Below, piece by piece: positions 1 to 64,000 of a DNA stretch of 64,000 nt. Made by a program: the position numbers and the translations under genes. The notes beneath the pieces were generated by a model that saw nothing but the letters and a program-made list of their open reading frames with translations, was not told the origin of the DNA and searched no databases. Position 1 is the stretch's first letter; the number at the start of each line of letters is the position of its first letter. The stretch covers positions 62,001 through 126,000 of the forward strand of contig JBCBSM010000002.1 of assembly GCA_039819165.1 (NCBI GenBank), in the 5' to 3' direction. The stretch is from Planctomycetota bacterium (GTDB lineage Bacteria > Planctomycetota > Phycisphaerae > Phycisphaerales > UBA1924).

Positions 1-668
1 TGCTGGCCCATCGCGTGGACGGCGTCCCGTTCCGCGTCCGCCGCACCAATCGCGTCGGACTCGGCACCACCACGGCCGCGCCGCGCAATGGCATCGACCC
101 GTGCGGATCCGACCTGCGGATGATCGTCGGCGGGGACGGTTATCTGGGCGGCGTCGCGCTGCCCGACGGCCGCACGGATTGGGCGGCGGCCGTCTCGCCA
201 GCGTGGCTGCGGCGGCACGGCTCGCCCGCCGCGCTCCTGCGTGCCATGGCCGCCCGGGCGGGCCTCGATCCGGCGAGCGTCCCGACCGGCCCCTGGCGGG
301 GCACGCCCACGCTCACGCGGTCCCGTCCCGCGCAGTCGGGCCGCGTGCTCTCGGTGGGCGACGCGGCGGGCTACGTCGAGCCGTTCACGGGCGAGGGCAT
401 GTCGTGGGCGTTGCTCTCGGCCGAGGCCGTCGTGCCGCACGCGCTGGCGTGCCTCGAGCACGACCCCGCCGCGGCCGCGTGGTCCCGCGAGCACCGCACG
501 CTGCTCGGCCGTGCACACCGGCGATGCCGGCGCACCGCGTTGCTCGTGCGGCGGCCTGCGCTCATCGGTGCCGGGGCTCGGCTCGCGGCCATCCGCCCCG
601 CCGTGGCGCGCCACCTCGAGGGCGCACTCAGCACGCACGCAACCTCCACGGCCAGGAGTTCGGCGTGA
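1..668 (+). CDS. FAD-dependent oxidoreductase, geranylgeranyl-reductase-like, C-terminal part only
   Basis: The reading frame is open from base 3 to the stop at 666-668, so the N-terminal half with the Rossmann FAD motif lies before the window. The visible part carries the second flavin motif GDAAGYVEPFTGEGMSWAL, typical of the geranylgeranyl reductase and tryptophan-halogenase-like flavoprotein group, where the Asp contacts the ribityl chain of FAD. The stop overlaps the GTG start of the type III polyketide synthase (GTGA at 665-668), so the two are very likely cotranscribed and the flavoprotein probably oxidises or reduces the polyketide or its isoprenoid partner. The substrate is not visible. 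The C-terminus is Arg/Ala-rich and probably disordered. Confidence 0.75.
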   Translation, partial: LAHRVDGVPFRVRRTNRVGLGTTTAAPRNGIDPCGSDLRMIVGGDGYLGGVALPDGRTDWAAAVSPAWLRRHGSPAALLRAMAARAGLDPASVPTGPWRGTPTLTRSRPAQSGRVLSVGDAAGYVEPFTGEGMSWALLSAEAVVPHALACLEHDPAAAAWSREHRTLLGRAHRRCRRTALLVRRPALIGAGARLAAIRPAVARHLEGALSTHATSTARSSA

Positions 669-1723
669 GCGCGACCATCGTCGGCATCGGCCTGGCAACC
701 CCCGGGCAGACCATCGCCCAGGATCGCGTGGCCGAGCTGATCGCACGCGCATCGGGCGCGAATGGCACGCGGGCGCGGGCGATAAGCACGCTCTACCGCA
801 ATTCGGGCGTGCGCTCACGGGGCATCGCGTCGGCGGCCTTCCACGAGGGCGACCTCGCCATCGCCCAGGCCGAGGGCACGGCCGAGCGGATGCGCCGCTA
901 CCACGAGCTCGCGCCCCCCATCGCCGCCCACGCGTGCACGACCGCGCTCGGCCGCGCCGGCGTGCGGCCAGACGGCGTCACCCATCTCATCACCGTCAGC
1001 TGCACCGGGCTGGCCTCGCCCGGGCTCGACATCGAGCTGATCCACCGGCTGGAGCTGCCAGCGAGCACCGAGCGCGTCAACGTCGGCTTCATGGGCTGCC
1101 ACGGCGCGCTCAACGGCCTGCGTGTAGCGCGGGCGCTCGCGGCATCGAGCGAGCACGCGGTGGTGCTGCTGTGCTGCGCCGAGCTGTGCTCGCTGCACTT
1201 CCAGGGCGGGCAGCCCGAGGGATCCGCCGTGGCCGACGCCCTCTTTGCCGACGGTGCGGCCGCCTGCGTCGTCCGCCGCGGCGGCGACGGTCCCGCGATC
1301 GCCCACTCCGAGGCCGTCCTGCTGCCCGACAGCCTCAGCGAGATGGCCTGGGACGTCGGACCCTCGGGCTTCCTCATGACGCTCTCGCCGCGCGTCCCCG
1401 ACCTGCTCAGCCGGCACGTGCCCGGCTGGGTCGATGGATTGCTCTCGGCTCGGGGCATGGCCCGCGGCGACATCGCCTCCTGGGCCATCCATCCCGGCGG
1501 GCCCAGGGTGCTGCAACGCGTCGCCGGTGCGCTCGGCCTCGACCCGTCGGCGACCGAGGCGTCGGCTGACGTGCTCGGCCAGCACGGCAACATGTCGTCG
1601 GCCACCATCCTCTTCATCATCGACAGGATGCTGCGCGCGGGCGCCCGCCTGCCCCTGCTGGCGATGGCCTTCGGCCCCGGACTGACGGGCGAAGCCGTGC
1701 TGCTCGCGGACGATGCGCGGTAG
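665..1723 (+). CDS. type III polyketide synthase (chalcone/stilbene synthase family)
   Basis: This 352-residue protein has the usual length for a homodimeric type III PKS, which condenses malonyl-CoA onto an acyl-CoA starter. The catalytic triad is in place: Cys145 in GFMGCHGALNGLR, His276 in WAIHPGG and Asn309 in GNMSSATILF. GTG at 665 was chosen because it overlaps the upstream stop and the protein then begins SATIVGIGLATPG, the standard family N-terminus; the frame is open upstream but reads as an Arg-rich shadow of the flavoprotein gene. The bacterial relatives make alkylresorcinols, alkylpyrones or naphthalenes, but the product cannot be told from sequence alone. It is paired with the flavoprotein gene just upstream. 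Confidence 0.9.
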   Translation: MSATIVGIGLATPGQTIAQDRVAELIARASGANGTRARAISTLYRNSGVRSRGIASAAFHEGDLAIAQAEGTAERMRRYHELAPPIAAHACTTALGRAGVRPDGVTHLITVSCTGLASPGLDIELIHRLELPASTERVNVGFMGCHGALNGLRVARALAASSEHAVVLLCCAELCSLHFQGGQPEGSAVADALFADGAAACVVRRGGDGPAIAHSEAVLLPDSLSEMAWDVGPSGFLMTLSPRVPDLLSRHVPGWVDGLLSARGMARGDIASWAIHPGGPRVLQRVAGALGLDPSATEASADVLGQHGNMSSATILFIIDRMLRAGARLPLLAMAFGPGLTGEAVLLADDAR

Positions 1724-1734
1724 AGGCGGATCAC

Positions 1735-4700
1735 CTAGTCCGCGTCAAGGTCCGCCGGAATCAGGATGAGCCGCACGTTGACGAACTCGTAGTCGTCCTT
1801 GTCCGAGCCCGGCCGCGCGACCGACTCGATCTCCAGCACGTTGCCACCCGCCCGCAGCAGCCGCAGCGGGACGGGGATCGACTGCTCCCCGAAGCTGCCG
1901 TCGCGGGGCGACTGCCGCAGCGTCCCCACCTCTTCGCCGTTGATCCGCAGCGGGTTGGGGGCCTGCGAGCCCTTCACGAACAGCCGCAGTTCGGCCCCCC
2001 GCACGCGCAGCCGCCGGTGCTCGGGCGTGATCTCGAAGGGCAGCTCGAGCACCAGCCCCTCGCTCCGACGCTGGAACTGGCTGTTGATGCGGCCGCTGAA
2101 CTCATCGTTGCCCAGGTGGTGCACCTCGGGCTGGCGTTCGAGCACCACCACGTACGGATCGATGGGCTCGAGGCGGAACACGAGCCTTCGCTCGAGCTCG
2201 ACGTCCCGTTGCGAGACGTTGAGCGCCCCGGGCGTGTATCCGGGCGCCGATGCCGTCACCGCCGCGTTGTCGGGGATGTCGTCGAAGGCCAACTCGAAGC
2301 CGCCCCGGTCGTCGGTCCGCATGCTTGCGTCGGCGACGCCCTCCAGGTCCAGCCGCACGAGTGCGCCGGCGATCGGCTCGTCGTCCGAGGCATCGAGCAC
2401 CACGCCGATGAGCGCGTAGCGATGCTCGATCGCCTCGGGCAGCGACAGGTCGAGGTCGCCGAAGCGCATCGCCGCGGGCGGCGCGATTCCCGCGAGCACG
2501 TCGCTCGCGACGTCGGGCGTGGCCTCGGACGAGGCGTGCGACCACTCGTCCATCTCGTCCGCCGTTGCGCCCGCCGCGGGCCGGACGCGGTCCAGCGATG
2601 CGGTCGAGCCACCGGTGAGGGGTCGATCCGGCAGGAGGTCCAGGGATGCCATCGCGTCGGCGGGCGACCAGTCGGCCTCCGCGATCGATGCGTCGGCGTC
2701 GGCGGCATCTGGCACGCCCAGTGCAATCTCAAAGTCGCCCAGCGGCGGCGGGGGCAGATCGGCGGAGGCCATCGGCCAAGCCGCCATCGTGCTCGCCTCC
2801 TGGACGGAGCGTTCCGCCTCGAGCGCCCCGGCACGAACTCCCGCCGACGCCGCGTCGAGCCGCGCGATCCGGGGACCCGCCTGGGCGACAGATGCCACGT
2901 CCGGCCGTGCAGCCACGGCGCCGCGATCGACAGACGGCGCATCGATGGCCGGCTCGGCCGCCGACGCCACCGCAGACGGATCTCCGGGCAGCGCGAGGTC
3001 GACGCCAATGGGCGCCAGGCCGGCCGCATCGGGGAGATCGCGTGCGTCCGCTCGGGCATGAGCAGATGCGCCGTCAGCGTCCCGTGTCGCAGGACCGGCG
3101 GCGGCAAGGGGCATGGTTAGTGTCGATCCTGCATCCGCCGCGGCGATCTGCACCGGTTGCGTCGCGCCGCCGTCCGCCGCCGCCCGCGCCGGGGCGACGG
3201 CATCCGTGGCAGATGGCCGCTCGCCGGCGCGCAGCGCGGGCTCGGATGCGTCCGACGCCGCCGGCGCGGACGACTCGGGCAGCGACAGGCTCTCGGTCGC
3301 ACCGGCCGGGGCGGGCACGTCGTCGCCGAGCGCCGCGACCGAGACGGCCGACGACGGCGACGACGACGCGTCCATCGCGGATCGCGTGGGCGCCAGCTCG
3401 CCGGAGGGCCCGGCCATCGCCGCCGCCTCCAGCACGGCCGCACTCGCCGCCACGGGACTTGGCACCGACGGCGCGGCGGCGGCGGGCACGCTGGCCTGCT
3501 GCAGGGCGGCCGCTTCCGCGCCCGGTCGCAGCTGGTCGGCCGCCGCCTGCCGCACCGCCGAGGAGGACAGCGCCACGCGGACGCCCGCCTCGTCGCCCGC
3601 GAGGTCGCCCACCGTCGGCGGCACCGTGAGCGCCGCCAGCAGCGCCATGATGCCGCCGTGAATCAAGAGCGACAGCAGCACGCACTTGGCCATCAGCCCC
3701 AGCGTCGCGAGTCGTCCCTGCCAGCGTGCGGTCGTCGCCAGACGCCGCAGCAACGCGAGCAGCAGCACGAGCGCCAGCGCCAGCAGGATCCACGGCAGCA
3801 GGCCCAGCAGATCGGCCCGCGACTCGACGCGTGCGAGGTAGACCTCCCGCGATACGGCTCGCCGCAGCGCGAGCGCGTCGCCCTCCGCCGATGCGAACAG
3901 CACCGCGAAGCCCTCGAGGGCCAGCACCGGCGAACGCTCGTTCCGCGACGAGTTGATCGACGCGCCCAGGTTCTGCACGGCACCGACGGCGAACGCCGCG
4001 CCATCGCCGCTCCGCCGCGCGCGGTACAGGTCGAAGCCGCCCAGGCCCGACGCCCGGTCCGAGGCGAGGTACACGAAGTCGCCCGCCGGCGACACCGCGG
4101 GATCGCGATCGTCCGCCGCGCTCGACAGACGATCGACGCGCAGGACGCCATCCGCGTCGCCGTGCGAATAGATGTCAAATCCGGTGGGCGCTGCGCCCTC
4201 GTTCGGAGTCTCGCTCGGGCGATCCGACGCGAACAGCAGCGTCGCCGAGCCGCCCGCGGCGTGCGGATGCGGATCGGACTCGTCGTGCCGGCTGTTGATC
4301 GGCTCGGGCAGGGGCGCGGGCGGCATCCAGCCATCGCCGCCCAGCCGCGCACGCCAGAGGTCCAGCCCCCCCACGCCGCCGGGCCGATCACTCGCGAAGT
4401 AGAGCTCCTCCCCGTCCGGCGAGGTCGCCGGCGCCAGTTCGTTGTCGGGCGTGTTCAGCGCCGTGATCGGCTGGAGCGGCGACCACCGATCGCCGGCTCG
4501 GCGCGCAAAAAAGAGGTCGGTATCACCCCTGGGCGTTCGGGCGGAGGCGTACAGCGTGCCGCCATCGGGCGAGAGCGCGATGTCGATGACGGCCGCGTCC
4601 TCGAGCCCGGGCAGCGGCTCGGCAGGCCGCCAGAGCACGTCGCGGAGCGGGGCGTCGCCCGCGTCGGCCCGGATGGCGGCGTCGTCCGTGTAGAACGACC

Positions 4701-4797
4701 GCCGCTCGATGCCCAGCCACCAGTAGCCCGCGGCCGCGGCGCTCAGCACCGCGCCCAGCGCCAGGGCGTACAGCAGGATGCGGCGGGCCATCGGCAT
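1735..4797 (-). CDS. PD40 beta-propeller protein with TonB-like membrane segment and C-terminal carboxypeptidase-regulatory-like domain
   Basis: A 1020-residue protein. TM1 is at about 5-24. Residues 45-325 hold at least four WD40-like/PD40 blades (ATSPDGEELYFASDRPGG, PAVSPAGDFVYLASDR), as in TolB. TM2 is at 330-350 and is followed by a basic loop. TM3 is at 372-392 and contains S376-x3-H380, the motif that TonB needs to couple to ExbB/ExbD. A roughly 400-residue Ala-rich linker follows, then a CarboxypepD-regulatory-like beta fold at about 795-880 and a last beta-rich domain. Topology by the positive-inside rule is propeller outside, loop inside, linker outside. The gene follows exbD. ATG 4797 has GGGGTGAG upstream; GTG 4806, overlapping the exbD stop, is the alternative. 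A role as TonB analogue is inferred; no classical TonB C-terminal domain is seen. Confidence 0.7.
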   Translation of the reverse strand: MPMARRILLYALALGAVLSAAAAGYWWLGIERRSFYTDDAAIRADAGDAPLRDVLWRPAEPLPGLEDAAVIDIALSPDGGTLYASARTPRGDTDLFFARRAGDRWSPLQPITALNTPDNELAPATSPDGEELYFASDRPGGVGGLDLWRARLGGDGWMPPAPLPEPINSRHDESDPHPHAAGGSATLLFASDRPSETPNEGAAPTGFDIYSHGDADGVLRVDRLSSAADDRDPAVSPAGDFVYLASDRASGLGGFDLYRARRSGDGAAFAVGAVQNLGASINSSRNERSPVLALEGFAVLFASAEGDALALRRAVSREVYLARVESRADLLGLLPWILLALALVLLLALLRRLATTARWQGRLATLGLMAKCVLLSLLIHGGIMALLAALTVPPTVGDLAGDEAGVRVALSSSAVRQAAADQLRPGAEAAALQQASVPAAAAPSVPSPVAASAAVLEAAAMAGPSGELAPTRSAMDASSSPSSAVSVAALGDDVPAPAGATESLSLPESSAPAASDASEPALRAGERPSATDAVAPARAAADGGATQPVQIAAADAGSTLTMPLAAAGPATRDADGASAHARADARDLPDAAGLAPIGVDLALPGDPSAVASAAEPAIDAPSVDRGAVAARPDVASVAQAGPRIARLDAASAGVRAGALEAERSVQEASTMAAWPMASADLPPPPLGDFEIALGVPDAADADASIAEADWSPADAMASLDLLPDRPLTGGSTASLDRVRPAAGATADEMDEWSHASSEATPDVASDVLAGIAPPAAMRFGDLDLSLPEAIEHRYALIGVVLDASDDEPIAGALVRLDLEGVADASMRTDDRGGFELAFDDIPDNAAVTASAPGYTPGALNVSQRDVELERRLVFRLEPIDPYVVVLERQPEVHHLGNDEFSGRINSQFQRRSEGLVLELPFEITPEHRRLRVRGAELRLFVKGSQAPNPLRINGEEVGTLRQSPRDGSFGEQSIPVPLRLLRAGGNVLEIESVARPGSDKDDYEFVNVRLILIPADLDAD

Positions 4798-4802
4798 GCG
4801 AC

Positions 4803-5216
4803 TCACCCCAGGGGCACGGTATCGAGGAACGGCTGCTGCACGCCGGCGGCCTTGCACACGTCCAGCACCCGCACGATGGACCCGTAGGCGATGTCCTTGT
4901 CGCCCCGCACCGACACCTTCTGGTCGGGATTGACCTCCACCGCGTCGGCCACCAGCGTGCGGAGTTCCTCGAGCGTGATCGCCTGGCCGCCCACGATGAT
5001 CCGGCCCGCGCCGTCCACGTTGATGATGATCTCGCGGAGCATGGCGCTGATCGGGCCGGCGGCCTCGGCCTCGGGCAGCGCGATCTCCAGTTCACGCTCG
5101 CTCTGCTGGTAGGTCGTCGCCACCAGGAAGAAGATCAGCAGCAGGAACACCATATCGATGATCGGCGTGATCTCGATCGACGGCGCATCCTCGTCGGCCT
5201 TGTTGCGGATGAGCAC
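4803..5216 (-). CDS. exbD: ExbD/TolR-family biopolymer transport protein
   Basis: A 137-residue inner-membrane protein with one N-terminal TM and a periplasmic domain, the standard ExbD/TolR plan. The TM carries the essential proton-path aspartate as Asp21 in TPIIDMVFLLLIFF. Together with ExbB it forms a proton-driven motor that energises a TonB- or TolA-type partner. GTG 5216 is the only usable start between the exbB stop (5219) and the TM; it gives a two-base intergenic gap. The gene sits between exbB and the PD40/TonB-like gene, which suggests that product is its working partner. Confidence 0.9.
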   Translation of the reverse strand: MLIRNKADEDAPSIEITPIIDMVFLLLIFFLVATTYQQSERELEIALPEAEAAGPISAMLREIIINVDGAGRIIVGGQAITLEELRTLVADAVEVNPDQKVSVRGDKDIAYGSIVRVLDVCKAAGVQQPFLDTVPLG

Positions 5217-5218
5217 GG

Positions 5219-5974
5219 CTACGCCCCCGCCGCCACCGCTTGGCGTGCGGGCTCGCCGTTCTCGTGCGACGCGACGTGCGGCGGTTCCGCGGCGCCGGCC
5301 GGCTCGAGCACGTGCCGCTCGACGAACTCGACGGCGGCCCGGTCCAGCTCCCGCGCCAGGCGATCGACCTTCGACGCCAGCAGGTGGTAGAACACGATGG
5401 TGGGAATCGCCACGAGCAGGCCCGCGGCCGTGGTGATCATCGCCTCGTAGATGCCGCCGGCGAGCAGCTCGGCCTTGCCCAGGCTCTCGCCCGACGACGC
5501 CACCGTCTGGAACGCGCGGATCATGCCGAAGATCGTGCCGGTCAGCCCCAGCAGCGGCGCAACGGCCGCGACGACCGTGAGCGTGCGCAGCCGCTTGCGC
5601 ATGAGGTAGACCTCGTGCTCGCCCGACGACGCGAGGTGCTTCTCGACGACCTCGGGCGCGTGCCCCAGCTTCTCGATGCCCGCTGCCAGCACCCGCGCCA
5701 GCGGGCTGTCGTGCTTCGTGCAGTGCTCGAGCGCATCGCGGCGGCTGCGGGCCCGGCCCAGGATCTCGTGCAGCTTGGCCTCGAGGCCCGGCGGCACCAC
5801 GCGTCGCAGCCGCAGCACCGACAGCCGCTCGGCCACCACGGCCACGACCACCAGCGAGCACAGCACGATGGGGATCATCATGATCCCGCCCTTGACGGCC
5901 AGATCGAACACCGACGGGGCGGCCGCGGCCTGGCCCGTCGCCGCGCCTACGAGCGTGGCAATCGCCTGCATCAT
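5219..5974 (-). CDS. exbB: MotA/TolQ/ExbB proton channel family protein
   Basis: A 251-residue protein with three TMs at about 29-48, 130-151 and 173-195 and a large cytoplasmic loop after TM1, as in ExbB/TolQ. The conserved TM2-TM3 region is clear (PLLGLTGTIFGMIRAF, then EAMITTAAGLLVAIPT). It should form the pentameric stator around the ExbD dimer. The start ATG 5974 overlaps the stop of the upstream TPR gene (ATGA), implying translational coupling. An in-frame ATG directly follows at 5971, so the exact start is uncertain by one codon. The C-terminal tail after TM3 is Ala/Glu-rich. Confidence 0.9.
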   Translation of the reverse strand: MMQAIATLVGAATGQAAAAPSVFDLAVKGGIMMIPIVLCSLVVVAVVAERLSVLRLRRVVPPGLEAKLHEILGRARSRRDALEHCTKHDSPLARVLAAGIEKLGHAPEVVEKHLASSGEHEVYLMRKRLRTLTVVAAVAPLLGLTGTIFGMIRAFQTVASSGESLGKAELLAGGIYEAMITTAAGLLVAIPTIVFYHLLASKVDRLARELDRAAVEFVERHVLEPAGAAEPPHVASHENGEPARQAVAAGA

Positions 5975-8900
5975 CAGCCTCCCGATCCGCCGGGGCCCGC
6001 GATGGCGGCGAGCCGCTCGCCCGCGGCCTGGGCCCATGGGCTCTCCGCGAAGCGTTCGCGGACCGCGCGATACTGCGCCCGCGCCTCGCCGACCTTGTCC
6101 ATCGATTCGAAGCAGCGGCCCGCCTCGTACAGCGCCGCGGCGCTCCACGTGGGCGAGGCGTACAGGATGTCCACACGCAGCAGCTCGCGGACGGCCTCGT
6201 CGAACTCGCCGAGCGCGAACAGGCACTCGCCGAGCTGGAACTGCGCGCGAGCGGCGGTCTCGCCGTCGTGCCGCTCGGTGACCGCCCGGTAGTGCGCGAT
6301 CGCCTCGCGGTGCTCGCCGGCGTTCTCCCGGGCCCAGCCCAGGCCGAACTCCGCCCGGAACCACTGCGGGCTCTTGGCATGCCTCGACCGGTGGTCCTCG
6401 TATGCACGCCGGCTGGCCCGCCAGTCCTGGGCCGCGGCGTGCGCCTCGCCGAGGCGGAGCAGCGCCGCCTCGTGCAGGTCCCGCGAAGCCTCGTCGGCCA
6501 GCACGATTCCGAACGCGGCGGCCGCCGGCTTGCCCCGGCCCAGCGCCAGCTGGGATTCGCCCAGCACCATTGCCGCCGGGGCCTTAAGCGATCCCAGCTC
6601 GCAGCGGGGTTCGTCGAGCAGCGCGACCACGCGGCGGTGATCGCCCAGCTGGTACTCGCACCACGCCAGCTTGTAGAGGATCGACGGGCACAACTCGGCG
6701 TCGAGGGCGTCGTGCGTCAGCGCCCCGCGGAGCGTCTCGGCGGCGGCATCGAACTGCTTGGCGTCGATCAGCATGTCGGCCAGGTCGAGCGCGGCCCGCC
6801 CGCCGATGGCGTCGCCCCGCCCGGCCAGCCGCTCGAACAGCCGTCGCGCGCCCGCGTCCTCGCCCGTGGCCCGCAGGCTGCCGCCCAGCTCGTAGAAGTA
6901 CAGCTCGCCCACGTCGCTCTCGACGGCCGGCGCGTCGTGGCCCCGGGCCAGCTCGATGGCGTCCCCGTGCGCACCCAGGCGAGCGAGCGCGATCACCCGC
7001 CAGGTCGTCGCCTCGCCGTCGAGGCCCTCGAGCAAGCCGGCCGCCGCACGTGGATCGCCGGCGTCGAGCAGCGCGCGGGCCCGCTCGACCGCGAACGACC
7101 GCGCGAAGCCCGCGTCGCCCGACGCCGCCGCACGCTCGTACAGGTCGGCGGCCTCCGCCGGATCGCCCGCGCGGGCGGCGATCCCCGCGAGGTGCCGCAG
7201 GGCGTACGGCTCGAACTTCGAGCCCTCGTGCTCGTCGAGCAACCCCCGCAGCGCCGCCCGGGCGCTGGTGTCGTCGCCCAGGGCCAGGTGCGCCTGGGCC
7301 ACCTCGAATCGGGCGTGTGCCCCGTGCACGCCGCCGGCGTGGTCCTCGAGCACCCGCCCGAAGTCGCCGAGCGCTTCCCGGGGCCGCTCGCTCCGCGCGT
7401 ACGCAAGGCCGCGCTTCATCAGGGCGTCGCCGGCGGACTCGTCCCCATCATCCGCGGAATCGAGGTAGCCATCGAAGGCCTCGATCGCCGCGTCCCAGTC
7501 GCCCCGTTCGAAGGCGATCTCGCCCCGCGCGAGCAGGGCCGGCAGGAAGGCCTCGTCCGCATCGCCGCCCGACGCCACGCGGGCAAGATACGTCTCGGCC
7601 TCGTCGGCGCGACCGAGCTCCCGCAGGCTCAGTCCGAGCCGATAGCTCGCGCGGCGGCCCAGCTCACCGTCTTCGTCGGCCAGCGGTTGCAGCACGCCGG
7701 CGGCGCGCTCGTGGTCGCCCTGCCGGAAGAGGGCCTCGCCCAGCACGAAGCCCGCCTGCCCCGCCAATGGGTGGTCGCCGTGCGCGCGGACGAAGGCCTC
7801 GGCGTGCGACGCCGCCCGATCGATGCGGCCTTCGGCCAGCGCGAGCGACGCCATCGCGTACAGCGCGTCGGGCGCCATCGCGTGGTCGGGGTGGGCCCGG
7901 CGGAACCGATCGAACGCCCGCGTCGCGTCGTCCCCCCGGCCCGACCGCTCGAGCGCGACGCCCAGGTCGTATCGCGCCTCGGCGATCAGGTTGCTCTCGT
8001 CGAAGGCGTCCGCGAACTCAGCCAGCCGCTGCGCCGCGTCGTCGGCGCGGCCCCGGCGGAGGTCGGCCTTGGCCCGCCAGTAGTCGATGTCGTCGGCGAG
8101 GTCCGTGGTGGCGTCCCGCGCCGCACGCCGCAGGGCCTGGGCGGCCTCGTCGGCATCGCCCATCTCGAGCAGCGCAAGGCCCAGCTCGTACTGCACCCGC
8201 GATCGGCGGTAGCCGCCCTCGCGCTCGGACAACGTCCGCAGGATCTCGGTCGATTCCGCCGGCCGCCCGGCCGAGCGCAGCAGACCGCCAAGCCCGAGCA
8301 GCGCCTCGGGCGTCGTCCGCTCGCCACCGCGACGGATGGCCCGCTCGAATGCGGCGATGGCGTCGTCGGTACGGCCGGCATCGCGGAGGGCATAGGCCTG
8401 CCGCACGCGCGCCAGGTCGCCGATCTCGTCGCGGCCGCGCGGGGGCTGGGCGGCCTCGAAGTAGCCGGCCGCCCGGGCGTGGTCGGCCGGGGTGCGCGCG
8501 ACCGCTTGCTGCGCTAGCCCGGCAAAGAATGACGCCCGCCTGCGCAGGGCCGCATCGCCGTCGTCGCGCGAGAGCCGGCCCGCGGCATCGTCGTAGGCCT
8601 CCACCGCTGGCCAATGCCGTCCGGCGCGGTGCAGGCTCTCGACGCGGAGCGACGCGATGCTCGCCCACGAGCCGTGGCCCTCGTGCCGCAGCGCGTCGCC
8701 CGCCGCCTCGGCGGCGTCGGCATACCGCTTCATGCGGAAGAGCACGTGCACGCGGAGCACGTCGGCGTCGGCCCGGAACTCGAATCGTCGCGGCCGCTCG
8801 ATGGCCTCCAGTGCGCGGAGCGCCGGCTCGTCGCGGCCCAGGCGATAGCTCGCCACCGCGAGCCCATAGCGGGCCTGGTCGCGGTCGCCCGGATCCCCCA

Positions 8901-9063
8901 GGCTCCGCAGGGCGGCCTCGTACTCGGCCGACGCCTCGGCGTGCAACCCCCGCTGCAGCAACGCGTTGGCGGTGCGCAGGGCGCGATCGCCCGCGGACGG
9001 CTGCCCGAGGACGCGGTGCGGCGATGCGAGCAGGACCAGAACGACCGCCAGGATCGCGCGCAT
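5974..9063 (-). CDS. large secreted tetratricopeptide-repeat protein
   Basis: A 1029-residue protein with a short signal peptide (AILAVVLVLLASP core) and then almost continuous TPR-like helical pairs from about residue 25 to the end. Units such as ARYGLAVASYRLGRDEPAL and AQFQLGECLFALGEFDEAV repeat at about 34-37 residues. The repeats resemble those of YbgF/CpoB and BamD, which act in the periplasm beside Tol-Pal or Bam. It is first in a unit with ExbB, ExbD and the PD40/TonB-like protein, so a periplasmic scaffold for that motor is likely. ATG 9063 was chosen for the signal peptide and the GTGGAGAG just upstream; the open frame continues to 9261 but is Arg-rich and implausible. Confidence 0.8.
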   Translation of the reverse strand: MRAILAVVLVLLASPHRVLGQPSAGDRALRTANALLQRGLHAEASAEYEAALRSLGDPGDRDQARYGLAVASYRLGRDEPALRALEAIERPRRFEFRADADVLRVHVLFRMKRYADAAEAAGDALRHEGHGSWASIASLRVESLHRAGRHWPAVEAYDDAAGRLSRDDGDAALRRRASFFAGLAQQAVARTPADHARAAGYFEAAQPPRGRDEIGDLARVRQAYALRDAGRTDDAIAAFERAIRRGGERTTPEALLGLGGLLRSAGRPAESTEILRTLSEREGGYRRSRVQYELGLALLEMGDADEAAQALRRAARDATTDLADDIDYWRAKADLRRGRADDAAQRLAEFADAFDESNLIAEARYDLGVALERSGRGDDATRAFDRFRRAHPDHAMAPDALYAMASLALAEGRIDRAASHAEAFVRAHGDHPLAGQAGFVLGEALFRQGDHERAAGVLQPLADEDGELGRRASYRLGLSLRELGRADEAETYLARVASGGDADEAFLPALLARGEIAFERGDWDAAIEAFDGYLDSADDGDESAGDALMKRGLAYARSERPREALGDFGRVLEDHAGGVHGAHARFEVAQAHLALGDDTSARAALRGLLDEHEGSKFEPYALRHLAGIAARAGDPAEAADLYERAAASGDAGFARSFAVERARALLDAGDPRAAAGLLEGLDGEATTWRVIALARLGAHGDAIELARGHDAPAVESDVGELYFYELGGSLRATGEDAGARRLFERLAGRGDAIGGRAALDLADMLIDAKQFDAAAETLRGALTHDALDAELCPSILYKLAWCEYQLGDHRRVVALLDEPRCELGSLKAPAAMVLGESQLALGRGKPAAAAFGIVLADEASRDLHEAALLRLGEAHAAAQDWRASRRAYEDHRSRHAKSPQWFRAEFGLGWARENAGEHREAIAHYRAVTERHDGETAARAQFQLGECLFALGEFDEAVRELLRVDILYASPTWSAAALYEAGRCFESMDKVGEARAQYRAVRERFAESPWAQAAGERLAAIAGPGGSGG

Positions 9064-9359
9064 GCCGTCTCTCCACCGGGCCGTAGACGCGCGGCCGCGC
9101 ACGGCGGTCCCTGGGTCCGGCCACCTCCGTGAGGCCGGGCTTCCCCATACGGAGTTGTTGGGGCCCCGCGGCCGTCGCGCTTCACCGAATCGGCATCGAA
9201 TCGCCAAGAAAATTGCCCGCCGCCCGGCCAGCACCCGGACACCGTCGCGACCAAAGGGCAAGCCCCCGCGATCCTGGCTTCAGGGCGGATCGGCCCCAAG
9301 AATCACCTCCTGGTGGCGACGGACCGCCGGCGAGAGATTGCGCCCGGGCGCAGCGAGGC

Positions 9360-9432
9360 GGGGGTGTAGCTCAGTTGGTAGAGCAGCGGACTTTTAATCC
9401 GCGGGTCCAGGGTTCGAGTCCCTGCGCCCCTA
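9360..9432 (+). tRNA. tRNA-Lys (anticodon TTT)
   Basis: A cloverleaf folds over 73 nt. The acceptor is GGGGGTG with CGCCCCT plus discriminator A9432, so the first pair is G-U and pair 6 is also a wobble. The D arm begins GCTCAGTTGGTAGAGC. The anticodon loop CTTTTAA gives TTT, decoding AAA/AAG, and the T arm is CAGGG-TTCGAGT-CCCTG. The 3' CCA is not encoded. The helicase gene starts a few bases later on the same strand. Confidence 0.95.
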
Positions 9433-9475
9433 TTGGATGCCGAATGCCGATGCCGCCGCCCCACCCGGAGGTTGC

Positions 9476-12400
9476 GTGGTAGTCGCATCATCGAACACCG
9501 ACGTGGCCTGCCTGCACGCCGTCTGGGCGGGCGGCACGCTGCGGCTCTGGGCCGAATCGGCCCTGGCCGGGCCCGACGCCCGCTGGCTGGCCGGCGAGGA
9601 CCTGCTCCGCACCATCGCCGACGCTGCCGGCCTCCGCGAGCCGCGCCTGGAGGAGGTCGACCTGCGGCTGCCGGGGTCGGCGGCCCGCCCGAGCGCCGTG
9701 CTGGCCAGGTCGGCGGGCATCGTCCTGCCCGACGACGAGGACGCCGCCGCGCTCTCGGAGGTGCGGACCGTCTGCATCTGCATCGAGGCGGCCGACGTGT
9801 CGCGGACCCTCGACGCCATCGATGACGCCGCGGGCGACGACGAGCGGATGCGGATCGATGCCGGCGGCGTGCAGCGCACGCTGCTGGTCGCCTCGTCCGT
9901 GCGGTTCTACCAGACGGCCCTCTCCTACGTCCGCCAACTGGTCGTGCAGCAGCGGTTCGTGCCCTCGATGCGACAGCATCCGGGCGGCGCGCTGCTGGGC
10001 AGCTGGCAGCCCTGGCTGGCCGACGAGGCCACGGGCCACGCGACGGCCGAGCTGCTCCGGGCCATGCCCGCCGCCGCCCGCGCTGGTGCCGACGAGCACG
10101 AGCACGACGCCTGGAGGGTGCTCAGCGACTTCCTGTCGGGCGTGCTCGACGCCGAGACCCGCCGCGCTTTCGTGCACGAGAAGCTGGGCGAGGCCGTCGA
10201 GGGCAAGGCGGCGGGCGACGACGAGCATGTGGCCTGGCTCACGGGGCTGCTCGACGGGGCGGCCGAGGCCGAGATCGCCCCGGGCGCGCGGAGCGACGCC
10301 GCCCGTGGGGTCCGCCGCTGGCTTGCGCGGCTCGAGGAGAAGGGCGCCAGCGCCCACTGGCGGCTGTGCCTCAAGCTCTTCGAACCCCAGGACGCCGGCG
10401 AGCTGCCCGACCTGGAGGCCCCACCCACCGACGTCCGCTGGCCGCTGACCTTCCACCTGCGTGCGGTCGGCACCGAGAACGTCGAAGTCGAGGCCGCCGA
10501 GGTCTGGAGCCTCACCGGCCAGAGCATCACCATCGAGGGCCGCCAGCTCGACGAGCCGCACCAGCTGCTGCTCAGCGAGCTAGGCCGCGCCGCGCGGCTG
10601 TACGACAAGCTCGATGGCGCGCTCCGCGAGAGCGAGCCTACCGAGATCGGCCTGACCACCAAGCAGGCCTACCAGTTCCTTCGCGATACCAAGCCGATCC
10701 TGGAGGAGCAGGGCATCGGCGTCGAGGCCCCGCCGTGGTGGGACTCGCCCACAATCCGCGTCGGCGCGACGCTGCGGCTCGACAGCGACCCGCTCGAGGA
10801 GATGGGCCTGGCGGGCGGCGGCGCGGGATCGCCGCACAACGCCCAGGCGCAGCTCGGCCTGCAGACGCTCGTGCGGTACAGCTGGGAGATCTCGCTAGGC
10901 GGGCTGAAGCTGACCCTCGGCGAGTTCGAGAAGCTCGCCAAGACCGGCTCGCCGCTGGTCCGCGTCGGCGGCCAGTGGGCGGAGGTCCGGGCAGAGGACG
11001 TCCGAGCCGCGGCCAAGTTCATCCGGGAGCACCCCGGCGGCGAGATGACCGTGCTCGAGGCCATCCGCATGGCGCACGGCTCCCTCGAGGACGACGAGGG
11101 CCTGCCCATCGTCGGCATCGAGACCAGCGGCTGGCTGGGCGCTGTCTTCGGCAGCAGCGAGGAGGCCGAGAAGCTCCCCGACGTCGAGACGCCGCCGACC
11201 TTCCACGGCGAGTTGCGGCCCTACCAGCTCCGCGGGGTGTCGTGGCTGGCGTTCCTGGAGCGCTTCGGCTTCGGCGCCTGCCTAGCCGACGACATGGGCC
11301 TGGGCAAGACCATACAGGTGCTGGCGCTGCTGGCCCGCGAGCGGCACCTGCACGCCAACAGCGAGGCCGCCGCGGCGCCCATGCCGCCGACGCTCATCGT
11401 CGTGCCCATGAGCGTGCTGGGCAACTGGGAGCACGAGTCCAACCGCTTCTGCCCCAGCCTCCGCGTGCTGGTGCACCACGGCGCCGATCGCCTCGCGGGC
11501 GAGGGCTTCATCGACGCGGCCTCGGGCGTCGACCTGGTGCTGACCACCTACGCCCTGGCGCATCGCGACCAGGACCTGCTCTCGAAGATGCCCTGGCGCC
11601 GCTTGGTCCTCGACGAGGCCCAGTTCATCAAGAACCCCGCGGCCAAGCAGGCCCAGGCCGTCCGCCAGCTCAACGCCGACCACCGCCTGGCGCTCACGGG
11701 CACGCCCGTCGAGAACCGCCTCAGCGAGCTGTGGTCGATCATCGACTTCACCAATCCCGGCTACCTGGGCACGATGCACTCCTTCCGGCGGCGCTTCAGC
11801 GTGCCGATCGAGCGGTACCGCGACCGGGGCCGACGCGAGCAGCTCCGCCGGCTGGTCCGGCCCTTCATCCTGCGACGCCTCAAGACCGACGAGGGCGTGG
11901 CGGGCGATCTGCCCCAGAAGGTCGAGAGCCGCGAGTACTGCCACCTCACCACAGAGCAGGCCCAGCTCTACGAGACCACCGTCAACCGCATGCTGCGGGA
12001 CATCGACCAAGTGGAGGGCATGCACCGCCGCGGCATGGTGCTGTCCACGCTCATCCGCCTCAAGCAGATCTGCAACCATCCCGCGCAGCTGCTCAAGGAC
12101 CACGACTTCGGCGCGCCCGGCGCACCGGACCCCAGCCGCAGCGGCAAGTGCGTCCGGCTGTGCGAGATGCTGCGCGAGGCCGTCGATGGCGGCGACCAGG
12201 CGCTGGTCTTCACGCAGTTCCGACAGATGGGAAAGCTGCTGGTATCCATACTCCAGCAGGCGCTGGGCAAGGAGGTGCTCTTCCTGCACGGCGGCACCAC
12301 GCAGACCCAGCGGCAGGCCCTCGTCAAGCGCTTCCAGAAGGCCGACGGCACCGCACCCGTACTCATCCTCAGCCTCAAGGCCGGCGGCGTGGGCCTCAAC

Positions 12401-12694
12401 CTCACCGCCGCCACGCACGTCTTCCACTTCGACCGATGGTGGAACCCCGCCGTCGAGAACCAGGCGACCGACCGGGCCTACCGCATCGGCCAGACCCGCC
12501 GCGTGCAGGTGCACAAGTTCGTGGTCCGAGGCACGCTGGAGGAACGCATCGACGCGATGATCGAGCAGAAGACCGAGCTGGCCGAGCAGATCGTCGGCGC
12601 GGGCGAGCGTTGGCTCACCGAGCTCGATACCGGCCAGCTCCGAGACCTGCTGACCCTCCGCGGCAACGCCGTGGGCGATGACGAGGCGGCGTGA
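9476..12694 (+). CDS. SNF2/HepA-type DEAD-box helicase
   Basis: A 1072-residue Swi2/Snf2 ATPase. The N-terminal ~580 residues hold the bacterial SNF2-associated region. The motor follows: DDMGLGKT (Walker A, about 603-612), DEAQFIKNP (motif II), ALTGTPVENRLSELWSIIDF (motif III area), VFTQFRQMGKLL and the C-terminal ATHVFHFDRWWNPAVENQAT and DRAYRIGQ (motifs V-VI). It probably remodels protein-DNA or protein-RNAP complexes. GTG 9476 is preceded by GGAGG four bases upstream. ATG 9437 is in frame but only 5 bases beyond the tRNA end and lacks a site. The next gene, a SWIM-like protein, overlaps its stop; that pairing is common for this helicase class. Confidence 0.9.
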   Translation: MVVASSNTDVACLHAVWAGGTLRLWAESALAGPDARWLAGEDLLRTIADAAGLREPRLEEVDLRLPGSAARPSAVLARSAGIVLPDDEDAAALSEVRTVCICIEAADVSRTLDAIDDAAGDDERMRIDAGGVQRTLLVASSVRFYQTALSYVRQLVVQQRFVPSMRQHPGGALLGSWQPWLADEATGHATAELLRAMPAAARAGADEHEHDAWRVLSDFLSGVLDAETRRAFVHEKLGEAVEGKAAGDDEHVAWLTGLLDGAAEAEIAPGARSDAARGVRRWLARLEEKGASAHWRLCLKLFEPQDAGELPDLEAPPTDVRWPLTFHLRAVGTENVEVEAAEVWSLTGQSITIEGRQLDEPHQLLLSELGRAARLYDKLDGALRESEPTEIGLTTKQAYQFLRDTKPILEEQGIGVEAPPWWDSPTIRVGATLRLDSDPLEEMGLAGGGAGSPHNAQAQLGLQTLVRYSWEISLGGLKLTLGEFEKLAKTGSPLVRVGGQWAEVRAEDVRAAAKFIREHPGGEMTVLEAIRMAHGSLEDDEGLPIVGIETSGWLGAVFGSSEEAEKLPDVETPPTFHGELRPYQLRGVSWLAFLERFGFGACLADDMGLGKTIQVLALLARERHLHANSEAAAAPMPPTLIVVPMSVLGNWEHESNRFCPSLRVLVHHGADRLAGEGFIDAASGVDLVLTTYALAHRDQDLLSKMPWRRLVLDEAQFIKNPAAKQAQAVRQLNADHRLALTGTPVENRLSELWSIIDFTNPGYLGTMHSFRRRFSVPIERYRDRGRREQLRRLVRPFILRRLKTDEGVAGDLPQKVESREYCHLTTEQAQLYETTVNRMLRDIDQVEGMHRRGMVLSTLIRLKQICNHPAQLLKDHDFGAPGAPDPSRSGKCVRLCEMLREAVDGGDQALVFTQFRQMGKLLVSILQQALGKEVLFLHGGTTQTQRQALVKRFQKADGTAPVLILSLKAGGVGLNLTAATHVFHFDRWWNPAVENQATDRAYRIGQTRRVQVHKFVVRGTLEERIDAMIEQKTELAEQIVGAGERWLTELDTGQLRDLLTLRGNAVGDDEAA

Positions 12695-13845
12695 TGGCCG
12701 GCGACGCCCGCGACTCCGAATCGCAGAAGGTGCCCGCCGACGGCGCCCGGCCCAAGCCCAGCGCCCAGGCCGACCCTGCCATCGAGAAGATGCGGGCGAG
12801 CCTGACCCAGCCCGGCGCACCGCTTCGACCGCACCCCAAGCCGCTGCCCACCAAGCCCCGCCGCGTCTCGGGCGGGCTGCGGCTCAAGCGCAAGGAGGAC
12901 CAGCCGCTCGAGACCATCCCCGAGCGGCGGCTGATGCGGCTGCTCGAGCTGAGCGCTAGCCCCGCGGTCATCGAGGAGGGCCTCGCCTACGCGCGGGGTG
13001 GGCAGACGCGTTCGCTCGAGGTCGAGCCGGGCCGCGTGCGGGCGTCCGTGCAGGGCCGGCGGCACCGGGCGTACGAGATCACGCTCGAGCTCGAGCCCTT
13101 CACCGCCGAGCAATGGGACGACGTGGCCGATCAGCTCAATGAGCAGCCCCGCATCGCGGCGGACATCCTTGCCGGCGGGCTGCCCGCCGACGTCGAGGAG
13201 GTCTTCCAGCCGCTGGGGCTCGCGTTGCTGCCGTCCTCGCCCGACGAGGTCCGTGTCCGGACGACCTGCCCCGACCACCCCGAGGACGGCAGCCGCTGGG
13301 GCAAGCACGCGTGCTGCGTCGTCGCCCTGCTGGGCGAGCGGATCGCGGCCGACCCGATCATCGCCTTCAAGCTCCGCGGGCTGCCCGACAACGACCTAGC
13401 CGAACGCATGAGCCACCGCCGGCTGGTGACCGCGGGCGGGCTGCTGCCCAAGCCGATCTACCAGCCTCGCGTCGAGGGCGCGAGCGATACGCCCGGCCCC
13501 ACGCTCGAGGACGCCATCGAGGGCTTCTGGGATAGCCCGGTCGACCTCGACGATCTGGATCTGAGCGTCGAGCCACCAGCGGTGCCCACGCCGCTGCTGC
13601 GTCGACTCGGACCCAGCCCGTTCACCGACGCGAAGTTCCCCCTCGTGGGCCTGCTCGCGACGTGCTACGAGGTCGCCCGCAGCCGGCTGCTCCGCGAGGA
13701 GCGCGGCGAGGACGAGGACGATGCCGAGCCGGTAAAGGTCGAGCCCGACGAGGACGCCGCGCCCCGCCGCCCGAAGACCGCGGCGGAGCGGGCCGAGGCG
13801 CTCAAGGCCAAGATGGCCGCCAAGGCCAAGGCCCGCAAGAAGTAG
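12694..13845 (+). CDS. SWIM-zinc-finger-like protein, partner of the SNF2 helicase
   Basis: A 383-residue protein whose ATG overlaps the helicase stop (TGATG), so the pair should be translated together. The central segment around 190-220 (TTCPDHPEDGSRWGKHACC, then VVALLGERIAADPIIAFKLRG) aligns with the SWIM zinc finger and its usual trailing helix in helicase partners. However, the CxC pair is reduced to one Cys and the CxH Cys has become Gly (GKH). The N-terminus is a Pro/Lys-rich linker and the C-terminus a highly charged Lys/Ala helix. The likely role is DNA or protein contact for the helicase. The zinc site may be lost or rebuilt with the following CC. Confidence 0.65.
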   Translation: MAGDARDSESQKVPADGARPKPSAQADPAIEKMRASLTQPGAPLRPHPKPLPTKPRRVSGGLRLKRKEDQPLETIPERRLMRLLELSASPAVIEEGLAYARGGQTRSLEVEPGRVRASVQGRRHRAYEITLELEPFTAEQWDDVADQLNEQPRIAADILAGGLPADVEEVFQPLGLALLPSSPDEVRVRTTCPDHPEDGSRWGKHACCVVALLGERIAADPIIAFKLRGLPDNDLAERMSHRRLVTAGGLLPKPIYQPRVEGASDTPGPTLEDAIEGFWDSPVDLDDLDLSVEPPAVPTPLLRRLGPSPFTDAKFPLVGLLATCYEVARSRLLREERGEDEDDAEPVKVEPDEDAAPRRPKTAAERAEALKAKMAAKAKARKK

Positions 13846-13854
13846 CCACGCGTC

Positions 13855-16113
13855 CTACCGGCCGCGGCGGAGTTCCCGCCGGTCCGAACGGTCCGACCGA
13901 TCCGTGTAGCCAGGGCGATCGGCCATCTTCTCGCGCAACTCGAGCACCTTCTTGTAGGCCTCCTCGATCGACACCTTGCCGGCACCGACGGCCGCGTGCA
14001 GTTCGGCAAGAGCCGCGTCATAACGCTCGCGCGACAGCCGGGCACGATCCGGCTCTGCATCTACCTCGTCGTGGAGACGCCTTGCGGCTTCGAGGGCCCG
14101 CTCGTCGCCAACAACGACCACCGAATTCGAGCTCTCGTCTGCCTTCACATGAGCACGGATGCCCCTCGCCTCGAGAAGCTCCCGCATCCGACGCGCCGCG
14201 TTCGCTGCGGCGGCGTGTCTCAGATGCAGCAGCACGACGCGCTCCGTCCGGGACTCGAGGCGCTTCTTCTCCGCCTCTCGCCTCGACAGCTCGCCCGCCA
14301 CGACGGCGTCCTCGATCTTCCGCTCGATTGCCCTCCGCCGCTCGCGCCGCGGCTCCTCGGGCTGGGTGTCGCTCAGCCCGAACAGGTGCCCGCGGAGGTC
14401 GGCCAGCGCCCGATCGGCCTCGAACTCGGAGATGCGGCCGCGTTCCACGGCCTCGCCGAAGCCCCGCTCGATCTCCAGGTAGCGTTCGCGGATCTCGGCC
14501 ATCTCGCGTTCCCGCTTCTCGAGGTCTCCGAGCCGTCGCCGGAGATCCACGATCTCGCGCTCGGCCTCCACCTCGGAGATCGCGCCGGCGTCCGCGGCCC
14601 GCTCGATCTCCTCGGCAGCCCGCTCGTACTGCTCGCGGACGGAGCGCTGCCGCGCGGACTGCGCGCGACGCTCGGCGTCTATCTCCCGGCGTCGTTCGAT
14701 CAGCTTCCGCTCGCCTTCGCGCGGCGAGAGCTGCTCCTCGTCGACCGCCCGCTTGACGCGACGCTCGGCCTCGGCATAGTCCCGCTCGAGGGCGCGGACC
14801 TCGCGCTCGGCGTCGCGAGAGAGCCTCCCGCGGAGCGTGGAGAGCCTGCGGGAAGCGTCCTGGCGCGACAGCTCATCGGCGGCGACGGCTCGCTTGGTCT
14901 CGTCATATGCCCGACGTGCGTCGGCCAGGGCGCGCTCGTCGTACGCCCGCCGCGCGTCGGCCAGCGTGCGCTCGCCGCCCGATGCGCCGCGGAGCGCCTC
15001 CATCATCGCGCGGGCTTGCTCGCTGCTGAGTTCGCCCTCGCGGACGGCCGCCCGCAGCCGCTGCCCCACGGCGTCGAAGTCCTGGGCGTACGCGACGCCC
15101 ACGGGCAGCAGGGCAACGCCCGCGGCGAGCGCGCCGGCGAGCATCCAGCGGGGCGTCGCTTTGGTTCGATCCTTCATGATCATCCGGAACCTCCGTTCGA
15201 GCGGACCGCCGGTGTGCATGGCGCACGCCATGGGTGGGGCCGACGCCGGCGGGCGGTGCGCCGGAGCGGCCAGGAACTCGGCGACCCGCACGAGCGCGCC
15301 CGCGTAGGGCTTGCCGCCCGGACGCAGGCAACGCAGCACGAGCGCGTCGCAGCAGATCTCCTCGTTCGTGCGCAGCCCGCGGCGGGCGAGCCATGCGATG
15401 GGGTTCCACCAGCACAGCACGCACGCGAGCCACTCCAGCCAGCGGACGACGTGGTCCCTGCGGCGGATGTGCGCCAACTCGTGGGCCAGCACCCAGCGGA
15501 GTTCGGCCTCGCTCAGTTCGCTCCGCAGGCCCGCGGGCACGACCAGCGTCACCCGGCCGCCCGCCCACCAGACCAGCGGCGAGAGCCGCGCGTCGACGAT
15601 GCGGACCGCCGGCGGGCGGCGCAGGCCCAGGCGGCGGGCGAGGTCGCGGACCATTGCGCGCGTGCCGGCATCGGCCTCGCGCGATGTGCGACCGAGCAGG
15701 CGATCGAAGCGACGCACGCGGACGAGCGACCCGGCCGCCACCGCGGCGGACCCCGCGCACCATAGCCCAAGCAGCACGGCGCTCCATGGGACCGACGCGG
15801 ATGCTCCGCCGACTTCGGTGACCTCTGGCGGCGAAACCGTGGCTGCATCCGCGGGCTCGTAGGCGAGCGGCGCGGCGGCCATGGGCAGCGGGTCGATCAT
15901 CGCCGCCTCGGCCGGCGGGGCTGAGGCCTGCGGCACGGGGATCAGCGGCAGCGTCAGCACCGGCGGCGTCACCAGCTTGACCAGCACCACCACCCACAGC
16001 ACGTGGGCGAGCGCGGGGGCGCGGCCGCTGCGGTGCACGGCCAGCGCCGCGAGCGCGATGCACGCCGAGACCGCCAGGTTGCTCGCCAGCGCACGCAGCA
16101 GCAGATCGATCAC
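13855..16113 (-). CDS. M56 family (BlaR1/MecR1-like) membrane metallopeptidase with tandem helical repeats
   Basis: A 752-residue protein. The N-terminal membrane domain has several TMs and the gluzincin motif HELAH at 211-215, plus the downstream NEEICCDA glutamate, as in BlaR1. A TM follows near 325. Instead of a penicillin-binding sensor domain, the exposed part carries about seven copies of a G-x-[LIV]-S-x-x-[EQ]-A helical unit (GELSSEQARAMMEALR, GAISEVEAEREIVDLRRRL, GRISEFEADRALADLR). Near 622-688 lies a secretin-N/NolW-like stretch (VKADESSNSVVVVGDERAL). GTG 16113 overlaps the blaI stop (GTGA). By analogy it senses an envelope signal and cleaves the BlaI repressor; the signal is unknown. 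Confidence 0.75.
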   Translation of the reverse strand: MIDLLLRALASNLAVSACIALAALAVHRSGRAPALAHVLWVVVLVKLVTPPVLTLPLIPVPQASAPPAEAAMIDPLPMAAAPLAYEPADAATVSPPEVTEVGGASASVPWSAVLLGLWCAGSAAVAAGSLVRVRRFDRLLGRTSREADAGTRAMVRDLARRLGLRRPPAVRIVDARLSPLVWWAGGRVTLVVPAGLRSELSEAELRWVLAHELAHIRRRDHVVRWLEWLACVLCWWNPIAWLARRGLRTNEEICCDALVLRCLRPGGKPYAGALVRVAEFLAAPAHRPPASAPPMACAMHTGGPLERRFRMIMKDRTKATPRWMLAGALAAGVALLPVGVAYAQDFDAVGQRLRAAVREGELSSEQARAMMEALRGASGGERTLADARRAYDERALADARRAYDETKRAVAADELSRQDASRRLSTLRGRLSRDAEREVRALERDYAEAERRVKRAVDEEQLSPREGERKLIERRREIDAERRAQSARQRSVREQYERAAEEIERAADAGAISEVEAEREIVDLRRRLGDLEKREREMAEIRERYLEIERGFGEAVERGRISEFEADRALADLRGHLFGLSDTQPEEPRRERRRAIERKIEDAVVAGELSRREAEKKRLESRTERVVLLHLRHAAAANAARRMRELLEARGIRAHVKADESSNSVVVVGDERALEAARRLHDEVDAEPDRARLSRERYDAALAELHAAVGAGKVSIEEAYKKVLELREKMADRPGYTDRSDRSDRRELRRGR

Positions 16114-16484
16114 GCCTCACCGCCTTCCAGGATGCGACGCAGCCGATCGATCTCGGCCCGCGAGAGCCTCTTGTGGTCCATCAGGTGCGTGAGGAAGGGC
16201 GCTAGCGACCCGCCGGTCAGCTTGTCGGCCAGCGATTCGAGCTGCGCGCCGGCGTAGGCCTCCCGCGACAGCGTGGGCGCGAACAGGTGCACCGCCAATC
16301 CGCGATCCCGTGCGACGAAGCCCTTGTCCTCAAGCCGCTGGAGCAGCCGCTGCACCGTGCCGTGCTGCGGCCGCCGCTCGTCGGGGTAGAGCCGCTCGCG
16401 GATCTGCCGGGCGGTCAGCGGCTGCTCGGCCCAGAGCAGTTCCATGATCGCCAGTTCCGAGTTGGCCAGCGTCGCGGGCTTCAT
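16110..16484 (-). CDS. BlaI/MecI/CopY-family transcriptional repressor
   Basis: A 124-residue winged-helix repressor matching the family length. The N-terminal HTH reads SELAIMELLWAEQPLTARQI and GTVQRLLQRLEDKGFVAR, followed by a C-terminal dimerisation helix region. It is the first gene of a two-gene unit with the M56 peptidase, whose GTG overlaps its stop. Two perfect palindromes lie 35-75 bp upstream of the ATG and are the natural operators, so the unit should repress itself until the peptidase cleaves the repressor. Target genes elsewhere are likely but not visible here. Confidence 0.9.
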   Translation of the reverse strand: MKPATLANSELAIMELLWAEQPLTARQIRERLYPDERRPQHGTVQRLLQRLEDKGFVARDRGLAVHLFAPTLSREAYAGAQLESLADKLTGGSLAPFLTHLMDHKRLSRAEIDRLRRILEGGEA

Positions 16485-16518
16485 GGGCGCCCCAGGGGCG
16501 TCGCGGTCGGCGGCAGGT

Positions 16519-16533
16519 ACGACATCATGTCGT
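16519..16533. promoter_or_regulatory. BlaI-type operator, proximal palindrome
   Basis: ACGACATCATGTCGT is a perfect 7+1+7 palindrome in the gap between blaI and mutL. It shares the ACGACA half-site with the second palindrome, whose centre is 21 bp away (two helical turns). BlaI-family repressors bind such paired dyads; the assignment is by position and symmetry. Confidence 0.7.
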
Positions 16534-16537
16534 CATG

Positions 16538-16556
16538 ATACGACACAGTGTCGTAT
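16538..16556. promoter_or_regulatory. BlaI-type operator, distal palindrome
   Basis: ATACGACACAGTGTCGTAT is a perfect 9+1+9 palindrome, longer than its neighbour, and stands out as AT-richer DNA in a 70% GC setting. The repressor promoter probably overlaps it, but no convincing -35/-10 pair was found. Confidence 0.7.
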
Positions 16557-16606
16557 TCGTCCAGCGGCTTTCGCAAGTTCATCGAAAAGCGGACAAAATC
16601 GGCGAA

Positions 16607-18460
16607 TCAGCGGCGGCCGAACATCCGCTCTAGGTCGCGGAGGGTGAGCTTGACGCTCGTGGGCCGGCCATGGGGGCAGCTGCCGCTGCGTTCGACCCGC
16701 TCGCGGAGCTCGAGCAGGGCATGCACCTCGTCGCCGCTGAGCGGGTCGCCGGCCTTCACGGCCGCCTTGCAGGCCATCATGTCGAGCACCTCGCGGAGGG
16801 CGTCCTCGGCGTCGGCGGGCAGGTCGTCGCGCTCCAGGAGTTCGAGGACGAATTCGGCCGGATCGACGCCCCGCGAGAACAACAGGCTCGGAAAGGCGTG
16901 CACCGCGACGCGGGACGGCCCCGCGGGAGCCGCCTCGACGCCCAGCGTGCCGAGGACGCCCGCGAGCGCCGCGAGCCGCGCCACGGCGTCGACGCCCGGC
17001 GCGTCGACGATGGCCGGCGCGAGCAGCCGCTGGCTCTCCAGCGTGCCGGCGCGGTCCACGCGGGTCGCCAGCGCCTCGAACATCACCCGCTCGTGCAGCG
17101 CGTGCTGGTCGATGATGACCACACCGTCGCCGTCCTGCGCGACGAGGAAGCTGTCGCGGACCTGCATGGCGCGGCGCATCCACGGTCCGTCGGGCGGGCC
17201 CAGCGGATCGCGATCGGTGCTTGCATTGCCCGCGGACGGTTTCGCCGCCGGAGCGTCATCCGTCCGCTCACGCAGCACGCCGCGGATCTCGTCGTCGGTG
17301 AGCGCGTCGGCCAGCCGCTGCGCATCGCCGGTCATCTCGATGGCGCTGGCGCCGCCCAGCAGCGCGCCATCCGCGGGCACGAAGGGCGTCCACGTCGAGG
17401 CGCGGCTTGGCGCAACCTCGCCCATCGTGGCGGTGAGGTCGGCCGCCGCCAGCGCCTCACGGACCGAGCCGTGCACCGCGGCGTGGATGGCCGATCCGTC
17501 GCGGAAGCGGACCTCGGCCTTGGCCGGGTGCACGTTGACGTCGACCTTGGCGGGATCGACCTCGATCAGCAGCACCGCGACGGGATGCCGCCCGGGCTCA
17601 ATGAGCCCGCGGTAGCTCTCGCGGAGGGCGTGCTGGATGCTGGCGTCGCGGATGACGCGGCCGTTGAGGATGATCCACTGGCCCCGCGCGTTGGCCCGCA
17701 CCGCGTGCGGGCGGCCGACCAGCCCCCAGAGCGCGACGCCGTAGGTCTCGGCGGCCTGGCCCGGCACCTCGAGCATGGCGCCGGCGAGCTCGCCGCCCAG
17801 CACGCCCCGCACCCGCTCGGCGGGCGTCTGGTTGGGTGGCAGGTCGAGCACGGCGGCGCCGTCGCTGATGAGCGTGATCCCCAGGGCCGGCCGCGCCAGC
17901 GCGAGGCCCTTGACCGCCTCGACGCACCGCTGCTTCTCGGTTTGCGGCGTGCGGAGGAACTTCCGCCGCGCGGGCGTGTTGAAGAACAGGTTGCGGACCT
18001 CCACCACCGTGCCCGCCGCGCCCGCGGCCGGCGACGGCCCGCGGACGGCATCACCCTCGACCACCAGCTCGTGCGCCTCGGTCGCGTCGGCCGGCCGCGA
18101 GCGGAGCCGCAGGCGGCTGACGCTCGCAATGGACGCGAGGGCCTCGCCGCGGAAGCCCATGGTTGCGACGGCGTCGAGGTCCTCGGGGCTGGTGATCTTG
18201 CTCGTGGCGTGCGGCGCGACCGCCAGCGGCAGCTGGTCGGGCGCCATGCCGCAGCCGTCGTCGGCCACGCGGACGAGCTCGACGCCGCCGGCCTCCAGCT
18301 CGACGCGGATGCGCGACGCGCCGGCGTCGAGGGCGTTCTCGAGGAGTTCCTTGGCGACCGACGCCGGCCGCTCGACGACCTCGCCGGCGGCAATCTGGTT
18401 GACCACCAGCGGCTCGAGGCGTCGGATCTCGGGCAGAGCGGTGTGGGCCATCCCTGGCAT
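16607..18460 (-). CDS. mutL: DNA mismatch repair protein MutL (endonuclease type)
   Basis: A 617-residue MutL with all N-terminal GHKL ATPase motifs (NQIAAGEVVERP, DAGASRI, DDGCGM, GFRGEALAS). The C-terminal domain carries DQHALHERVMFE at 451-462, which fits the DQHA-x2-E-x4-E metal motif of nicking MutL proteins, and ends in CPHGRPTSVKLTL, the regulatory zinc-site motif. So it should be a nicking MutL, as expected in a bacterium without MutH. The central linker is Ala/Asp-rich. ATG 18460 was chosen; ATG 18451 in the same frame is equally possible. The gene starts back-to-back with the cysQ-like gene, leaving 46 bp for both promoters. Confidence 0.93.
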   Translation of the reverse strand: MPGMAHTALPEIRRLEPLVVNQIAAGEVVERPASVAKELLENALDAGASRIRVELEAGGVELVRVADDGCGMAPDQLPLAVAPHATSKITSPEDLDAVATMGFRGEALASIASVSRLRLRSRPADATEAHELVVEGDAVRGPSPAAGAAGTVVEVRNLFFNTPARRKFLRTPQTEKQRCVEAVKGLALARPALGITLISDGAAVLDLPPNQTPAERVRGVLGGELAGAMLEVPGQAAETYGVALWGLVGRPHAVRANARGQWIILNGRVIRDASIQHALRESYRGLIEPGRHPVAVLLIEVDPAKVDVNVHPAKAEVRFRDGSAIHAAVHGSVREALAAADLTATMGEVAPSRASTWTPFVPADGALLGGASAIEMTGDAQRLADALTDDEIRGVLRERTDDAPAAKPSAGNASTDRDPLGPPDGPWMRRAMQVRDSFLVAQDGDGVVIIDQHALHERVMFEALATRVDRAGTLESQRLLAPAIVDAPGVDAVARLAALAGVLGTLGVEAAPAGPSRVAVHAFPSLLFSRGVDPAEFVLELLERDDLPADAEDALREVLDMMACKAAVKAGDPLSGDEVHALLELRERVERSGSCPHGRPTSVKLTLRDLERMFGRR

Positions 18461-18506
18461 TGTTGGTTGTAGGCGGCCCGCCGGAGGCGCTCCCCTACGC
18501 TCCGCG

Positions 18507-19529
18507 ATGGCGACATCCACCGACACGCAGCACCTCGCCCGCGCCGCCCGTGCCGCGGTGGCCGACGCCGCCGTCGCCTGCCGCGCCGTGCAGGCCCGGC
18601 TGGACGACCTCCGGGCGATCACCAAGGACGACAAGAGCCCGGTGACCGTGGCCGACTTCGCCAGCCAGGCGATCGTCGCGCGGGCCCTCCGCGAGCACCT
18701 GGGCGAGGTCGTGCTGGTGGGCGAGGAGGGCAGCGACTATCTCCGCCAGCCGGAGCACGCCGCCCACCTCGACGCCGCGCTGGAGGCCGCCCGGGTCGTC
18801 TGGCCCGATGCGACCGCCGACGAATTGCTCGACGCCATCGATCTGGGCGACGCCGAGCCCGCCGGGGACCACACCTACTGGACGCTCGACCCCATCGACG
18901 GCACCAAGGGCTTCCTGCGGGGCCAGCAGTACGCCATCGCGCTCGCCTGGCTGGACCACGGCGTGCCGACGGTGGGCGCCATGGCCTGCCCCAACCTGCC
19001 CATCGACCACGACGCCGACCTATCGACGCCCGACATGCACGGCGCGATCTTCCTGAGCGTGGCGGGCGAGGGCACGCTGGCCGCGCCGCTGCACCCCGCC
19101 GATGCCGACGCCGAGCGGGTAGTCCGAGGCGACGTGCCCGAGGGCGAGCCCGTCCGCGCCTGCATGTCCGTCGAGAAGGCCCACAGCAGCACCGACGACA
19201 CCGCGCGCGTCCTCGCGCGCATCGGGCCGAGCGGCACGCCCGCGCGGCTGGACAGCCAGTGCAAGTACGCCGTCGTCGCGCGAGGCCAGGCCGACGCCTA
19301 CCTGCGGCTGCCGACGCGGAAGGGCTACGTCGAGCGCATCTGGGACCACGCCGCCGGCGCGCTGGTGGCCACCGAGGCGGGGTGCGTCGTCAGCGACATC
19401 GCGGGTGCGCCGCTCGACTTTACGCACGGCAAGGGGCTGGAGAAGAACCGCGGCATCGTGTGTGCGCCCGCCGGCGTGCACACGCGGATCGTCCGGGCCA
19501 TCCGGGACGAGCGAATCCTCGACGCCTAG
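18507..19529 (+). CDS. 3'(2'),5'-bisphosphate nucleotidase, HAL2/CysQ-like (inositol monophosphatase family)
   Basis: A 340-residue Mg-dependent phosphatase. The family metal site is clear: GEEGSDY near residue 75, DPIDGTKGFLRG near 130 and WDHAAGALVATEAG near the C-terminus. The GTKGF form and the length are typical of the plant/yeast HAL2 type, which hydrolyses PAP (3'-phosphoadenosine 5'-phosphate) to AMP in sulfur metabolism. Inositol phosphates are possible side substrates. No other sulfate-assimilation gene lies nearby. Its TAG stop and the TAG of the convergent phosphatase gene share the same four bases, CTAG at 19526-19529. Confidence 0.8.
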   Translation: MATSTDTQHLARAARAAVADAAVACRAVQARLDDLRAITKDDKSPVTVADFASQAIVARALREHLGEVVLVGEEGSDYLRQPEHAAHLDAALEAARVVWPDATADELLDAIDLGDAEPAGDHTYWTLDPIDGTKGFLRGQQYAIALAWLDHGVPTVGAMACPNLPIDHDADLSTPDMHGAIFLSVAGEGTLAAPLHPADADAERVVRGDVPEGEPVRACMSVEKAHSSTDDTARVLARIGPSGTPARLDSQCKYAVVARGQADAYLRLPTRKGYVERIWDHAAGALVATEAGCVVSDIAGAPLDFTHGKGLEKNRGIVCAPAGVHTRIVRAIRDERILDA

Positions 19530-20821
19530 CCGTCCCGCCGCACGACCAAGACGCAACGATCGTCGGCCGGCTGCCCGCCGCTGAAGGCCCCCACCGCGTC
19601 GCGGATGGCCTCGGCGATGGCGTCGGGCTCGGGCTCGGCGTCTCGGATCACCGCGTCGAGCCGCTCGAGGCCGAACATCTCGTGGTCGTCGTCGAAGGCC
19701 TCGGTCACCCCATCGGTAAACATCACCATGCACTCGCCGGGGCCGAGCGTGCCCGCCACGCCGGGCGTTTCCAGGTGCTCGAGCACGCCCAGCGGCGGAC
19801 AGGCGGCACCCGCAATGGCGGCCACCGAGCCGTCGGCCCGGCGGACACGCGGCGGGTGGTGCCCGGCGTTGGCGTACTGGAAGGCGCCGGTTGCGGGATA
19901 GAACTGCACGAACAACGCCGTCACGAAGCGCACGCCCATGAGCGCGTCGTACATCACCCGGTTGATGTCGGTGATGACGGTGCTGGGCGGGCGGCCGTAG
20001 GCGCGGTTGGCCAGCAAAGCGCTGCGGAGCATGCCCATCGCGACCGAGGCGGGCGGGCCGTGGCCCGAGACGTCGGCCACGCAGGTGCCGAAGGAGCCGT
20101 CGCCGAACTCTCGGAAGTCGTAGTAGTCCCCGCCGACCTCCTCGCTGGGCTGGTACCAGGCGGCGAGCGTGACGCCGTCGATCGCGGGCGGCTCGGGGGG
20201 CATGAGCGTCCGCTGCGCGTCGACGATCGACGAGAGCGACTGGCTCAGCCGCGCGTTGAGCCCGCGGACGGCATCGAGCAGGTGCCATCGCTCGCTCAGC
20301 AGCGAGGTCATGTTGCAGATCTGCATGATGATGACCAGGTCGCTCTCGGTCACGTCGAAGGGACCGGCCCGCAGGAATAGCACCCACTCGGTAGCGGCGC
20401 CGCCACGGTAGATCGGCAGCACCATCGCGTGGGTCATCGATCGCCGCGGGCCCTGCAGGATCGGATCGCCGGGCGAACCTTCGAGGGTGACGATGCATGG
20501 ACGGTCGTGCTGGATGAGCTGGCTCAGCACGCCGCCGAAGGTCGGCTCGACGGCCTCGAAATCGGGCCACAAGCACGTCTCCCACGCCTCGTCGATGTCC
20601 ATCGGCCCGTCGGGCAGGTCCGCATGGTGCATGATGCGATAGCCGCCGCGGTCGGCCGGGCCAGCGGCGATGCTCATGAAGAGCTCCGCGCCGAAGAGCG
20701 ATCGAACCCTCTCCAGCAGATGGAACTCGAAGTCGCGTTGCTCCTCGGCGTGCGTCGCGCCGCGCAGGATCTCCACGAAGGCGGCGGCGCGCGTCGTGGA
20801 TGCGTCGGCGTCGGCGGGCAT
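19526..20821 (-). CDS. SpoIIE/RsbU-type PP2C serine phosphatase with N-terminal GAF-like domain
   Basis: A 431-residue soluble protein. Residues 20-170 look like a GAF sensor domain and a helix bundle follows to about 195. The C-terminal PP2C domain shows EEVGGDYYD, DVSGHGPPA, FTDGVTEAFDDD and ADDRCVLV, the metal-binding set of SpoIIE/RsbU phosphatases. Such enzymes dephosphorylate STAS antagonists in partner-switching systems. A STAS protein and an RsbW-like kinase are encoded 5 kb away (25881-26799), so they may belong to one circuit; that link is inferred. ATG 20821 is preceded by in-frame TTG and GTG, so the start could move by two codons. Confidence 0.88.
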   Translation of the reverse strand: MPADADASTTRAAAFVEILRGATHAEEQRDFEFHLLERVRSLFGAELFMSIAAGPADRGGYRIMHHADLPDGPMDIDEAWETCLWPDFEAVEPTFGGVLSQLIQHDRPCIVTLEGSPGDPILQGPRRSMTHAMVLPIYRGGAATEWVLFLRAGPFDVTESDLVIIMQICNMTSLLSERWHLLDAVRGLNARLSQSLSSIVDAQRTLMPPEPPAIDGVTLAAWYQPSEEVGGDYYDFREFGDGSFGTCVADVSGHGPPASVAMGMLRSALLANRAYGRPPSTVITDINRVMYDALMGVRFVTALFVQFYPATGAFQYANAGHHPPRVRRADGSVAAIAGAACPPLGVLEHLETPGVAGTLGPGECMVMFTDGVTEAFDDDHEMFGLERLDAVIRDAEPEPDAIAEAIRDAVGAFSGGQPADDRCVLVVRRDG

Positions 20822-20889
20822 CACCAACGGTATGCCCGGCTGCCCCGATACAGAGCTGCCGGGGGAGCCTCCCGGATGGCGATCGAGCG

Positions 20890-21765
20890 TTAGCCCAGCA
20901 GGTCCAGCACCTGCTCCTGGTTGCTCAGCTGCGACGACAGCGAGAACAGCGTGGCCTCGGTGCGGATGTTCGCGCGGATGAGCCGGCTGGCTTCCTCGGC
21001 CACGTCGGCGTCGCGGATGAGCGAGCGCGAGGCCGAGAGGGTCTCGATCTCCGTCGCGATGCTCGCGAGCCTGGGCCCGAGCACGTTGCGGCCCAGGTTG
21101 CCCAGCGCCGCCTGCTCGTAGAGCACCGTGTCGCGAGCCGCCGCGATGACCTGCTGCGCGAGCTCGGGATTCTCGAGCAGCGACGCCGTGCCGCCGCTCT
21201 TGAGATCCGAGAACGCCACGCGCGTCGACGCGCCGCCCGGGACCTCCGGATCCAGCACGACCTCGCCGAAGCCCGACGACGAGAGATCGCCGACGGCGTA
21301 CGTCTGGTCGCCCGCGGGCACGACGAAGCGCCCATCGAGCAGCTTCTGGTCGTTGAAGCTGGCCTGCCCGATGATGCGATCTACGCTCCGCACGATCGAG
21401 TCGAGCTCGACCTGCAGCGCCTCGCGTTCGGCGTCGGAGAGGCCGGCCGTGTTCGCCGACTGCACCGCGAGGCCCTCGGCCTCGATCAGCAGGCCCGAGA
21501 TCTCACCGAGCGCACCCGACGCGGTATCTACGACGGCCTGGCTCCGCTCGAGCGCCCGCGTCTCGGCCTCGAGCGCCGCCAGCGCGGCGCCGAGCCCCTC
21601 GCTGGCGATCAGGCCGGCGGGATCGTCCGAGCCGCGGTTGATCCGCAGCCCGGTCGACAACCGCTCGAGAGCGGTGTTGCGATCCGCGAGATTGGCCGAC
21701 AGCATGCGCAGGCCGGGACCGGTCTGCCCAGCACCGGGACCGAATGGCAGTCCAATGGGTTGCAT
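20890..21765 (-). CDS. flagellin-family protein
   Basis: A 291-residue flagellin built almost only of the conserved ends. The N-terminal D0/D1 helices include RLSTGLRINRGSDDPAG, and the C-terminal helix ends LSNQEQVLDLLG. The central part (about 135-190) is a short spacer with no D2/D3 insertion. It would be exported by the flagellar type III system and polymerise into the filament. ATG 21765 has GGAGGGG seven bases upstream. It stands alone; no flagellar chaperone, cap or regulator gene is in the window, which suggests a multi-flagellin genome with scattered copies. Confidence 0.88.
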   Translation of the reverse strand: MQPIGLPFGPGAGQTGPGLRMLSANLADRNTALERLSTGLRINRGSDDPAGLIASEGLGAALAALEAETRALERSQAVVDTASGALGEISGLLIEAEGLAVQSANTAGLSDAEREALQVELDSIVRSVDRIIGQASFNDQKLLDGRFVVPAGDQTYAVGDLSSSGFGEVVLDPEVPGGASTRVAFSDLKSGGTASLLENPELAQQVIAAARDTVLYEQAALGNLGRNVLGPRLASIATEIETLSASRSLIRDADVAEEASRLIRANIRTEATLFSLSSQLSNQEQVLDLLG

Positions 21766-21833
21766 GGCGTGGCCCCTCCGTGGCGTTGCGTGCCCCGCTC
21801 GATCTCGAGTGTCCTGACCCTCGAATCTATCGA

Positions 21834-21850
21834 ATGCGATGGCCGTGCCG
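21834..21850 (-). promoter_or_regulatory. possible sigma-54 promoter for the flagellin gene
   Basis: On the minus strand CGGCACGGCCATCGCAT has GG and GC separated by exactly 10 bases and matches the -24/-12 consensus TGGCACG-N4-TTGCA at all but two positions. It would start transcription about 60 bp before the flagellin ATG. In DNA this GC-rich a match of this quality can arise by chance. A sigma-28-like ACCGATAA (21939-21946, minus) without a TAAA box is the alternative. Confidence 0.3.
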
Positions 21851-22020
21851 CCCAGGCGTGGGCCCCGGCAAGCCACGCGCCGCCCGGCCCGACGCGCCGC
21901 TCCATCGGCACGCCTTGCCCAGGCTCCCGCTGCGGTCGTTATCGGTGTCGTTGCGGCGCGACTGGAGCCCGATCCGGCCCGTTCGATAACACGCCGCCCC
22001 GGAGCGACACCCCGATCGTC

Positions 22021-22931
<911 letters not shown>

Positions 22932-22938
<7 letters not shown>

Positions 22939-23429
22939 GCCTCGGTCTCCGGACGCGTCGCCGGCGCGGCCGAATCCGTCTCGGCCTGCACGTTCATCTC
23001 CAGCCAGCGCATGGCCTCGTCGAGCAGCGCGTTGACGAACGCGGGCGACTTCTCGGTGCTGTACGCCCGCGCGAGCTCGATGGCCTCGTCGATGGCGACC
23101 CGCGGCGGCGTGCGGCCGCTGGCCATCTCGTGGTGCGCCAGCCGCAGGATGGCCCGGTCTACCGCCGGCTGCCTGGACACGGGCCACGCCGGCGACAGCT
23201 CCTCGAACAGCGCGTCGGCCTGCCCGCGATCCGCGTAGGCGGCCAGCGCGAGCGCCTCGGCCTTCCGCAGCACGCGGGCCTCGGGATGCTCGTCGGCGGA
23301 CTCGTTGCTCTCGGCCGCCGCCCGCACGGCGTCGAGTTCGGCGTCCGACGGCGGATCAGCGGCGCCGGCGGCGTCGAGCTGGTAGAGCATCCGAAAGGCG
23401 GCCGTGCGGACCCGCTGCGGCTGGATCAT
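22932..23429 (-). CDS. nusB: transcription antitermination factor NusB
   Basis: A 165-residue all-helical protein with the NusB C-terminal signature AIDEAIELARAYSTEKSPAF and VNALLDE. With S10 (NusE) it binds boxA RNA and supports rRNA antitermination. A short Ala/Glu-rich insertion at about 30-55 and a polar tail make it slightly longer than usual. It overlaps the ribH stop by ATGA at 23426-23429 and the ftsY start at its end. The ribH-nusB order is widely conserved in bacteria. Confidence 0.92.
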
Positions 23430-23983
23430 GCACTGGCTCCGGCGGGGGCGGCCTTGTCCACGGGGGGGGTCGCGTCCGCCGGCGGCTCGGGCGGCGGGGC
23501 CATCAGCGGCCGCAGGTCGCCCCCCGCGAGCGCGCCGCGGAGGCGTCGCAGCTCGGCGAGGGCGTCGAGGGCGGCCGCCATCGCCTCCTGCCCCTTGTTG
23601 CCCTTATCGCCCCCCGCGCGGGCCCGGGCCTGCGCCGCGGAGTCGGCGGTGATCACCCCGAAGCACACGGGCATCGCCAGTTCGGCCGACAGCCGCGCCA
23701 GCCCCTCCGCGACAGCCGCCGAGATGTAGCGGTCGTGGCTGGTCTGCCCGCGGATGACGCAGCCGAGCGCGACGACGGCCTCGAAGGCCCCGGATCGCGC
23801 CGCCGACGACGCCAACGCCACCAATTCGAAGGCCCCCGGGGCCCGGAGCACGGCGGCGTTGGTGCCGGGGCTCCGCCGCGCAAGTTCGGCCCGGGCGGCC
23901 TCCAGCATGGGCCCCGTGATCGAGGCGTTATAGCTGCTGGCCACGATGGCGATCTGCGGCGGGGCGGCCTGGGGCGTCATCAT
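23426..23983 (-). CDS. ribH: 6,7-dimethyl-8-ribityllumazine synthase
   Basis: A 185-residue lumazine synthase that condenses 5-amino-6-ribitylamino-uracil with dihydroxybutanone phosphate, the penultimate step of riboflavin synthesis. Family motifs are SSYNASITGPML, APGAFELVALA and VVALGCVIRGQTSHDRYI. The last 30 residues are a Pro/Ala-rich tail beyond the normal fold, possibly exposed on the icosahedral shell. ATG 23983 is directly followed by a second ATG. It heads the ribH-nusB-ftsY unit and is divergent from the UbiA-like gene. Confidence 0.93.
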   Translation of the reverse strand: MMTPQAAPPQIAIVASSYNASITGPMLEAARAELARRSPGTNAAVLRAPGAFELVALASSAARSGAFEAVVALGCVIRGQTSHDRYISAAVAEGLARLSAELAMPVCFGVITADSAAQARARAGGDKGNKGQEAMAAALDALAELRRLRGALAGGDLRPLMAPPPEPPADATPPVDKAAPAGASA

Positions 23984-24056
23984 CGGGGATGGTAGAGGCC
24001 GACCCCGGCCGCCGCGGCGACGCGCGGGGCGGCCACCGCCCGCAGTACCATGCCGC

Positions 24057-25049
24057 GTGCGAAAGCGGCTGGCACGACTGACCGACGTCCTCCGCCTCAC
24101 GCGGTTCGCCTCGGCCTTCGCGGCCGTGGGCAACGTGTGGCTGGTCGTGCTGTGGACCCGGTCCAACCCCGAGGAACTGGCAAGCGTGCCCGAGGGGGCG
24201 CCCATCCGCGTCGTGCCGCTGCCGCTGCTGCTATTGGGCGGCGCCGTGGCGGCCGTCGGGCTGTACGCCTTCACGCTCGCGCTCAACGACATCGTCGACA
24301 GCCGCCGCGACCGCGCGCTGGGCGAGGACCGCCCCCTGCCCGCCGGCCGGGTGGGGATGGACGCCGCCACCGTGATCGTGGCGGCATCGCTGTGCGTCGC
24401 GGTGCTGGGCGCCTCGATCTTCGGGACGGCCGCGGTACAGCTCACGGTGCTGGTCGCGATCGCGGCGCTGGCCTTCAACCTCGCTGGCAAGTTCGTGCCC
24501 GGCGCCGGCCCGTTGCTGCTGGGCCTGATCTTCGCAGGCCACATGGTCATCCCCAACCTCAACCTGCAGTTCGTGTGGCCCGTGATCCTCGTGATGACGC
24601 ACGCGCTCGCGGTCGAGTGGGCGGCGTGGATCATCGGCCGCAAGCGTCCCGCGCTCAGCCGCCGCGCCGTGGCCATCGGCATCGCGGGCTGGCTGGGCTG
24701 GGCCGCCGTCATCCTGGCCATCGGCGGCTACAACGCGGGGCAGGCCCAGGTCTGGCCGGCCTGGACCAACCCGCTCACGCTGCTGATCATCGCGGGCCTC
24801 GTGGCCGCTTTTGTCCTCTATGTATCGCACAAGGTCCGACGCACCGGCGTCGGGCCCCGGGCCGCCGAGAAGCTCCGCCGCTACGGCGCCGTGTGGCTCG
24901 CGTTCTACGCCGTGGGCTGGCTGGTGGGCGAGGGCGCGTGGATGTCGGCGGCGATCATCGGCGGGCTGAGCCTCGCCGGCCTGGCCGCCATGACCGCGGC
25001 CCGCGAGATATACCACCTCGCGCACCAGCCGCTGGGCTACCGGCGGTAG
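24057..25049 (+). CDS. UbiA-family prenyltransferase-like membrane protein
   Basis: A 330-residue polytopic membrane protein with about eight to nine TMs. The first Asp-rich motif, NDIVDSRRDRALGEDRPLP, sits in the loop after TM2 exactly as in UbiA enzymes that move prenyl chains onto aromatic or tetrapyrrole acceptors. The second Asp motif normally found after TM6 is not seen; that region reads EWAAWIIGRKRPALSRR. The protein may therefore be inactive or bind diphosphate differently. GTG 24057 gives a short basic N-terminus before TM1; an out-of-frame ATG at 24050 was not used. No quinone gene adjoins it. Confidence 0.75.
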   Translation: MRKRLARLTDVLRLTRFASAFAAVGNVWLVVLWTRSNPEELASVPEGAPIRVVPLPLLLLGGAVAAVGLYAFTLALNDIVDSRRDRALGEDRPLPAGRVGMDAATVIVAASLCVAVLGASIFGTAAVQLTVLVAIAALAFNLAGKFVPGAGPLLLGLIFAGHMVIPNLNLQFVWPVILVMTHALAVEWAAWIIGRKRPALSRRAVAIGIAGWLGWAAVILAIGGYNAGQAQVWPAWTNPLTLLIIAGLVAAFVLYVSHKVRRTGVGPRAAEKLRRYGAVWLAFYAVGWLVGEGAWMSAAIIGGLSLAGLAAMTAAREIYHLAHQPLGYRR

Positions 25050-25072
25050 CTCCCCGGCCCGCCGCGTTCCGG

Positions 25073-25876
25073 CTAGAACATGCCCAGCGAGTAGAAGACG
25101 GCCGTGAATACCAGGTCGGCCAGCACGACGGCCACGACCGACTCGACCACCGTCCGCGTCGTCGCCGCCCCGACGCCCGCGGCCCCGCCCGACACCCGCA
25201 GGCCGTTGGTGCACGCGATCACGCCGATGAGCGTGCCGAACACGAAGGCCTTGACGATGCCGGTCCAGAAGTCGACCGCCTGCACCTGCTGCAGCAGGTT
25301 GTCCCAGAACACGACGAAGGGGATGTCGAGCACGACGGTCGACATCAGGATGCTGGCGATGATCGAGGTGACGTTGGCGAGCACCGCCAGCGCAGCCATG
25401 CACGTGCAGGTCGCGAACACCCGGGGCACGACCAGGAAGCGCACCGGATTGAGTGCGTGGGCCTCGAGGGCCTCGATCTCCTCGCCCACCACCATGGTGC
25501 CGATCTCGGCGGTGATGGCCGCCCCGGCGTAGCCGGTCAGCACGATGGCGCTGATCAGGGGCCCCAGCTCGCGGAGCACCGCGATGCCCACGATGTTGGC
25601 CAGCTTGTCCTTCTGCCCCAGTTCGTCCAGCGGCGGCGCCATCTGGAGGGTCAGGATCAGCCCGACGGCCCCCGACACCAGGCAGATGATCGGGATGGAC
25701 CGCACGCCGACGCGGATGATCTGCGTCGCCAGCGCCGCCGACCCGACGCGGACGTTGCGGTCGAAGACGAAGCGGGTGATCCAGCCGGCGGCTTCGAGCA
25801 GCAGCAGCAGCGCATCGCCGATGTGCTCCAGCAGGCCGATGATCGAACCGCCCAGGCCCGACAGCAGCCGGATCAT
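25073..25876 (-). CDS. MlaE-family ABC transporter permease
   Basis: A 267-residue permease with an N-terminal amphipathic helix and about five TMs. The family core is clear: TGYAGAAITAEIGTMVVGEE and EIEALEAHALNPVRFLVVPR. MlaE permeases work with an MlaF ATPase and an MCE protein (MlaD) to move phospholipids between the envelope membranes. Neither partner is in the window. Upstream, 4 bp away, is a STAS protein, which could be the MlaB subunit of the transporter. The three-gene unit RsbW-like, STAS, MlaE is transcribed leftwards. Confidence 0.9.
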   Translation of the reverse strand: MIRLLSGLGGSIIGLLEHIGDALLLLLEAAGWITRFVFDRNVRVGSAALATQIIRVGVRSIPIICLVSGAVGLILTLQMAPPLDELGQKDKLANIVGIAVLRELGPLISAIVLTGYAGAAITAEIGTMVVGEEIEALEAHALNPVRFLVVPRVFATCTCMAALAVLANVTSIIASILMSTVVLDIPFVVFWDNLLQQVQAVDFWTGIVKAFVFGTLIGVIACTNGLRVSGGAAGVGAATTRTVVESVVAVVLADLVFTAVFYSLGMF

Positions 25877-25880
25877 CCGC

Positions 25881-26249
25881 CTAGCCCGCCGAAGCGCTGA
25901 GCGCTTCGTCCAGCGACCCGGTCATGCGGAATACCGTATCGAGCCGCGCGATCTCGAAGATCGACCGCACGCGGTCCTGGAGCGCGCACAGCGTGAGGTC
26001 GACGCCCTTCTTGCGGCTGAGCTGCAGCCCCTGCACGAGCGTGGCGACACCCGAGCTGTCCATGTAGGTCACGCCAGACAGGTCGACGATCAGCGAGCCT
26101 CCCTTGGAGAGCTTGCCCATCGCGTCCTGGAGCGAGGTCTGCAGCTGGGGCGAGCGCACCAGATCGACCTCGCCCTGCGGCGACACCACCACGGCGCCGG
26201 AGCGCGGCGAGCTGATCGAGATGCCGTCGTCGCCGTTGTGCGTCGCCAC
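25881..26249 (-). CDS. STAS-domain protein (anti-sigma antagonist / MlaB-like)
   Basis: A 122-residue single STAS domain with the phosphorylation loop VTYMDSSGVATL, where Ser65 is the expected target. It can be read two ways. As RsbV/SpoIIAA it would be phosphorylated by the RsbW-like kinase whose gene ends one base upstream. As MlaB it would be a cytoplasmic subunit bound to the MlaE transporter encoded just downstream. The gene order supports both, so one protein may connect kinase and transporter. Confidence 0.85.
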   Translation of the reverse strand: MATHNGDDGISISSPRSGAVVVSPQGEVDLVRSPQLQTSLQDAMGKLSKGGSLIVDLSGVTYMDSSGVATLVQGLQLSRKKGVDLTLCALQDRVRSIFEIARLDTVFRMTGSLDEALSASAG

Positions 26250-26250
26250 G

Positions 26251-26799
26251 CTACCGCTCCTTCGCCTCGGGCTGTGTAGGGCAGGATCCGTTGGCGTCCT
26301 CGTCGCCCGACGCGATCTCCCGCGTCCGCCGGGCGGACGGGCCGTCGACCCGCTTCTCGAGCGTCAGCCGCATCCCGCCGTGCTCGCGGTGGGCGTACTC
26401 GGCCGCGTCGACGACCTGCTTGATGATGTGGACGCCCAGCCCGCCGGGCTTGACGTCGTCCAGGTCGCGGCCCTTGATCCGCGCCAGGTCGACCTGCTTG
26501 GCCTCGTCCTCGATGGTGATCCGCACGCCGGGCCCGTGCTCCCCGTCGTCCTCGAGGGGCCAGACCCGCACCCAGATCGGTCGCCCGGGCGAGCGGTCGT
26601 AGCCGTGGCGGATGACGTTGCACAGCGCCTCGTCGACGGCGAGCGCTAAGTGGGCGCTCGAGTCGTTGGAGAACCCCAGCCGCCTCGCGACGCCCGACAC
26701 CAGCTCGCGGGCGCCGGCCAGGTAGCGCACGTCGCTCACCAGCCGCAGCTCGACATCGGGCGGGCTGGTCGGCGTCGTGCTCGTCGTCGGCAGGCCCAT
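26251..26799 (-). CDS. RsbW-like serine/threonine kinase (HATPase_c), anti-sigma type
   Basis: A 182-residue GHKL ATPase domain. The N box is HLALAVDEALCNVIRHGYD with the catalytic Glu and Mg-binding Asn, and the G region is GGLGVHIIKQVVDAAEY. Such proteins phosphorylate a STAS antagonist and hold a sigma factor or other partner. ATG 26799 fits the start of the folded domain after a Thr-rich lead; the frame is open much further but overlaps an unrelated lipoprotein gene. A 20-residue polar tail (REIASGDEDANG region) follows the domain. The STAS gene starts one base after its stop. Confidence 0.85.
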   Translation of the reverse strand: MGLPTTSTTPTSPPDVELRLVSDVRYLAGARELVSGVARRLGFSNDSSAHLALAVDEALCNVIRHGYDRSPGRPIWVRVWPLEDDGEHGPGVRITIEDEAKQVDLARIKGRDLDDVKPGGLGVHIIKQVVDAAEYAHREHGGMRLTLEKRVDGPSARRTREIASGDEDANGSCPTQPEAKER

Positions 26800-26944
26800 G
26801 AAGTCGACGCACCCCTCGATCCGGCGGCTCGCCCGTCCCAGCATCGTCGCACGCGGGGGCCGACGCAGAAGATCGGCAACTTCCCTGGTGCGACCCGACC
26901 GATCCGCGAACCCGTACGCCGCCTGGGGCGGCCTCTCGGGCGTG

Positions 26945-27286
26945 CTAGCGGGTCCGGAGCCAATCCTCCCATCGGCCCACGGCCACCTCGCGGTCGGCCT
27001 GCGATGAATAGGGATGGTAGCCGAATCGCTCGCCCGCCGATCGCTCCAGGGCCGCGATGGCCAGCACCCGCAGCGCGCCATCATCGGACCGCAGGGCCGA
27101 CACCATGAAGCGATACTCGTCGTCCGTCGGCGGATCGGACGCCCGCGTGATCGCCCGCAGCCGCGACACCGGATCCCGCCCGTCGCCCGAGGGCAGGATG
27201 GTGGAGCGGCAGCCGGCCGGCAGCGCGAGCACCGCCGCCACCGACACCAAGAGCAGGACCAGGGCGGCACGTCGCATCCGCGGCAT
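26945..27286 (-). CDS. small lipoprotein with HEAT-repeat-like tail
   Basis: A 113-residue protein with a lipoprotein signal peptide ending LALPAGC, so Cys26 should be lipidated. The mature part has one helical repeat ([20 protein letters not shown]), then the [21 protein letters not shown] segment split here as [13 protein letters not shown] and VAVGRWEDW. This tail recurs in planctomycete HEAT proteins, so this looks like a minimal member. ATG 27286 and ATG 27277 are both possible. It is divergent from guaA with 48 bp between the starts. Function unknown. Confidence 0.7.
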
Positions 27287-27334
27287 GGTAGACCGGACCG
27301 CATATGCTCTTCGCTTCCCTCGCGGAGGCAGGCC

Positions 27335-28897
27335 ATGATCCCGACCCCGCACGACGAGGTCGTGCTGATTGTCGACTTTGGTTCCCAGACCGCCCAGCTC
27401 ATCGCGCGCCGCTGCCGCGAGCTGGGTGTGTGCGCGGTGCTGGTCGCCCCCACGATCTCGGCCGCCGAGGTCGCAGAGACCAACGCCCGCGCCATCATCC
27501 TCAGCGGCGGGCCGGCGAGCGTCGACGACCCGGGCGCCCCGGAGCTGAGCGACCACCTGCTGCACGCCGGCGTGCCCGTGCTGGGCATCTGCTACGGCAT
27601 GCAGATCGCCTGCCGCCTCCTGGGCGCGGCGGTCGAGAAGTCCCCGCAGCGGGAGTTTGGCCGCGCCTGCATGACCATCGCCGAGCGGGACGTGCTGCTC
27701 AGCGCCATCCCCGACAACACCACCGTCTGGATGAGCCACGGCGACCGCATCGGTGCCCTCGAGCGGACCGGCTTCCGCGTGCTGGGCAACACGCCCCACT
27801 GCCCGGGCGCCGCCGTCGCCTACGTGCACGAGGGCGTCCGCTTCTACGGCGTGCAGTTCCACCCCGAGGTGACGCACACCCCCCACGGCGTGGACATCCT
27901 GCGGAACTTCCTCTTCGAGATCGCCGGCTGCCGTGGTACCTGGCGGATGGCCGACTTCGCCCGCACCCAGCAGGACGCCCTGGCCGGGGCCATCGGCGAC
28001 GCCCACGTCATCTGCGGGCTCTCGGGCGGCGTCGATTCGGCGGTCTGCGCCGCGCTGCTGCACCGCGCCATCGGCGACCAGCTGCACTGCGTCTTCGTCG
28101 ATACCGGGCTGCTCCGCAAGAACGAGCGTGAGCTGGTCGAGAGCACCTTCCGCGACCACTTCGACGTCGATCTCACCGTCGTCGACGCCGCCGCCGAGTT
28201 CCTGGGCGACCTCGCGGGCGTGCTCGACCCCCAGGAGAAGCGACGGCTCATCGGCCACCGGTTCATCGACGTCTTCTCGCGGACCGCCCGCGACATCCCC
28301 GGCGCGACCATCCTCGCCCAGGGCACGCTCTACCCGGACGTCATCGAGAGCGGCCAGGGCCATGGCGGCGTGTCGGCCACCATCAAGCTGCACCACAACG
28401 TCGGCGGCCTGCCCGCGGAGCTGGGCTTCGATCTCGTCGAGCCGCTGCGGGACCTCTTCAAGGACGAGGTCCGCACGCTGGGCGAGGTGCTGGGCCTGCC
28501 GGGCCAGATGGTCTGGCGGCACCCCTTCCCCGGGCCCGGGCTGGCCGTCCGCGTGCTGGGCGAGGTGGCCGCCGACAAGCTCGCCGTGCTGCGGGACTGC
28601 GACGAGATCGTGCTCGAGGAGATCGTGTCGGCCCAGCTCTACCGCCAGACGAGCCAGGTCTTCGCGGTGCTGCTGCCGGTGCAGAGCGTGGGCGTGATGG
28701 GTGACGGCCGCACCTACGAGAACGCCGTCGCCGTCCGGGCCGTCGAGACCGAGGACTTCATGACCGCCGACTGGGCCCGGCTGCCCTACGAGGTGCTGGC
28801 CCGCATCAGCAACCGCATCATCAACGAGGTGCGGGGCGTCAACCGCGTGGTCTACGACATCTCGAGCAAGCCGCCGGCGACCATCGAGTGGGAGTAG
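27335..28897 (+). CDS. guaA: GMP synthase (glutamine-hydrolysing)
   Basis: A 520-residue two-domain enzyme converting XMP to GMP. The N-terminal class I glutaminase has Cys86 in GICYGMQIA and the His-Glu pair of [10 protein letters not shown]. The ATP-pyrophosphatase domain starts at LSGGVDSAV near 230, and the dimerisation domain ends [16 protein letters not shown], the family C-terminus. ATG 27335 has GGAGG eight bases upstream; the frame is open earlier but lacks family similarity. No guaB lies nearby. Confidence 0.97.
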
Positions 28898-28937
28898 CCG
28901 TGGACGCCGCCTTCGAACGGCGCTCCACCAACGACAA

Positions 28938-28959
28938 CGGCGGCCGAGGACGGCCGCCG
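28938..28959. terminator. GC-rich hairpin between convergent genes
   Basis: CGGCGGCCG-AGGA-CGGCCGCCG forms a perfect 9-bp stem with a tetraloop midway between the stops of guaA and the convergent repeat protein. There is no T tract on either side, so it would act as a strong structural or assisted terminator for both strands. Confidence 0.5.
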
Positions 28960-28989
28960 CTGAGCACATCCGAGATGGAGTCGCCTAAT

Positions 28990-30138
28990 TCAGGCGGCGT
29001 CGCGCTGCGACACGTTGATGGTCGTGCCGCTGGCGTTGCGGAGGTCGCCGCCGGGGATGGTCTGCACGGGCTGCAGGCCGGCGACCTGGGCGACGGGCTG
29101 CACGAGGGGCTGGCCGAAGCCGTTGGTCACGGCCTGGCCCTGGTAGCCCGCGAACGGCTGGGCAGCCGGGAACTGGCCCTGGAACTGGTTCTGGAACTGG
29201 CCCGGCACCTGGCCCGAGAACTGGGCACCCAGCTGGTTGAGGTACGGGTTGTAGAACTGGCCGGGAACGACGCCGGTGATCGGGGCGAAGCCGAAGGGCG
29301 TGGCCGAGGCGAACGGGCCGCTCGCGACGCCGTTCTGGATGCTGTTCTGCACGCCGTTGGTCGTCGTGCCCTGGCCGTTGCTGGTCGGGGTGACGCCGGT
29401 GATGGGCGAGCCAATCGACGACGCGATCGGCGAACCGGTCTGCGAGGCGTAGATCGGGCTGCCGAAGGTCGGCTGCACGGGCGCGATGTTCTGCGTGATC
29501 GGGGCGAAGGGCGCGAAGCCATTGACGCCGCCGACGGCGCTGATCGGAGTGCCGAAGATCGACGAGGTCGGCGACCACTGCGGGATGGTCGTGCCGCCGA
29601 AGGTGTTGAACGGCAGGCCGTGCACCGGGAGCGTGCCCGAGAAGATGCTGCTGGTAGGCAGGCCGGCGTTCAGCGGCGACCACTGCGAGTTGATCGACGA
29701 GAACTGGTTCCACGCCGGCAGCACGCTCTGGTTCAGGACGTCGCCGAAGCGGCCGCCGATGAACGGCGCAACGCCATCGATGCCGAAGCTCGACCAGCTG
29801 TTGAAGAACGGGTTGACCGGAGCGCCGGTGATCGGCGTCGAGGGCGACCACGCGTTGATCGGCCCCTGGCCGAAGAAGGGCGTGCCGAACTGGCCAGCAA
29901 AGGGCAGGCCGAAGCTCGACGCGAATGGGTTGGTGAACGGGCCGCCGAACTGGCCGGAGAAGGCCGGCGCGATCGGGCCGGGGATGCCGCCCTGGAACGA
30001 CGCGATGGTCGACCACGGGGTGCCCACGCCGGCGAAGGACGAGGCGAACGGCGAGCTGAAGGGGGTGCTAAACGGGGTGGCGAACGGGTTCGCGAACGGC
30101 GAACCGATCGGCGACATGAAGCTCGGAACGGTGTTCAT
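28990..30138 (-). CDS. low-complexity Phe/Pro/Asn/Gln-rich repeat protein, function unknown
   Basis: A 382-residue protein almost free of charged residues. The N-terminus repeats an SPF/NPF/TPF unit (GSPFANPFATPFSTPF); the middle alternates GTP-ISA, GSPIAS and TGAPVNPFF blocks; the C-terminus is Gln-rich (GQVPGQFQNQFQGQFPAAQ). No signal peptide, TM or known domain is visible. AGGAG nine bases before ATG 30138 and the lack of stops support a real gene, as does a codon pattern matching the neighbours. Composition suggests a self-associating or filament-like structural protein, comparable to NPF-rich or prion-like low-complexity sequences; that is inference. It converges on guaA. Confidence 0.65.
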   Translation of the reverse strand: MNTVPSFMSPIGSPFANPFATPFSTPFSSPFASSFAGVGTPWSTIASFQGGIPGPIAPAFSGQFGGPFTNPFASSFGLPFAGQFGTPFFGQGPINAWSPSTPITGAPVNPFFNSWSSFGIDGVAPFIGGRFGDVLNQSVLPAWNQFSSINSQWSPLNAGLPTSSIFSGTLPVHGLPFNTFGGTTIPQWSPTSSIFGTPISAVGGVNGFAPFAPITQNIAPVQPTFGSPIYASQTGSPIASSIGSPITGVTPTSNGQGTTTNGVQNSIQNGVASGPFASATPFGFAPITGVVPGQFYNPYLNQLGAQFSGQVPGQFQNQFQGQFPAAQPFAGYQGQAVTNGFGQPLVQPVAQVAGLQPVQTIPGGDLRNASGTTINVSQRDAA

Positions 30139-30729
30139 CGCGCGACTCTCCTGACTGTCTCGGGGCCGGCGGCCGCGAGGGAGACCCAAGTGGGCGCGCG
30201 ACCATCGCGCGACCCCGGAGGGCCTGGTTGCCTGGATCCGTAACGAATCGGATTGGATGCGAGGGCCTGCGCCGCTCGCGCCATTAGTGTCGGTAAGAGC
30301 GCCCACGGACTTTGCAGGCTTCACGACTTCCACCCGGAATTCCCCGCCCGGCGCAGGAACGGCAACCGAATACCCCGGCCACCACCGCCCCGCGCAAGAC
30401 GTGCCGTTCCGCCGGTCGCCGCCGCGACCGCCGTTCGGGCACGTCCTGCGCGATCTACCATCCGGGTGGGGAGCCGCGCGGAACTTCAAGGAGGCCCGCG
30501 CGTCCAAACGTCAGACGCCCCGCCGGCAGACACCCGATGCAACGGGCGGCGGGGTGGCCGGTTAAACAAGCCGGCGAGCGACGTGCCGGCACGAACCCGG
30601 GCAACCCAGCCCCGCCCGCCGGCGAACCTCCCCAGTGGCCCCCCGGGGCCGAGTCCAGCCATGCGGCCCGTGCCCGGGCCGCGCCCCCGCCGCGAGACCG
30701 CGGCCCGGGCACGAGCGCAGGAGTCCACG
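30139..30729. other. 591-bp non-coding region between divergent genes
   Basis: No convincing gene is present on either strand; the long open frames here are GC-driven and Arg/Pro-rich. It holds a small inverted repeat (ATCCG-8-CGGAT, 30234-30251) and a long hairpin at 30391-30452. It must contain the promoters for both flanking genes and perhaps a long 5' leader or small RNA. No clear -35/-10 pair was recognised. Confidence 0.6.
30391..30452. repeat. long imperfect inverted repeat (RNA hairpin candidate)
   Basis: The outer arms CGCGCAAGACGTGCC (30391-30405) and its complement at 30438-30452 pair at 14 of 15 positions. After a 7-base internal loop on each side, CGGTCGC (30413-30419) and GCGACCG (30424-30430) close a 4-base loop. 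Total span is 62 nt. It may be an attenuator, a small-RNA core or a bidirectional terminator for either flanking leader. Confidence 0.55.
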
Positions 30730-31704
30730 ATGCCCGCAGCACCCACCACTACGCGTCCCGGAACGAGCCGCACCGCCCTGGCCAGCACCCGCCTTGGCAC
30801 GAGCCTCATCGCGGCCGTCGCAGGGGTTGCCGCTGCCACCGCGGTTCTCGGACCCGTGGCCATGCCGGCCCTGGCCCAGCGAGCCGTTCGTGTGCAGCCG
30901 CGGCCCGAGGCGGTGACCATCGCGCGGATGACCACGCCCATCACCGCCGACTTCCGCGACCAGCGGCTCGAGGACGTCCTCGAGTACCTCGTGCAGCAGA
31001 CCGAGGCCGACCTGGAGATCCTCTGGGAGAGCGACCGGGCGACGAGCGGCCTCGATCCCGACATGCTCATCACCCTCAAGGTCGAGAACCTCGCCGCACT
31101 CACCGTGCTCGAGCGGGTGCTGGACATGGCCCAGGGCGAGTTCGGCGGGCTGAACAACTGGCAGATGACCTCGTGGGGCGCCATGCAGGTCGGCCCGACC
31201 GAGCGGCTCAACAACTTCGTCCGCACCGAGATCTACGACATCAACGACCTGCTGCTCACCCTGCCCGAGTACGACGAGGTGCCCGAGCTCGAGCTCGACC
31301 AGGCGCTGCAGTCCGGCCAGGGCGGCGGCGGCGGCCAGAGCCCCTTCCAGAACAACAACGACCAGGATCTCGAGGAGCTGCCCATCGAGGAGCGGGCGCG
31401 GGAGATCATCGACCTCGTCGAGGAGTTCGTCGAGCCCGAGCACTGGGTCGAGAACCCCCGCGCCTCGATCAAGTACTTCCGCGGCAACATGATCGTCCGC
31501 GCCCCGGACTACGTGCACCGCGGCCTCGTCGGATACTCGTACTGGCCCGCCCGGCGCGTCACCCGCGTCGTCGAGGGCCGCCGCTACGTCACCATGTCGG
31601 TCGACACCGGCATCTCGACCATCGACGGCATCGGCACCCAGCCCGTGAGCGCCGTCGTCGGCGGCAGCATCATCAGCAGCGGACCTCCGGGCGGCGGCGG
31701 CTGA
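30730..31704 (+). CDS. exported protein with secretin-N/STN-like domain
   Basis: A 324-residue protein with a long Thr/Arg-rich N-region and a signal segment (SLIAAVAGVAAATAVLG) cleaved near ALA-Q. Residues 65-130 (ITADFRDQRLEDVLEYLVQQ, then DLEILWES and TLKVENLAALTVLERVL) match the short STN/secretin N0-type fold found in PilQ, GspD and TonB-receptor signalling domains. A Gly/Gln/Asn linker follows and then a second beta-alpha domain ending in a Gly tail. There is no secretin barrel. ATG 30730 was chosen as the start just before the signal segment. Function unknown; a periplasmic partner of a secretion system is plausible. Confidence 0.7.
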   Translation: MPAAPTTTRPGTSRTALASTRLGTSLIAAVAGVAAATAVLGPVAMPALAQRAVRVQPRPEAVTIARMTTPITADFRDQRLEDVLEYLVQQTEADLEILWESDRATSGLDPDMLITLKVENLAALTVLERVLDMAQGEFGGLNNWQMTSWGAMQVGPTERLNNFVRTEIYDINDLLLTLPEYDEVPELELDQALQSGQGGGGGQSPFQNNNDQDLEELPIEERAREIIDLVEEFVEPEHWVENPRASIKYFRGNMIVRAPDYVHRGLVGYSYWPARRVTRVVEGRRYVTMSVDTGISTIDGIGTQPVSAVVGGSIISSGPPGGGG

Positions 31705-31756
31705 GGCTTCCGAGGGACATCCACGCCCGCCGCACGCGCACCGCGTAGTCTCCGCC

Positions 31757-32188
31757 ATGGCAGACGACAACGCGGTGCGTGTTCGCATCGGCCGGGACCA
31801 CTTCCGGACCGAGATCCATGCCGGCCCGCACGAGATGGCGGCCGACGAACCCGAGAGCCTCGGCGGCACCGATACCGGCCCTGACCCCTACCAGCTGCTG
31901 CTGGCCTCCCTCGGAGCGTGCAAGGCCATCACGGTCCGCATGTACGCCGACCGCAAGGGCTGGCCGCTCGAGCAGCTCGAGGTCACGCTCTCGCACAGCC
32001 GCGTGCATGCCAAGGACTGCGAGGACTGCAGCTCCGAGAGCGGCATGGTGAGCATCATCGAGTGCACGCTGGACGCCACCGGAGCGCTCGACGAGGAGCA
32101 GCGGGCACGCCTGGCGGAGATCGCGGACAAGTGCCCCGTGCACAAGACGCTCACCGGCGAGGTCAAGATCCGCACCGAACTTGCCTAG
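31757..32188 (+). CDS. OsmC/YhfA-family protein
   Basis: A 143-residue OsmC-fold protein. The two family cysteines are present: Cys55 in LLASLGACKAITVRMYAD and Cys126 in ADKCPVHKTLTGEVKI, a pair that in OsmC/Ohr proteins reduces organic peroxides. The middle has an extra KDCEDCSSES insert with two more Cys, common in the YhfA-like subgroup. It is cytoplasmic. The start ATG 31757 lies 52 bp after the secretin-N-like gene and is probably in the same direction by chance. Confidence 0.88.
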   Translation: MADDNAVRVRIGRDHFRTEIHAGPHEMAADEPESLGGTDTGPDPYQLLLASLGACKAITVRMYADRKGWPLEQLEVTLSHSRVHAKDCEDCSSESGMVSIIECTLDATGALDEEQRARLAEIADKCPVHKTLTGEVKIRTELA

Positions 32189-32206
32189 CCGAACGCGCGG
32201 ACGCGG

Positions 32207-33400
32207 CTACGGCCCGGGTTCGTCCTGGACGGGGATGAGGTCGGGCTGCGACGCCTTGGGCGGCGGCGGCGCGGGATCGTGCCACAGCAGCAGGTAGGCC
32301 CACACGCACGCGCCGAAGAAGGCCTGCACGAGCGCCACCCAGCCGATGGTCTGCCGCAGCACCGGCCGCTCGCGCAGCGGCTCGGAGACCCGCGTCGACA
32401 GCTCGATGGCGAGCACGCGGCCCCGAGCGGCGGCGGCCTTGGCGCGGGGCTTCAGCCAGGCATGCGCGGCGACGAGGCGATCGCGAGGCTTCGCGGGCCG
32501 CGACGGAGCTGAGACCACGGCGGGCGCGGGCTGGGCATCGGCCCGCGCGGCCGGCTCGGGGGCCGCAGCCGCCACGCCCCCCGGGGCCACGTCCTCCGCG
32601 GGCTCGGCGTGAGACTCGGCGGCTGGCTCAGGCGATTCGGCCGCGGGCGGCGCGTCGGCGAGGTCGGGGATCTCGGCGGCCGCGAGCTGCTCGTCGGCCA
32701 GCGCCGCCAGTTGCTCATCAAGAGCGCCGATCAGCTCGGCCTCGTCGTCGGCCGCGGGCGGACGCGACGCCGCAGCGGCATCGTCCGCCTCCGGCGAGCC
32801 TGACTCGGCGGGCGCATCGCCATCGATCGACTCGCCAGCCGCCGACTCGCGCCCTTCGGGCCCCAGAAGCAGATCACCCAGCTCCTCGTCCGAGGGAGGG
32901 TCGATGTCCAGCTCCTCGACCGGCGACGGCGAGCCCGGCGGCACATCGACGTCGGCCTCCGCGTCGACCTCGGCATCTGGAGTCTCGGCGTCGGCGTCGG
33001 GCTCGATCGCGTCCGGCTCCTCGAACTCGCCCGAGCTGAGCAGCGCATCGAGCTCGGCTTCGAGGGCAACCTCCAGGTCGGTGCCGTCGGCACCCGGCTC
33101 GCCGGTGGTCTCCCGCGCGGCGTCGGCCGCCGGCGGCTCATCGACCGGCGGGGCATCGCCGGACGTCTCGGGTGCGGCGACCTCGGCCGCCGCGGGCGGC
33201 GGCTCGGCGCGGTGCGTCTCCTTCGCGGGTCGCTCCGGAGCGGCGGGCGGAGCCTGCCCGGACGGCAGCGGATCGCCCGCGTCGAGCTCGCGGCCGACCT
33301 CGGCGATCTTCGACGAAGCCGTCTCCACGGAGTCCATCAGCGCATCGAGGCGGGCGCTGATATCCTCGATCTGGGCAATTTCTTCGGCGTTCGCGGCCAT
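32207..33400 (-). CDS. acidic low-complexity protein with C-terminal membrane anchor
   Basis: A 397-residue protein. Residues 3-40 form a short coiled coil (EEIAQIEDISARLDALMDSV). A long stretch rich in Glu, Asp, Ala and Pro follows with no fold visible, then a basic region near 320-350 (PRDRLVAAHAWLKPRAKAA). One TM is near the C-terminus (TIGWVALVQAFFGACVWAYL) with a short Pro-rich end. This is a tail-anchored layout with an acidic cytoplasmic tether. ATG 33400 starts the coiled coil; upstream frame is not coding-like. It is divergent from rsmE. Function unknown. Confidence 0.65.
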   Translation of the reverse strand: MAANAEEIAQIEDISARLDALMDSVETASSKIAEVGRELDAGDPLPSGQAPPAAPERPAKETHRAEPPPAAAEVAAPETSGDAPPVDEPPAADAARETTGEPGADGTDLEVALEAELDALLSSGEFEEPDAIEPDADAETPDAEVDAEADVDVPPGSPSPVEELDIDPPSDEELGDLLLGPEGRESAAGESIDGDAPAESGSPEADDAAAASRPPAADDEAELIGALDEQLAALADEQLAAAEIPDLADAPPAAESPEPAAESHAEPAEDVAPGGVAAAAPEPAARADAQPAPAVVSAPSRPAKPRDRLVAAHAWLKPRAKAAAARGRVLAIELSTRVSEPLRERPVLRQTIGWVALVQAFFGACVWAYLLLWHDPAPPPPKASQPDLIPVQDEPGP

Positions 33401-33491
33401 CTGGGTGGTCACCTGCGGCTCGGTCCCCGGGACACGCTCTCGGACCGTTGCCCCGCGGACTCCAATTTTTGCGCCCCCGAGCACCCCGGGC

Positions 33492-34220
33492 ATGCACCAC
33501 GTCCTGCACCAACACGAACTCGACCGCGAGGGCGAGACGCTCGCCATCGAGGGCGAGGAGGCCCGCCACGCCGTGCGGGTCAAGCGGCTGCGGGAGGGCG
33601 AGCCCATCGTGCTGCTCGACGGCCGCGGCGGCCGCGCAACGGGCATCGTGGCGGGCTCGGACAAGAACGGCCCGCGGGACTCCTGGCGTCTTCTAGTATC
33701 GATAGAACATTATCGATTAATTCCGCAATCATCCCCGGCGGTCCACGTGCTGTGCCCGGCACCCAAGGGCGACTTGCTCGAGTCGATGATCGACCAGCTC
33801 AGCCAGGTCGGGGCCGCCAGTTGGAGCCCGCTGGAGACCGCCAGGAGCGAGCGACCGCCCCGGCCGGGACGCCTCGATCGGCTCCGCCGCGTCGCCACCG
33901 AGTCCGCCAAGCAATGCGGCCGCCCCTGGCTGCTCGAGATCGGCGAGCCGGTCCGGTTCTCGGACGCACTTTCGCGGCCCCACGCCGTACTCGCGGCGGC
34001 AGATGGCGAGGCCCCCGGGCGCCTCCCTCATGCGGGCCCGGATTGGGGGATGGAAGATATTTCCGTGCTGGTCGGTCCAGAGGGCGGATTCTCGGACGCG
34101 GAGCGAAGGAACGCCGAAGAGCAGGCGTTGGCGCGGGTGGCCCTGGGGCCGCACGTCCTGCGGATCGGGACGGCGGCGGTCCTGGCGGCAGCCGCATTCG
34201 TGCGCGTCAGCAACGTGTAG
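33492..34220 (+). CDS. rsmE: 16S rRNA m3U1498 methyltransferase RsmE
   Basis: A 242-residue SPOUT methyltransferase with an N-terminal PUA-like domain (EEARHAVRVKRLREGEPIVL) and the C-terminal knot: PKGDLLESMIDQLSQVGA, LVGPEGGFSDAERRNAEEQA and ALGPHVLRIGTAAVLAAAAF. It methylates N3 of U1498 in the decoding site. An AT-rich patch with rare codons (33691-33722) interrupts the otherwise GC-rich gene without breaking the frame. ATG 33492 fits the family start; the frame is open upstream across the divergent gene. Confidence 0.92.
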   Translation: MHHVLHQHELDREGETLAIEGEEARHAVRVKRLREGEPIVLLDGRGGRATGIVAGSDKNGPRDSWRLLVSIEHYRLIPQSSPAVHVLCPAPKGDLLESMIDQLSQVGAASWSPLETARSERPPRPGRLDRLRRVATESAKQCGRPWLLEIGEPVRFSDALSRPHAVLAAADGEAPGRLPHAGPDWGMEDISVLVGPEGGFSDAERRNAEEQALARVALGPHVLRIGTAAVLAAAAFVRVSNV

Positions 34221-34329
34221 GCCGGCCGCACGTATCCCTTATTGGGGTGCGCACGCGGCAATCCGGCGGCGGGACGGCGGTACGCTGCCCACGGAGCGGA
34301 TGGGGTTCAGCCGCAGCGACGGAGCGTCT

Positions 34330-37300
34330 ATGGCACGGAAGCACGGTGACGAGGCGTGGCGGCACCTGACCCGACGGCTGCGGCACGTGCGGGGGAGTCT
34401 GCGGCGGCTGCTGGTATTGCGGCTGGTGGGCTGGCTCGTGGCCGCTGTCGTCGCCGCGATCATCCTGGTCGTGCTCGGCGACTACGCCCTGCGTCTGCCG
34501 GCGTGGGCGCGAACGGCGCTGTGGATCGGCGGCCTGGCGGCCATCGGCTTCGTCGTGGCCCGCCGGATTGCGCCCGCCGTCCGCGTCCGCCCGGCCCTCA
34601 GCGATCTGGCGCTCCGCATCGAGGCCCGCGAGCCCGGCCTGCGGGGGCGGCTGGCGAGCGCAGTGGACCTCGGCCGGGGCGGAGACGCCGCACGCGCCGC
34701 CGACCTGCTCGAGAAGGTGGACCAGGCCGCGCTGCCCGACCTGCTGCGGCGTCGGCCGGCGTACGCGGCCGCGGCGACGGCGATCGCGCTGCTGCTGCTC
34801 GGCGGCGCGATGGTGGCCGCGCGGCCCGGCGGTGCGCAGCTGGGCCTGACACGGGTGCTCGCGCCCTGGGCCGGCGCCCAGTGGCCTTCGCGGACCGCCA
34901 TCGCCATCGCGTCCATCCCCGAGCACCATCCATTGGGCGCGCCGCTGGCGATCCAGGGCCTGCTCACGCGGACCGATGAGGCCGAGGGCCGCACCCGCGT
35001 GTTCGCGTGGTACAGCGTGGAGGGCGATAGCCCCACGCGCGTCGCGCTCACGAGCCAGGGCGCGCAAGACGACGGCGAGCTCTTCGAACGGCTCGTCCAA
35101 CCGGCCGTCGACGCACCGCGGTCGACCCAGTCGGTCGCCGTCGACGTGTGGCTCGAGACCAAGGACGACCGCACCGAACCCGCACGGGTGCTGCTGGTGC
35201 GGCCACCGGCGGTCGTCGAGGGCTCGGCGACCGCCCGCGCGCCCGCGTACGCGGCGCAGGCCACGGGCGGCTCGGTGCTGGGACTAGGCGGTTCGGCCGA
35301 GTCCACGCCGCTGGAGTTCGGCGTGGAGGCCGCCGCGGCGGTCGGCCCACTGCTGGCGGCGTCGACCGTCGAGGTCGGCGTGCGATTTAGCAAGCCCGCG
35401 ACGCTGCGGCTCGCGAACGCGCCGGAGGGCGTGGACGTCCGCCCGCACGACGACGGGCTCGGCGCCACGCTCGCGCTCGCACCCGAGGCGCCGGTCACCA
35501 TCCTGGCCGAGCTGGCCGACGAGTTCGGCATCGCCTCGACGAGGCCCGTCTCCATCTCACTGGACGTAATCGCCGATGGCGCGCCGGCGGCCACGGTGGT
35601 CTCGCCGGCGCGGGACGAGGCCGTGCTCGCGACGGCCGTCGTCGACGCGGCGGGCGAGGCCCGCGACGACGTGGGGCTGGCGATGCTCCGGCTCGAGGTC
35701 CAGCGGCTGCGTCCGCCGATCGATTCGCTGGGCGCACCGCCCGAGCCCGACGGCGAGCCCGCGACCCTCGCGGCCGCCGACCTGATCGACGCACCCCGCG
35801 AGGCGCGGGCCGCAGCGCCGCTCGACCTGTCGGCCCTCGGGCTGCGGGCGGGCGACGAGGTCTGGCTCTCGGCGATTGCCGCCGACCTGGGCGCGGGCGA
35901 CGAGATCCGCTCGACGCCCCGCAAGCTGCGGATCATCGAGGAGGACGAACTGGTCGAGCAGCTCCGCGGCGAGCTGGCGGCGATACGCGAGGCGGCCAAG
36001 CGGATCGACGCCGCGCAACAGGAGCTGATCGAGGCGGCCGCCACGGGCGAGGACGCGGAGCGGCTGGCCGACGAGCAGGCCGAGCTCACCCAGCGGCTTG
36101 CTCGCCAAGCGGCCGACCTCCAGGGCATCACGAGGCGGGCGCAGCGCAACGGCGTGGACGACGCCGGCCTGGCCGAGCTGGTCTCCCGCGCGGGCGACCA
36201 CCTGGCCGAGGCAGCGACGCAATCCGAGCGCGCCGAGGCCGCGCAGGGCGCCGCCGACGAGGCCCGGGACGCCGGAGACGAGCGGCGGGCGGAGCGGGGC
36301 GAGCGCGACGCCGAGCGGGCCCGCGAGCGCGTCCGCGACGAGCTGGGCGACCTCGTGGGCCTGCTCTCCCGCGACGAGGACGAGTGGCTCGCGCGGCGGG
36401 ACCTCGAGCGGCTCATCGAGCAGCAGCGGGAGCTGCGCGAGCAGACCCAGGAACTCGCGGCGCAGACCATCGGCCGCTCGATGGACGAGCTGACGCCCGA
36501 ACAGCGGTCGGCTGTCGAGCGGATCGCCGAGCGGCAGGCCGAGCTGGCCGAGCGGGCGCAGCGGGCGATCGATGGGCTCGCCGACCAGGCCGAGGCCGTC
36601 GCCGAGCGGGATCCCGCGCGGGCCCGGACGCTCCGCGAGGCCGCCGAGCGGGGGCGCGAGGCCGAGGTGCCCCGCGAGCTGCAGCAGGCGGCCGAGGAGG
36701 CGTCCCGCAACCAGCTCTCGAACACCCAGCAGCGGCAGGACGCGGCGCTCGACGCGCTCGAGGACGTGGCCGAGCGGCTCGACCAGGCGCGCGAGGACCG
36801 CGACCGCGAGCTGCGGCGGGTGCTGGCCGAGCTGGCCGACGCCATCGAGCGGCTGGTCCGCCGCCAGCAGATCGAGCTGGATCGGCTAGCCGCGGCCCAG
36901 GCGTCGGGGAGCTTCATCGGGCTCGACGCGGCGATGATCGGGCTGTCGCGGGACACCGCCGCGCTGGCCGTCGAGCAGGCGGCGCCCTACGAGGGCCTGC
37001 AATCGGTCGAACGGCTGCTGCTCGACGCCGCCGACGCGCAGGACGAGGCCGTCGCGGCCCTCCGCGGCGCACCGCTGGACGACGCCGCGGCGGTCGAGGC
37101 CGAGACGCGAGCGCTGGAATTGCTGCGATCGGCCCTCGCCGAAGCGCAGCGGCTGGAAGAGGAAGCAAGGCAGCGGGACCTCGAGCGCCAGCGGCTCGCA
37201 TTGCGACGGGCCTACGCCGCCGCGCTGCAGGCCCAGACCGCGCTGCGGGACGAGTCGGCCACCTTCGTTGATCGCGAGCTGACCCGCAAGCAGCGAATCC

Positions 37301-38520
37301 TCGTGCGGCGGCTCGGCGACCGGCAGCGGAGCATCCGCGCCGACCTGGCGACGACCCGCGCCGAGACCGAGGGCCTCGACGAGGCCGCCGCCTTCTCGCT
37401 TGCGCACGACCGCATCGATCGCGCCGCCGACGCCTCGGCGGAGGACCTCGAGGGCGGCGCCGCGGACGCCGGCACGCTGCGATCGCAGCAGACGATCATC
37501 GTGGTGCTGCGCTCGCTGATCGAGGCACTCGACAGCGCTTCGACGCCCTCGGAAAACGAGTTCGACCGCGCGGCCCAGGGCGGCCAGGGCGGCGAGCAGA
37601 CCGGCGACCAGGGCGAGGATGGCGTCGTGCCCCCGCTGGCCGAGCTGCTGCTGCTGCGGGCGATGCAGGCCGAGGCCGCCGACCTGACCCGCGCCATCGA
37701 CGAGGGGCAGGCCGACGCGGACCTCATCGGCGAAGCCGGGCAGCTGCAGCAGGAACTCTCCGACGCGGCCGCCGACCTGGTCCGCCGGATGTCGGCGCCC
37801 GGCGGAGCCGCGCCACAACCGCAAACGCCCGCGGGCTGGGAGGGGCTGGGCTTCGCCGCGACCGTTGCAGCGCGGATGCAGGATCAGCCCGCCACCGACC
37901 CCCAGCAGGGCGGCGAGCCATCCCACGATGACCCGCCCCAGGATGACCCGCCCCGGGACGATCCGCCCCGGGACGATCCCGAGGACGATCTACTCGATCT
38001 CTTCGGCGAACCGAGCAGCGTGGCGCCCGACGGGGACCTCGACCGCGCGCTGGGCGGGGCCGCCGGTGGCGCGTTCGAGCGGGCCGTCGACCTGATGCAG
38101 CGGGCGGCGCAGCAGCTCAACGACGAGCGGGCCACGGGCATCGCCACGCAGCGGGTGCAGGAGGACGTCCTATCGACCCTCGACCAGCTGATCGAGGACG
38201 CCCGGAACCGGCAGAACCAGCAGAGCAGCTCGTCCCAGCAGCAGCAGCAGCAGCAACAACAGCAGCAGGCCCCGCAGCAGCAACAGCAGCAGGGCGAGCA
38301 GGGGCAGCAGGCCGCCCCGAGCGATCCCCAGGGCGTCAACCCGCAGCCGCAGCGGGGCGGCAACCTGCTGCCGCAGCCCGCGTCGGGCGCAGCGTGGGGG
38401 GCCCTACCGCCGCGCGTGCGGGACGCGCTGCGGCAGAGCTCGAGCGACTCGTTCAGCGCCGTCTACCGCGCCATCACCGAGGCCTACTACCGCCGGCTAG
38501 CCGAGGAGGCCAACCGATGA
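34330..38520 (+). CDS. giant membrane-anchored coiled-coil protein, DUF4175-like
   Basis: A 1396-residue protein. Two TMs near 27-50 and 56-75 are followed by a third hydrophobic segment near 140-160, a beta-rich region (160-540) with Ig-like pieces, and then about 700 residues of charged Glu/Arg/Ala coiled coil (ERAEAAQGAADEARDAGD). The C-terminal part has a DDPPRDDP-type repeat near 1200 and a Gln run near 1300. The layout matches the DUF4175-type proteins that precede terpene-cyclase-fold genes in planctomycetes and proteobacteria. GGAG six bases before ATG 34330 supports the start. The next gene overlaps by ATGA. Role unknown; probably envelope scaffolding. Confidence 0.7.
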   Translation: MARKHGDEAWRHLTRRLRHVRGSLRRLLVLRLVGWLVAAVVAAIILVVLGDYALRLPAWARTALWIGGLAAIGFVVARRIAPAVRVRPALSDLALRIEAREPGLRGRLASAVDLGRGGDAARAADLLEKVDQAALPDLLRRRPAYAAAATAIALLLLGGAMVAARPGGAQLGLTRVLAPWAGAQWPSRTAIAIASIPEHHPLGAPLAIQGLLTRTDEAEGRTRVFAWYSVEGDSPTRVALTSQGAQDDGELFERLVQPAVDAPRSTQSVAVDVWLETKDDRTEPARVLLVRPPAVVEGSATARAPAYAAQATGGSVLGLGGSAESTPLEFGVEAAAAVGPLLAASTVEVGVRFSKPATLRLANAPEGVDVRPHDDGLGATLALAPEAPVTILAELADEFGIASTRPVSISLDVIADGAPAATVVSPARDEAVLATAVVDAAGEARDDVGLAMLRLEVQRLRPPIDSLGAPPEPDGEPATLAAADLIDAPREARAAAPLDLSALGLRAGDEVWLSAIAADLGAGDEIRSTPRKLRIIEEDELVEQLRGELAAIREAAKRIDAAQQELIEAAATGEDAERLADEQAELTQRLARQAADLQGITRRAQRNGVDDAGLAELVSRAGDHLAEAATQSERAEAAQGAADEARDAGDERRAERGERDAERARERVRDELGDLVGLLSRDEDEWLARRDLERLIEQQRELREQTQELAAQTIGRSMDELTPEQRSAVERIAERQAELAERAQRAIDGLADQAEAVAERDPARARTLREAAERGREAEVPRELQQAAEEASRNQLSNTQQRQDAALDALEDVAERLDQAREDRDRELRRVLAELADAIERLVRRQQIELDRLAAAQASGSFIGLDAAMIGLSRDTAALAVEQAAPYEGLQSVERLLLDAADAQDEAVAALRGAPLDDAAAVEAETRALELLRSALAEAQRLEEEARQRDLERQRLALRRAYAAALQAQTALRDESATFVDRELTRKQRILVRRLGDRQRSIRADLATTRAETEGLDEAAAFSLAHDRIDRAADASAEDLEGGAADAGTLRSQQTIIVVLRSLIEALDSASTPSENEFDRAAQGGQGGEQTGDQGEDGVVPPLAELLLLRAMQAEAADLTRAIDEGQADADLIGEAGQLQQELSDAAADLVRRMSAPGGAAPQPQTPAGWEGLGFAATVAARMQDQPATDPQQGGEPSHDDPPQDDPPRDDPPRDDPEDDLLDLFGEPSSVAPDGDLDRALGGAAGGAFERAVDLMQRAAQQLNDERATGIATQRVQEDVLSTLDQLIEDARNRQNQQSSSSQQQQQQQQQQQAPQQQQQQGEQGQQAAPSDPQGVNPQPQRGGNLLPQPASGAAWGALPPRVRDALRQSSSDSFSAVYRAITEAYYRRLAEEANR

Positions 38521-39581
38521 AGGCTGCGTCGCACGTGCTGGCCAGAGCGATCGGGGCGTTGCTCGCACTCGCGGCAGCCACACCCGCGCAGGATGCCGGC
38601 GGCGCGCAGGACGCCCCGGCCGCGGGCGAGCCGGCGGCCGAGATCACGCCCGAGTTGGACATCGCCATCGACCGCGGGCTCCGCTTCCTGGCCGAGCAGC
38701 AGAACGAGGACGGCTCGTTCGGTGACGGCAACTGGGGGCGGGGCGTCGCCGTGACGTCGCTGGCTGGCCTCGCGTTCATGGCCGACGGCCACACGCCAGG
38801 CCGCGGCCGCTATGGCGAGCAGGTGCGGCGCGCACTCGAATACGTGCTCGATCGATCCAGCGAGAGCGGACTGCTCGCCGACGACCAGGCGCCCAGCCCC
38901 ATGTACGGCCACGGCTTCGCGGCGCTGTTCCTCGGCGAGGTCTACGGCATGGCCGGCGGCGACCCCGAGCTCAACGAGCGGCTGCACGAGGCGGTCGTCA
39001 AGGCCGTGCGGCTCATCGAGCGTTCGCAGAACGAGGAGGGCGGCTGGCGGTACAACCCCGTGCCCAACGACGCCGACGTCAGCGTCACCATCTGCCAGGT
39101 GATGGCGCTGCGATCGGCCCGCAACGCGGGCATCGAGGTCAGCAAGGACGTGATCGACGACGCCGTTGAGTACGTCAAGAGCTGCCAGAACGCCGACGGC
39201 GGCTTCCGCTACCAGCGACGGCCGGGCCGCAGCGCCTGGCCCCGGTCGGCCGCGGGCGTGGCGACGCTCTTCTACGCGGGCGAGTTCGCCGACGAGTCCA
39301 TCGACGACGGCACGAACTACCTCCTCCGCGAGGCGCTGCCCGGCCGCGGGCTGCGACGGGGCTATTTCTACTACGGGCACTACTACGCGGTGCAGGCGAT
39401 GTTCCTGGCTGGCGGCGACGCGTGGCGGATCTGGTGGCCCGCCACCCGCCGCGAACTCATCGAGATCCAGGACGCCACGGGCGCGTGGCCCGACCGGAGC
39501 GTCGGGACGGCTTATGGGACCGCGATGGCGCTCATCGTGCTGCAGATGCCCAAGCGGTATCTGCCCATCTACCAGAAGTAA
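38517..39581 (+). CDS. secreted prenyltransferase/squalene-oxidase-repeat protein
   Basis: A 354-residue protein with a signal peptide (AIGALLALAAATPAQDA) and an alpha-alpha barrel of the terpene cyclase/protein prenyltransferase fold. QW-like repeats are visible: QQNEDGSFGDGNWG, SQNEEGGWRYNPVP, CQNADGGFRYQRR and IQDATGAWPDRSVG. It lacks the DxDD catalytic motif of squalene cyclases, so it is more likely a binding or processing protein than a cyclase. ATG 38517 overlaps the preceding stop, linking it to the giant coiled-coil protein. Confidence 0.82.
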   Translation: MKAASHVLARAIGALLALAAATPAQDAGGAQDAPAAGEPAAEITPELDIAIDRGLRFLAEQQNEDGSFGDGNWGRGVAVTSLAGLAFMADGHTPGRGRYGEQVRRALEYVLDRSSESGLLADDQAPSPMYGHGFAALFLGEVYGMAGGDPELNERLHEAVVKAVRLIERSQNEEGGWRYNPVPNDADVSVTICQVMALRSARNAGIEVSKDVIDDAVEYVKSCQNADGGFRYQRRPGRSAWPRSAAGVATLFYAGEFADESIDDGTNYLLREALPGRGLRRGYFYYGHYYAVQAMFLAGGDAWRIWWPATRRELIEIQDATGAWPDRSVGTAYGTAMALIVLQMPKRYLPIYQK

Positions 39582-39596
39582 GCGAGACTGTCGACG

Positions 39597-40775
39597 ATGC
39601 TGGGGACGCTCATTCTCGCTGCGCTACTGGCCGTGCAGGCCTCCACCGACGCCGATGGGCTCGACCGCGTGCTCGTCGACGCCTCGCTCGAGCGCCGCGC
39701 CATCGGCGCACCGGTCTTCGAGGGCGACCGCGTCCGCTTCCTCTCGGCCCGGGGCGAGTCGAGCCTGCCGATCGACGGCGGCGTCATCGCGATCGCCGAC
39801 GCCTCGGGCGTGGCCCCCGAGCCGCGGGGCGCGTGGGTGGAGCTGATCGACGGCCAGCGGATCGTGGGGTCCCCGCCGCTGCCGGGCGACGCCGACGCGC
39901 GGCGGCCGGGCAGCGAGGACACGCTGGCGTGGTCGAGCCCGCTGCTGGGCGAGCTGGCGTTGCCCATCGAGGCCGTGCAACGTGTCGTGCTCGACGATTC
40001 GGCGACCGCGGCCCCGCTCGATGAGCTGGCCGACGTGCTGGTGTACGTCAACGGCGACGTGGTCCGCGGCATCGTCGAGGAAATCGGCGACGAGGTCGTC
40101 GTCGACATCGACGGCATGGTCGACCGCGTGCCGCTCGCCTACCTGACCTCGTTCTCGCTGGCCAACCCGCCGCGGCCGCCCCGGGGCACGCGGGTGTGGC
40201 TGGCCGACGGATCGGTCGTGCAGGTCGATCGGCTTCGCTCGCTCGCAGACGGCGTGCGGCTGGATCCCAGCGAGGCCATGCTCGCCCGCGACACCCAGCC
40301 GCCCCCCCCGCTGCGCCCGGGCGAGGTGCTGGCGGTGGCCTTCGAGAGCGGCAACGTGGTGCCGCTGGTGCGGCTGGGGCTGCCCGAGATCGAGGCCGTC
40401 GGCGGGCGACGCTGGGCGCCGCCGCCCAGGGCGGGCGACGCCGACCGCGCACTGCTCGGCGCCCCCGCGATCGAGATAAGCGGCCCCACCGAGGCGTCCT
40501 GGACGGTGCCCGCCGACGCGCGGCGGCTCTCGCTGCGGGTCCGCCTCCGCCCCGATGGCCGCACCTGGGGAGACTGCCTGGTGCGGGTCTCGGTGGACGG
40601 CATGGCCGAGGGTGCGAGCGTGGTCCGCCTCTGGGGTGAGCGGCCCGAGGCCGACTTCGTCGTCGACCTGCCCGGCGGCACGCCGCGGACGCTGCGGCTG
40701 GCCATCGAGGCCGGAGAACGCGGCACCATCCAGGACCGCGTGCTGCTCGACGGGCTGGTTCTCACCGGCGGCTGA
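39597..40775 (+). CDS. secreted protein with C-terminal NPCBM-like domain
   Basis: A 392-residue protein with a short signal peptide (LGTLILAALLAVQA). Residues 30-240 contain repeated small beta units of the form G-x-V-x-G-x-[IV] (YVNGDVVRGIVEEIGDEVVV; VWLADGSVVQVDRL), like Sm-like barrels. The last 130 residues (SWTVPADARRLSLRVRLRPD, then WGDCLVRVSVDGM) resemble the NPCBM galactose-binding-like module of planctomycete surface proteins. It lies 15 bp after the prenyltransferase-repeat gene and completes a three-gene unit. Probably binds envelope polymer or sugar; not proven. Confidence 0.65.
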   Translation: MLGTLILAALLAVQASTDADGLDRVLVDASLERRAIGAPVFEGDRVRFLSARGESSLPIDGGVIAIADASGVAPEPRGAWVELIDGQRIVGSPPLPGDADARRPGSEDTLAWSSPLLGELALPIEAVQRVVLDDSATAAPLDELADVLVYVNGDVVRGIVEEIGDEVVVDIDGMVDRVPLAYLTSFSLANPPRPPRGTRVWLADGSVVQVDRLRSLADGVRLDPSEAMLARDTQPPPPLRPGEVLAVAFESGNVVPLVRLGLPEIEAVGGRRWAPPPRAGDADRALLGAPAIEISGPTEASWTVPADARRLSLRVRLRPDGRTWGDCLVRVSVDGMAEGASVVRLWGERPEADFVVDLPGGTPRTLRLAIEAGERGTIQDRVLLDGLVLTGG

Positions 40776-40828
40776 ATCCGGGCCGTGGGCGGGCGGATCG
40801 GCGTGGCGCGGGAATGCCATGATGGCCC

Positions 40829-40842
40829 CGCGCAAAAGCGCG
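40829..40842 (+). terminator. short GC hairpin after the three-gene unit
   Basis: CGCGC-AAAA-GCGCG forms a 5-bp stem and tetraloop 50 bp after the NPCBM-like stop. There is no T tract, so only weak termination is expected. It is the only clear fold before the next gene. Confidence 0.3.
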
Positions 40843-40973
40843 CAGTTACTGGCCGGACCGAAAACCTGATGTAACTTGCTGCTGGAGTTGCAGGGAGGCG
40901 CGGCCCGCCGCGCCCGAATTGCTGCGCAATGGTGCTGCGTGGCCTCGCGTCTGCACGGAGCGAGGGGGATGTG

Positions 40974-41645
40974 ATGTTGGGACGCTCGGCTTTCGGTGCG
41001 GTCGCCGCGCCCCTGGTGTGCGCTTCGGCCGCGATGGGCCAGATCGCCGACAGCGGCATCCGCACGATCGAGGCGGGCGAGACCACGAGCATCGCCCTCA
41101 AGGCCTTCTCGCGCACCCAGGAGCTGATCGTCCATGGCAGCGAGCGCGACATCGTGCTGGACGAGGACTTCCGCTCCATCGGTCCGCTGCTGGGCGGGCC
41201 CGACGTCGTCGAAGCCCGCTGGAGCGAGATCCGCGGCTTCGGCCAGAACGTCGTCCAGGTCGACCTCAGGACCCGCGACGGGGGCGCCTTCGTGCCGCCC
41301 GATCTGCTCGTCGGCGGCGACGAGGCCGAGTTCATCGGCTGGGAAGTCGGCGCGAGCAACCCCATCGAGTTCCTGCCCTTCGCCGGCGAGATCGAGGTTA
41401 TCGAGTACAAGATCTTCGTCAGCGAAGACCAGGGGCTGACCTTCAGCGTCTTCGACCTCACCTCCTCCTTCCTCAATCCCTGGGATGGGGTCGACATCGG
41501 GCGGACGCTGCCGCTCCGCACGCCGCTCGGGACGCCCGAATACAACTTCATGATCATCGAGTACACCTACGAGTACACGATCCCGGCTCCGGGGACGATC
41601 GCGGTCCTGGCCGGCCTGGGCCTGGCCGCGCGCCGGCGTCGCTGA
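40974..41645 (+). CDS. PEP-CTERM-type exported protein
   Basis: A 223-residue protein with a signal peptide (FGAVAAPLVCASAAMGQ) and a C-terminal sorting tail: PAPG motif, a short hydrophobic helix (TIAVLAGLGLAA) and a final RRRR. This is the planctomycete form of PEP-CTERM, expected to be cut by an exosortase and exported to the surface. The body is a beta-rich domain of about 170 residues with no recognised family. GAGGGGG precedes ATG 40974; GTG 40971 is adjacent. No exosortase is in the window. Confidence 0.8.
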   Translation: MLGRSAFGAVAAPLVCASAAMGQIADSGIRTIEAGETTSIALKAFSRTQELIVHGSERDIVLDEDFRSIGPLLGGPDVVEARWSEIRGFGQNVVQVDLRTRDGGAFVPPDLLVGGDEAEFIGWEVGASNPIEFLPFAGEIEVIEYKIFVSEDQGLTFSVFDLTSSFLNPWDGVDIGRTLPLRTPLGTPEYNFMIIEYTYEYTIPAPGTIAVLAGLGLAARRRR

Positions 41646-41725
41646 TCGCCGGTCCGGCCTTCTGGCCCGACCTTCCGGGCCGCCGCCCCGGTCCATCGGC
41701 GTTCGCAGGGGCGGTATAGTCCCGC

Positions 41726-42697
41726 ATGCACGCGATCCAGAGGCTGCTCGTATTGCTGATGCTGTGCGTCCTCGCGACGCCCGCGGCCGCGCAGCGCGTC
41801 GAGATCGAGCTGCTCGACGAGGGCTGGGTGAACGCCGAGCGGCCGCCGATCGACGCCGACGAGGCCTTCCTCCGCGGCGCGTACGCCATGGTGCTCGACG
41901 GTCGGCACGATCGGGCGAAGGTCGTGGTCACCCGCTGGCTGAACGAGAATCGCGGGCTGGACAACCAGTGGACGCCGCTCGCGCTGCTGATCCGCGGCGA
42001 CGCCAAGCTGGCCGACGACGACGAGTACGAGGCGCTCTACGACTACGAGGAGATCGCCAACAACTACCCGGGCAGCCCCGAGTACATCAAGGCCGCCGAG
42101 CGCGAGCTGGACATCGCCGTGGCGTACCTGGAGGGCAAGTTCCGCAAGCTCCTGGGCCTGCGGGTGCTCAGCGCCCGCCGCGACGCGGAGGAGCTCCTCG
42201 TCCGCATCGCCGAGCGGCTGCCGGGCAGCCAGGTCGCCGAGCGAGCGCTGCTCGAGCTCGGCGCGTTCTACCGGCGCACGGGCGAATTCGAACTCGCCCG
42301 CGAGGTCTACGGCGTCTTCCTGCAGACCTTCCCGACGTCGCCGTTCTACCGCGTCGTGCTGCTGGCCCGCATCGAGGCCACGTTCGCGGAGTACAACGGC
42401 CCGCAGTACGACGGCTCGGGCCTGCTGGAGACCCGGGCGCTGCTCGATGAGTACGAGGATCGCTATCCGGGCGACCTCGCGGTAGAGGCCGAACTGGATG
42501 CGCTGCGCGTCCGCATCGACGAGAACCAGGGCCGGCAGATGCTCAGCTCGGCCCGCGTGTACCTGCTCCGAGGCGAGCGGGCGGCGGCGCGGTACGTGCT
42601 GCGGCGGCTCGTGGCGGCCCACCCGCGGACGACGGCGGCACGCGAGGCCATCGCGATTCTCGACGAGCGGGGCTGGCTGCGCGAGGACGTGCGGTGA
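41726..42697 (+). CDS. BamD-like outer membrane assembly TPR protein
   Basis: A 323-residue exported protein with a signal peptide (LLVLLMLCVLATPAAA, cleaved before QRVEIEL) and TPR pairs such as DYEEIANNYPGSPEYIKAAE and GAFYRRTGEFELAREVYGVF that match the BamD/YfiO type. It lacks a lipobox Cys, unlike E. coli BamD. Next to it, overlapping by GTGA, is an LptE-like lipoprotein, and then FtsH. The cluster indicates a real outer membrane with Bam and Lpt machineries. Confidence 0.75.
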   Translation: MHAIQRLLVLLMLCVLATPAAAQRVEIELLDEGWVNAERPPIDADEAFLRGAYAMVLDGRHDRAKVVVTRWLNENRGLDNQWTPLALLIRGDAKLADDDEYEALYDYEEIANNYPGSPEYIKAAERELDIAVAYLEGKFRKLLGLRVLSARRDAEELLVRIAERLPGSQVAERALLELGAFYRRTGEFELAREVYGVFLQTFPTSPFYRVVLLARIEATFAEYNGPQYDGSGLLETRALLDEYEDRYPGDLAVEAELDALRVRIDENQGRQMLSSARVYLLRGERAAARYVLRRLVAAHPRTTAAREAIAILDERGWLREDVR

Positions 42698-43224
42698 GTC
42701 GCGCCGATCCGCGCACGTTGCTGGCCGCCTGCGCGATCCTCGTGGTGTGCGTGCTTCCCGCGGGATGCGCGCGGGATCCGCTGGGCGGCTACAGCTTCGC
42801 GTCCTCCTTCGATGAGCGCATCGAGTCGATCTCGGTGGCCGTCTTCGGCAACGAGACGTTCTTCCCGGGCGTCGAGAGCGATCTGACGCGGTCGCTCATC
42901 CGCACGCTGCAGCGCGATACGCCATGGCAAGTCACGTCGACGCAGACGGCGCAGACCCGGCTGTCGGGCACGATCCGGAGCCTCGACATCGATCGCCTGG
43001 CCCGGGACGACGAGGCGGGCATCACCCAGCAGGCCGCCGTCACCATCACGGTGGACTTCGAGTGGATCGACGCCGCCACGGGCCGAACTCTGGTGCAGCG
43101 GCGGGGCCTGCGGGTCACCGAGTCGTTCGTGCCGGATTCCACCGAACCGATCGATATCGGCCTCACCGCCGCCGCCGAGGAGGCCGCCGACGCGATCGTC
43201 GCGGCGCTGCGGAGCGGCTGGTAG
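42694..43224 (+). CDS. LptE-family LPS-assembly lipoprotein
   Basis: A 176-residue lipoprotein: the signal ends VLPAGC, so Cys25 is the lipidated residue. The mature domain shows the LptE pattern GGYSFASSF, ISVAVFGNETFFPGVESDLT and LSGTIRSLDID, with the fold of an alpha-beta plug for the LptD barrel. GTG 42694 overlaps the BamD-like stop. LptD is not in the window. Confidence 0.82.
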   Translation: MSRADPRTLLAACAILVVCVLPAGCARDPLGGYSFASSFDERIESISVAVFGNETFFPGVESDLTRSLIRTLQRDTPWQVTSTQTAQTRLSGTIRSLDIDRLARDDEAGITQQAAVTITVDFEWIDAATGRTLVQRRGLRVTESFVPDSTEPIDIGLTAAAEEAADAIVAALRSGW

Positions 43225-43372
43225 GCGGCGATATCGGGGCGGGAATGCCCGTTTCGGTTCGGGAGTTGGTCTGGGCCGCGAACCAATCGCATCCTCTGCG
43301 CATCTAGACTGTTGGCCGTCTGGCCGATGCGATGATGGTCGGCCGCGAGCCCGCCGGGCGCACGGAGAACGA

Positions 43373-45382
<2,010 letters not shown>

Positions 45383-45599
45383 GCGAGGGCCACGGAAGCT
45401 CGGTGATCGCGACGGGCTCCCGAGCAGTGCCCCGTCGCAGCGACAGGGAGTTGGCCTCGTGGATCTTTCCGCGGCCTCCTTCCGCCTGCCAAGTTGACAC
45501 CGCCGCCGGGCTCCTGCGATGGCCTGGCACCACCGGGGCTCACCTTCATGGCCAATGGAGGCCCCGGGGATCGGGCACGCGGCTTGTTAGCCGCTGGTC

Positions 45600-46088
45600 G
45601 TGGTCTCCAGCGATCCCCCATATGGCACCGCCGGCCGCTGCGCCAACCCGCGGCTGAACCTGCTGCTCAGCGACGCCAGCCGTCCCGAGCAGTCGTGGGC
45701 CGATCGCCTGCCGCCGCTGCTCGAGCCGATGGGCGTCCGCACGCTGCGGGCCCGCTCGGGCACGGAGGCCACCCGGGTGCTGGCGGCCAACCCCGTGCAC
45801 ATGGCCGTCGTCGACCTCGCGCTGCCGCTGGACGAGCGGTCGGCCGAGGACGGCGGCCTGCGGCTGCTGGAGCTGCTCCGCCGCTCGGAGAGCCCGCCGC
45901 CCACGATCGTCATCCGCCGCGCCCGGACGACCCGCGAGGCCACCCGCGAGGCGGCCCGGGCGCTGATGGCCAACGCCTTCGCCGTGATCGATCGGCCGAG
46001 CCAGCACCGCGACGTCGAGCTGCTGCTGGAGGTGCTCCGCCGCGTGCTGGCGAGGCACTACCGCGGGCAGTGGCCCGGGTCCACGTAG
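45600..46088 (+). CDS. response-regulator receiver-like single-domain protein
   Basis: A 162-residue CheY-like fold: LNLLLSDASRPEQ (acidic pocket side), VVDLALPLDERSAEDGG with the expected phospho-Asp, and IRRARTTREATREAARALMA. The conserved Lys near the end is Arg (FAVIDRPSQHRDVELLLEVL), and the loop after the Asp is longer than usual. It may be a divergent or unphosphorylated receiver. GTG 45600 is the first usable start after the in-frame stop at 45588-45590; it lies in the loop of a 6-bp hairpin, which could limit translation. It sits between ftsH and groES; function unclear. Confidence 0.6.
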   Translation: MVSSDPPYGTAGRCANPRLNLLLSDASRPEQSWADRLPPLLEPMGVRTLRARSGTEATRVLAANPVHMAVVDLALPLDERSAEDGGLRLLELLRRSESPPPTIVIRRARTTREATREAARALMANAFAVIDRPSQHRDVELLLEVLRRVLARHYRGQWPGST

Positions 46089-46161
46089 CAGACGACAGTC
46101 CACCGAACATCAACACCGGAGCACCGCCCGCCGCGTCGGGCCGAACGAGGAGTTACGACCG

Positions 46162-46479
46162 ATGGCCACCAGGACCAAGAAGAAGATCGGCATCCGCCCG
46201 CTGCACGACAAGCTCATCGTCCGCCGCGACGAGGCCGAGACCCAGACCGCCGCGGGCATCTTCCTGCCCGAGAGCAGCAGCGAGCGGCCCAAGACCGGCA
46301 TCGTCGAGGCCGTTGGTGACGGCACGCTCAACATGGAGACCGGCGAGCGGGTGCCGCTGACCATCGAGGTCGGCCAGCGGATCATCTTCTCGAGCTACAG
46401 CGGCACCGAGGTCAAGCTCGACGGCGACGAGCTGCTCGTGCTCAGCGAAGCCGACGTGCTGGCGATCGTCGAGGATTGA
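46162..46479 (+). CDS. groES: co-chaperonin GroES
   Basis: A 105-residue GroES. It shows RPLHDKLIVRRDEAE, the mobile loop TAAGIFLPESSSERPKTGIV, and EVKLDGDELLVLSEADVLAIV. It caps GroEL. GAGGAG upstream of ATG 46162 is a good ribosome site. It is separated from groEL by a 77-codon gene instead of the usual short gap. No CIRCE element was found upstream, so HrcA-type control is unlikely. Confidence 0.97.
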   Translation: MATRTKKKIGIRPLHDKLIVRRDEAETQTAAGIFLPESSSERPKTGIVEAVGDGTLNMETGERVPLTIEVGQRIIFSSYSGTEVKLDGDELLVLSEADVLAIVED

Positions 46480-46507
46480 GCAAAACGCCCAACGCCCCGG
46501 GGGCCGC

Positions 46508-46741
46508 ATGACCACCGAAGAGCTGCGCGCCGCACTCACCGAACTCACCGGCGGGCGGGACGCCGTCTTCGCCTTCGCCGACGCCGACGAGCACGTCGCG
46601 CAGCTGCACGTGCAGAGCGCGATGCTGGTGCCCGAGGAGAACGACCACATGGTCAAGGTCACCGACGGCCAGAGCATCGCCATCATCGACGCCGCCCGTG
46701 TCTGCTGGGTGCGGATCGGGCCGCCCCAGCTCAATTCCTAG
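46508..46741 (+). CDS. small hypothetical protein between groES and groEL
   Basis: A 77-residue soluble protein (TEELRAALTELTGGRDAVFA, then HVAQLHVQSAMLV) with alpha then beta pattern, and no signal or TM. It has its own weak site (GGGGGC), lies 28 bp after groES and 71 bp before groEL, and shares their codon use. Not a recognised family. The position suggests a role near the chaperonin or a regulator of it; that is inference. Confidence 0.65.
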   Translation: MTTEELRAALTELTGGRDAVFAFADADEHVAQLHVQSAMLVPEENDHMVKVTDGQSIAIIDAARVCWVRIGPPQLNS

Positions 46742-46809
46742 TGGATTGGATTCGTCAGAAGAAGCACACAACCTCCGGCCTCTTGGCCGTCACCGCGAAT
46801 GGGAGTTAG

Positions 46810-48447
<1,638 letters not shown>

Positions 48448-48455
48448 CAGAACGA

Positions 48456-48487
48456 TGCGCCTGGACGCTTAATCACGTCCCTGCGCA
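48456..48487 (+). terminator. hairpin after groEL
   Basis: TGCGC-CT-GGACG pairs with CGTCC-CT-GCGCA around an 8-base loop, with a 2-base internal bulge on each side. It starts 9 bases after the groEL stop but has no T tract. It marks the left edge of the low-GC island. Confidence 0.4.
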
Positions 48488-48508
48488 ATTGGGCAAAGGA
48501 GATTTCAT

Positions 48509-49132
48509 ATGTCGACGTTCAAGGTAAAACTAGAGGTGCAGGGTTTCAAGCTAGAGGTCGAGGGCGAGCGCGACGACATTCCGCTCATTGCAGAGAACAT
48601 CGGACGGCAGTTCACATCGGCACTTGAGCCAGCGGCCAATATTGCAGAGGGCACACCACCTCGTCGGCCCATAGCAAACACAGCACCCGCGACTGCCCAA
48701 TCGCCATCCAAGCCACGACGCAAGCGGAACCGACCAGCCACTGCTTCGGCTAGCGAGAACATCTTGAATTGGGATCACAATCCAGAAAGGTGGGGCAACC
48801 CTCTACAAACATGGACAACTGCCGAGAAGTCGATTTGGCTTTTGTATGTCTTGGAACATGAGCTTGGCCGCACAGCTGTTGCTGGACCTGTTCTCGCCGC
48901 GACCTTCAACCAACATTTTAAACAAGCCAAGACCGTTCACCCACCCAATGTCACAAGGGATCTTGGAAAGATCAAGACTGGCTCCAACTCTGATGTAGGC
49001 GAAGACACAACGACGTCACCGTCCGAATGGTACTTGACTAGCTCGGGCAAAAAGCGTGCGGTAAAGCTCATTGAGCAAGCACTGGGTGGCACCGGAGCGG
49101 AAGAAGAATCCGATTTACATGGGGCTGATTGA
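48509..49132 (+). CDS. winged-helix-like protein of a low-GC two-gene island
   Basis: A 207-residue protein not assigned to a known family. Residues 2-45 are a beta-rich domain (FKVKLEVQGFKLEVEG). A basic linker with PSKPRRKRNRP follows. The C-terminal ~110 residues (TTAEKSIWLLYVLEHELG; NVTRDLGKIKTG; SEWYLTSSGKKRAVKLIEQA) look like a winged helix. AAAGGAG just before ATG 48509 is the strongest ribosome site in the area. GC is about 50%, against about 70% in the flanks, with codons rare elsewhere here (TTA, AGA, AAA), which points to acquisition by transfer. It overlaps the next gene by 14 bp. Confidence 0.6.
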   Translation: MSTFKVKLEVQGFKLEVEGERDDIPLIAENIGRQFTSALEPAANIAEGTPPRRPIANTAPATAQSPSKPRRKRNRPATASASENILNWDHNPERWGNPLQTWTTAEKSIWLLYVLEHELGRTAVAGPVLAATFNQHFKQAKTVHPPNVTRDLGKIKTGSNSDVGEDTTTSPSEWYLTSSGKKRAVKLIEQALGGTGAEEESDLHGAD

Positions 49133-49901
49133 GAAACGACAAATTGCATCTCAACTGTCACCACCACTCGACGGGCTACTTGTCGCCCAGCTTGTCGATG
49201 AATATGTGTCTCTTGAACAGCGGTACATTCAGCGAGATTGGGGACCCGCTGAATTAGATGGGGGGCAGTTCTGCGAGGTACTAGCAAGACTCCTTCACCA
49301 AGCTGACTCCGGAACAACAAACCGCTCGAAAGACTTCGGCGAGTGTATCAGATATTTAGAGAATGACCAGGTTCCACACGCGGTCTCTCCTCGTCATGAC
49401 GCCTTACACATCGGTCATGTACTTAGGATTGTCTATAAGTTTCGTAGTCAAAGAGGCAGTGTGCACATCTCTCCAAACTACACCCCAAACCAAATGGACT
49501 CTCGACTCATTAGTGAGAATGTGCGGTGGTGCATGCTCGAGACACTCCGTGTCTTTTCTCGATCACCTCGCGATGAAGTGGCCAAGGCGATCCGCGAGTT
49601 GCTTCAGTTTGATGTTCCATGCGTGGGCGTTTTTGAAGATCAGGTCCTTGTACAACGAACAGACTTGAGCGCCAAGGAAGAGTTGCTTGTGCTCCTGCAC
49701 TTTGCTGGCGAGGCGGGATTCTCCCGTACCGAACTGGGGCGCCACGCAAAGCTGCCAGCGCCGACTGTTACCAAGAGCATCCAGGCACTCTGCGCGTCCG
49801 ATTGCCGGCAGGCAATCGGTCTACCGAGCAGTAGATATCGTCTAACAGATCTGGGTGCCAAGCACGTCAGGGAGCACCTGGCACACAAGCTCGTTCTCTG
49901 A
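49119..49901 (+). CDS. HEPN-like protein with C-terminal winged helix, second gene of the low-GC island
   Basis: A 260-residue protein. Residues 10-150 are helical (VDEYVSLEQRYIQRDWGPAE; ENVRWCMLETLRVF) and include R109-SQRGSV-H116, an R-x6-H pattern that fits the HEPN ribonuclease active site and the Abi-C type. The rest to about 180 is helical. The last 75 residues (KEELLVLLHFAGEAGFSRTE, then LGRHAKLPAPTVTKSIQAL) form a MarR-like winged helix. ATG 49119 lies inside the end of the first gene. Codon use and GC match the first gene. An RNase-type defence or toxin role is inferred. Confidence 0.55.
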   Translation: MGLIEKRQIASQLSPPLDGLLVAQLVDEYVSLEQRYIQRDWGPAELDGGQFCEVLARLLHQADSGTTNRSKDFGECIRYLENDQVPHAVSPRHDALHIGHVLRIVYKFRSQRGSVHISPNYTPNQMDSRLISENVRWCMLETLRVFSRSPRDEVAKAIRELLQFDVPCVGVFEDQVLVQRTDLSAKEELLVLLHFAGEAGFSRTELGRHAKLPAPTVTKSIQALCASDCRQAIGLPSSRYRLTDLGAKHVREHLAHKLVL

Positions 49902-50102
49902 TGTCAGCAGGCCAGCAGCGATTCCCGCTGCAGTCGCGTGGCACGATACACCTTCCGTTTCGGAAAATTGCCGCCAAAGACCCGAAGATCTGTCGCGCCC
50001 CGAAACCCCTTGCGAGCCCCCCACCACTTCGGCTATCCTGACCACCCGGGGCCGGCGCGGTCGCCGCCCCTGGCTTGAAGGCCCAAAACCCCGGGGGCAG
50101 CC

Positions 50103-50687
50103 ATGAAGACCGAGACTCTGGCGATGGCGGCGGCGGTGCTGGCGGCGGCCGGCCTGGCGCACGGGCAGACCGAGTGGACGCGGTTCACCTTCGGCGGCGT
50201 GGGCGACATCTTCGAGGTGCAGGTGGACGTGACCGACGAGTTCCCCCACCTCCAGGTGACCGACGCCTTCCTGTCGGGCGATCGCTTCCGCGTCGAGATC
50301 CTGGACCGCCGGGTGTTCATCGAGGAGTTCGACTGCAGCGAGCCGACGACCGTCGGCGACGAGATCCTCGACGACTACGACGCGGCCCTCGCCGACGACC
50401 GCTGGAGCAGCGGCGAGCGGACGCTGGGCGTCCGGGGCTCGTTCGTGCAGATCCGCATCCACGTGACGGCCTCCCCCTTCGGCGGGGGCGGCGCGGCGTA
50501 CCGCTTCACCGAGGCGCCCTGCCGCGCCGACATCGACGGCGACGGCGAACTGACGCTGTTCGACTTCCTGGGGTTCCAGAACTTCTTCGACGCGGGCGAC
50601 CTGCGGGCGGACTTCGACGGCGACGGCGACCTCACGCTGTTCGACTTCCTGGCCTTCCAGAACGCCTTCGACCTGGGATGCGAGTAG
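50103..50687 (+). CDS. secreted protein with GC-type dockerin-like tail
   Basis: A 194-residue protein with a signal peptide (LAMAAAVLAAAGLAHGQ). A beta-rich domain of about 115 residues is followed by two calcium-binding dockerin-like repeats, CRADIDGDGELTLFDFLGF and ADFDGDGDLTLFDFLAFQN, ending in GCE. This pattern is the GC-type dockerin tail seen on many planctomycete exported proteins. The N-terminal domain is not recognised. The repeats are thought to anchor or assemble surface proteins. Confidence 0.82.
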   Translation: MKTETLAMAAAVLAAAGLAHGQTEWTRFTFGGVGDIFEVQVDVTDEFPHLQVTDAFLSGDRFRVEILDRRVFIEEFDCSEPTTVGDEILDDYDAALADDRWSSGERTLGVRGSFVQIRIHVTASPFGGGGAAYRFTEAPCRADIDGDGELTLFDFLGFQNFFDAGDLRADFDGDGDLTLFDFLAFQNAFDLGCE

Positions 50688-50708
50688 GGAGACGGCCGCG
50701 AGCGCGCC

Positions 50709-50738
50709 CGTGCTCGCGAGCACGCGAGTAGACTCGCG
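50709..50738. promoter_or_regulatory. overlapping palindromes before recQ
   Basis: CGTGCTCGCGAGCACG (50709-50724) is a perfect 16-bp palindrome. It abuts CGCGAGT-AG-ACTCGCG (50723-50738), a second dyad with 7-bp arms. The recQ start is 4 bp later. They could be an operator pair or a leader hairpin that shields the start. No known regulator family is assigned. Confidence 0.4.
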
Positions 50739-50741
50739 GGC

Positions 50742-52667
50742 ATGCCCCCGACGCCCGCCACGGAATCCGCGATCGACGCCGTCCGCCGCGTGTGGGGCTA
50801 CGACGCGCTGCGGCCGCTGCAGTCGGCGGCGATCGAGGCGGGCGTGGCAGGCCGCGACGCCCTCGTGGTCCTGCCGACGGGCGGCGGCAAGAGCCTGTGC
50901 TACCAGGTGCCCCCGCTGGTGACGGGCCGGGCGACCGTCGTCGTCAGCCCGCTGATCGCCCTGATGCGCGACCAGGTGCGGGGGCTGGAGCTCAACGGCT
51001 ACCCCGCTGCGGCGCTGCACTCGGCCGTCGACGCCGAGGATGCGCGGGCGATCGAGGCCAAGCTGCTCCACGGGGAACTCGACCTGGTGCTGGCCGCCCC
51101 CGAGCGGATGGTGACGCCGGGCTTCCGCGCCCTGCTGGCGCAGCTGGCCGATCGCGAGCGGCTCGGGGCGATCGCCGTCGACGAGGCGCACTGCATCAGC
51201 CAGTGGGGGCACGACTTCCGCCCCGAGTACCGCCGGCTCGCGGAGCTGCGGGAGATCGTGCCCGGCGCGGCGATGCAGGCCTTCACCGCGACCGCGACGC
51301 CCCGCGTGCGGCAGGACATCATCGAGCAGCTGGGGTTGGGCCGGGATGGTGAGCCGCCCGAAGTGCTCGTCGGCGTGTTCGACCGGCCCAATCTGACCTA
51401 TCGCGTGCACGCGCGGCAGCCCGGGCAGCGGGCGGTGGTCCAGGCGGCCGAGGCGATCCAGCGGCATCGGTCCCGGGGCGAGTGCGGCGCGATCGTCTAC
51501 TGCATCAGCCGCAAGGAGGCCGAGGAGTTCGCCCAGGGCCTCCGCACCGGCGGGCTGGATGCGCGGGCCTACCACGCCGGGCTGAACCCCAGGCAGCGGC
51601 ACGACGTGGAGCGAGCGTTCACCAACGAGCAGCTCGACGTCGTGTGCGCCACGGTGGCCTTCGGCATGGGCATCGACCGCAGCAACGTGCGCCTGGTCGT
51701 GCACGCGGCGTGCCCCAAGAGCCTCGAGGCCTACCAGCAGGAGACCGGCCGCGCGGGCCGCGACGGCGAGCCCGCCGAGTGCCTGCTGCTGTACAGCCCG
51801 GGCGACGCCGCCCGCTGGGAGCGGCTCATCCGTCGGAGCTCGGACGAACTCGGCGGCGACGAGAAGGCCCTGCGCGCCCAGCTCACGCTCATCCGCGAGA
51901 TGCAGCGCTTCGTGGCCGGGATGGCCTGCCGGCATAAGTCGCTCAGCGAGCACTTCGGCCAGGACTACGCGCCGCCGGACGGACGGCACAACTGCGGCGC
52001 CTGCGACGTGTGCCTGGGCGAGACCGAAGCCGACGAGGACGGCACGCGGACGGCCCAGATCCTGATGAGCGCCGTGGCGCGGCTCGACCAGCGCTGGGGC
52101 GCGGCCCACGTGGCCGACGTCGTCCGCGGCGCGAGCACCGAGAAGATCCGCGGCAATGGGCACGATGCGCTCAGCGTGCACGGCCTGCTCAAGGAGCGGA
52201 CCAAGGCCGAGGTGATGATGTACCTCGACCAGCTCGTGGCGTACGGCGCCCTGGATCGACACCTGAGCGAGTCGCCCGGCGGGATGGGCTTCGAGACGCT
52301 CCGCTTCGGCGAGCGGGGCAACGCGGTGATGAAGGCCGAGGAGGCCGTCACGCTCGCGAGGCCCATGGGCGCGGGCAGCGTCCGCAGCGAGCGGGGCCGC
52401 AAGACCGGGGCCGCCGTGGACGCCTCGCCGCTGACCTACGAGCAGAAGGCCGTCTTCGATCGGCTGCGGGCGCTGCGGAGGTCGATCGCCAGCGAGCAAG
52501 CCATCCCGCCCTACATGGTCTTCGGCGACGCCACGCTTCGGGACATGGCACGGCGGATGCCCAGATCCCCGAGCGAGCTCCTCGCGGTCAAGGGCGTAGG
52601 CGAGGCGAAGCTGGAGGCGTTCGGGGAGGCGTTCCTCGAGGCGTTGACGAGCACCGAGGCCGACTAG
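50742..52667 (+). CDS. recQ: ATP-dependent DNA helicase RecQ
   Basis: A 641-residue RecQ. It has PTGGGKSLCYQ (Walker A, about 45), VDEAHCISQWGHDFRPEY (motif II plus aromatic loop), AFTATATPRVR and QETGRAGRDGEPAECLLLY. The RQC zinc region includes NCGACDVCLGE, and an HRDC domain sits at the C-terminus (LRRSIASEQAIPPYMVFGD). It unwinds duplexes and G4 or recombination structures. ATG 50742 lies directly after two overlapping palindromes. Confidence 0.95.
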   Translation: MPPTPATESAIDAVRRVWGYDALRPLQSAAIEAGVAGRDALVVLPTGGGKSLCYQVPPLVTGRATVVVSPLIALMRDQVRGLELNGYPAAALHSAVDAEDARAIEAKLLHGELDLVLAAPERMVTPGFRALLAQLADRERLGAIAVDEAHCISQWGHDFRPEYRRLAELREIVPGAAMQAFTATATPRVRQDIIEQLGLGRDGEPPEVLVGVFDRPNLTYRVHARQPGQRAVVQAAEAIQRHRSRGECGAIVYCISRKEAEEFAQGLRTGGLDARAYHAGLNPRQRHDVERAFTNEQLDVVCATVAFGMGIDRSNVRLVVHAACPKSLEAYQQETGRAGRDGEPAECLLLYSPGDAARWERLIRRSSDELGGDEKALRAQLTLIREMQRFVAGMACRHKSLSEHFGQDYAPPDGRHNCGACDVCLGETEADEDGTRTAQILMSAVARLDQRWGAAHVADVVRGASTEKIRGNGHDALSVHGLLKERTKAEVMMYLDQLVAYGALDRHLSESPGGMGFETLRFGERGNAVMKAEEAVTLARPMGAGSVRSERGRKTGAAVDASPLTYEQKAVFDRLRALRRSIASEQAIPPYMVFGDATLRDMARRMPRSPSELLAVKGVGEAKLEAFGEAFLEALTSTEAD

Positions 52668-52699
52668 CGGCGTGCGGCCATCCCCCATACCCTCCGCCC

Positions 52700-53461
52700 A
52701 TGGCGACGCCTCGCAAGACCAAGCTCATCCCCACCGCCACCGACGCGCTGGCCGACCTCATGGACCGCGGCATCCTGTACGATGGGTGCACCATCCACGT
52801 GGGCGGGTTCGGGCTCTGCGGCATCCCCGAGCAGCTCATCATCGCGCTGCGGGATACCGGCGTGAAGGACATCACCTGCGTCAGCAACAACGCTGGCGTG
52901 GACGACTGGGGCCTGGGGCTGCTGCTGCAGACCCGCCAGATCAAGAAGATGGTGTCGAGCTACGTGGGCGAGAACGACACGTTCGCGAAGCAGTTCCTCA
53001 GCGGCGAGCTGGAGGTCGAGTTCAACCCGCAGGGGACGCTGGCCGAGCGGATCCGCGCGGGGGGGGCTGGCATCCCCGCCTTCTTCACGGCGACCGGTGC
53101 GGGCACGCAGATCGCCGAGGGCAAGGAGACGCGTGCGCTGCTGCCGACCCCCGCGCAGGCCCGCATCAACCGCGACGACTTCCGCGAGCGCGAGTTCGTG
53201 ATGGAGACGGGCATCTACGCCGACCTCGCGCTGGTCAAGGCCGATACCGCCGACCCCTTCGGCAACCTGATCTATCGCAAGACGGCCCGCAACTTCAACC
53301 CGATGATGGCGACGGCGGCGGCCTTCGTCGTCGCCGAGGTGGACCAGATGGTCGCCCTGGGCGAGCTGGACGCCGACGAGATCCACACGCCGGGCAGCTT
53401 CGTGGATCGGGTGGTGCACACGACTAGCGAGAAGCGCATCGAGCAGCGGACGACGCGGTAG
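52700..53461 (+). CDS. 3-oxoacid CoA-transferase subunit A, without subunit B
   Basis: A 253-residue family I CoA-transferase alpha subunit: DGCTIHVGGFGLCGIPE, VSNNAGVDDWGLGLLL and GGAGIPAFFTATGAGTQ. With a beta subunit (ScoB/AtoA) it would move CoA between acetoacetate and succinate or acetyl groups. The catalytic Glu lies on the beta chain. The following gene is a 52-residue membrane protein, so the beta subunit must lie elsewhere or be missing. ATG 52700 has CCTCC nearby but no good ribosome site. Confidence 0.88.
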   Translation: MATPRKTKLIPTATDALADLMDRGILYDGCTIHVGGFGLCGIPEQLIIALRDTGVKDITCVSNNAGVDDWGLGLLLQTRQIKKMVSSYVGENDTFAKQFLSGELEVEFNPQGTLAERIRAGGAGIPAFFTATGAGTQIAEGKETRALLPTPAQARINRDDFREREFVMETGIYADLALVKADTADPFGNLIYRKTARNFNPMMATAAAFVVAEVDQMVALGELDADEIHTPGSFVDRVVHTTSEKRIEQRTTR

Positions 53462-53464
53462 GCC

Positions 53465-53623
53465 ATGGGCACGACGAACGCAAAGAAGCGGTTGATCGTC
53501 TCTCTGGGCCTGGCCGTGCTGGGCGTCGCGATGATCGCCATCGGCGGCATCGCGGTCCTCGTGCCGCCGATCCTCACCGGCATCGGCTTCCTGCTGCTGG
53601 CGTGGTACCACGGCACGAGCTAG
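53465..53623 (+). CDS. small membrane protein, 52 residues
   Basis: ATG 53465 to TAG 53623 gives a 52-residue protein with a Lys-rich start (GTTNAKKRLIV) and two hydrophobic helices (SLGLAVLGVAMIAIGGIAVL; PPILTGIGFLLLAWY). It starts three bases after the CoA-transferase stop and is probably cotranscribed. No family is recognised. Its hydrophobic pattern and tight spacing are the only support. Confidence 0.5.
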   Translation: MGTTNAKKRLIVSLGLAVLGVAMIAIGGIAVLVPPILTGIGFLLLAWYHGTS

Positions 53624-53630
53624 CAACGGC

Positions 53631-54869
53631 TCACAGCCGGCCCGCGATCGACCAGCCCGCCGCCGTGAGCGAGATCGCGATGGCGATGACCAGCGCGATG
53701 TTGGAGGCCAGCCGGTTCCGGAGCGCCTCGCCGATCCAGGCGGTTCGGTTGTTGAGCAGCACGAGCGCGATCGCCAGCAGCGGGATGAAGCCCGCGCCGA
53801 CGATGCCGTACCACTTCTGGGCCGCCCGGTAGTCGACGAAGAGCAGGCCGCAGGGCAGCACGGCGATCGCCAGCAGGTAGCCCCGGTAGGCCCAGGACCT
53901 GGTCGAGGCGCCGCGGGCCGTGCGGCCGGGCCGCATGCCCCACCAGTCGGCGAAGACGTAGGGCACCGCCTGCCATACTCCCAGCAGGCTGCTGAAGACG
54001 GCGCCGAACGCCCCGATGAGGAAAGCCCAGCGGAAGGCCCCGCCGAGCTCGCCGCCGATGAAGGCCGCGATGATCGGGATGACCGCGCTGCCGCCGAAGT
54101 CGATGTCGCCGCCCGCGACGCCCGCCGCCAGCACGACCATCGCGACGCCGAAGATGGCGGTCATGCCGTAGCCCACGAGCAGATCCAGCCGGCACAGCCG
54201 GAGCGACTCGGGGCCGCGGCGGCCGGTCTCCCGCATCCAGTAGGCGTAGCAGATGATGGTGAGCGTGCCGCCCACGCCGCCAACGAGCGCGATCGTCCAC
54301 TCCAGCGCCCTGGCATCGGCGGGCGGCCGGGGCACGAAGCCCGCTAGCACGACGAGCGGATCGGGCCGCGTCGCGATCGCACTCGTAACGACCACGACGA
54401 ACATCACCGCGATGCACGTCGCCATGACCCGCTGGAAGAGCGCAAAACCCCCGAGCAGCACCATGACCAAGCCGAGCGCGCTGCAGCCCACGCCGTAGAG
54501 CCACGCGTGCTCGATCGGCTGCATGCTCGAGAGCGTCACCATGCAGGCTTTCATCAGCGTGACGGCCACGAAGGGCGACCAGAACAGCAGGTACGCGCCG
54601 AAGACCGCCCACACGACCGGTCCGAGCCGCGTGCAGGCGCCCTCGAGGATGGTGGTGCCCGTGGCGAGCTGCCAGCGGGCGAGTTGCTCGTTGAGCACGA
54701 ACTTCACGCCCGCGCCGACGAGCACCGCCCAGAGCACGGCCAGGCCGATCTGGCTGCCGGCGAACGCCGCCCCGCCCAGATCGCCCGCGCCGACGCCAGT
54801 GGCGGCCACCAGCACGCCGGGACCCACCAGCACCAGCAGCGTTCGCAGGCCCTGCGGTTGCTTCACCAT
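53631..54869 (-). CDS. Nramp-related divalent metal transporter
   Basis: A 412-residue protein with about 11 TMs on the LeuT/Nramp plan. TM1 carries GAGDLGGAAFAGSQIG, where Nramp has DPGN: the Asp stays but the Asn is Gly. TM6 reads LTIICYAYWMRETG, where Nramp has MPH; the metal-binding Met is missing. It is therefore an Nramp relative with altered substrate, perhaps Mg or a non-thiophilic metal. ATG 54869 gives a short cytoplasmic lead before TM1. It converges on the 52-residue gene. Confidence 0.75.
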   Translation of the reverse strand: MVKQPQGLRTLLVLVGPGVLVAATGVGAGDLGGAAFAGSQIGLAVLWAVLVGAGVKFVLNEQLARWQLATGTTILEGACTRLGPVVWAVFGAYLLFWSPFVAVTLMKACMVTLSSMQPIEHAWLYGVGCSALGLVMVLLGGFALFQRVMATCIAVMFVVVVTSAIATRPDPLVVLAGFVPRPPADARALEWTIALVGGVGGTLTIICYAYWMRETGRRGPESLRLCRLDLLVGYGMTAIFGVAMVVLAAGVAGGDIDFGGSAVIPIIAAFIGGELGGAFRWAFLIGAFGAVFSSLLGVWQAVPYVFADWWGMRPGRTARGASTRSWAYRGYLLAIAVLPCGLLFVDYRAAQKWYGIVGAGFIPLLAIALVLLNNRTAWIGEALRNRLASNIALVIAIAISLTAAGWSIAGRL

Positions 54870-54899
54870 GGCGGAGAGTGTACGGACCCCCGTGTGCGG

Positions 54900-55829
54900 C
54901 TAGGCGACGTCGACCGTGGGCAGGCGATCGACCACGCCGCGGAACAGATCGGCGGCGGCGGCCTCGCGGTAGAGCAGCGCGAGGGCATCGCGGCCCGCGC
55001 CGCCCATGCTCGCGGTGAGATCGCTGACGTACATCGCCAGGTAGCGGTTGAGCAGGGCCGCGTCACGCCACTCGGGCCGCGCGTCGGCGTGCATGAGCAG
55101 GTAGCGGCGCGTGGCGTCGGGGTGCGCCCGCGCGTGCGTGACCGAGGCGCTCAGCAGCCGGCTGACCTCCGCGAGCGTGCCACCGCCGTGCTCGGCCTCT
55201 AGGCCCCGGCGGATGACGTTGAGCCCCAGCGGCAGCGGCGCACCGGTCTGATCGTGCCACCACGCGCCTAGGTCAACCACCATCCGCAGGCCCATGCCCT
55301 CGAAGGCCAGCTGCGCCTCGTGGATCAGCACGCCCCCATCGGCCGCGCCGGCCAGCACCGCCGGCGCGACCTGCTGGAAGGGTCGGGCCTCCAGGGACAC
55401 CCGCTCGCGTGCCTCGCCCAGCAGCAGGCGGAGCACCAGGGCCGCGGTGGTCCGCAGCCCGGGCACGATGATCGCCCGCGTTTTGCGGAGCTGCTCGATC
55501 GTCCGCACCGGCGCGTCGGCGGGCACCACCACCTTCGGTCCGTACCCCTCGCCGAAAGACGCGCCGCAATCGGTGATGGCGTAGCGGTCGGCCAGCGCGG
55601 GCCACGCCGCCGCCGAGATGGCGGTGATGTCCAGTTCGGCGTCGCCCGCGCTCGCGTTGAGGGCCTCGACGTCCTCGGCCATCGGGCGAAACGCGAAGCG
55701 GCCGGTCTCGATCGCGGGCGGCTCGACCAGCTCGCCCTCGGGATCACGCATGCCCGTCAGCGGCCACCACATCGCCATGTCGTCGGCATCGGGCGAGTGC
55801 GCGAGCGTGAGTTCGATCGGCCGGGCCAT
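54900..55829 (-). CDS. mqnD: 1,4-dihydroxy-6-naphthoate synthase (futalosine pathway)
   Basis: A 309-residue periplasmic-binding-fold enzyme. The start LAHSPDADDMAMWWPL is the MqnD signature, and GEGYGPKVVVPADAP, IVPGLRTTAALVLRLLLGEA and ADGGVLIHEAQL agree. It makes dihydroxynaphthoate from cyclic dehypoxanthine futalosine in the alternative menaquinone route. It is a single gene here; mqnA/B/C/E are not in the window. ATG 55829 was chosen for the family N-terminus. Confidence 0.88.
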   Translation of the reverse strand: MARPIELTLAHSPDADDMAMWWPLTGMRDPEGELVEPPAIETGRFAFRPMAEDVEALNASAGDAELDITAISAAAWPALADRYAITDCGASFGEGYGPKVVVPADAPVRTIEQLRKTRAIIVPGLRTTAALVLRLLLGEARERVSLEARPFQQVAPAVLAGAADGGVLIHEAQLAFEGMGLRMVVDLGAWWHDQTGAPLPLGLNVIRRGLEAEHGGGTLAEVSRLLSASVTHARAHPDATRRYLLMHADARPEWRDAALLNRYLAMYVSDLTASMGGAGRDALALLYREAAAADLFRGVVDRLPTVDVA

Positions 55830-56050
55830 GGGCGAGCGTAGTCGGCCGCGGCCGTCGTGCCCGAGCCGCACCCGCGGACAACCCGCCGAAAGCGCTGGAT
55901 GTCCGCGATGCCGTCGAGGGTGCGTCCGCGGTCCGTTGCGAGCGCGCCGCATTTCGTACGCGTGACGCCGACGATTCTTGACGTGTCACGCGGCGACGCG
56001 CACCGGGATGGGGAGCACTGCCCCGATCGCACCGCGAAGGAGAACACCCC

Positions 56051-56740
56051 ATGGCACGCATCCTGGACACCATCCGCCGACGCAAGCTCGCCACCATCGC
56101 CCTCGTGGCCGCGGCCGCGGCCATATTTCCGATCACCGGCGTGGGATGCTCGGTGATCGGCATGGGCGGCTGGGAGGAGCGGGCCTATACGGCCGTCGTG
56201 GAGGACGGCCGCTTCGAGATCCGCGACTACGAGCCGGCCATCCTTGCCACCGCCACCAGCGACGGCACGTTCGGGAGCGCGAGCGGCGAGGCCTTCGGCG
56301 AGCTCGGCGGCTACATCTTCGGCAAGAACGCCGAGGAGGCATCCATCGCGATGACCGTGCCGGTGCAGCGGGTGCCGGTGGGCGCGCCCCGCATCGAGGT
56401 GCTGGACGGTGATGCCAACGCGACGACCGCCGCGGACGAGGCCTGGGAGATGGGCTTCTACATGCCCCGTGAGTGGTCGATGGCATCGCTGCCCGAGCCG
56501 ACGTCCGATGCGGTCACGATCCGCGAGATTCCCGGCGAGACGATGGCGGTGTACCGATACTCGGGCGTGCAGCGCGGGAGCGACCTCGAGAAGTACGCCG
56601 GCGACCTGCTGGACTGGATCGACGCGAACGGCTACCTGCCCGCGGGCGAGGCGGAACTGGCGGCCTTCGATCCCCCCTGGACGCTGTGGTTCCTGCGGCG
56701 GAACGAGGTGCAGGTGCCGGTGCGGAAGGTCGGCCAGTAG
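56051..56740 (+). CDS. SOUL-family heme-binding lipoprotein
   Basis: A 229-residue protein. The N-terminal hydrophobic helix ends ITGVGC, a plausible lipobox with Cys33, after a basic lead. The SOUL/HBP domain follows (YTAVVEDGRFEIRDYEPAIL, then MTVPVQR and FYMPREWSMASLPEPTS). Bacterial SOUL proteins are thought to bind heme or tetrapyrrole and act at the membrane. GAAGGAG is near ATG 56051. It has no obvious operon partner. Confidence 0.85.
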   Translation: MARILDTIRRRKLATIALVAAAAAIFPITGVGCSVIGMGGWEERAYTAVVEDGRFEIRDYEPAILATATSDGTFGSASGEAFGELGGYIFGKNAEEASIAMTVPVQRVPVGAPRIEVLDGDANATTAADEAWEMGFYMPREWSMASLPEPTSDAVTIREIPGETMAVYRYSGVQRGSDLEKYAGDLLDWIDANGYLPAGEAELAAFDPPWTLWFLRRNEVQVPVRKVGQ

Positions 56741-56759
56741 CGGCCGAGCGCACGCGGCG

Positions 56760-57395
56760 TCAGCGTCGTTTCGGCCGGCCGCACTCGGGGCAGCGCGACG
56801 CATCACCGAGGTCGTAGCCGCAACCGACGCAGTGCCCGCGGCACGTGCGGACCAAACGCCGCACCGGGGCGGGCAGCCGAGAGAGTGCATAGAGCAGGAC
56901 GGCGTACACGAGCCCGTTGGCCAGCAGGCCACTCCAGATCGGCAGGTACGGGAACCGCACGGCGCGGCCCCAGATCTGGAGCTCGGCAAGGCCCTCATCG
57001 ACATGGCCGGAGAGCCCGCGCACGTCGTGGCCCCGCGTGTAGAACGTGGGCCACGGGGCGCCGGCCTCGAGGCCCCAGGCATAGGTCCGCCGCCGCATCG
57101 CAATCTCGCGCAGCCAGCGGGGCCTTGGATCGTCTGCCGCCTCGATCTCGGTCTCGCGGCGGAGCGCGCGGATCTGTGCGGCATGACCGATTGGAATCGG
57201 CTGGGTCGTCATGAAGCGTGTAGCCCCGAGCGACCATTCGCGGCGCACATGAACCTCGAGCTCCGGACTCGGCCGGTACGCGAACACCTCGGTTCGATAG
57301 CTCGGCCCGAACTCGTACCACAACACGCCGATGGGCGCCGATGTCGCGGAGAATACGAGCCCCAATCCGCCGAAGACCGCCAGGCGCCGGATCAC
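56760..57395 (-). CDS. two-TM membrane protein with C-terminal zinc ribbon
   Basis: A 211-residue protein. TM1 is near 7-28 (AVFGGLGLVFSATSAPIGVL) and TM2 near 155-176. The extracytoplasmic segment between them is polar. The C-terminal CVGCGYDLGDASRCPECGRP is a CxxC-x9-CxxC zinc ribbon of a kind widely fused to planctomycete membrane proteins. GTG 57395 is the only candidate start downstream of the purF stop. Function unknown. Confidence 0.65.
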   Translation of the reverse strand: MIRRLAVFGGLGLVFSATSAPIGVLWYEFGPSYRTEVFAYRPSPELEVHVRREWSLGATRFMTTQPIPIGHAAQIRALRRETEIEAADDPRPRWLREIAMRRRTYAWGLEAGAPWPTFYTRGHDVRGLSGHVDEGLAELQIWGRAVRFPYLPIWSGLLANGLVYAVLLYALSRLPAPVRRLVRTCRGHCVGCGYDLGDASRCPECGRPKRR

Positions 57396-57442
57396 GCTGG
57401 TCCAGCGGATGCTGGCGACGACTGGGAGCCGGGCGGCCAGTG

Positions 57443-59005
57443 TCAGGGCCTCGCGGCGGGGTTCTCGGCGGGCGCCGGCTCGCCGCGGCCGTTGGCGAAC
57501 ATGCGGCCCTGGTCGGGATCGATGAACTGCTCGGTGGTCGGGTGATGCACGTCGATGCGGTACTCGCCGCTCCAGCACGCCGTGCAGTAGCGATCCGGTC
57601 CGTGCGCGGCGCACCCGAGCATGCCATCCAGTGAGAGGAAACGCAGGCTATCCACGCCCAGGAACTGGCGGATCTGCTCGGGGTCCCGGCCGTTGGCGAC
57701 CAGCTCGTTCTTGCGGGCGAAGTCCACGCCGAAGTAGCACGGGTGGCGGATGGGCGGGCAGCTGATGCGGAGGTGGATCTCGGCGGCGCCGGCGTCGTAG
57801 ATCTGCCGCATCTTCAGCCGCGTCGTCGTGCCGCGGACGATCGAGTCGTCCACGACGACCACACGCTTGCCGCGGACGATCTCGCCGATGACGTTCAGCT
57901 TGAGGCGGACGGCGGTCTCCCGCTCGCCCTGCGTGGGCTTGATGAACGTACGGCCCACGTAGCGGTTGGGCACGATGCCCTCGCGGTAGGGCACGCCGCT
58001 GGCCCGCGCGTAGCCGTTGGCGGCCGACCGCCCCGAATCGGGCATCGGCATGACGTAGTCGGGTGGATCGTCGCGGAGCAGGTCGTCCTCGGCCCAGAGC
58101 GTCGCGCCCAGGTCCTCGCGGAACGTCTGCACGTTCTGGCCGAAGACCGTGCTCGCCGGGCTGGCGAAGTACACGTGCTCGAAGACGCACATCGCCGTTC
58201 GCTCGGCCGCGGGCGCGAACCGGCGGCTGGAGACGCCATCGAAGCCCAGCGTCACGATCTCGCCGGGCTCGACCTCCCGCTCGAAGGTCGCGCCGAGCAC
58301 GTCGAAGGCCACCGTCTCGCTCGCAACCACGGGCGAACCGTCGGGCATCGTGCCCAGCGCCAGCGGGCGGAAGCCCCAGGGGTCCCGCGCGGCCTCGAGG
58401 CGGTCCTCGAACAACATCAGCAGGGAAAAGGCGCCCTGCAGCCGGCGGAGCGTGGCGGCGACGGGGTCTGGCGCGGCCTGCTGCTCGGGGCCGGCCAGAA
58501 GGTGGATGATGACCTCGGTGTCGCTGGTCGTCCGGAACAGGTGCCCCTGCTCGCCGAATCGCCGCCGCATCGCCCGCGCGTTGACGAGGTTGCCGTTGTG
58601 CGCCAGCGCAATCTGGCCCCGCGGCATGGTCTGCACCAGCGGCTGGGCGTTCAGGTCGCTGCTCTCGCCCGTGGTGCTATAGCGGTTGTGGCCGATGGTG
58701 GCGACGGGGTCGGCGGCCCTGAGCCGGACGAGCGTCAGCTCATCGAAGACCTCGGCCACCAGCCCCATGCCGGTGTGGCCCGTGATGGTCCGCCCCGACG
58801 TGCCCGCGATGCCCGCCGACTCCTGGCCGCGGTGCTGCTGGGCGTACAGGGCGGTGTACGCGTGGCCGACGGGGTCCGTGGTGCCCCAGACGCCGAAGAC
58901 GGCGCACTTCTCCTTCTTCTCGCCGGCATCGGGCCAGCCGCCGCAACCGGGATCAACGGCCGCGGGCAGCTGGGGTAGGGCGACACGGGCGGGACTCTTT
59001 GGCAT
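57443..59005 (-). CDS. purF: amidophosphoribosyltransferase PurF, [4Fe-4S] type with propeptide
   Basis: A 520-residue PurF, which makes phosphoribosylamine from PRPP and glutamine, the first step of purine synthesis. A 33-residue propeptide precedes the catalytic Cys34 (KEKCAVFGVWG), as in the self-processed B. subtilis type. The candidate Fe-S ligand Cys are in MCVFEHVYFASP, SCPPIRHPC and YCTACWSGEY, so the enzyme should carry a [4Fe-4S] cluster. The PRPP motif is VVVVDDSIVRGTTT. ATG 59005 has GAGGGG six bases upstream. It is followed by the zinc-ribbon membrane protein. Confidence 0.95.
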   Translation of the reverse strand: MPKSPARVALPQLPAAVDPGCGGWPDAGEKKEKCAVFGVWGTTDPVGHAYTALYAQQHRGQESAGIAGTSGRTITGHTGMGLVAEVFDELTLVRLRAADPVATIGHNRYSTTGESSDLNAQPLVQTMPRGQIALAHNGNLVNARAMRRRFGEQGHLFRTTSDTEVIIHLLAGPEQQAAPDPVAATLRRLQGAFSLLMLFEDRLEAARDPWGFRPLALGTMPDGSPVVASETVAFDVLGATFEREVEPGEIVTLGFDGVSSRRFAPAAERTAMCVFEHVYFASPASTVFGQNVQTFREDLGATLWAEDDLLRDDPPDYVMPMPDSGRSAANGYARASGVPYREGIVPNRYVGRTFIKPTQGERETAVRLKLNVIGEIVRGKRVVVVDDSIVRGTTTRLKMRQIYDAGAAEIHLRISCPPIRHPCYFGVDFARKNELVANGRDPEQIRQFLGVDSLRFLSLDGMLGCAAHGPDRYCTACWSGEYRIDVHHPTTEQFIDPDQGRMFANGRGEPAPAENPAARP

Positions 59006-59255
59006 GCGCACCCCTCGTCCCACATGGTATGGGCCTCCCGCGACCGACCCCGGCCGGAATCCGGTTGATCCGAAGTTCTCGGCGGCCTTGAATCCCCTTC
59101 CCTGGCCCGCGGATGGGCCGGATCAGCCCCGCCGGCCCGCAGTCGCGGCTTGCCGGCCTGATCGCCGGACCCCGATGCGCCCCCATGATGGCGTATCGGA
59201 CGCCTTCCGGCACCCTCGGAGGGCCCGTGCCCTTCGTGCGGACGGAGATGCAGCC

Positions 59256-59861
59256 ATGGCTAACTACACCGGACCCAAGGTCCGCCTCAGCCGCCGCGTC
59301 GGCGTGCCCATCGAGGCCGTCGACAAGCACGCCAGCAACGAGCGGGTCCGCCAGCCGCCGGGCATCCATGGCGGCCGCGGCCGCCGGCCTCGGGACTACG
59401 GCATCCGCCTGACCGAGAAGCAGAAGCTCCGCTTCCACTACAACGTGGGCGAGAAGCAGTTCCGCCGCTTCGTCAAGGAGGCCAAGCGACTGCCCGGCAA
59501 CTCGGGCGACATGCTGCTCGTGCTCCTCGAGCGTCGGCTGGACAACGTCATTCGCCGCATGGGCATCGCCCGCACCATCTGGGCGGCGCGGCAGATGGTG
59601 GCCCACGGCCACGTGCTGGTCGACGGCCGCAAGACCGATCGCCCCAGCTTCATGGTCAAGCCGGGCATGGAGATCTCCATCAAGGAGAAGACCCACAAGC
59701 TCTGCCGCGAGAACATGGAGAGCCTGCCGGGCCACGAGGTGCCCGAGTGGATCAGCCTCAACCCCGGCGAGCTGAAGGCAAAGATCGTCTCCGTCCCGCG
59801 GGCCGAGGAGATCCCCTTCCGCGTGAACACCAACCTCGTCATCGAGTTCTACCGCTTCTGA
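59256..59861 (+). CDS. rpsD: 30S ribosomal protein S4
   Basis: A 201-residue S4 with the primary 16S-binding region (MANYTGPKVRLSRRVGVPIE) and the S4 RNA-binding domain (LERRLDNVIRRMGIARTIWA, then VAHGHVLVDGRKTD). It initiates small-subunit assembly. The N-terminal zinc Cys cluster is absent. Here the gene stands outside the usual alpha operon. A GGGCCGG/CCGGCCC stem at 59115-59138 lies in the leader and may serve autoregulation, which is speculative. GACGGAG precedes ATG 59256. Confidence 0.96.
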   Translation: MANYTGPKVRLSRRVGVPIEAVDKHASNERVRQPPGIHGGRGRRPRDYGIRLTEKQKLRFHYNVGEKQFRRFVKEAKRLPGNSGDMLLVLLERRLDNVIRRMGIARTIWAARQMVAHGHVLVDGRKTDRPSFMVKPGMEISIKEKTHKLCRENMESLPGHEVPEWISLNPGELKAKIVSVPRAEEIPFRVNTNLVIEFYRF

Positions 59862-59919
59862 GCCTCCCGGTCGCGGGAGCCTCGGTCGCAGGATCGCGCG
59901 GCGGCGCGCGGGGGCCGGC

Positions 59920-61968
59920 ATGCTCAAGTTCCTCCGCAAGCATACCAAGTGGCTGCTGATCATCTTCGGCGTGTTCCTGATGGTCGCCTTCACGGCGCCG
60001 CAGGCCATCACGCAGCTCAGCCAGGGCCTAGCCAACCCCACCGTCGCGACGCTGGACGGCAAGGACATCGACGCCCGTACGCTCGCCGAGGCCGAGCGGC
60101 AGATGGACGTCGCCGGCTTCATCGTGGGGTCCAGCCCGGCCTTCGCCGCCCTGCTGGACGACCGCAACACGGGCCTCCACTGGATCATGCTGACCACCGA
60201 GGCCGAGCGGGCCGGGCTCATGGGCATCCGCGAGGATGGCCGGCTCTGGCTCGAGGAGCTCGCCGAGCCCTTCGCGTTCGTCCAGCTCGAGTCCGAGCTC
60301 TCGCTCCGATACGGCCGGGACATCGCACGCCAGCTCGCGGGCTTCCAATGGAACAGCCTGGACCCCGAGATCCGGCAGGCCCGCATCGACCAGGCCTTCG
60401 GCGCACTCCAGCGGCCGCCTCCCGGCACCAGCGAGCGGGAGTACCACGAGGCGCTCAGCGCCGCCCGTGGCGTGCAGCGGCTCATCGACGGCTACTGGGA
60501 CAGCGCCGCGCTGTCGGATGCCCGGGCCCGCCGCGAGAGCGCCCGGATCCAGCGCACCGCGAGCGTCGAGGCGTTCTGGATCGAGGCTGCGCGGTTCGCC
60601 GACGCCATGGGCGAGCCCACGGCCGAGCAGCTCGACGAGCACTACGCCCGCTTCGCGTCCACGGATGAGGGCGGCGGCGAATTCGGCATCGGGTACACGC
60701 TGCCTCCGCGGGTGACGCTGGAGATCCTCCAGATCGACCGCGCCGCGATCGAGGCCGGCATCGAGCCCGACAGCCTGGAGGTCCGCAAGCGCTACCAGCT
60801 GCAGGCCCGGGAGGACGAGCGGGCCGGCCGCGAGCCGCCGCCGTTCGCCGACGCCCGCGAGCGGATCGCCTCCGAGATGCGGCGGGAGATGGCCGAGGAC
60901 GTGATCCGTGTCGCACGGCAGGCGTTCGTGGCCGCGATGTCCGAGGCGACCCGTGAGCTGCAATCCGACGGGCCCTACAAGCGGCTGCCCGAGGGCTTCG
61001 CCGCCCAGCGTCCCAGCTTCGAGACGATCGCCCGGCGGATGGTCGAGGCCGTCGCGCTGACCCGCGTCCCGCTGGCAGAGGGCGGCCGCGTCGAACTGCC
61101 CGAACCCACCGTCATCCGGCCCGAGGGCTGGCAGACCTTCGCCGACGTGTCGGCCATCGAGGGCTTCGCGTCCGCGATCCTGCAGGTGGGCTCCACCCCG
61201 CTGCCGGCGTCCCAGGCGATCTTTGCGGTGCGGGAACTGCGGGCCGACACGGGCGGACGACTGGCGATCCAGGCGGGGCTGCCCGCGGCCGACTCGCCCG
61301 TCGTGGATGCCGCCGGCAACGTCTACTTTTACACGGTGCTCGACGTCCGCGACCGCTCCGAGCCCGACGATCGTGCGGAGATCGCCGAGCGGCTCGTCGA
61401 CGACTGGCGGACGCTGCAGGCCTTCCAGCGGCTCGAGGCATTGGCGTCGCAGACCCGCAACCGGGCGAGCACCGCGGGCCTGACCGCGGCCGCACTGCAG
61501 CTGGCCGAGGTGCTGCCGGGCGACATCGACACACCGGAGCTTGCGCAGCTCACCGTCACGCCGGCGCAGGTCGCCGGCGCGCCGCCGCTGAACCAGCCGG
61601 CCTTCCGCGACGAGATCATGGCGATCTTCGATGCGCTCGATCCGCTGGTGGACGTCGAGACGGTGCCGCCCGAGCAGCGGACCTTTGCCCAGCCGGTGCC
61701 ATCCACGCTGACGCTCGGCGTCGGCATCGTCCGCGGCACGACGCCGCTCACCATCGAGGACTACCTCCGCAGCGCTGACCTGCTGAACCAGAACATCCGA
61801 TTCAACGAGCTGCGGTCGCAGCTGGTCGACGGCCCCTTCGTCTTCGAAGCCATGCGGGAGCGGCTCGGCCTCGAGATCGTGTCCGAGGACGACGACCCGC
61901 GGGACGCCGCAGCCTCCGAATCCGAGCCAGAAGCCGAGACAGAGACCGCGACCGGCGAAGACGGCTGA
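59920..61968 (+). CDS. SurA/PpiD-like membrane-anchored folding factor
   Basis: A 682-residue protein anchored by one N-terminal TM (LLIIFGVFLMVAFTAP), with the rest outside. An N-terminal SurA-like helical chaperone region (residues 35-240) is followed by a divergent parvulin-like region (about 400-530, with the ASAILQVGSTPLPASQAIFA pattern). The order resembles PpiD. Parvulin active-site residues are not obvious, so it may act only as a chaperone. The C-terminus is acidic. It probably helps envelope protein folding. Confidence 0.7.
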   Translation: MLKFLRKHTKWLLIIFGVFLMVAFTAPQAITQLSQGLANPTVATLDGKDIDARTLAEAERQMDVAGFIVGSSPAFAALLDDRNTGLHWIMLTTEAERAGLMGIREDGRLWLEELAEPFAFVQLESELSLRYGRDIARQLAGFQWNSLDPEIRQARIDQAFGALQRPPPGTSEREYHEALSAARGVQRLIDGYWDSAALSDARARRESARIQRTASVEAFWIEAARFADAMGEPTAEQLDEHYARFASTDEGGGEFGIGYTLPPRVTLEILQIDRAAIEAGIEPDSLEVRKRYQLQAREDERAGREPPPFADARERIASEMRREMAEDVIRVARQAFVAAMSEATRELQSDGPYKRLPEGFAAQRPSFETIARRMVEAVALTRVPLAEGGRVELPEPTVIRPEGWQTFADVSAIEGFASAILQVGSTPLPASQAIFAVRELRADTGGRLAIQAGLPAADSPVVDAAGNVYFYTVLDVRDRSEPDDRAEIAERLVDDWRTLQAFQRLEALASQTRNRASTAGLTAAALQLAEVLPGDIDTPELAQLTVTPAQVAGAPPLNQPAFRDEIMAIFDALDPLVDVETVPPEQRTFAQPVPSTLTLGVGIVRGTTPLTIEDYLRSADLLNQNIRFNELRSQLVDGPFVFEAMRERLGLEIVSEDDDPRDAAASESEPEAETETATGEDG

Positions 61969-61973
61969 AGCCT

Positions 61974-62687
61974 TCAGGCCTCCGGCGGTTCGAGATCGGA
62001 CTGGGTGAGCGACTCCGGCAACTCATCGATCGTGGTCGCGTCCTCGATCGCGAACCGCCCCACCGCCGTCCGCCGCAGCCCCGCGAGCATGCCGCCCGTC
62101 CCGAGCGCATGGCCCACGTCCCGCGCCAGGCTGCGGATGTAGACGCCCTTGCCGCACCGAACTCCGAGCGTCAGCATCGGCCACGCGTACCCGAGCGCGG
62201 CGATCGCGTGGATCTCGACGCGGCGCGGGGCCAGATCCGGCGGCGCGCCGGCGCGAGCCAGCGCGTACGCACGGCGGCCGCCGACCTTGATGGCGCTGTA
62301 GGCCGGCGGCACCTGGTCGATCTCGCCGACAAAGCCACGGAGCGCGGCGCGGATCGCGTCGTCGGTCGGCGGCCCGGCGACGCGGACGGGCCGGCGTGCG
62401 CCCTCGCGGTCGTCGGTGTCGGAGAACGCCGACAGGTCGACCTTGGCCACGTACCGCTTCTCGCCGGCCATGACGCGGTCGCAGAGCTTGGTGGCGCGAC
62501 CGCACAGCACGACGAGCACCCCGCTGGCGAGCGGGTCGAGCGTGCCGCCGTGGCCGACCTTGACCCGCTTGGGCGCGCCGCCGCGCCGCAGCTTCGCGCG
62601 GACGATGGCGCACGCCTTCATCGAGCTGGGGCCGATGGGCTTGTCGATCACCAGCAGGCCGCTGATGGGGGGCGCGGGCTCGGTCAT
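61974..62687 (-). CDS. truB: tRNA pseudouridine(55) synthase TruB
   Basis: A 237-residue TruB with GHGGTLDPLASGVLVV (the catalytic Asp in the GTLDP motif), KRYVAKVDLSAFSDTDD and YSAIKVGGRRAY. It makes the T-loop pseudouridine 55. The C-terminal PUA domain of E. coli TruB is missing, which is common in shorter bacterial TruBs. ATG 62687 overlaps the stop of the upstream glycosyltransferase gene (ATGA). Confidence 0.95.
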   Translation of the reverse strand: MTEPAPPISGLLVIDKPIGPSSMKACAIVRAKLRRGGAPKRVKVGHGGTLDPLASGVLVVLCGRATKLCDRVMAGEKRYVAKVDLSAFSDTDDREGARRPVRVAGPPTDDAIRAALRGFVGEIDQVPPAYSAIKVGGRRAYALARAGAPPDLAPRRVEIHAIAALGYAWPMLTLGVRCGKGVYIRSLARDVGHALGTGGMLAGLRRTAVGRFAIEDATTIDELPESLTQSDLEPPEA

Positions 62688-64000
62688 CGCAGCCGATCCG
62701 CGTCGCGAGCGGGCACGATGGACACCGCCACGGGCTTGCCCCGGGAGTAGTTGAAGCCCCGCTCGGTCGGGTAGCCCTCGGGCGGCGCGGCCAGGCGGTC
62801 GTGCTGCACCACCAGGAGCGCACCGGGATTGGATGCGGCCCACGTCCGCCACTGATCGTCGGCGAGTCGCTGCGCCCGGCCGCGGGTCGCGAAGATGAGG
62901 CTGTCCTCGTGGTAGCCGACCAGGCCGACGGCGGCGGTCTCGTCGGCGGCGCGCAGGGCGGCGGCGATGCGGGGCGACAGATCGACGACGGACGCGCCGG
63001 GCAGCCCCACGCCGATCATCGCCCACCAGGCCATGACCGCCCCGGCGACCGCGGCGACCTGGGCTGCGAGGTACCGGCGGCGGCGGATCGCCAGCAGCAT
63101 CGAGACGCCCGGCACCGCGAAGGCGATCGCGAGGATGGCCGCGGCGGCCGAGGCGGCGGCGACGCGATCGTCGTGCGCCGCGAGGGCGATGCCGATCCCG
63201 CCCGCGGCGACGATCACGCCGACGCCGAAGAGTGCCCAGAGCCACGCGAGCGCACGGAACCACCCGCGCCGGACGATCGCCGCCGAGCCGCGCACGACCG
63301 GAGGCATGGCCCGCGCCGCCAGCAGCGCGAGCGCCGGGTACAGCGGCATCGTGTAGTGCGGCAGCTTGGTGCTGACCAGCTCGAACACGATCCAGGACGG
63401 CACGATCCAGGCGAGCAGGAACGCCTCGGCCGGCCGGTCGTACACGAGGGCGCGCAGCGTCGCGGCGGTGCGAGACAACCAGCCAGGGCCCTTCGCCGCT
63501 CGCTTCGCACGAAGCCACGGCCGCACCACGCCGTATCCCAGCAGCAGCGTGCCGGGCCAGAGCAGTGCGAGCACGAGCAGCAGGTGGTAGCCGGGTGGGC
63601 CCGAGTGGCCCTCCTTCGCGGACACGCTGCGGCCCAGCGTCTCGTCGTGGATGATGGCTACGTACTCGCCGAAGCCCACGTGGGTGGCGACGGCGAGCAC
63701 CCAGGGCGCTACTACGAGCACGGCGAGGAAGACGCCCCAGATGGGACGGATGCCGCTCAGGGGTCGCCACGTCCGGCCGGCGAGCGCGAGCGCCGCGACC
63801 GCCAGCAGCGCAACCATGGGCGTGATCGGCCCCTTGGTGAGCACGCCCAGGCCGACGGCAAGCCAGAATGCCGCCGCCCATCCGCGGGATCGCGTGCGGA
63901 GGGTCGTCCACAGCAGCAGCATCGCGAGGGTCGTGACGCAGACGAGCAGGTGGTCGGCCCGGGCCTGCCGCGCTTCCCAGACGAAGATTGGGCACGCCGC
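62684..64000 (-). CDS. GT39/ArnT-like membrane glycosyltransferase, N-terminal part missing
   Basis: The frame is open to the window edge, so the start lies beyond base 64000. The first visible residues, AACPIFVWEARQARADHLLV, match the conserved acidic loop after TM1 in PMT/ArnT-type enzymes. About ten TMs follow, with GVLTKGPITPMVALLAV and KLPHYTMPLYPALALLAARA as family landmarks. It should move a sugar from a polyprenyl-phosphate donor onto lipid or protein outside. The C-terminal soluble domain is short. Its stop overlaps truB, so the two share a transcript. Confidence 0.85.
   Translation of the reverse strand, partial: AACPIFVWEARQARADHLLVCVTTLAMLLLWTTLRTRSRGWAAAFWLAVGLGVLTKGPITPMVALLAVAALALAGRTWRPLSGIRPIWGVFLAVLVVAPWVLAVATHVGFGEYVAIIHDETLGRSVSAKEGHSGPPGYHLLLVLALLWPGTLLLGYGVVRPWLRAKRAAKGPGWLSRTAATLRALVYDRPAEAFLLAWIVPSWIVFELVSTKLPHYTMPLYPALALLAARAMPPVVRGSAAIVRRGWFRALAWLWALFGVGVIVAAGGIGIALAAHDDRVAAASAAAAILAIAFAVPGVSMLLAIRRRRYLAAQVAAVAGAVMAWWAMIGVGLPGASVVDLSPRIAAALRAADETAAVGLVGYHEDSLIFATRGRAQRLADDQWRTWAASNPGALLVVQHDRLAAPPEGYPTERGFNYSRGKPVAVSIVPARDADRLR

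Follow-up and report, generated by a model that had tools for sequence, protein, structure and literature searches.

The 1020-residue protein P0001, encoded at positions 1735..4797 of the 64,000-nucleotide stretch of planctomycete DNA analyzed here (the window), is probably a force transducer, comparable to TonB or TolA, that works with a proton-driven ExbB-ExbD motor. Force transmission and a physiological role are what we infer; recognizable in the sequences are the linkage to exbBD, the transmembrane (TM) His and Ser residues, a D-box-like strand spaced as in TonB, preserved motor residues, a propeller, and varied tips. As motor-docking marks of the TonB/TolA type here follow a propeller and precede a sugar-binding-like tip, the protein probably transmits mechanical force to the envelope in a manner not described so far. 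In our best reading, the unit is an inducible ExbBD-powered transducer, i.e., a variant beside the published vWA transducers.

Gene unit and domain architecture

The gene for P0001 is the last of a unit on the minus strand, where all features mentioned below are located, and is preceded by genes for a large TPR protein of about 1029 amino acids (5974..9063), an ExbB/TolQ-like protein (5219..5974), and an ExbD/TolR-like protein (4803..5216). Gaps or overlaps between these genes amount to a few bases, and the ORF coordinates together with Pfam matches (TPR_16, 8.2e-55; MotA_ExbB, 6.9e-30; ExbD, 1.9e-27) confirm the tightly spaced unit described in the original prediction. The N-terminus of the TPR protein reads like a signal peptide, which would make it a protein of the secreted type.

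Hydropathy analysis places membrane segments of P0001 near residues 7-27 (TM1), 330-350 (TM2), and 366-390 (TM3, 3628..3702). The presumed docking segment is therefore the third of three hydrophobic segments, unlike the single N-terminal TM of the TonB family. Between TM1 and TM2, residues ~60-323 (3829..4620) form a PD40-type β-propeller region according to a Pfam match, a structural model, and fold matches. Pfam calls one PD40 stretch (residues 114-149, 3.9e-12), whereas five repeats are our own reading of the sequence. Five scanned relatives possess 2-5 PD40 stretches per protein, and the propeller is present in 83 of 84 sequences, that of the window included. In the model of the N-terminal part, block pLDDT values are 66-94 over the propeller region and confidence is low for the TM part. 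A plasmid search with the whole of P0001 returned five Bacteroidota records, aligned only to the propeller part.

TM3 is followed by an Ala/Pro-rich linker of about 380 residues (residues ~411-790, 2428..3567; 29% Ala, 11% Pro), and the presence of 113 Ala among the 405 residues 396-800 bears out the Ala-rich linker of ~400 residues that had been proposed. The tip (residues 780-1020, 1738..2460) consists of a CarboxypepD_reg-like domain and then a second β-domain, as judged from Pfam, a model, and fold matches. The CarboxypepD_reg match (residues 797-860, 7.2e-8) lies with 33.1 bits just above the cut-off of 32.3, in agreement with the carboxypeptidase-regulatory-like C-terminal domain suggested before, and the tip, modelled with a pLDDT of 84.9, is read as a pair of CarboxypepD_reg and carbohydrate-binding-like β-domains. 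Tips differ among relatives and comprise an α/α toroid, β-domains, or both; a squalene-cyclase-like α/α toroid occurs in most, and the window protein has only β-domains. This commoner tip had been overlooked in the original prediction.

Putative motor-docking features of TM3 and conservation of the motor

Ser376 and His380 are found in TM3 exactly where the S-x3-H motif had been claimed. His380 is kept in 83 of the 84 sequences, being the best conserved of 131 profile positions, and Ser376 in 77 (54 and 49, respectively, of the 55 sequences left after thinning to <60% identity), figures that are biased upwards because the profile was built from sequences with Ser and His and relatives lacking them are less findable. 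Among exbBD-linked homologues, departures from the motif are rare: Tyr replaces His at locus L097, and Ala replaces Ser in seven sequences including L097. Leu387 occupies the third place of an SHLS motif and Thr391 replaces its last Ser. In 61 of the 84 sequences (12 ties), the residues directly preceding TM3 include more Lys and Arg than those following it, a charge bias that agrees with the predicted TonB-like topology and a linker on the outside.

In E. coli, the D-box of TonB (residues 43-54) binds ExbD (PMC10907165). A D-box-like strand, V406-R-V-A-L410 (3568..3582), follows TM3 of P0001 at +26 to +30 from His380, and the usual offset in the family is 26 residues past His versus 25 in E. 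coli TonB. The pattern occurs in 65 of the 84 sequences (modal offset 26), compared with a mean of 8.8 and a maximum of 19 after shuffling, and its strict form is absent from the other 19. The vWA transducer encoded in the same genome carries VEFAVM at the same offset after its His. This second hallmark of TonB and TolA had not been part of the original prediction.

The motor proteins of the unit retain the pore Thr, TM Pro, and TM1 Ser residues of ExbB and the proton-carrying Asp of ExbD, according to Pfam matches and alignment. Across the family, the TM1 Ser occurs in 80/80 aligned ExbBs (one gap), the pore Thr residues in 79/81 and 81/81, the Pro in 79/81, and the Asp in 81/81 aligned ExbDs (one gap). 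With both domains and the pore Asp, Thr, and Pro residues, they belong to the ExbB-ExbD/TolQ-TolR motors. Ser16 and His20 of TonB contact Ser34 and Trp38 of ExbB (PMC12215075). The place of Trp38, which was assigned from a weak alignment, is never occupied by Trp (Leu 52, Val 19, Met 6, Phe 2, Ile 1, gap 1; n = 81), so that the docking surface differs from that of E. coli.

Distribution within the Planctomycetota

Genome searches for homologues covered the Planctomycetota. Within the class, a TM2-TM3 profile found matches in only 51 of 248 genomes, which is unlike the distribution of a housekeeping division system, and within the phylum in 34 of 392, with 28 matched genomes outside the class. 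G075, a 98% complete genome from the genus of the window, gave no TM2-TM3 match, and the unit is thus patchy even within a genus. The sequence set comprises the window protein and 83 homologues, 72 of them found by TM2-TM3 alone and 11 via ExbD. All 54 places in the class and 20 of the 28 outside genomes were covered, the other eight not having been fetched with wide flanks; L043 and L046 were dropped from 13 family-level loci for ORFs without a TM2-TM3 match (L046 ends at a contig end). Genes for ExbB and ExbD are same-strand neighbors of 69 of the 72 independently found homologues, and the three exceptions begin at contig ends. Overall, 80 of 83 homologues have motor genes next to them, but the 11 reached through ExbD carry no weight in this respect and 69/72 is the independent figure. 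The order TM-PD40-TM-(SxxxH TM)-linker next to exbBD, which the original prediction proposed to search for, recurs among relatives, and a TPR gene lies upstream in 74 of 80 loci.

Relation to known envelope systems

P0001 resembles TonB and TolA in its TM Ser-x3-His motif, D-box-like strand, linker, and accompanying motor genes. In contrast, its three TMs, periplasmic propeller, and ~380-residue linker are foreign to these proteins, and no TonB_C or TolA domain was matched in it. TonB_C gave no match in P0001 up to E 1 and none in the genome at E ≤ 0.001, and membership in the TonB/TolA family was rejected on these grounds. A search of the genome for the Plug domain of TonB-dependent receptors was also negative. 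TonB_C is encoded in 13 of the 51 unit-bearing class genomes (38 show none) and in 82 of the 197 others (Fisher p 0.037), a difference uncorrected for kinship from which no conclusion is drawn.

One might suspect that the unit replaces Tol-Pal, i.e., that a TolQ/TolR-like motor, a CpoB-like TPR protein, and a TolB-like propeller fused to a TolA-like transducer pull envelope tethers at division. Planctomycetes are described as having a largely reduced Tol-Pal system (PMC8871954), and TolB is the top Foldseek match of the N-terminal model (1c5k, E 3.8e-12). The NCBIfam models tolQ and tolR outscore exbB and ExbD for the motor genes, all remaining below their cut-offs, the TPR protein exceeds the cut-off of YbgF, and the genome, in which TolB_N found no match, has two OmpA-domain places besides one next to a MotA_ExbB place. 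However, a second structural comparison (VIA-align, rows shown) has mainly glycoside-hydrolase propellers on top (Z 18-21), many from families 43/62, which are five-bladed. The TolB propeller is six-bladed (PMC12204202), the four proteins of the unit show no match to an OmpA/Pal domain, and the patchy occurrence of the unit also argues against this explanation, which we regard as unlikely. A strict TolB fusion was not adopted, since the two fold comparisons disagree and TolB_N is absent; omission from the VIA-align list excludes no family.

Among known systems, P0001 comes close to the vWA-bearing force transducers that Williams-Jones et al. (2025; PMC12204202) described in PVC bacteria. These combine an SHLS-type TM with a motor-box strand after it, a disordered linker, a non-TonB C-terminal domain, and TPR and tolQ/tolR-like neighbors. 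They differ in their single TM, their vWA domain, and the presence of two genes of the tolR type, whereas the family studied here has TM1-propeller-TM2 before the docking TM, one ExbD, and toroid and/or β-domain tips. No vWA match was obtained in P0001 up to E 1. The same genome encodes a vWA transducer (ORF L054:4175-5341; VWA_3 1.3e-6, over the cut-off) near ExbB and two ExbDs. Of the new transducer layout originally claimed, the upstream propeller holds, but the vWA transducers already combine an SHLS-type TM with a tip other than that of TonB (PMC12204202). Among the publications listed (titles and abstract beginnings; most subscription journals and preprints outside the scope), we found no description of the unit and none that treats PD40 together with ExbB.

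The best NCBIfam model for the propeller is PorE (5.1e-29), although its 101 bits are far below the cut-off of 600. In the type IX system (T9SS), GldL/GldM constitute the motor. PorE is described as an outer membrane lipoprotein with TPR, a five-bladed propeller, a carboxypeptidase-regulatory domain (CRD), and OmpA_C, proposed to anchor this system to the wall (PMC7192894). Of these, TPR, propeller, and CRD also occur in the window unit, split over two proteins, but P0001 is anchored in the inner membrane with a putative motor-docking TM, no lipoprotein anchor is seen, and, with no OmpA match in P0001 and the low PorE score, it is not assigned to PorE or the type IX system. The PorE match of the propeller and a long, variable linker (206-818 residues) would suit a static scaffold or gate, in which propeller, TPR, and tip tie the ExbBD motor to the wall and the contact through His and Ser serves for positioning only, without pulling. 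For such a tether, a near-invariant TM His and a D-box-like strand at TonB spacing would be superfluous, and we consider a static role rather improbable.

Proposed mechanism and significance

If P0001 is a force transducer, TM3 would dock on TM1 of ExbB via His380 and Ser376, the periplasmic ExbD dimer would capture the D-box strand, and the long linker would reach the wall or the outer membrane, where the tip may grip a polymer or protein and be pulled upon proton flow. The TM1-propeller-TM2 block would lie above the motor on its periplasmic side, where it probably acts as a clutch or scaffold by binding wall material or the TPR protein. In planctomycetes showing no TonB receptors or TolB, this unit offers a concrete candidate for a trans-envelope machine powered by protons. 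Its motor-docking module (TM His/Ser and D-box) is separated from the TonB/TolA end domain, which suggests that the same coupling has been placed on several tips. As clean point mutants can be made at the TM His, in the D-box, and at the Asp of ExbD, force transmission by a non-TonB protein is directly testable.

Chances seem evenly divided that the family represents a further class of 5:2-motor transducers across the Planctomycetota, with a propeller on two extra TMs over the motor, TonB-like TM/D-box docking, exchangeable envelope-moving tips, induction through BlaI/M56, and many hosts without TonB_C.

Association with BlaI and M56

Genes for a BlaI/MecI-type repressor (Penicillinase_R, 16110..16484) and a BlaR1-like M56 peptidase (13855..16113), both assigned by domain search, are present in the window, 4.8 kb from the unit and not contiguous with it; they had escaped notice in the original prediction. 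Among 20 relatives tested, 18 encode this pair directly upstream of the unit, and their M56 gene stops 5-303 bases ahead of the TPR frame. The 20 loci were class and family loci, all inside the class, and six had an M56-like flank beforehand; among the 14 others, the pair was found in 12. It was not seen at L179 and L183, one of which belongs to the genus of the window. A loose pattern for BlaI-operator-like palindromes matched three times in the window, with no match near the unit. As in BlaR1/BlaI pairs, M56 peptidase and Penicillinase_R repressor genes are adjacent, but here the pair heads an ExbBD unit in these 18 relatives and the M56 proteins carry long C-terminal extensions.

The pair probably controls expression, in which case the machine would be made upon envelope perturbation, and the link suggests a signal worth seeking. 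That the unit is instead a signalling device, in which propeller or tip senses a ligand and the M56 protease reads motor-driven movement or tension to free BlaI-repressed genes, would fit the upstream pair and its M56 protein but is very improbable, as BlaI/M56 may merely control expression and in the window the pair lies apart from the unit, while at two loci it is lacking. The M56 protein of the window is the only M56 match over the cut-off in its genome, and its extension contains a Secretin_N match near the C-terminus.

Conservation of the Gene Unit

Four tightly ordered genes on the minus strand of the window encode a TPR protein of about 1029 residues with a signal-peptide-like start (9063-5974), ExbB (5974-5219), ExbD (5216-4803), and a putative transducer of 1020 residues (4797-1735). 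In the latter, PD40 and CarboxypepD_reg are the sole Pfam domains above the cut-off, and hydropathy indicates three membrane segments, the third of which (TM3) holds Ser376 and His380. The tight unit and the S376-x3-H380 motif of the original prediction are therefore borne out.

In the genome that contains the window (3.14 Mb, 35 contigs, 100% complete) and the others of its family, an ExbD search gives matches in 30 of 31 cases, with a close ExbD (E < 1e-30) in 10, the genome itself included; public genomes yield four close loci and one distant proteobacterial match. A profile of TM2-TM3 alone, which has neither exbB nor exbD in the query, gives hits in 51 of the 248 class genomes and in 34 of the 392 from the whole phylum, of which 28 lie outside the class. 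Sequences were read at all 54 places in the class (the window and locus L041 among them) and in 20 of the 28 genomes outside it; adding the family loci and the window itself brings the set to 84. The search for homologues of like layout beside exbBD, suggested with the original prediction, found them: exbB and exbD adjoin the transducer gene on the same strand in 69 of the 72 homologues obtained without a motor-gene query, and a propeller profile matches 83/84 sequences. The three homologues without such neighbors start at contig ends, at distances of 276, 760, and 2 bases. As the distribution of the unit among genomes of the class is patchy even within the genus of the window, it more likely serves an accessory function in the envelope than cell division.

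Putative Docking Residues and a D-Box-Like Strand

Among 12 transducer proteins compared over TM3 (one, L009, is cut at its contig end), L366, L368, C372, S376, and H380 are invariant, and four of these five are spaced by four, placing them on one helix face. The expectation that homologues in exbBD contexts conserve both motif residues holds for His380, the top-conserved profile column, in 83/84 and for Ser376 in 77/84 sequences, figures that lean upwards because the profile itself includes both residues, but seven sequences have Ala for Ser and one has Tyr for His. After thinning to <60% identity, His380 is kept in 54/55 and Ser376 in 49/55. One study describes the TM His as essential and TonB Ser16/His20 as facing ExbB Ser34/Trp38 (PMC12215075); the pattern seen here is that expected were His the key residue. 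In the ExbB of the unit, Ser at the TonB-facing place is kept in 80/80 aligned sequences and the residue at the Trp38 place is never Trp, so the docking pocket differs from that of TonB-ExbB. The pore Thr and Pro of ExbB and the Asp of ExbD are conserved among relatives.

Cys372, one turn ahead of Ser376 and absent from the TonB motif, is second to His380 in conservation (79/84). Locus L097 (5058-10292), alone among the homologues read in losing the His (Tyr), has also lost the Ser (Ala), and it keeps ExbB and ExbD next door despite this, making it a natural test case.

The D-box of TonB (residues 43-54, alternating hydrophobic/hydrophilic) is captured by the ExbD dimer (PMC10907165, PMC10771500), and a comparable "motor box" occurs in TolA and in many vWA transducers (PMC12204202). 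In the window, V406-R-V-A-L410 lies 26-30 residues past His380, as compared with I45-M49 at 25-29 past His20 in E. coli TonB. A D-box-like pattern 20-40 residues past the His occurs in 65/84 sequences, in 45 at exactly +26, whereas 1000 shufflings of the same residues gave a mean of 8.8 and a maximum of 19. Judged by sequence, this strand is a second TonB-type hallmark of the transducer.

Propeller, Linker, and Tip

The sole sequence without a propeller match is L098, whose called ORF begins just ~120 residues ahead of TM3 and which has a toroid-type match. The linker spans 206-818 residues (median 415, n = 80). The tip consists of window-type β-domains only in 18/84 sequences, the same β-domains twice in 1/84, a toroid-type (squalene-cyclase-like) domain only in 39/84, both in 15/84, and a toroid with a further toroid match ahead of TM3 in 6/84; the four without a tip call all reach a contig end. 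Against Pfam, the toroid gives squalene-hopene cyclase hints, over the cut-off solely in L149 (7.5e-8) among five relatives scanned. Five homologues (L092, L093, L095, L108, L109) carry a toroid-type match between two propeller matches in addition to the tip toroid, and in L093 a third propeller match (837-1077) precedes TM3 (near 1139).

The N-terminal model, with a mean pLDDT of 68.9 (66-94 in the propeller blocks, low in the membrane parts), matches TolB first with Foldseek and glycoside-hydrolase propellers first with VIA-align (best Z 21.1). For the tip (model pLDDT 84.9), the fold comparison gives rhamnogalacturonan lyase, carboxypeptidase transthyretin-like domains, and carbohydrate-binding modules, all at low overall TM-scores; that the tip may bind carbohydrate is a guess based on fold.

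Relation to Known Systems

The transducer probably works like TonB/TolA. Membership in TonB/TolA itself was rejected, as the protein has neither their end domain nor their single-TM layout. The sequences show that the genes are linked, that the docking marks are conserved, that the motor residues are intact, and how the parts are laid out. By inference, TM3 would dock on ExbB, the D-box-like strand would enter ExbD, the linker would span the periplasm, and the tip would be moved; the propeller, at the inner-membrane face, would serve either the TPR protein or the wall as a scaffold or clutch.

The vWA transducers (PMC12204202) are its siblings in kind, from which the protein differs in front and tip. 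PorE (PMC7192894) shares the TPR, propeller, and CRD parts but lacks motor docking. No published description of the layout was among the matches listed in literature searches. Near another ExbB and two ExbDs, the genome also encodes a vWA transducer of the type already published (L054, 4175-8169); it contains SxxxH and, at the offset seen in the unit's transducer, a D-box-like VEFAVM. Its gene lies upstream of exbB, an order unlike that described in PMC12204202. Plug, TonB_C, and TolB_N were not found in this genome by searches that each matched 3 of 14 control genomes.

Gene Surroundings

Comparison of flanking genes revealed one recurring neighbor, in 14 loci. In 18 of 20 loci with wider stretches examined, genes for an M56 peptidase and a BlaI-type repressor lie upstream in the same orientation as the unit, and in loci bearing this pair the M56 gene ends 5-303 bases ahead of the TPR frame. 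In the window, the M56 gene (13855-16113, minus strand), the only M56 match over the cut-off in the genome, lies 4.8 kb upstream of the unit and adjoins the BlaI-type gene (16110-16484, minus strand); a tRNA-Lys, a gene that reads like an SNF2 helicase, and a further plus-strand frame intervene. The simplest account is an ancestral BlaI-M56-TPR-ExbB-ExbD-transducer unit that was split in this lineage, and BlaI/M56 would set expression of the unit. On its other side, a plus-strand gene (101-1723) seems to encode a chalcone/stilbene synthase (type III polyketide synthase); it is convergent with the transducer gene and ends 11 bases from the latter's stop.
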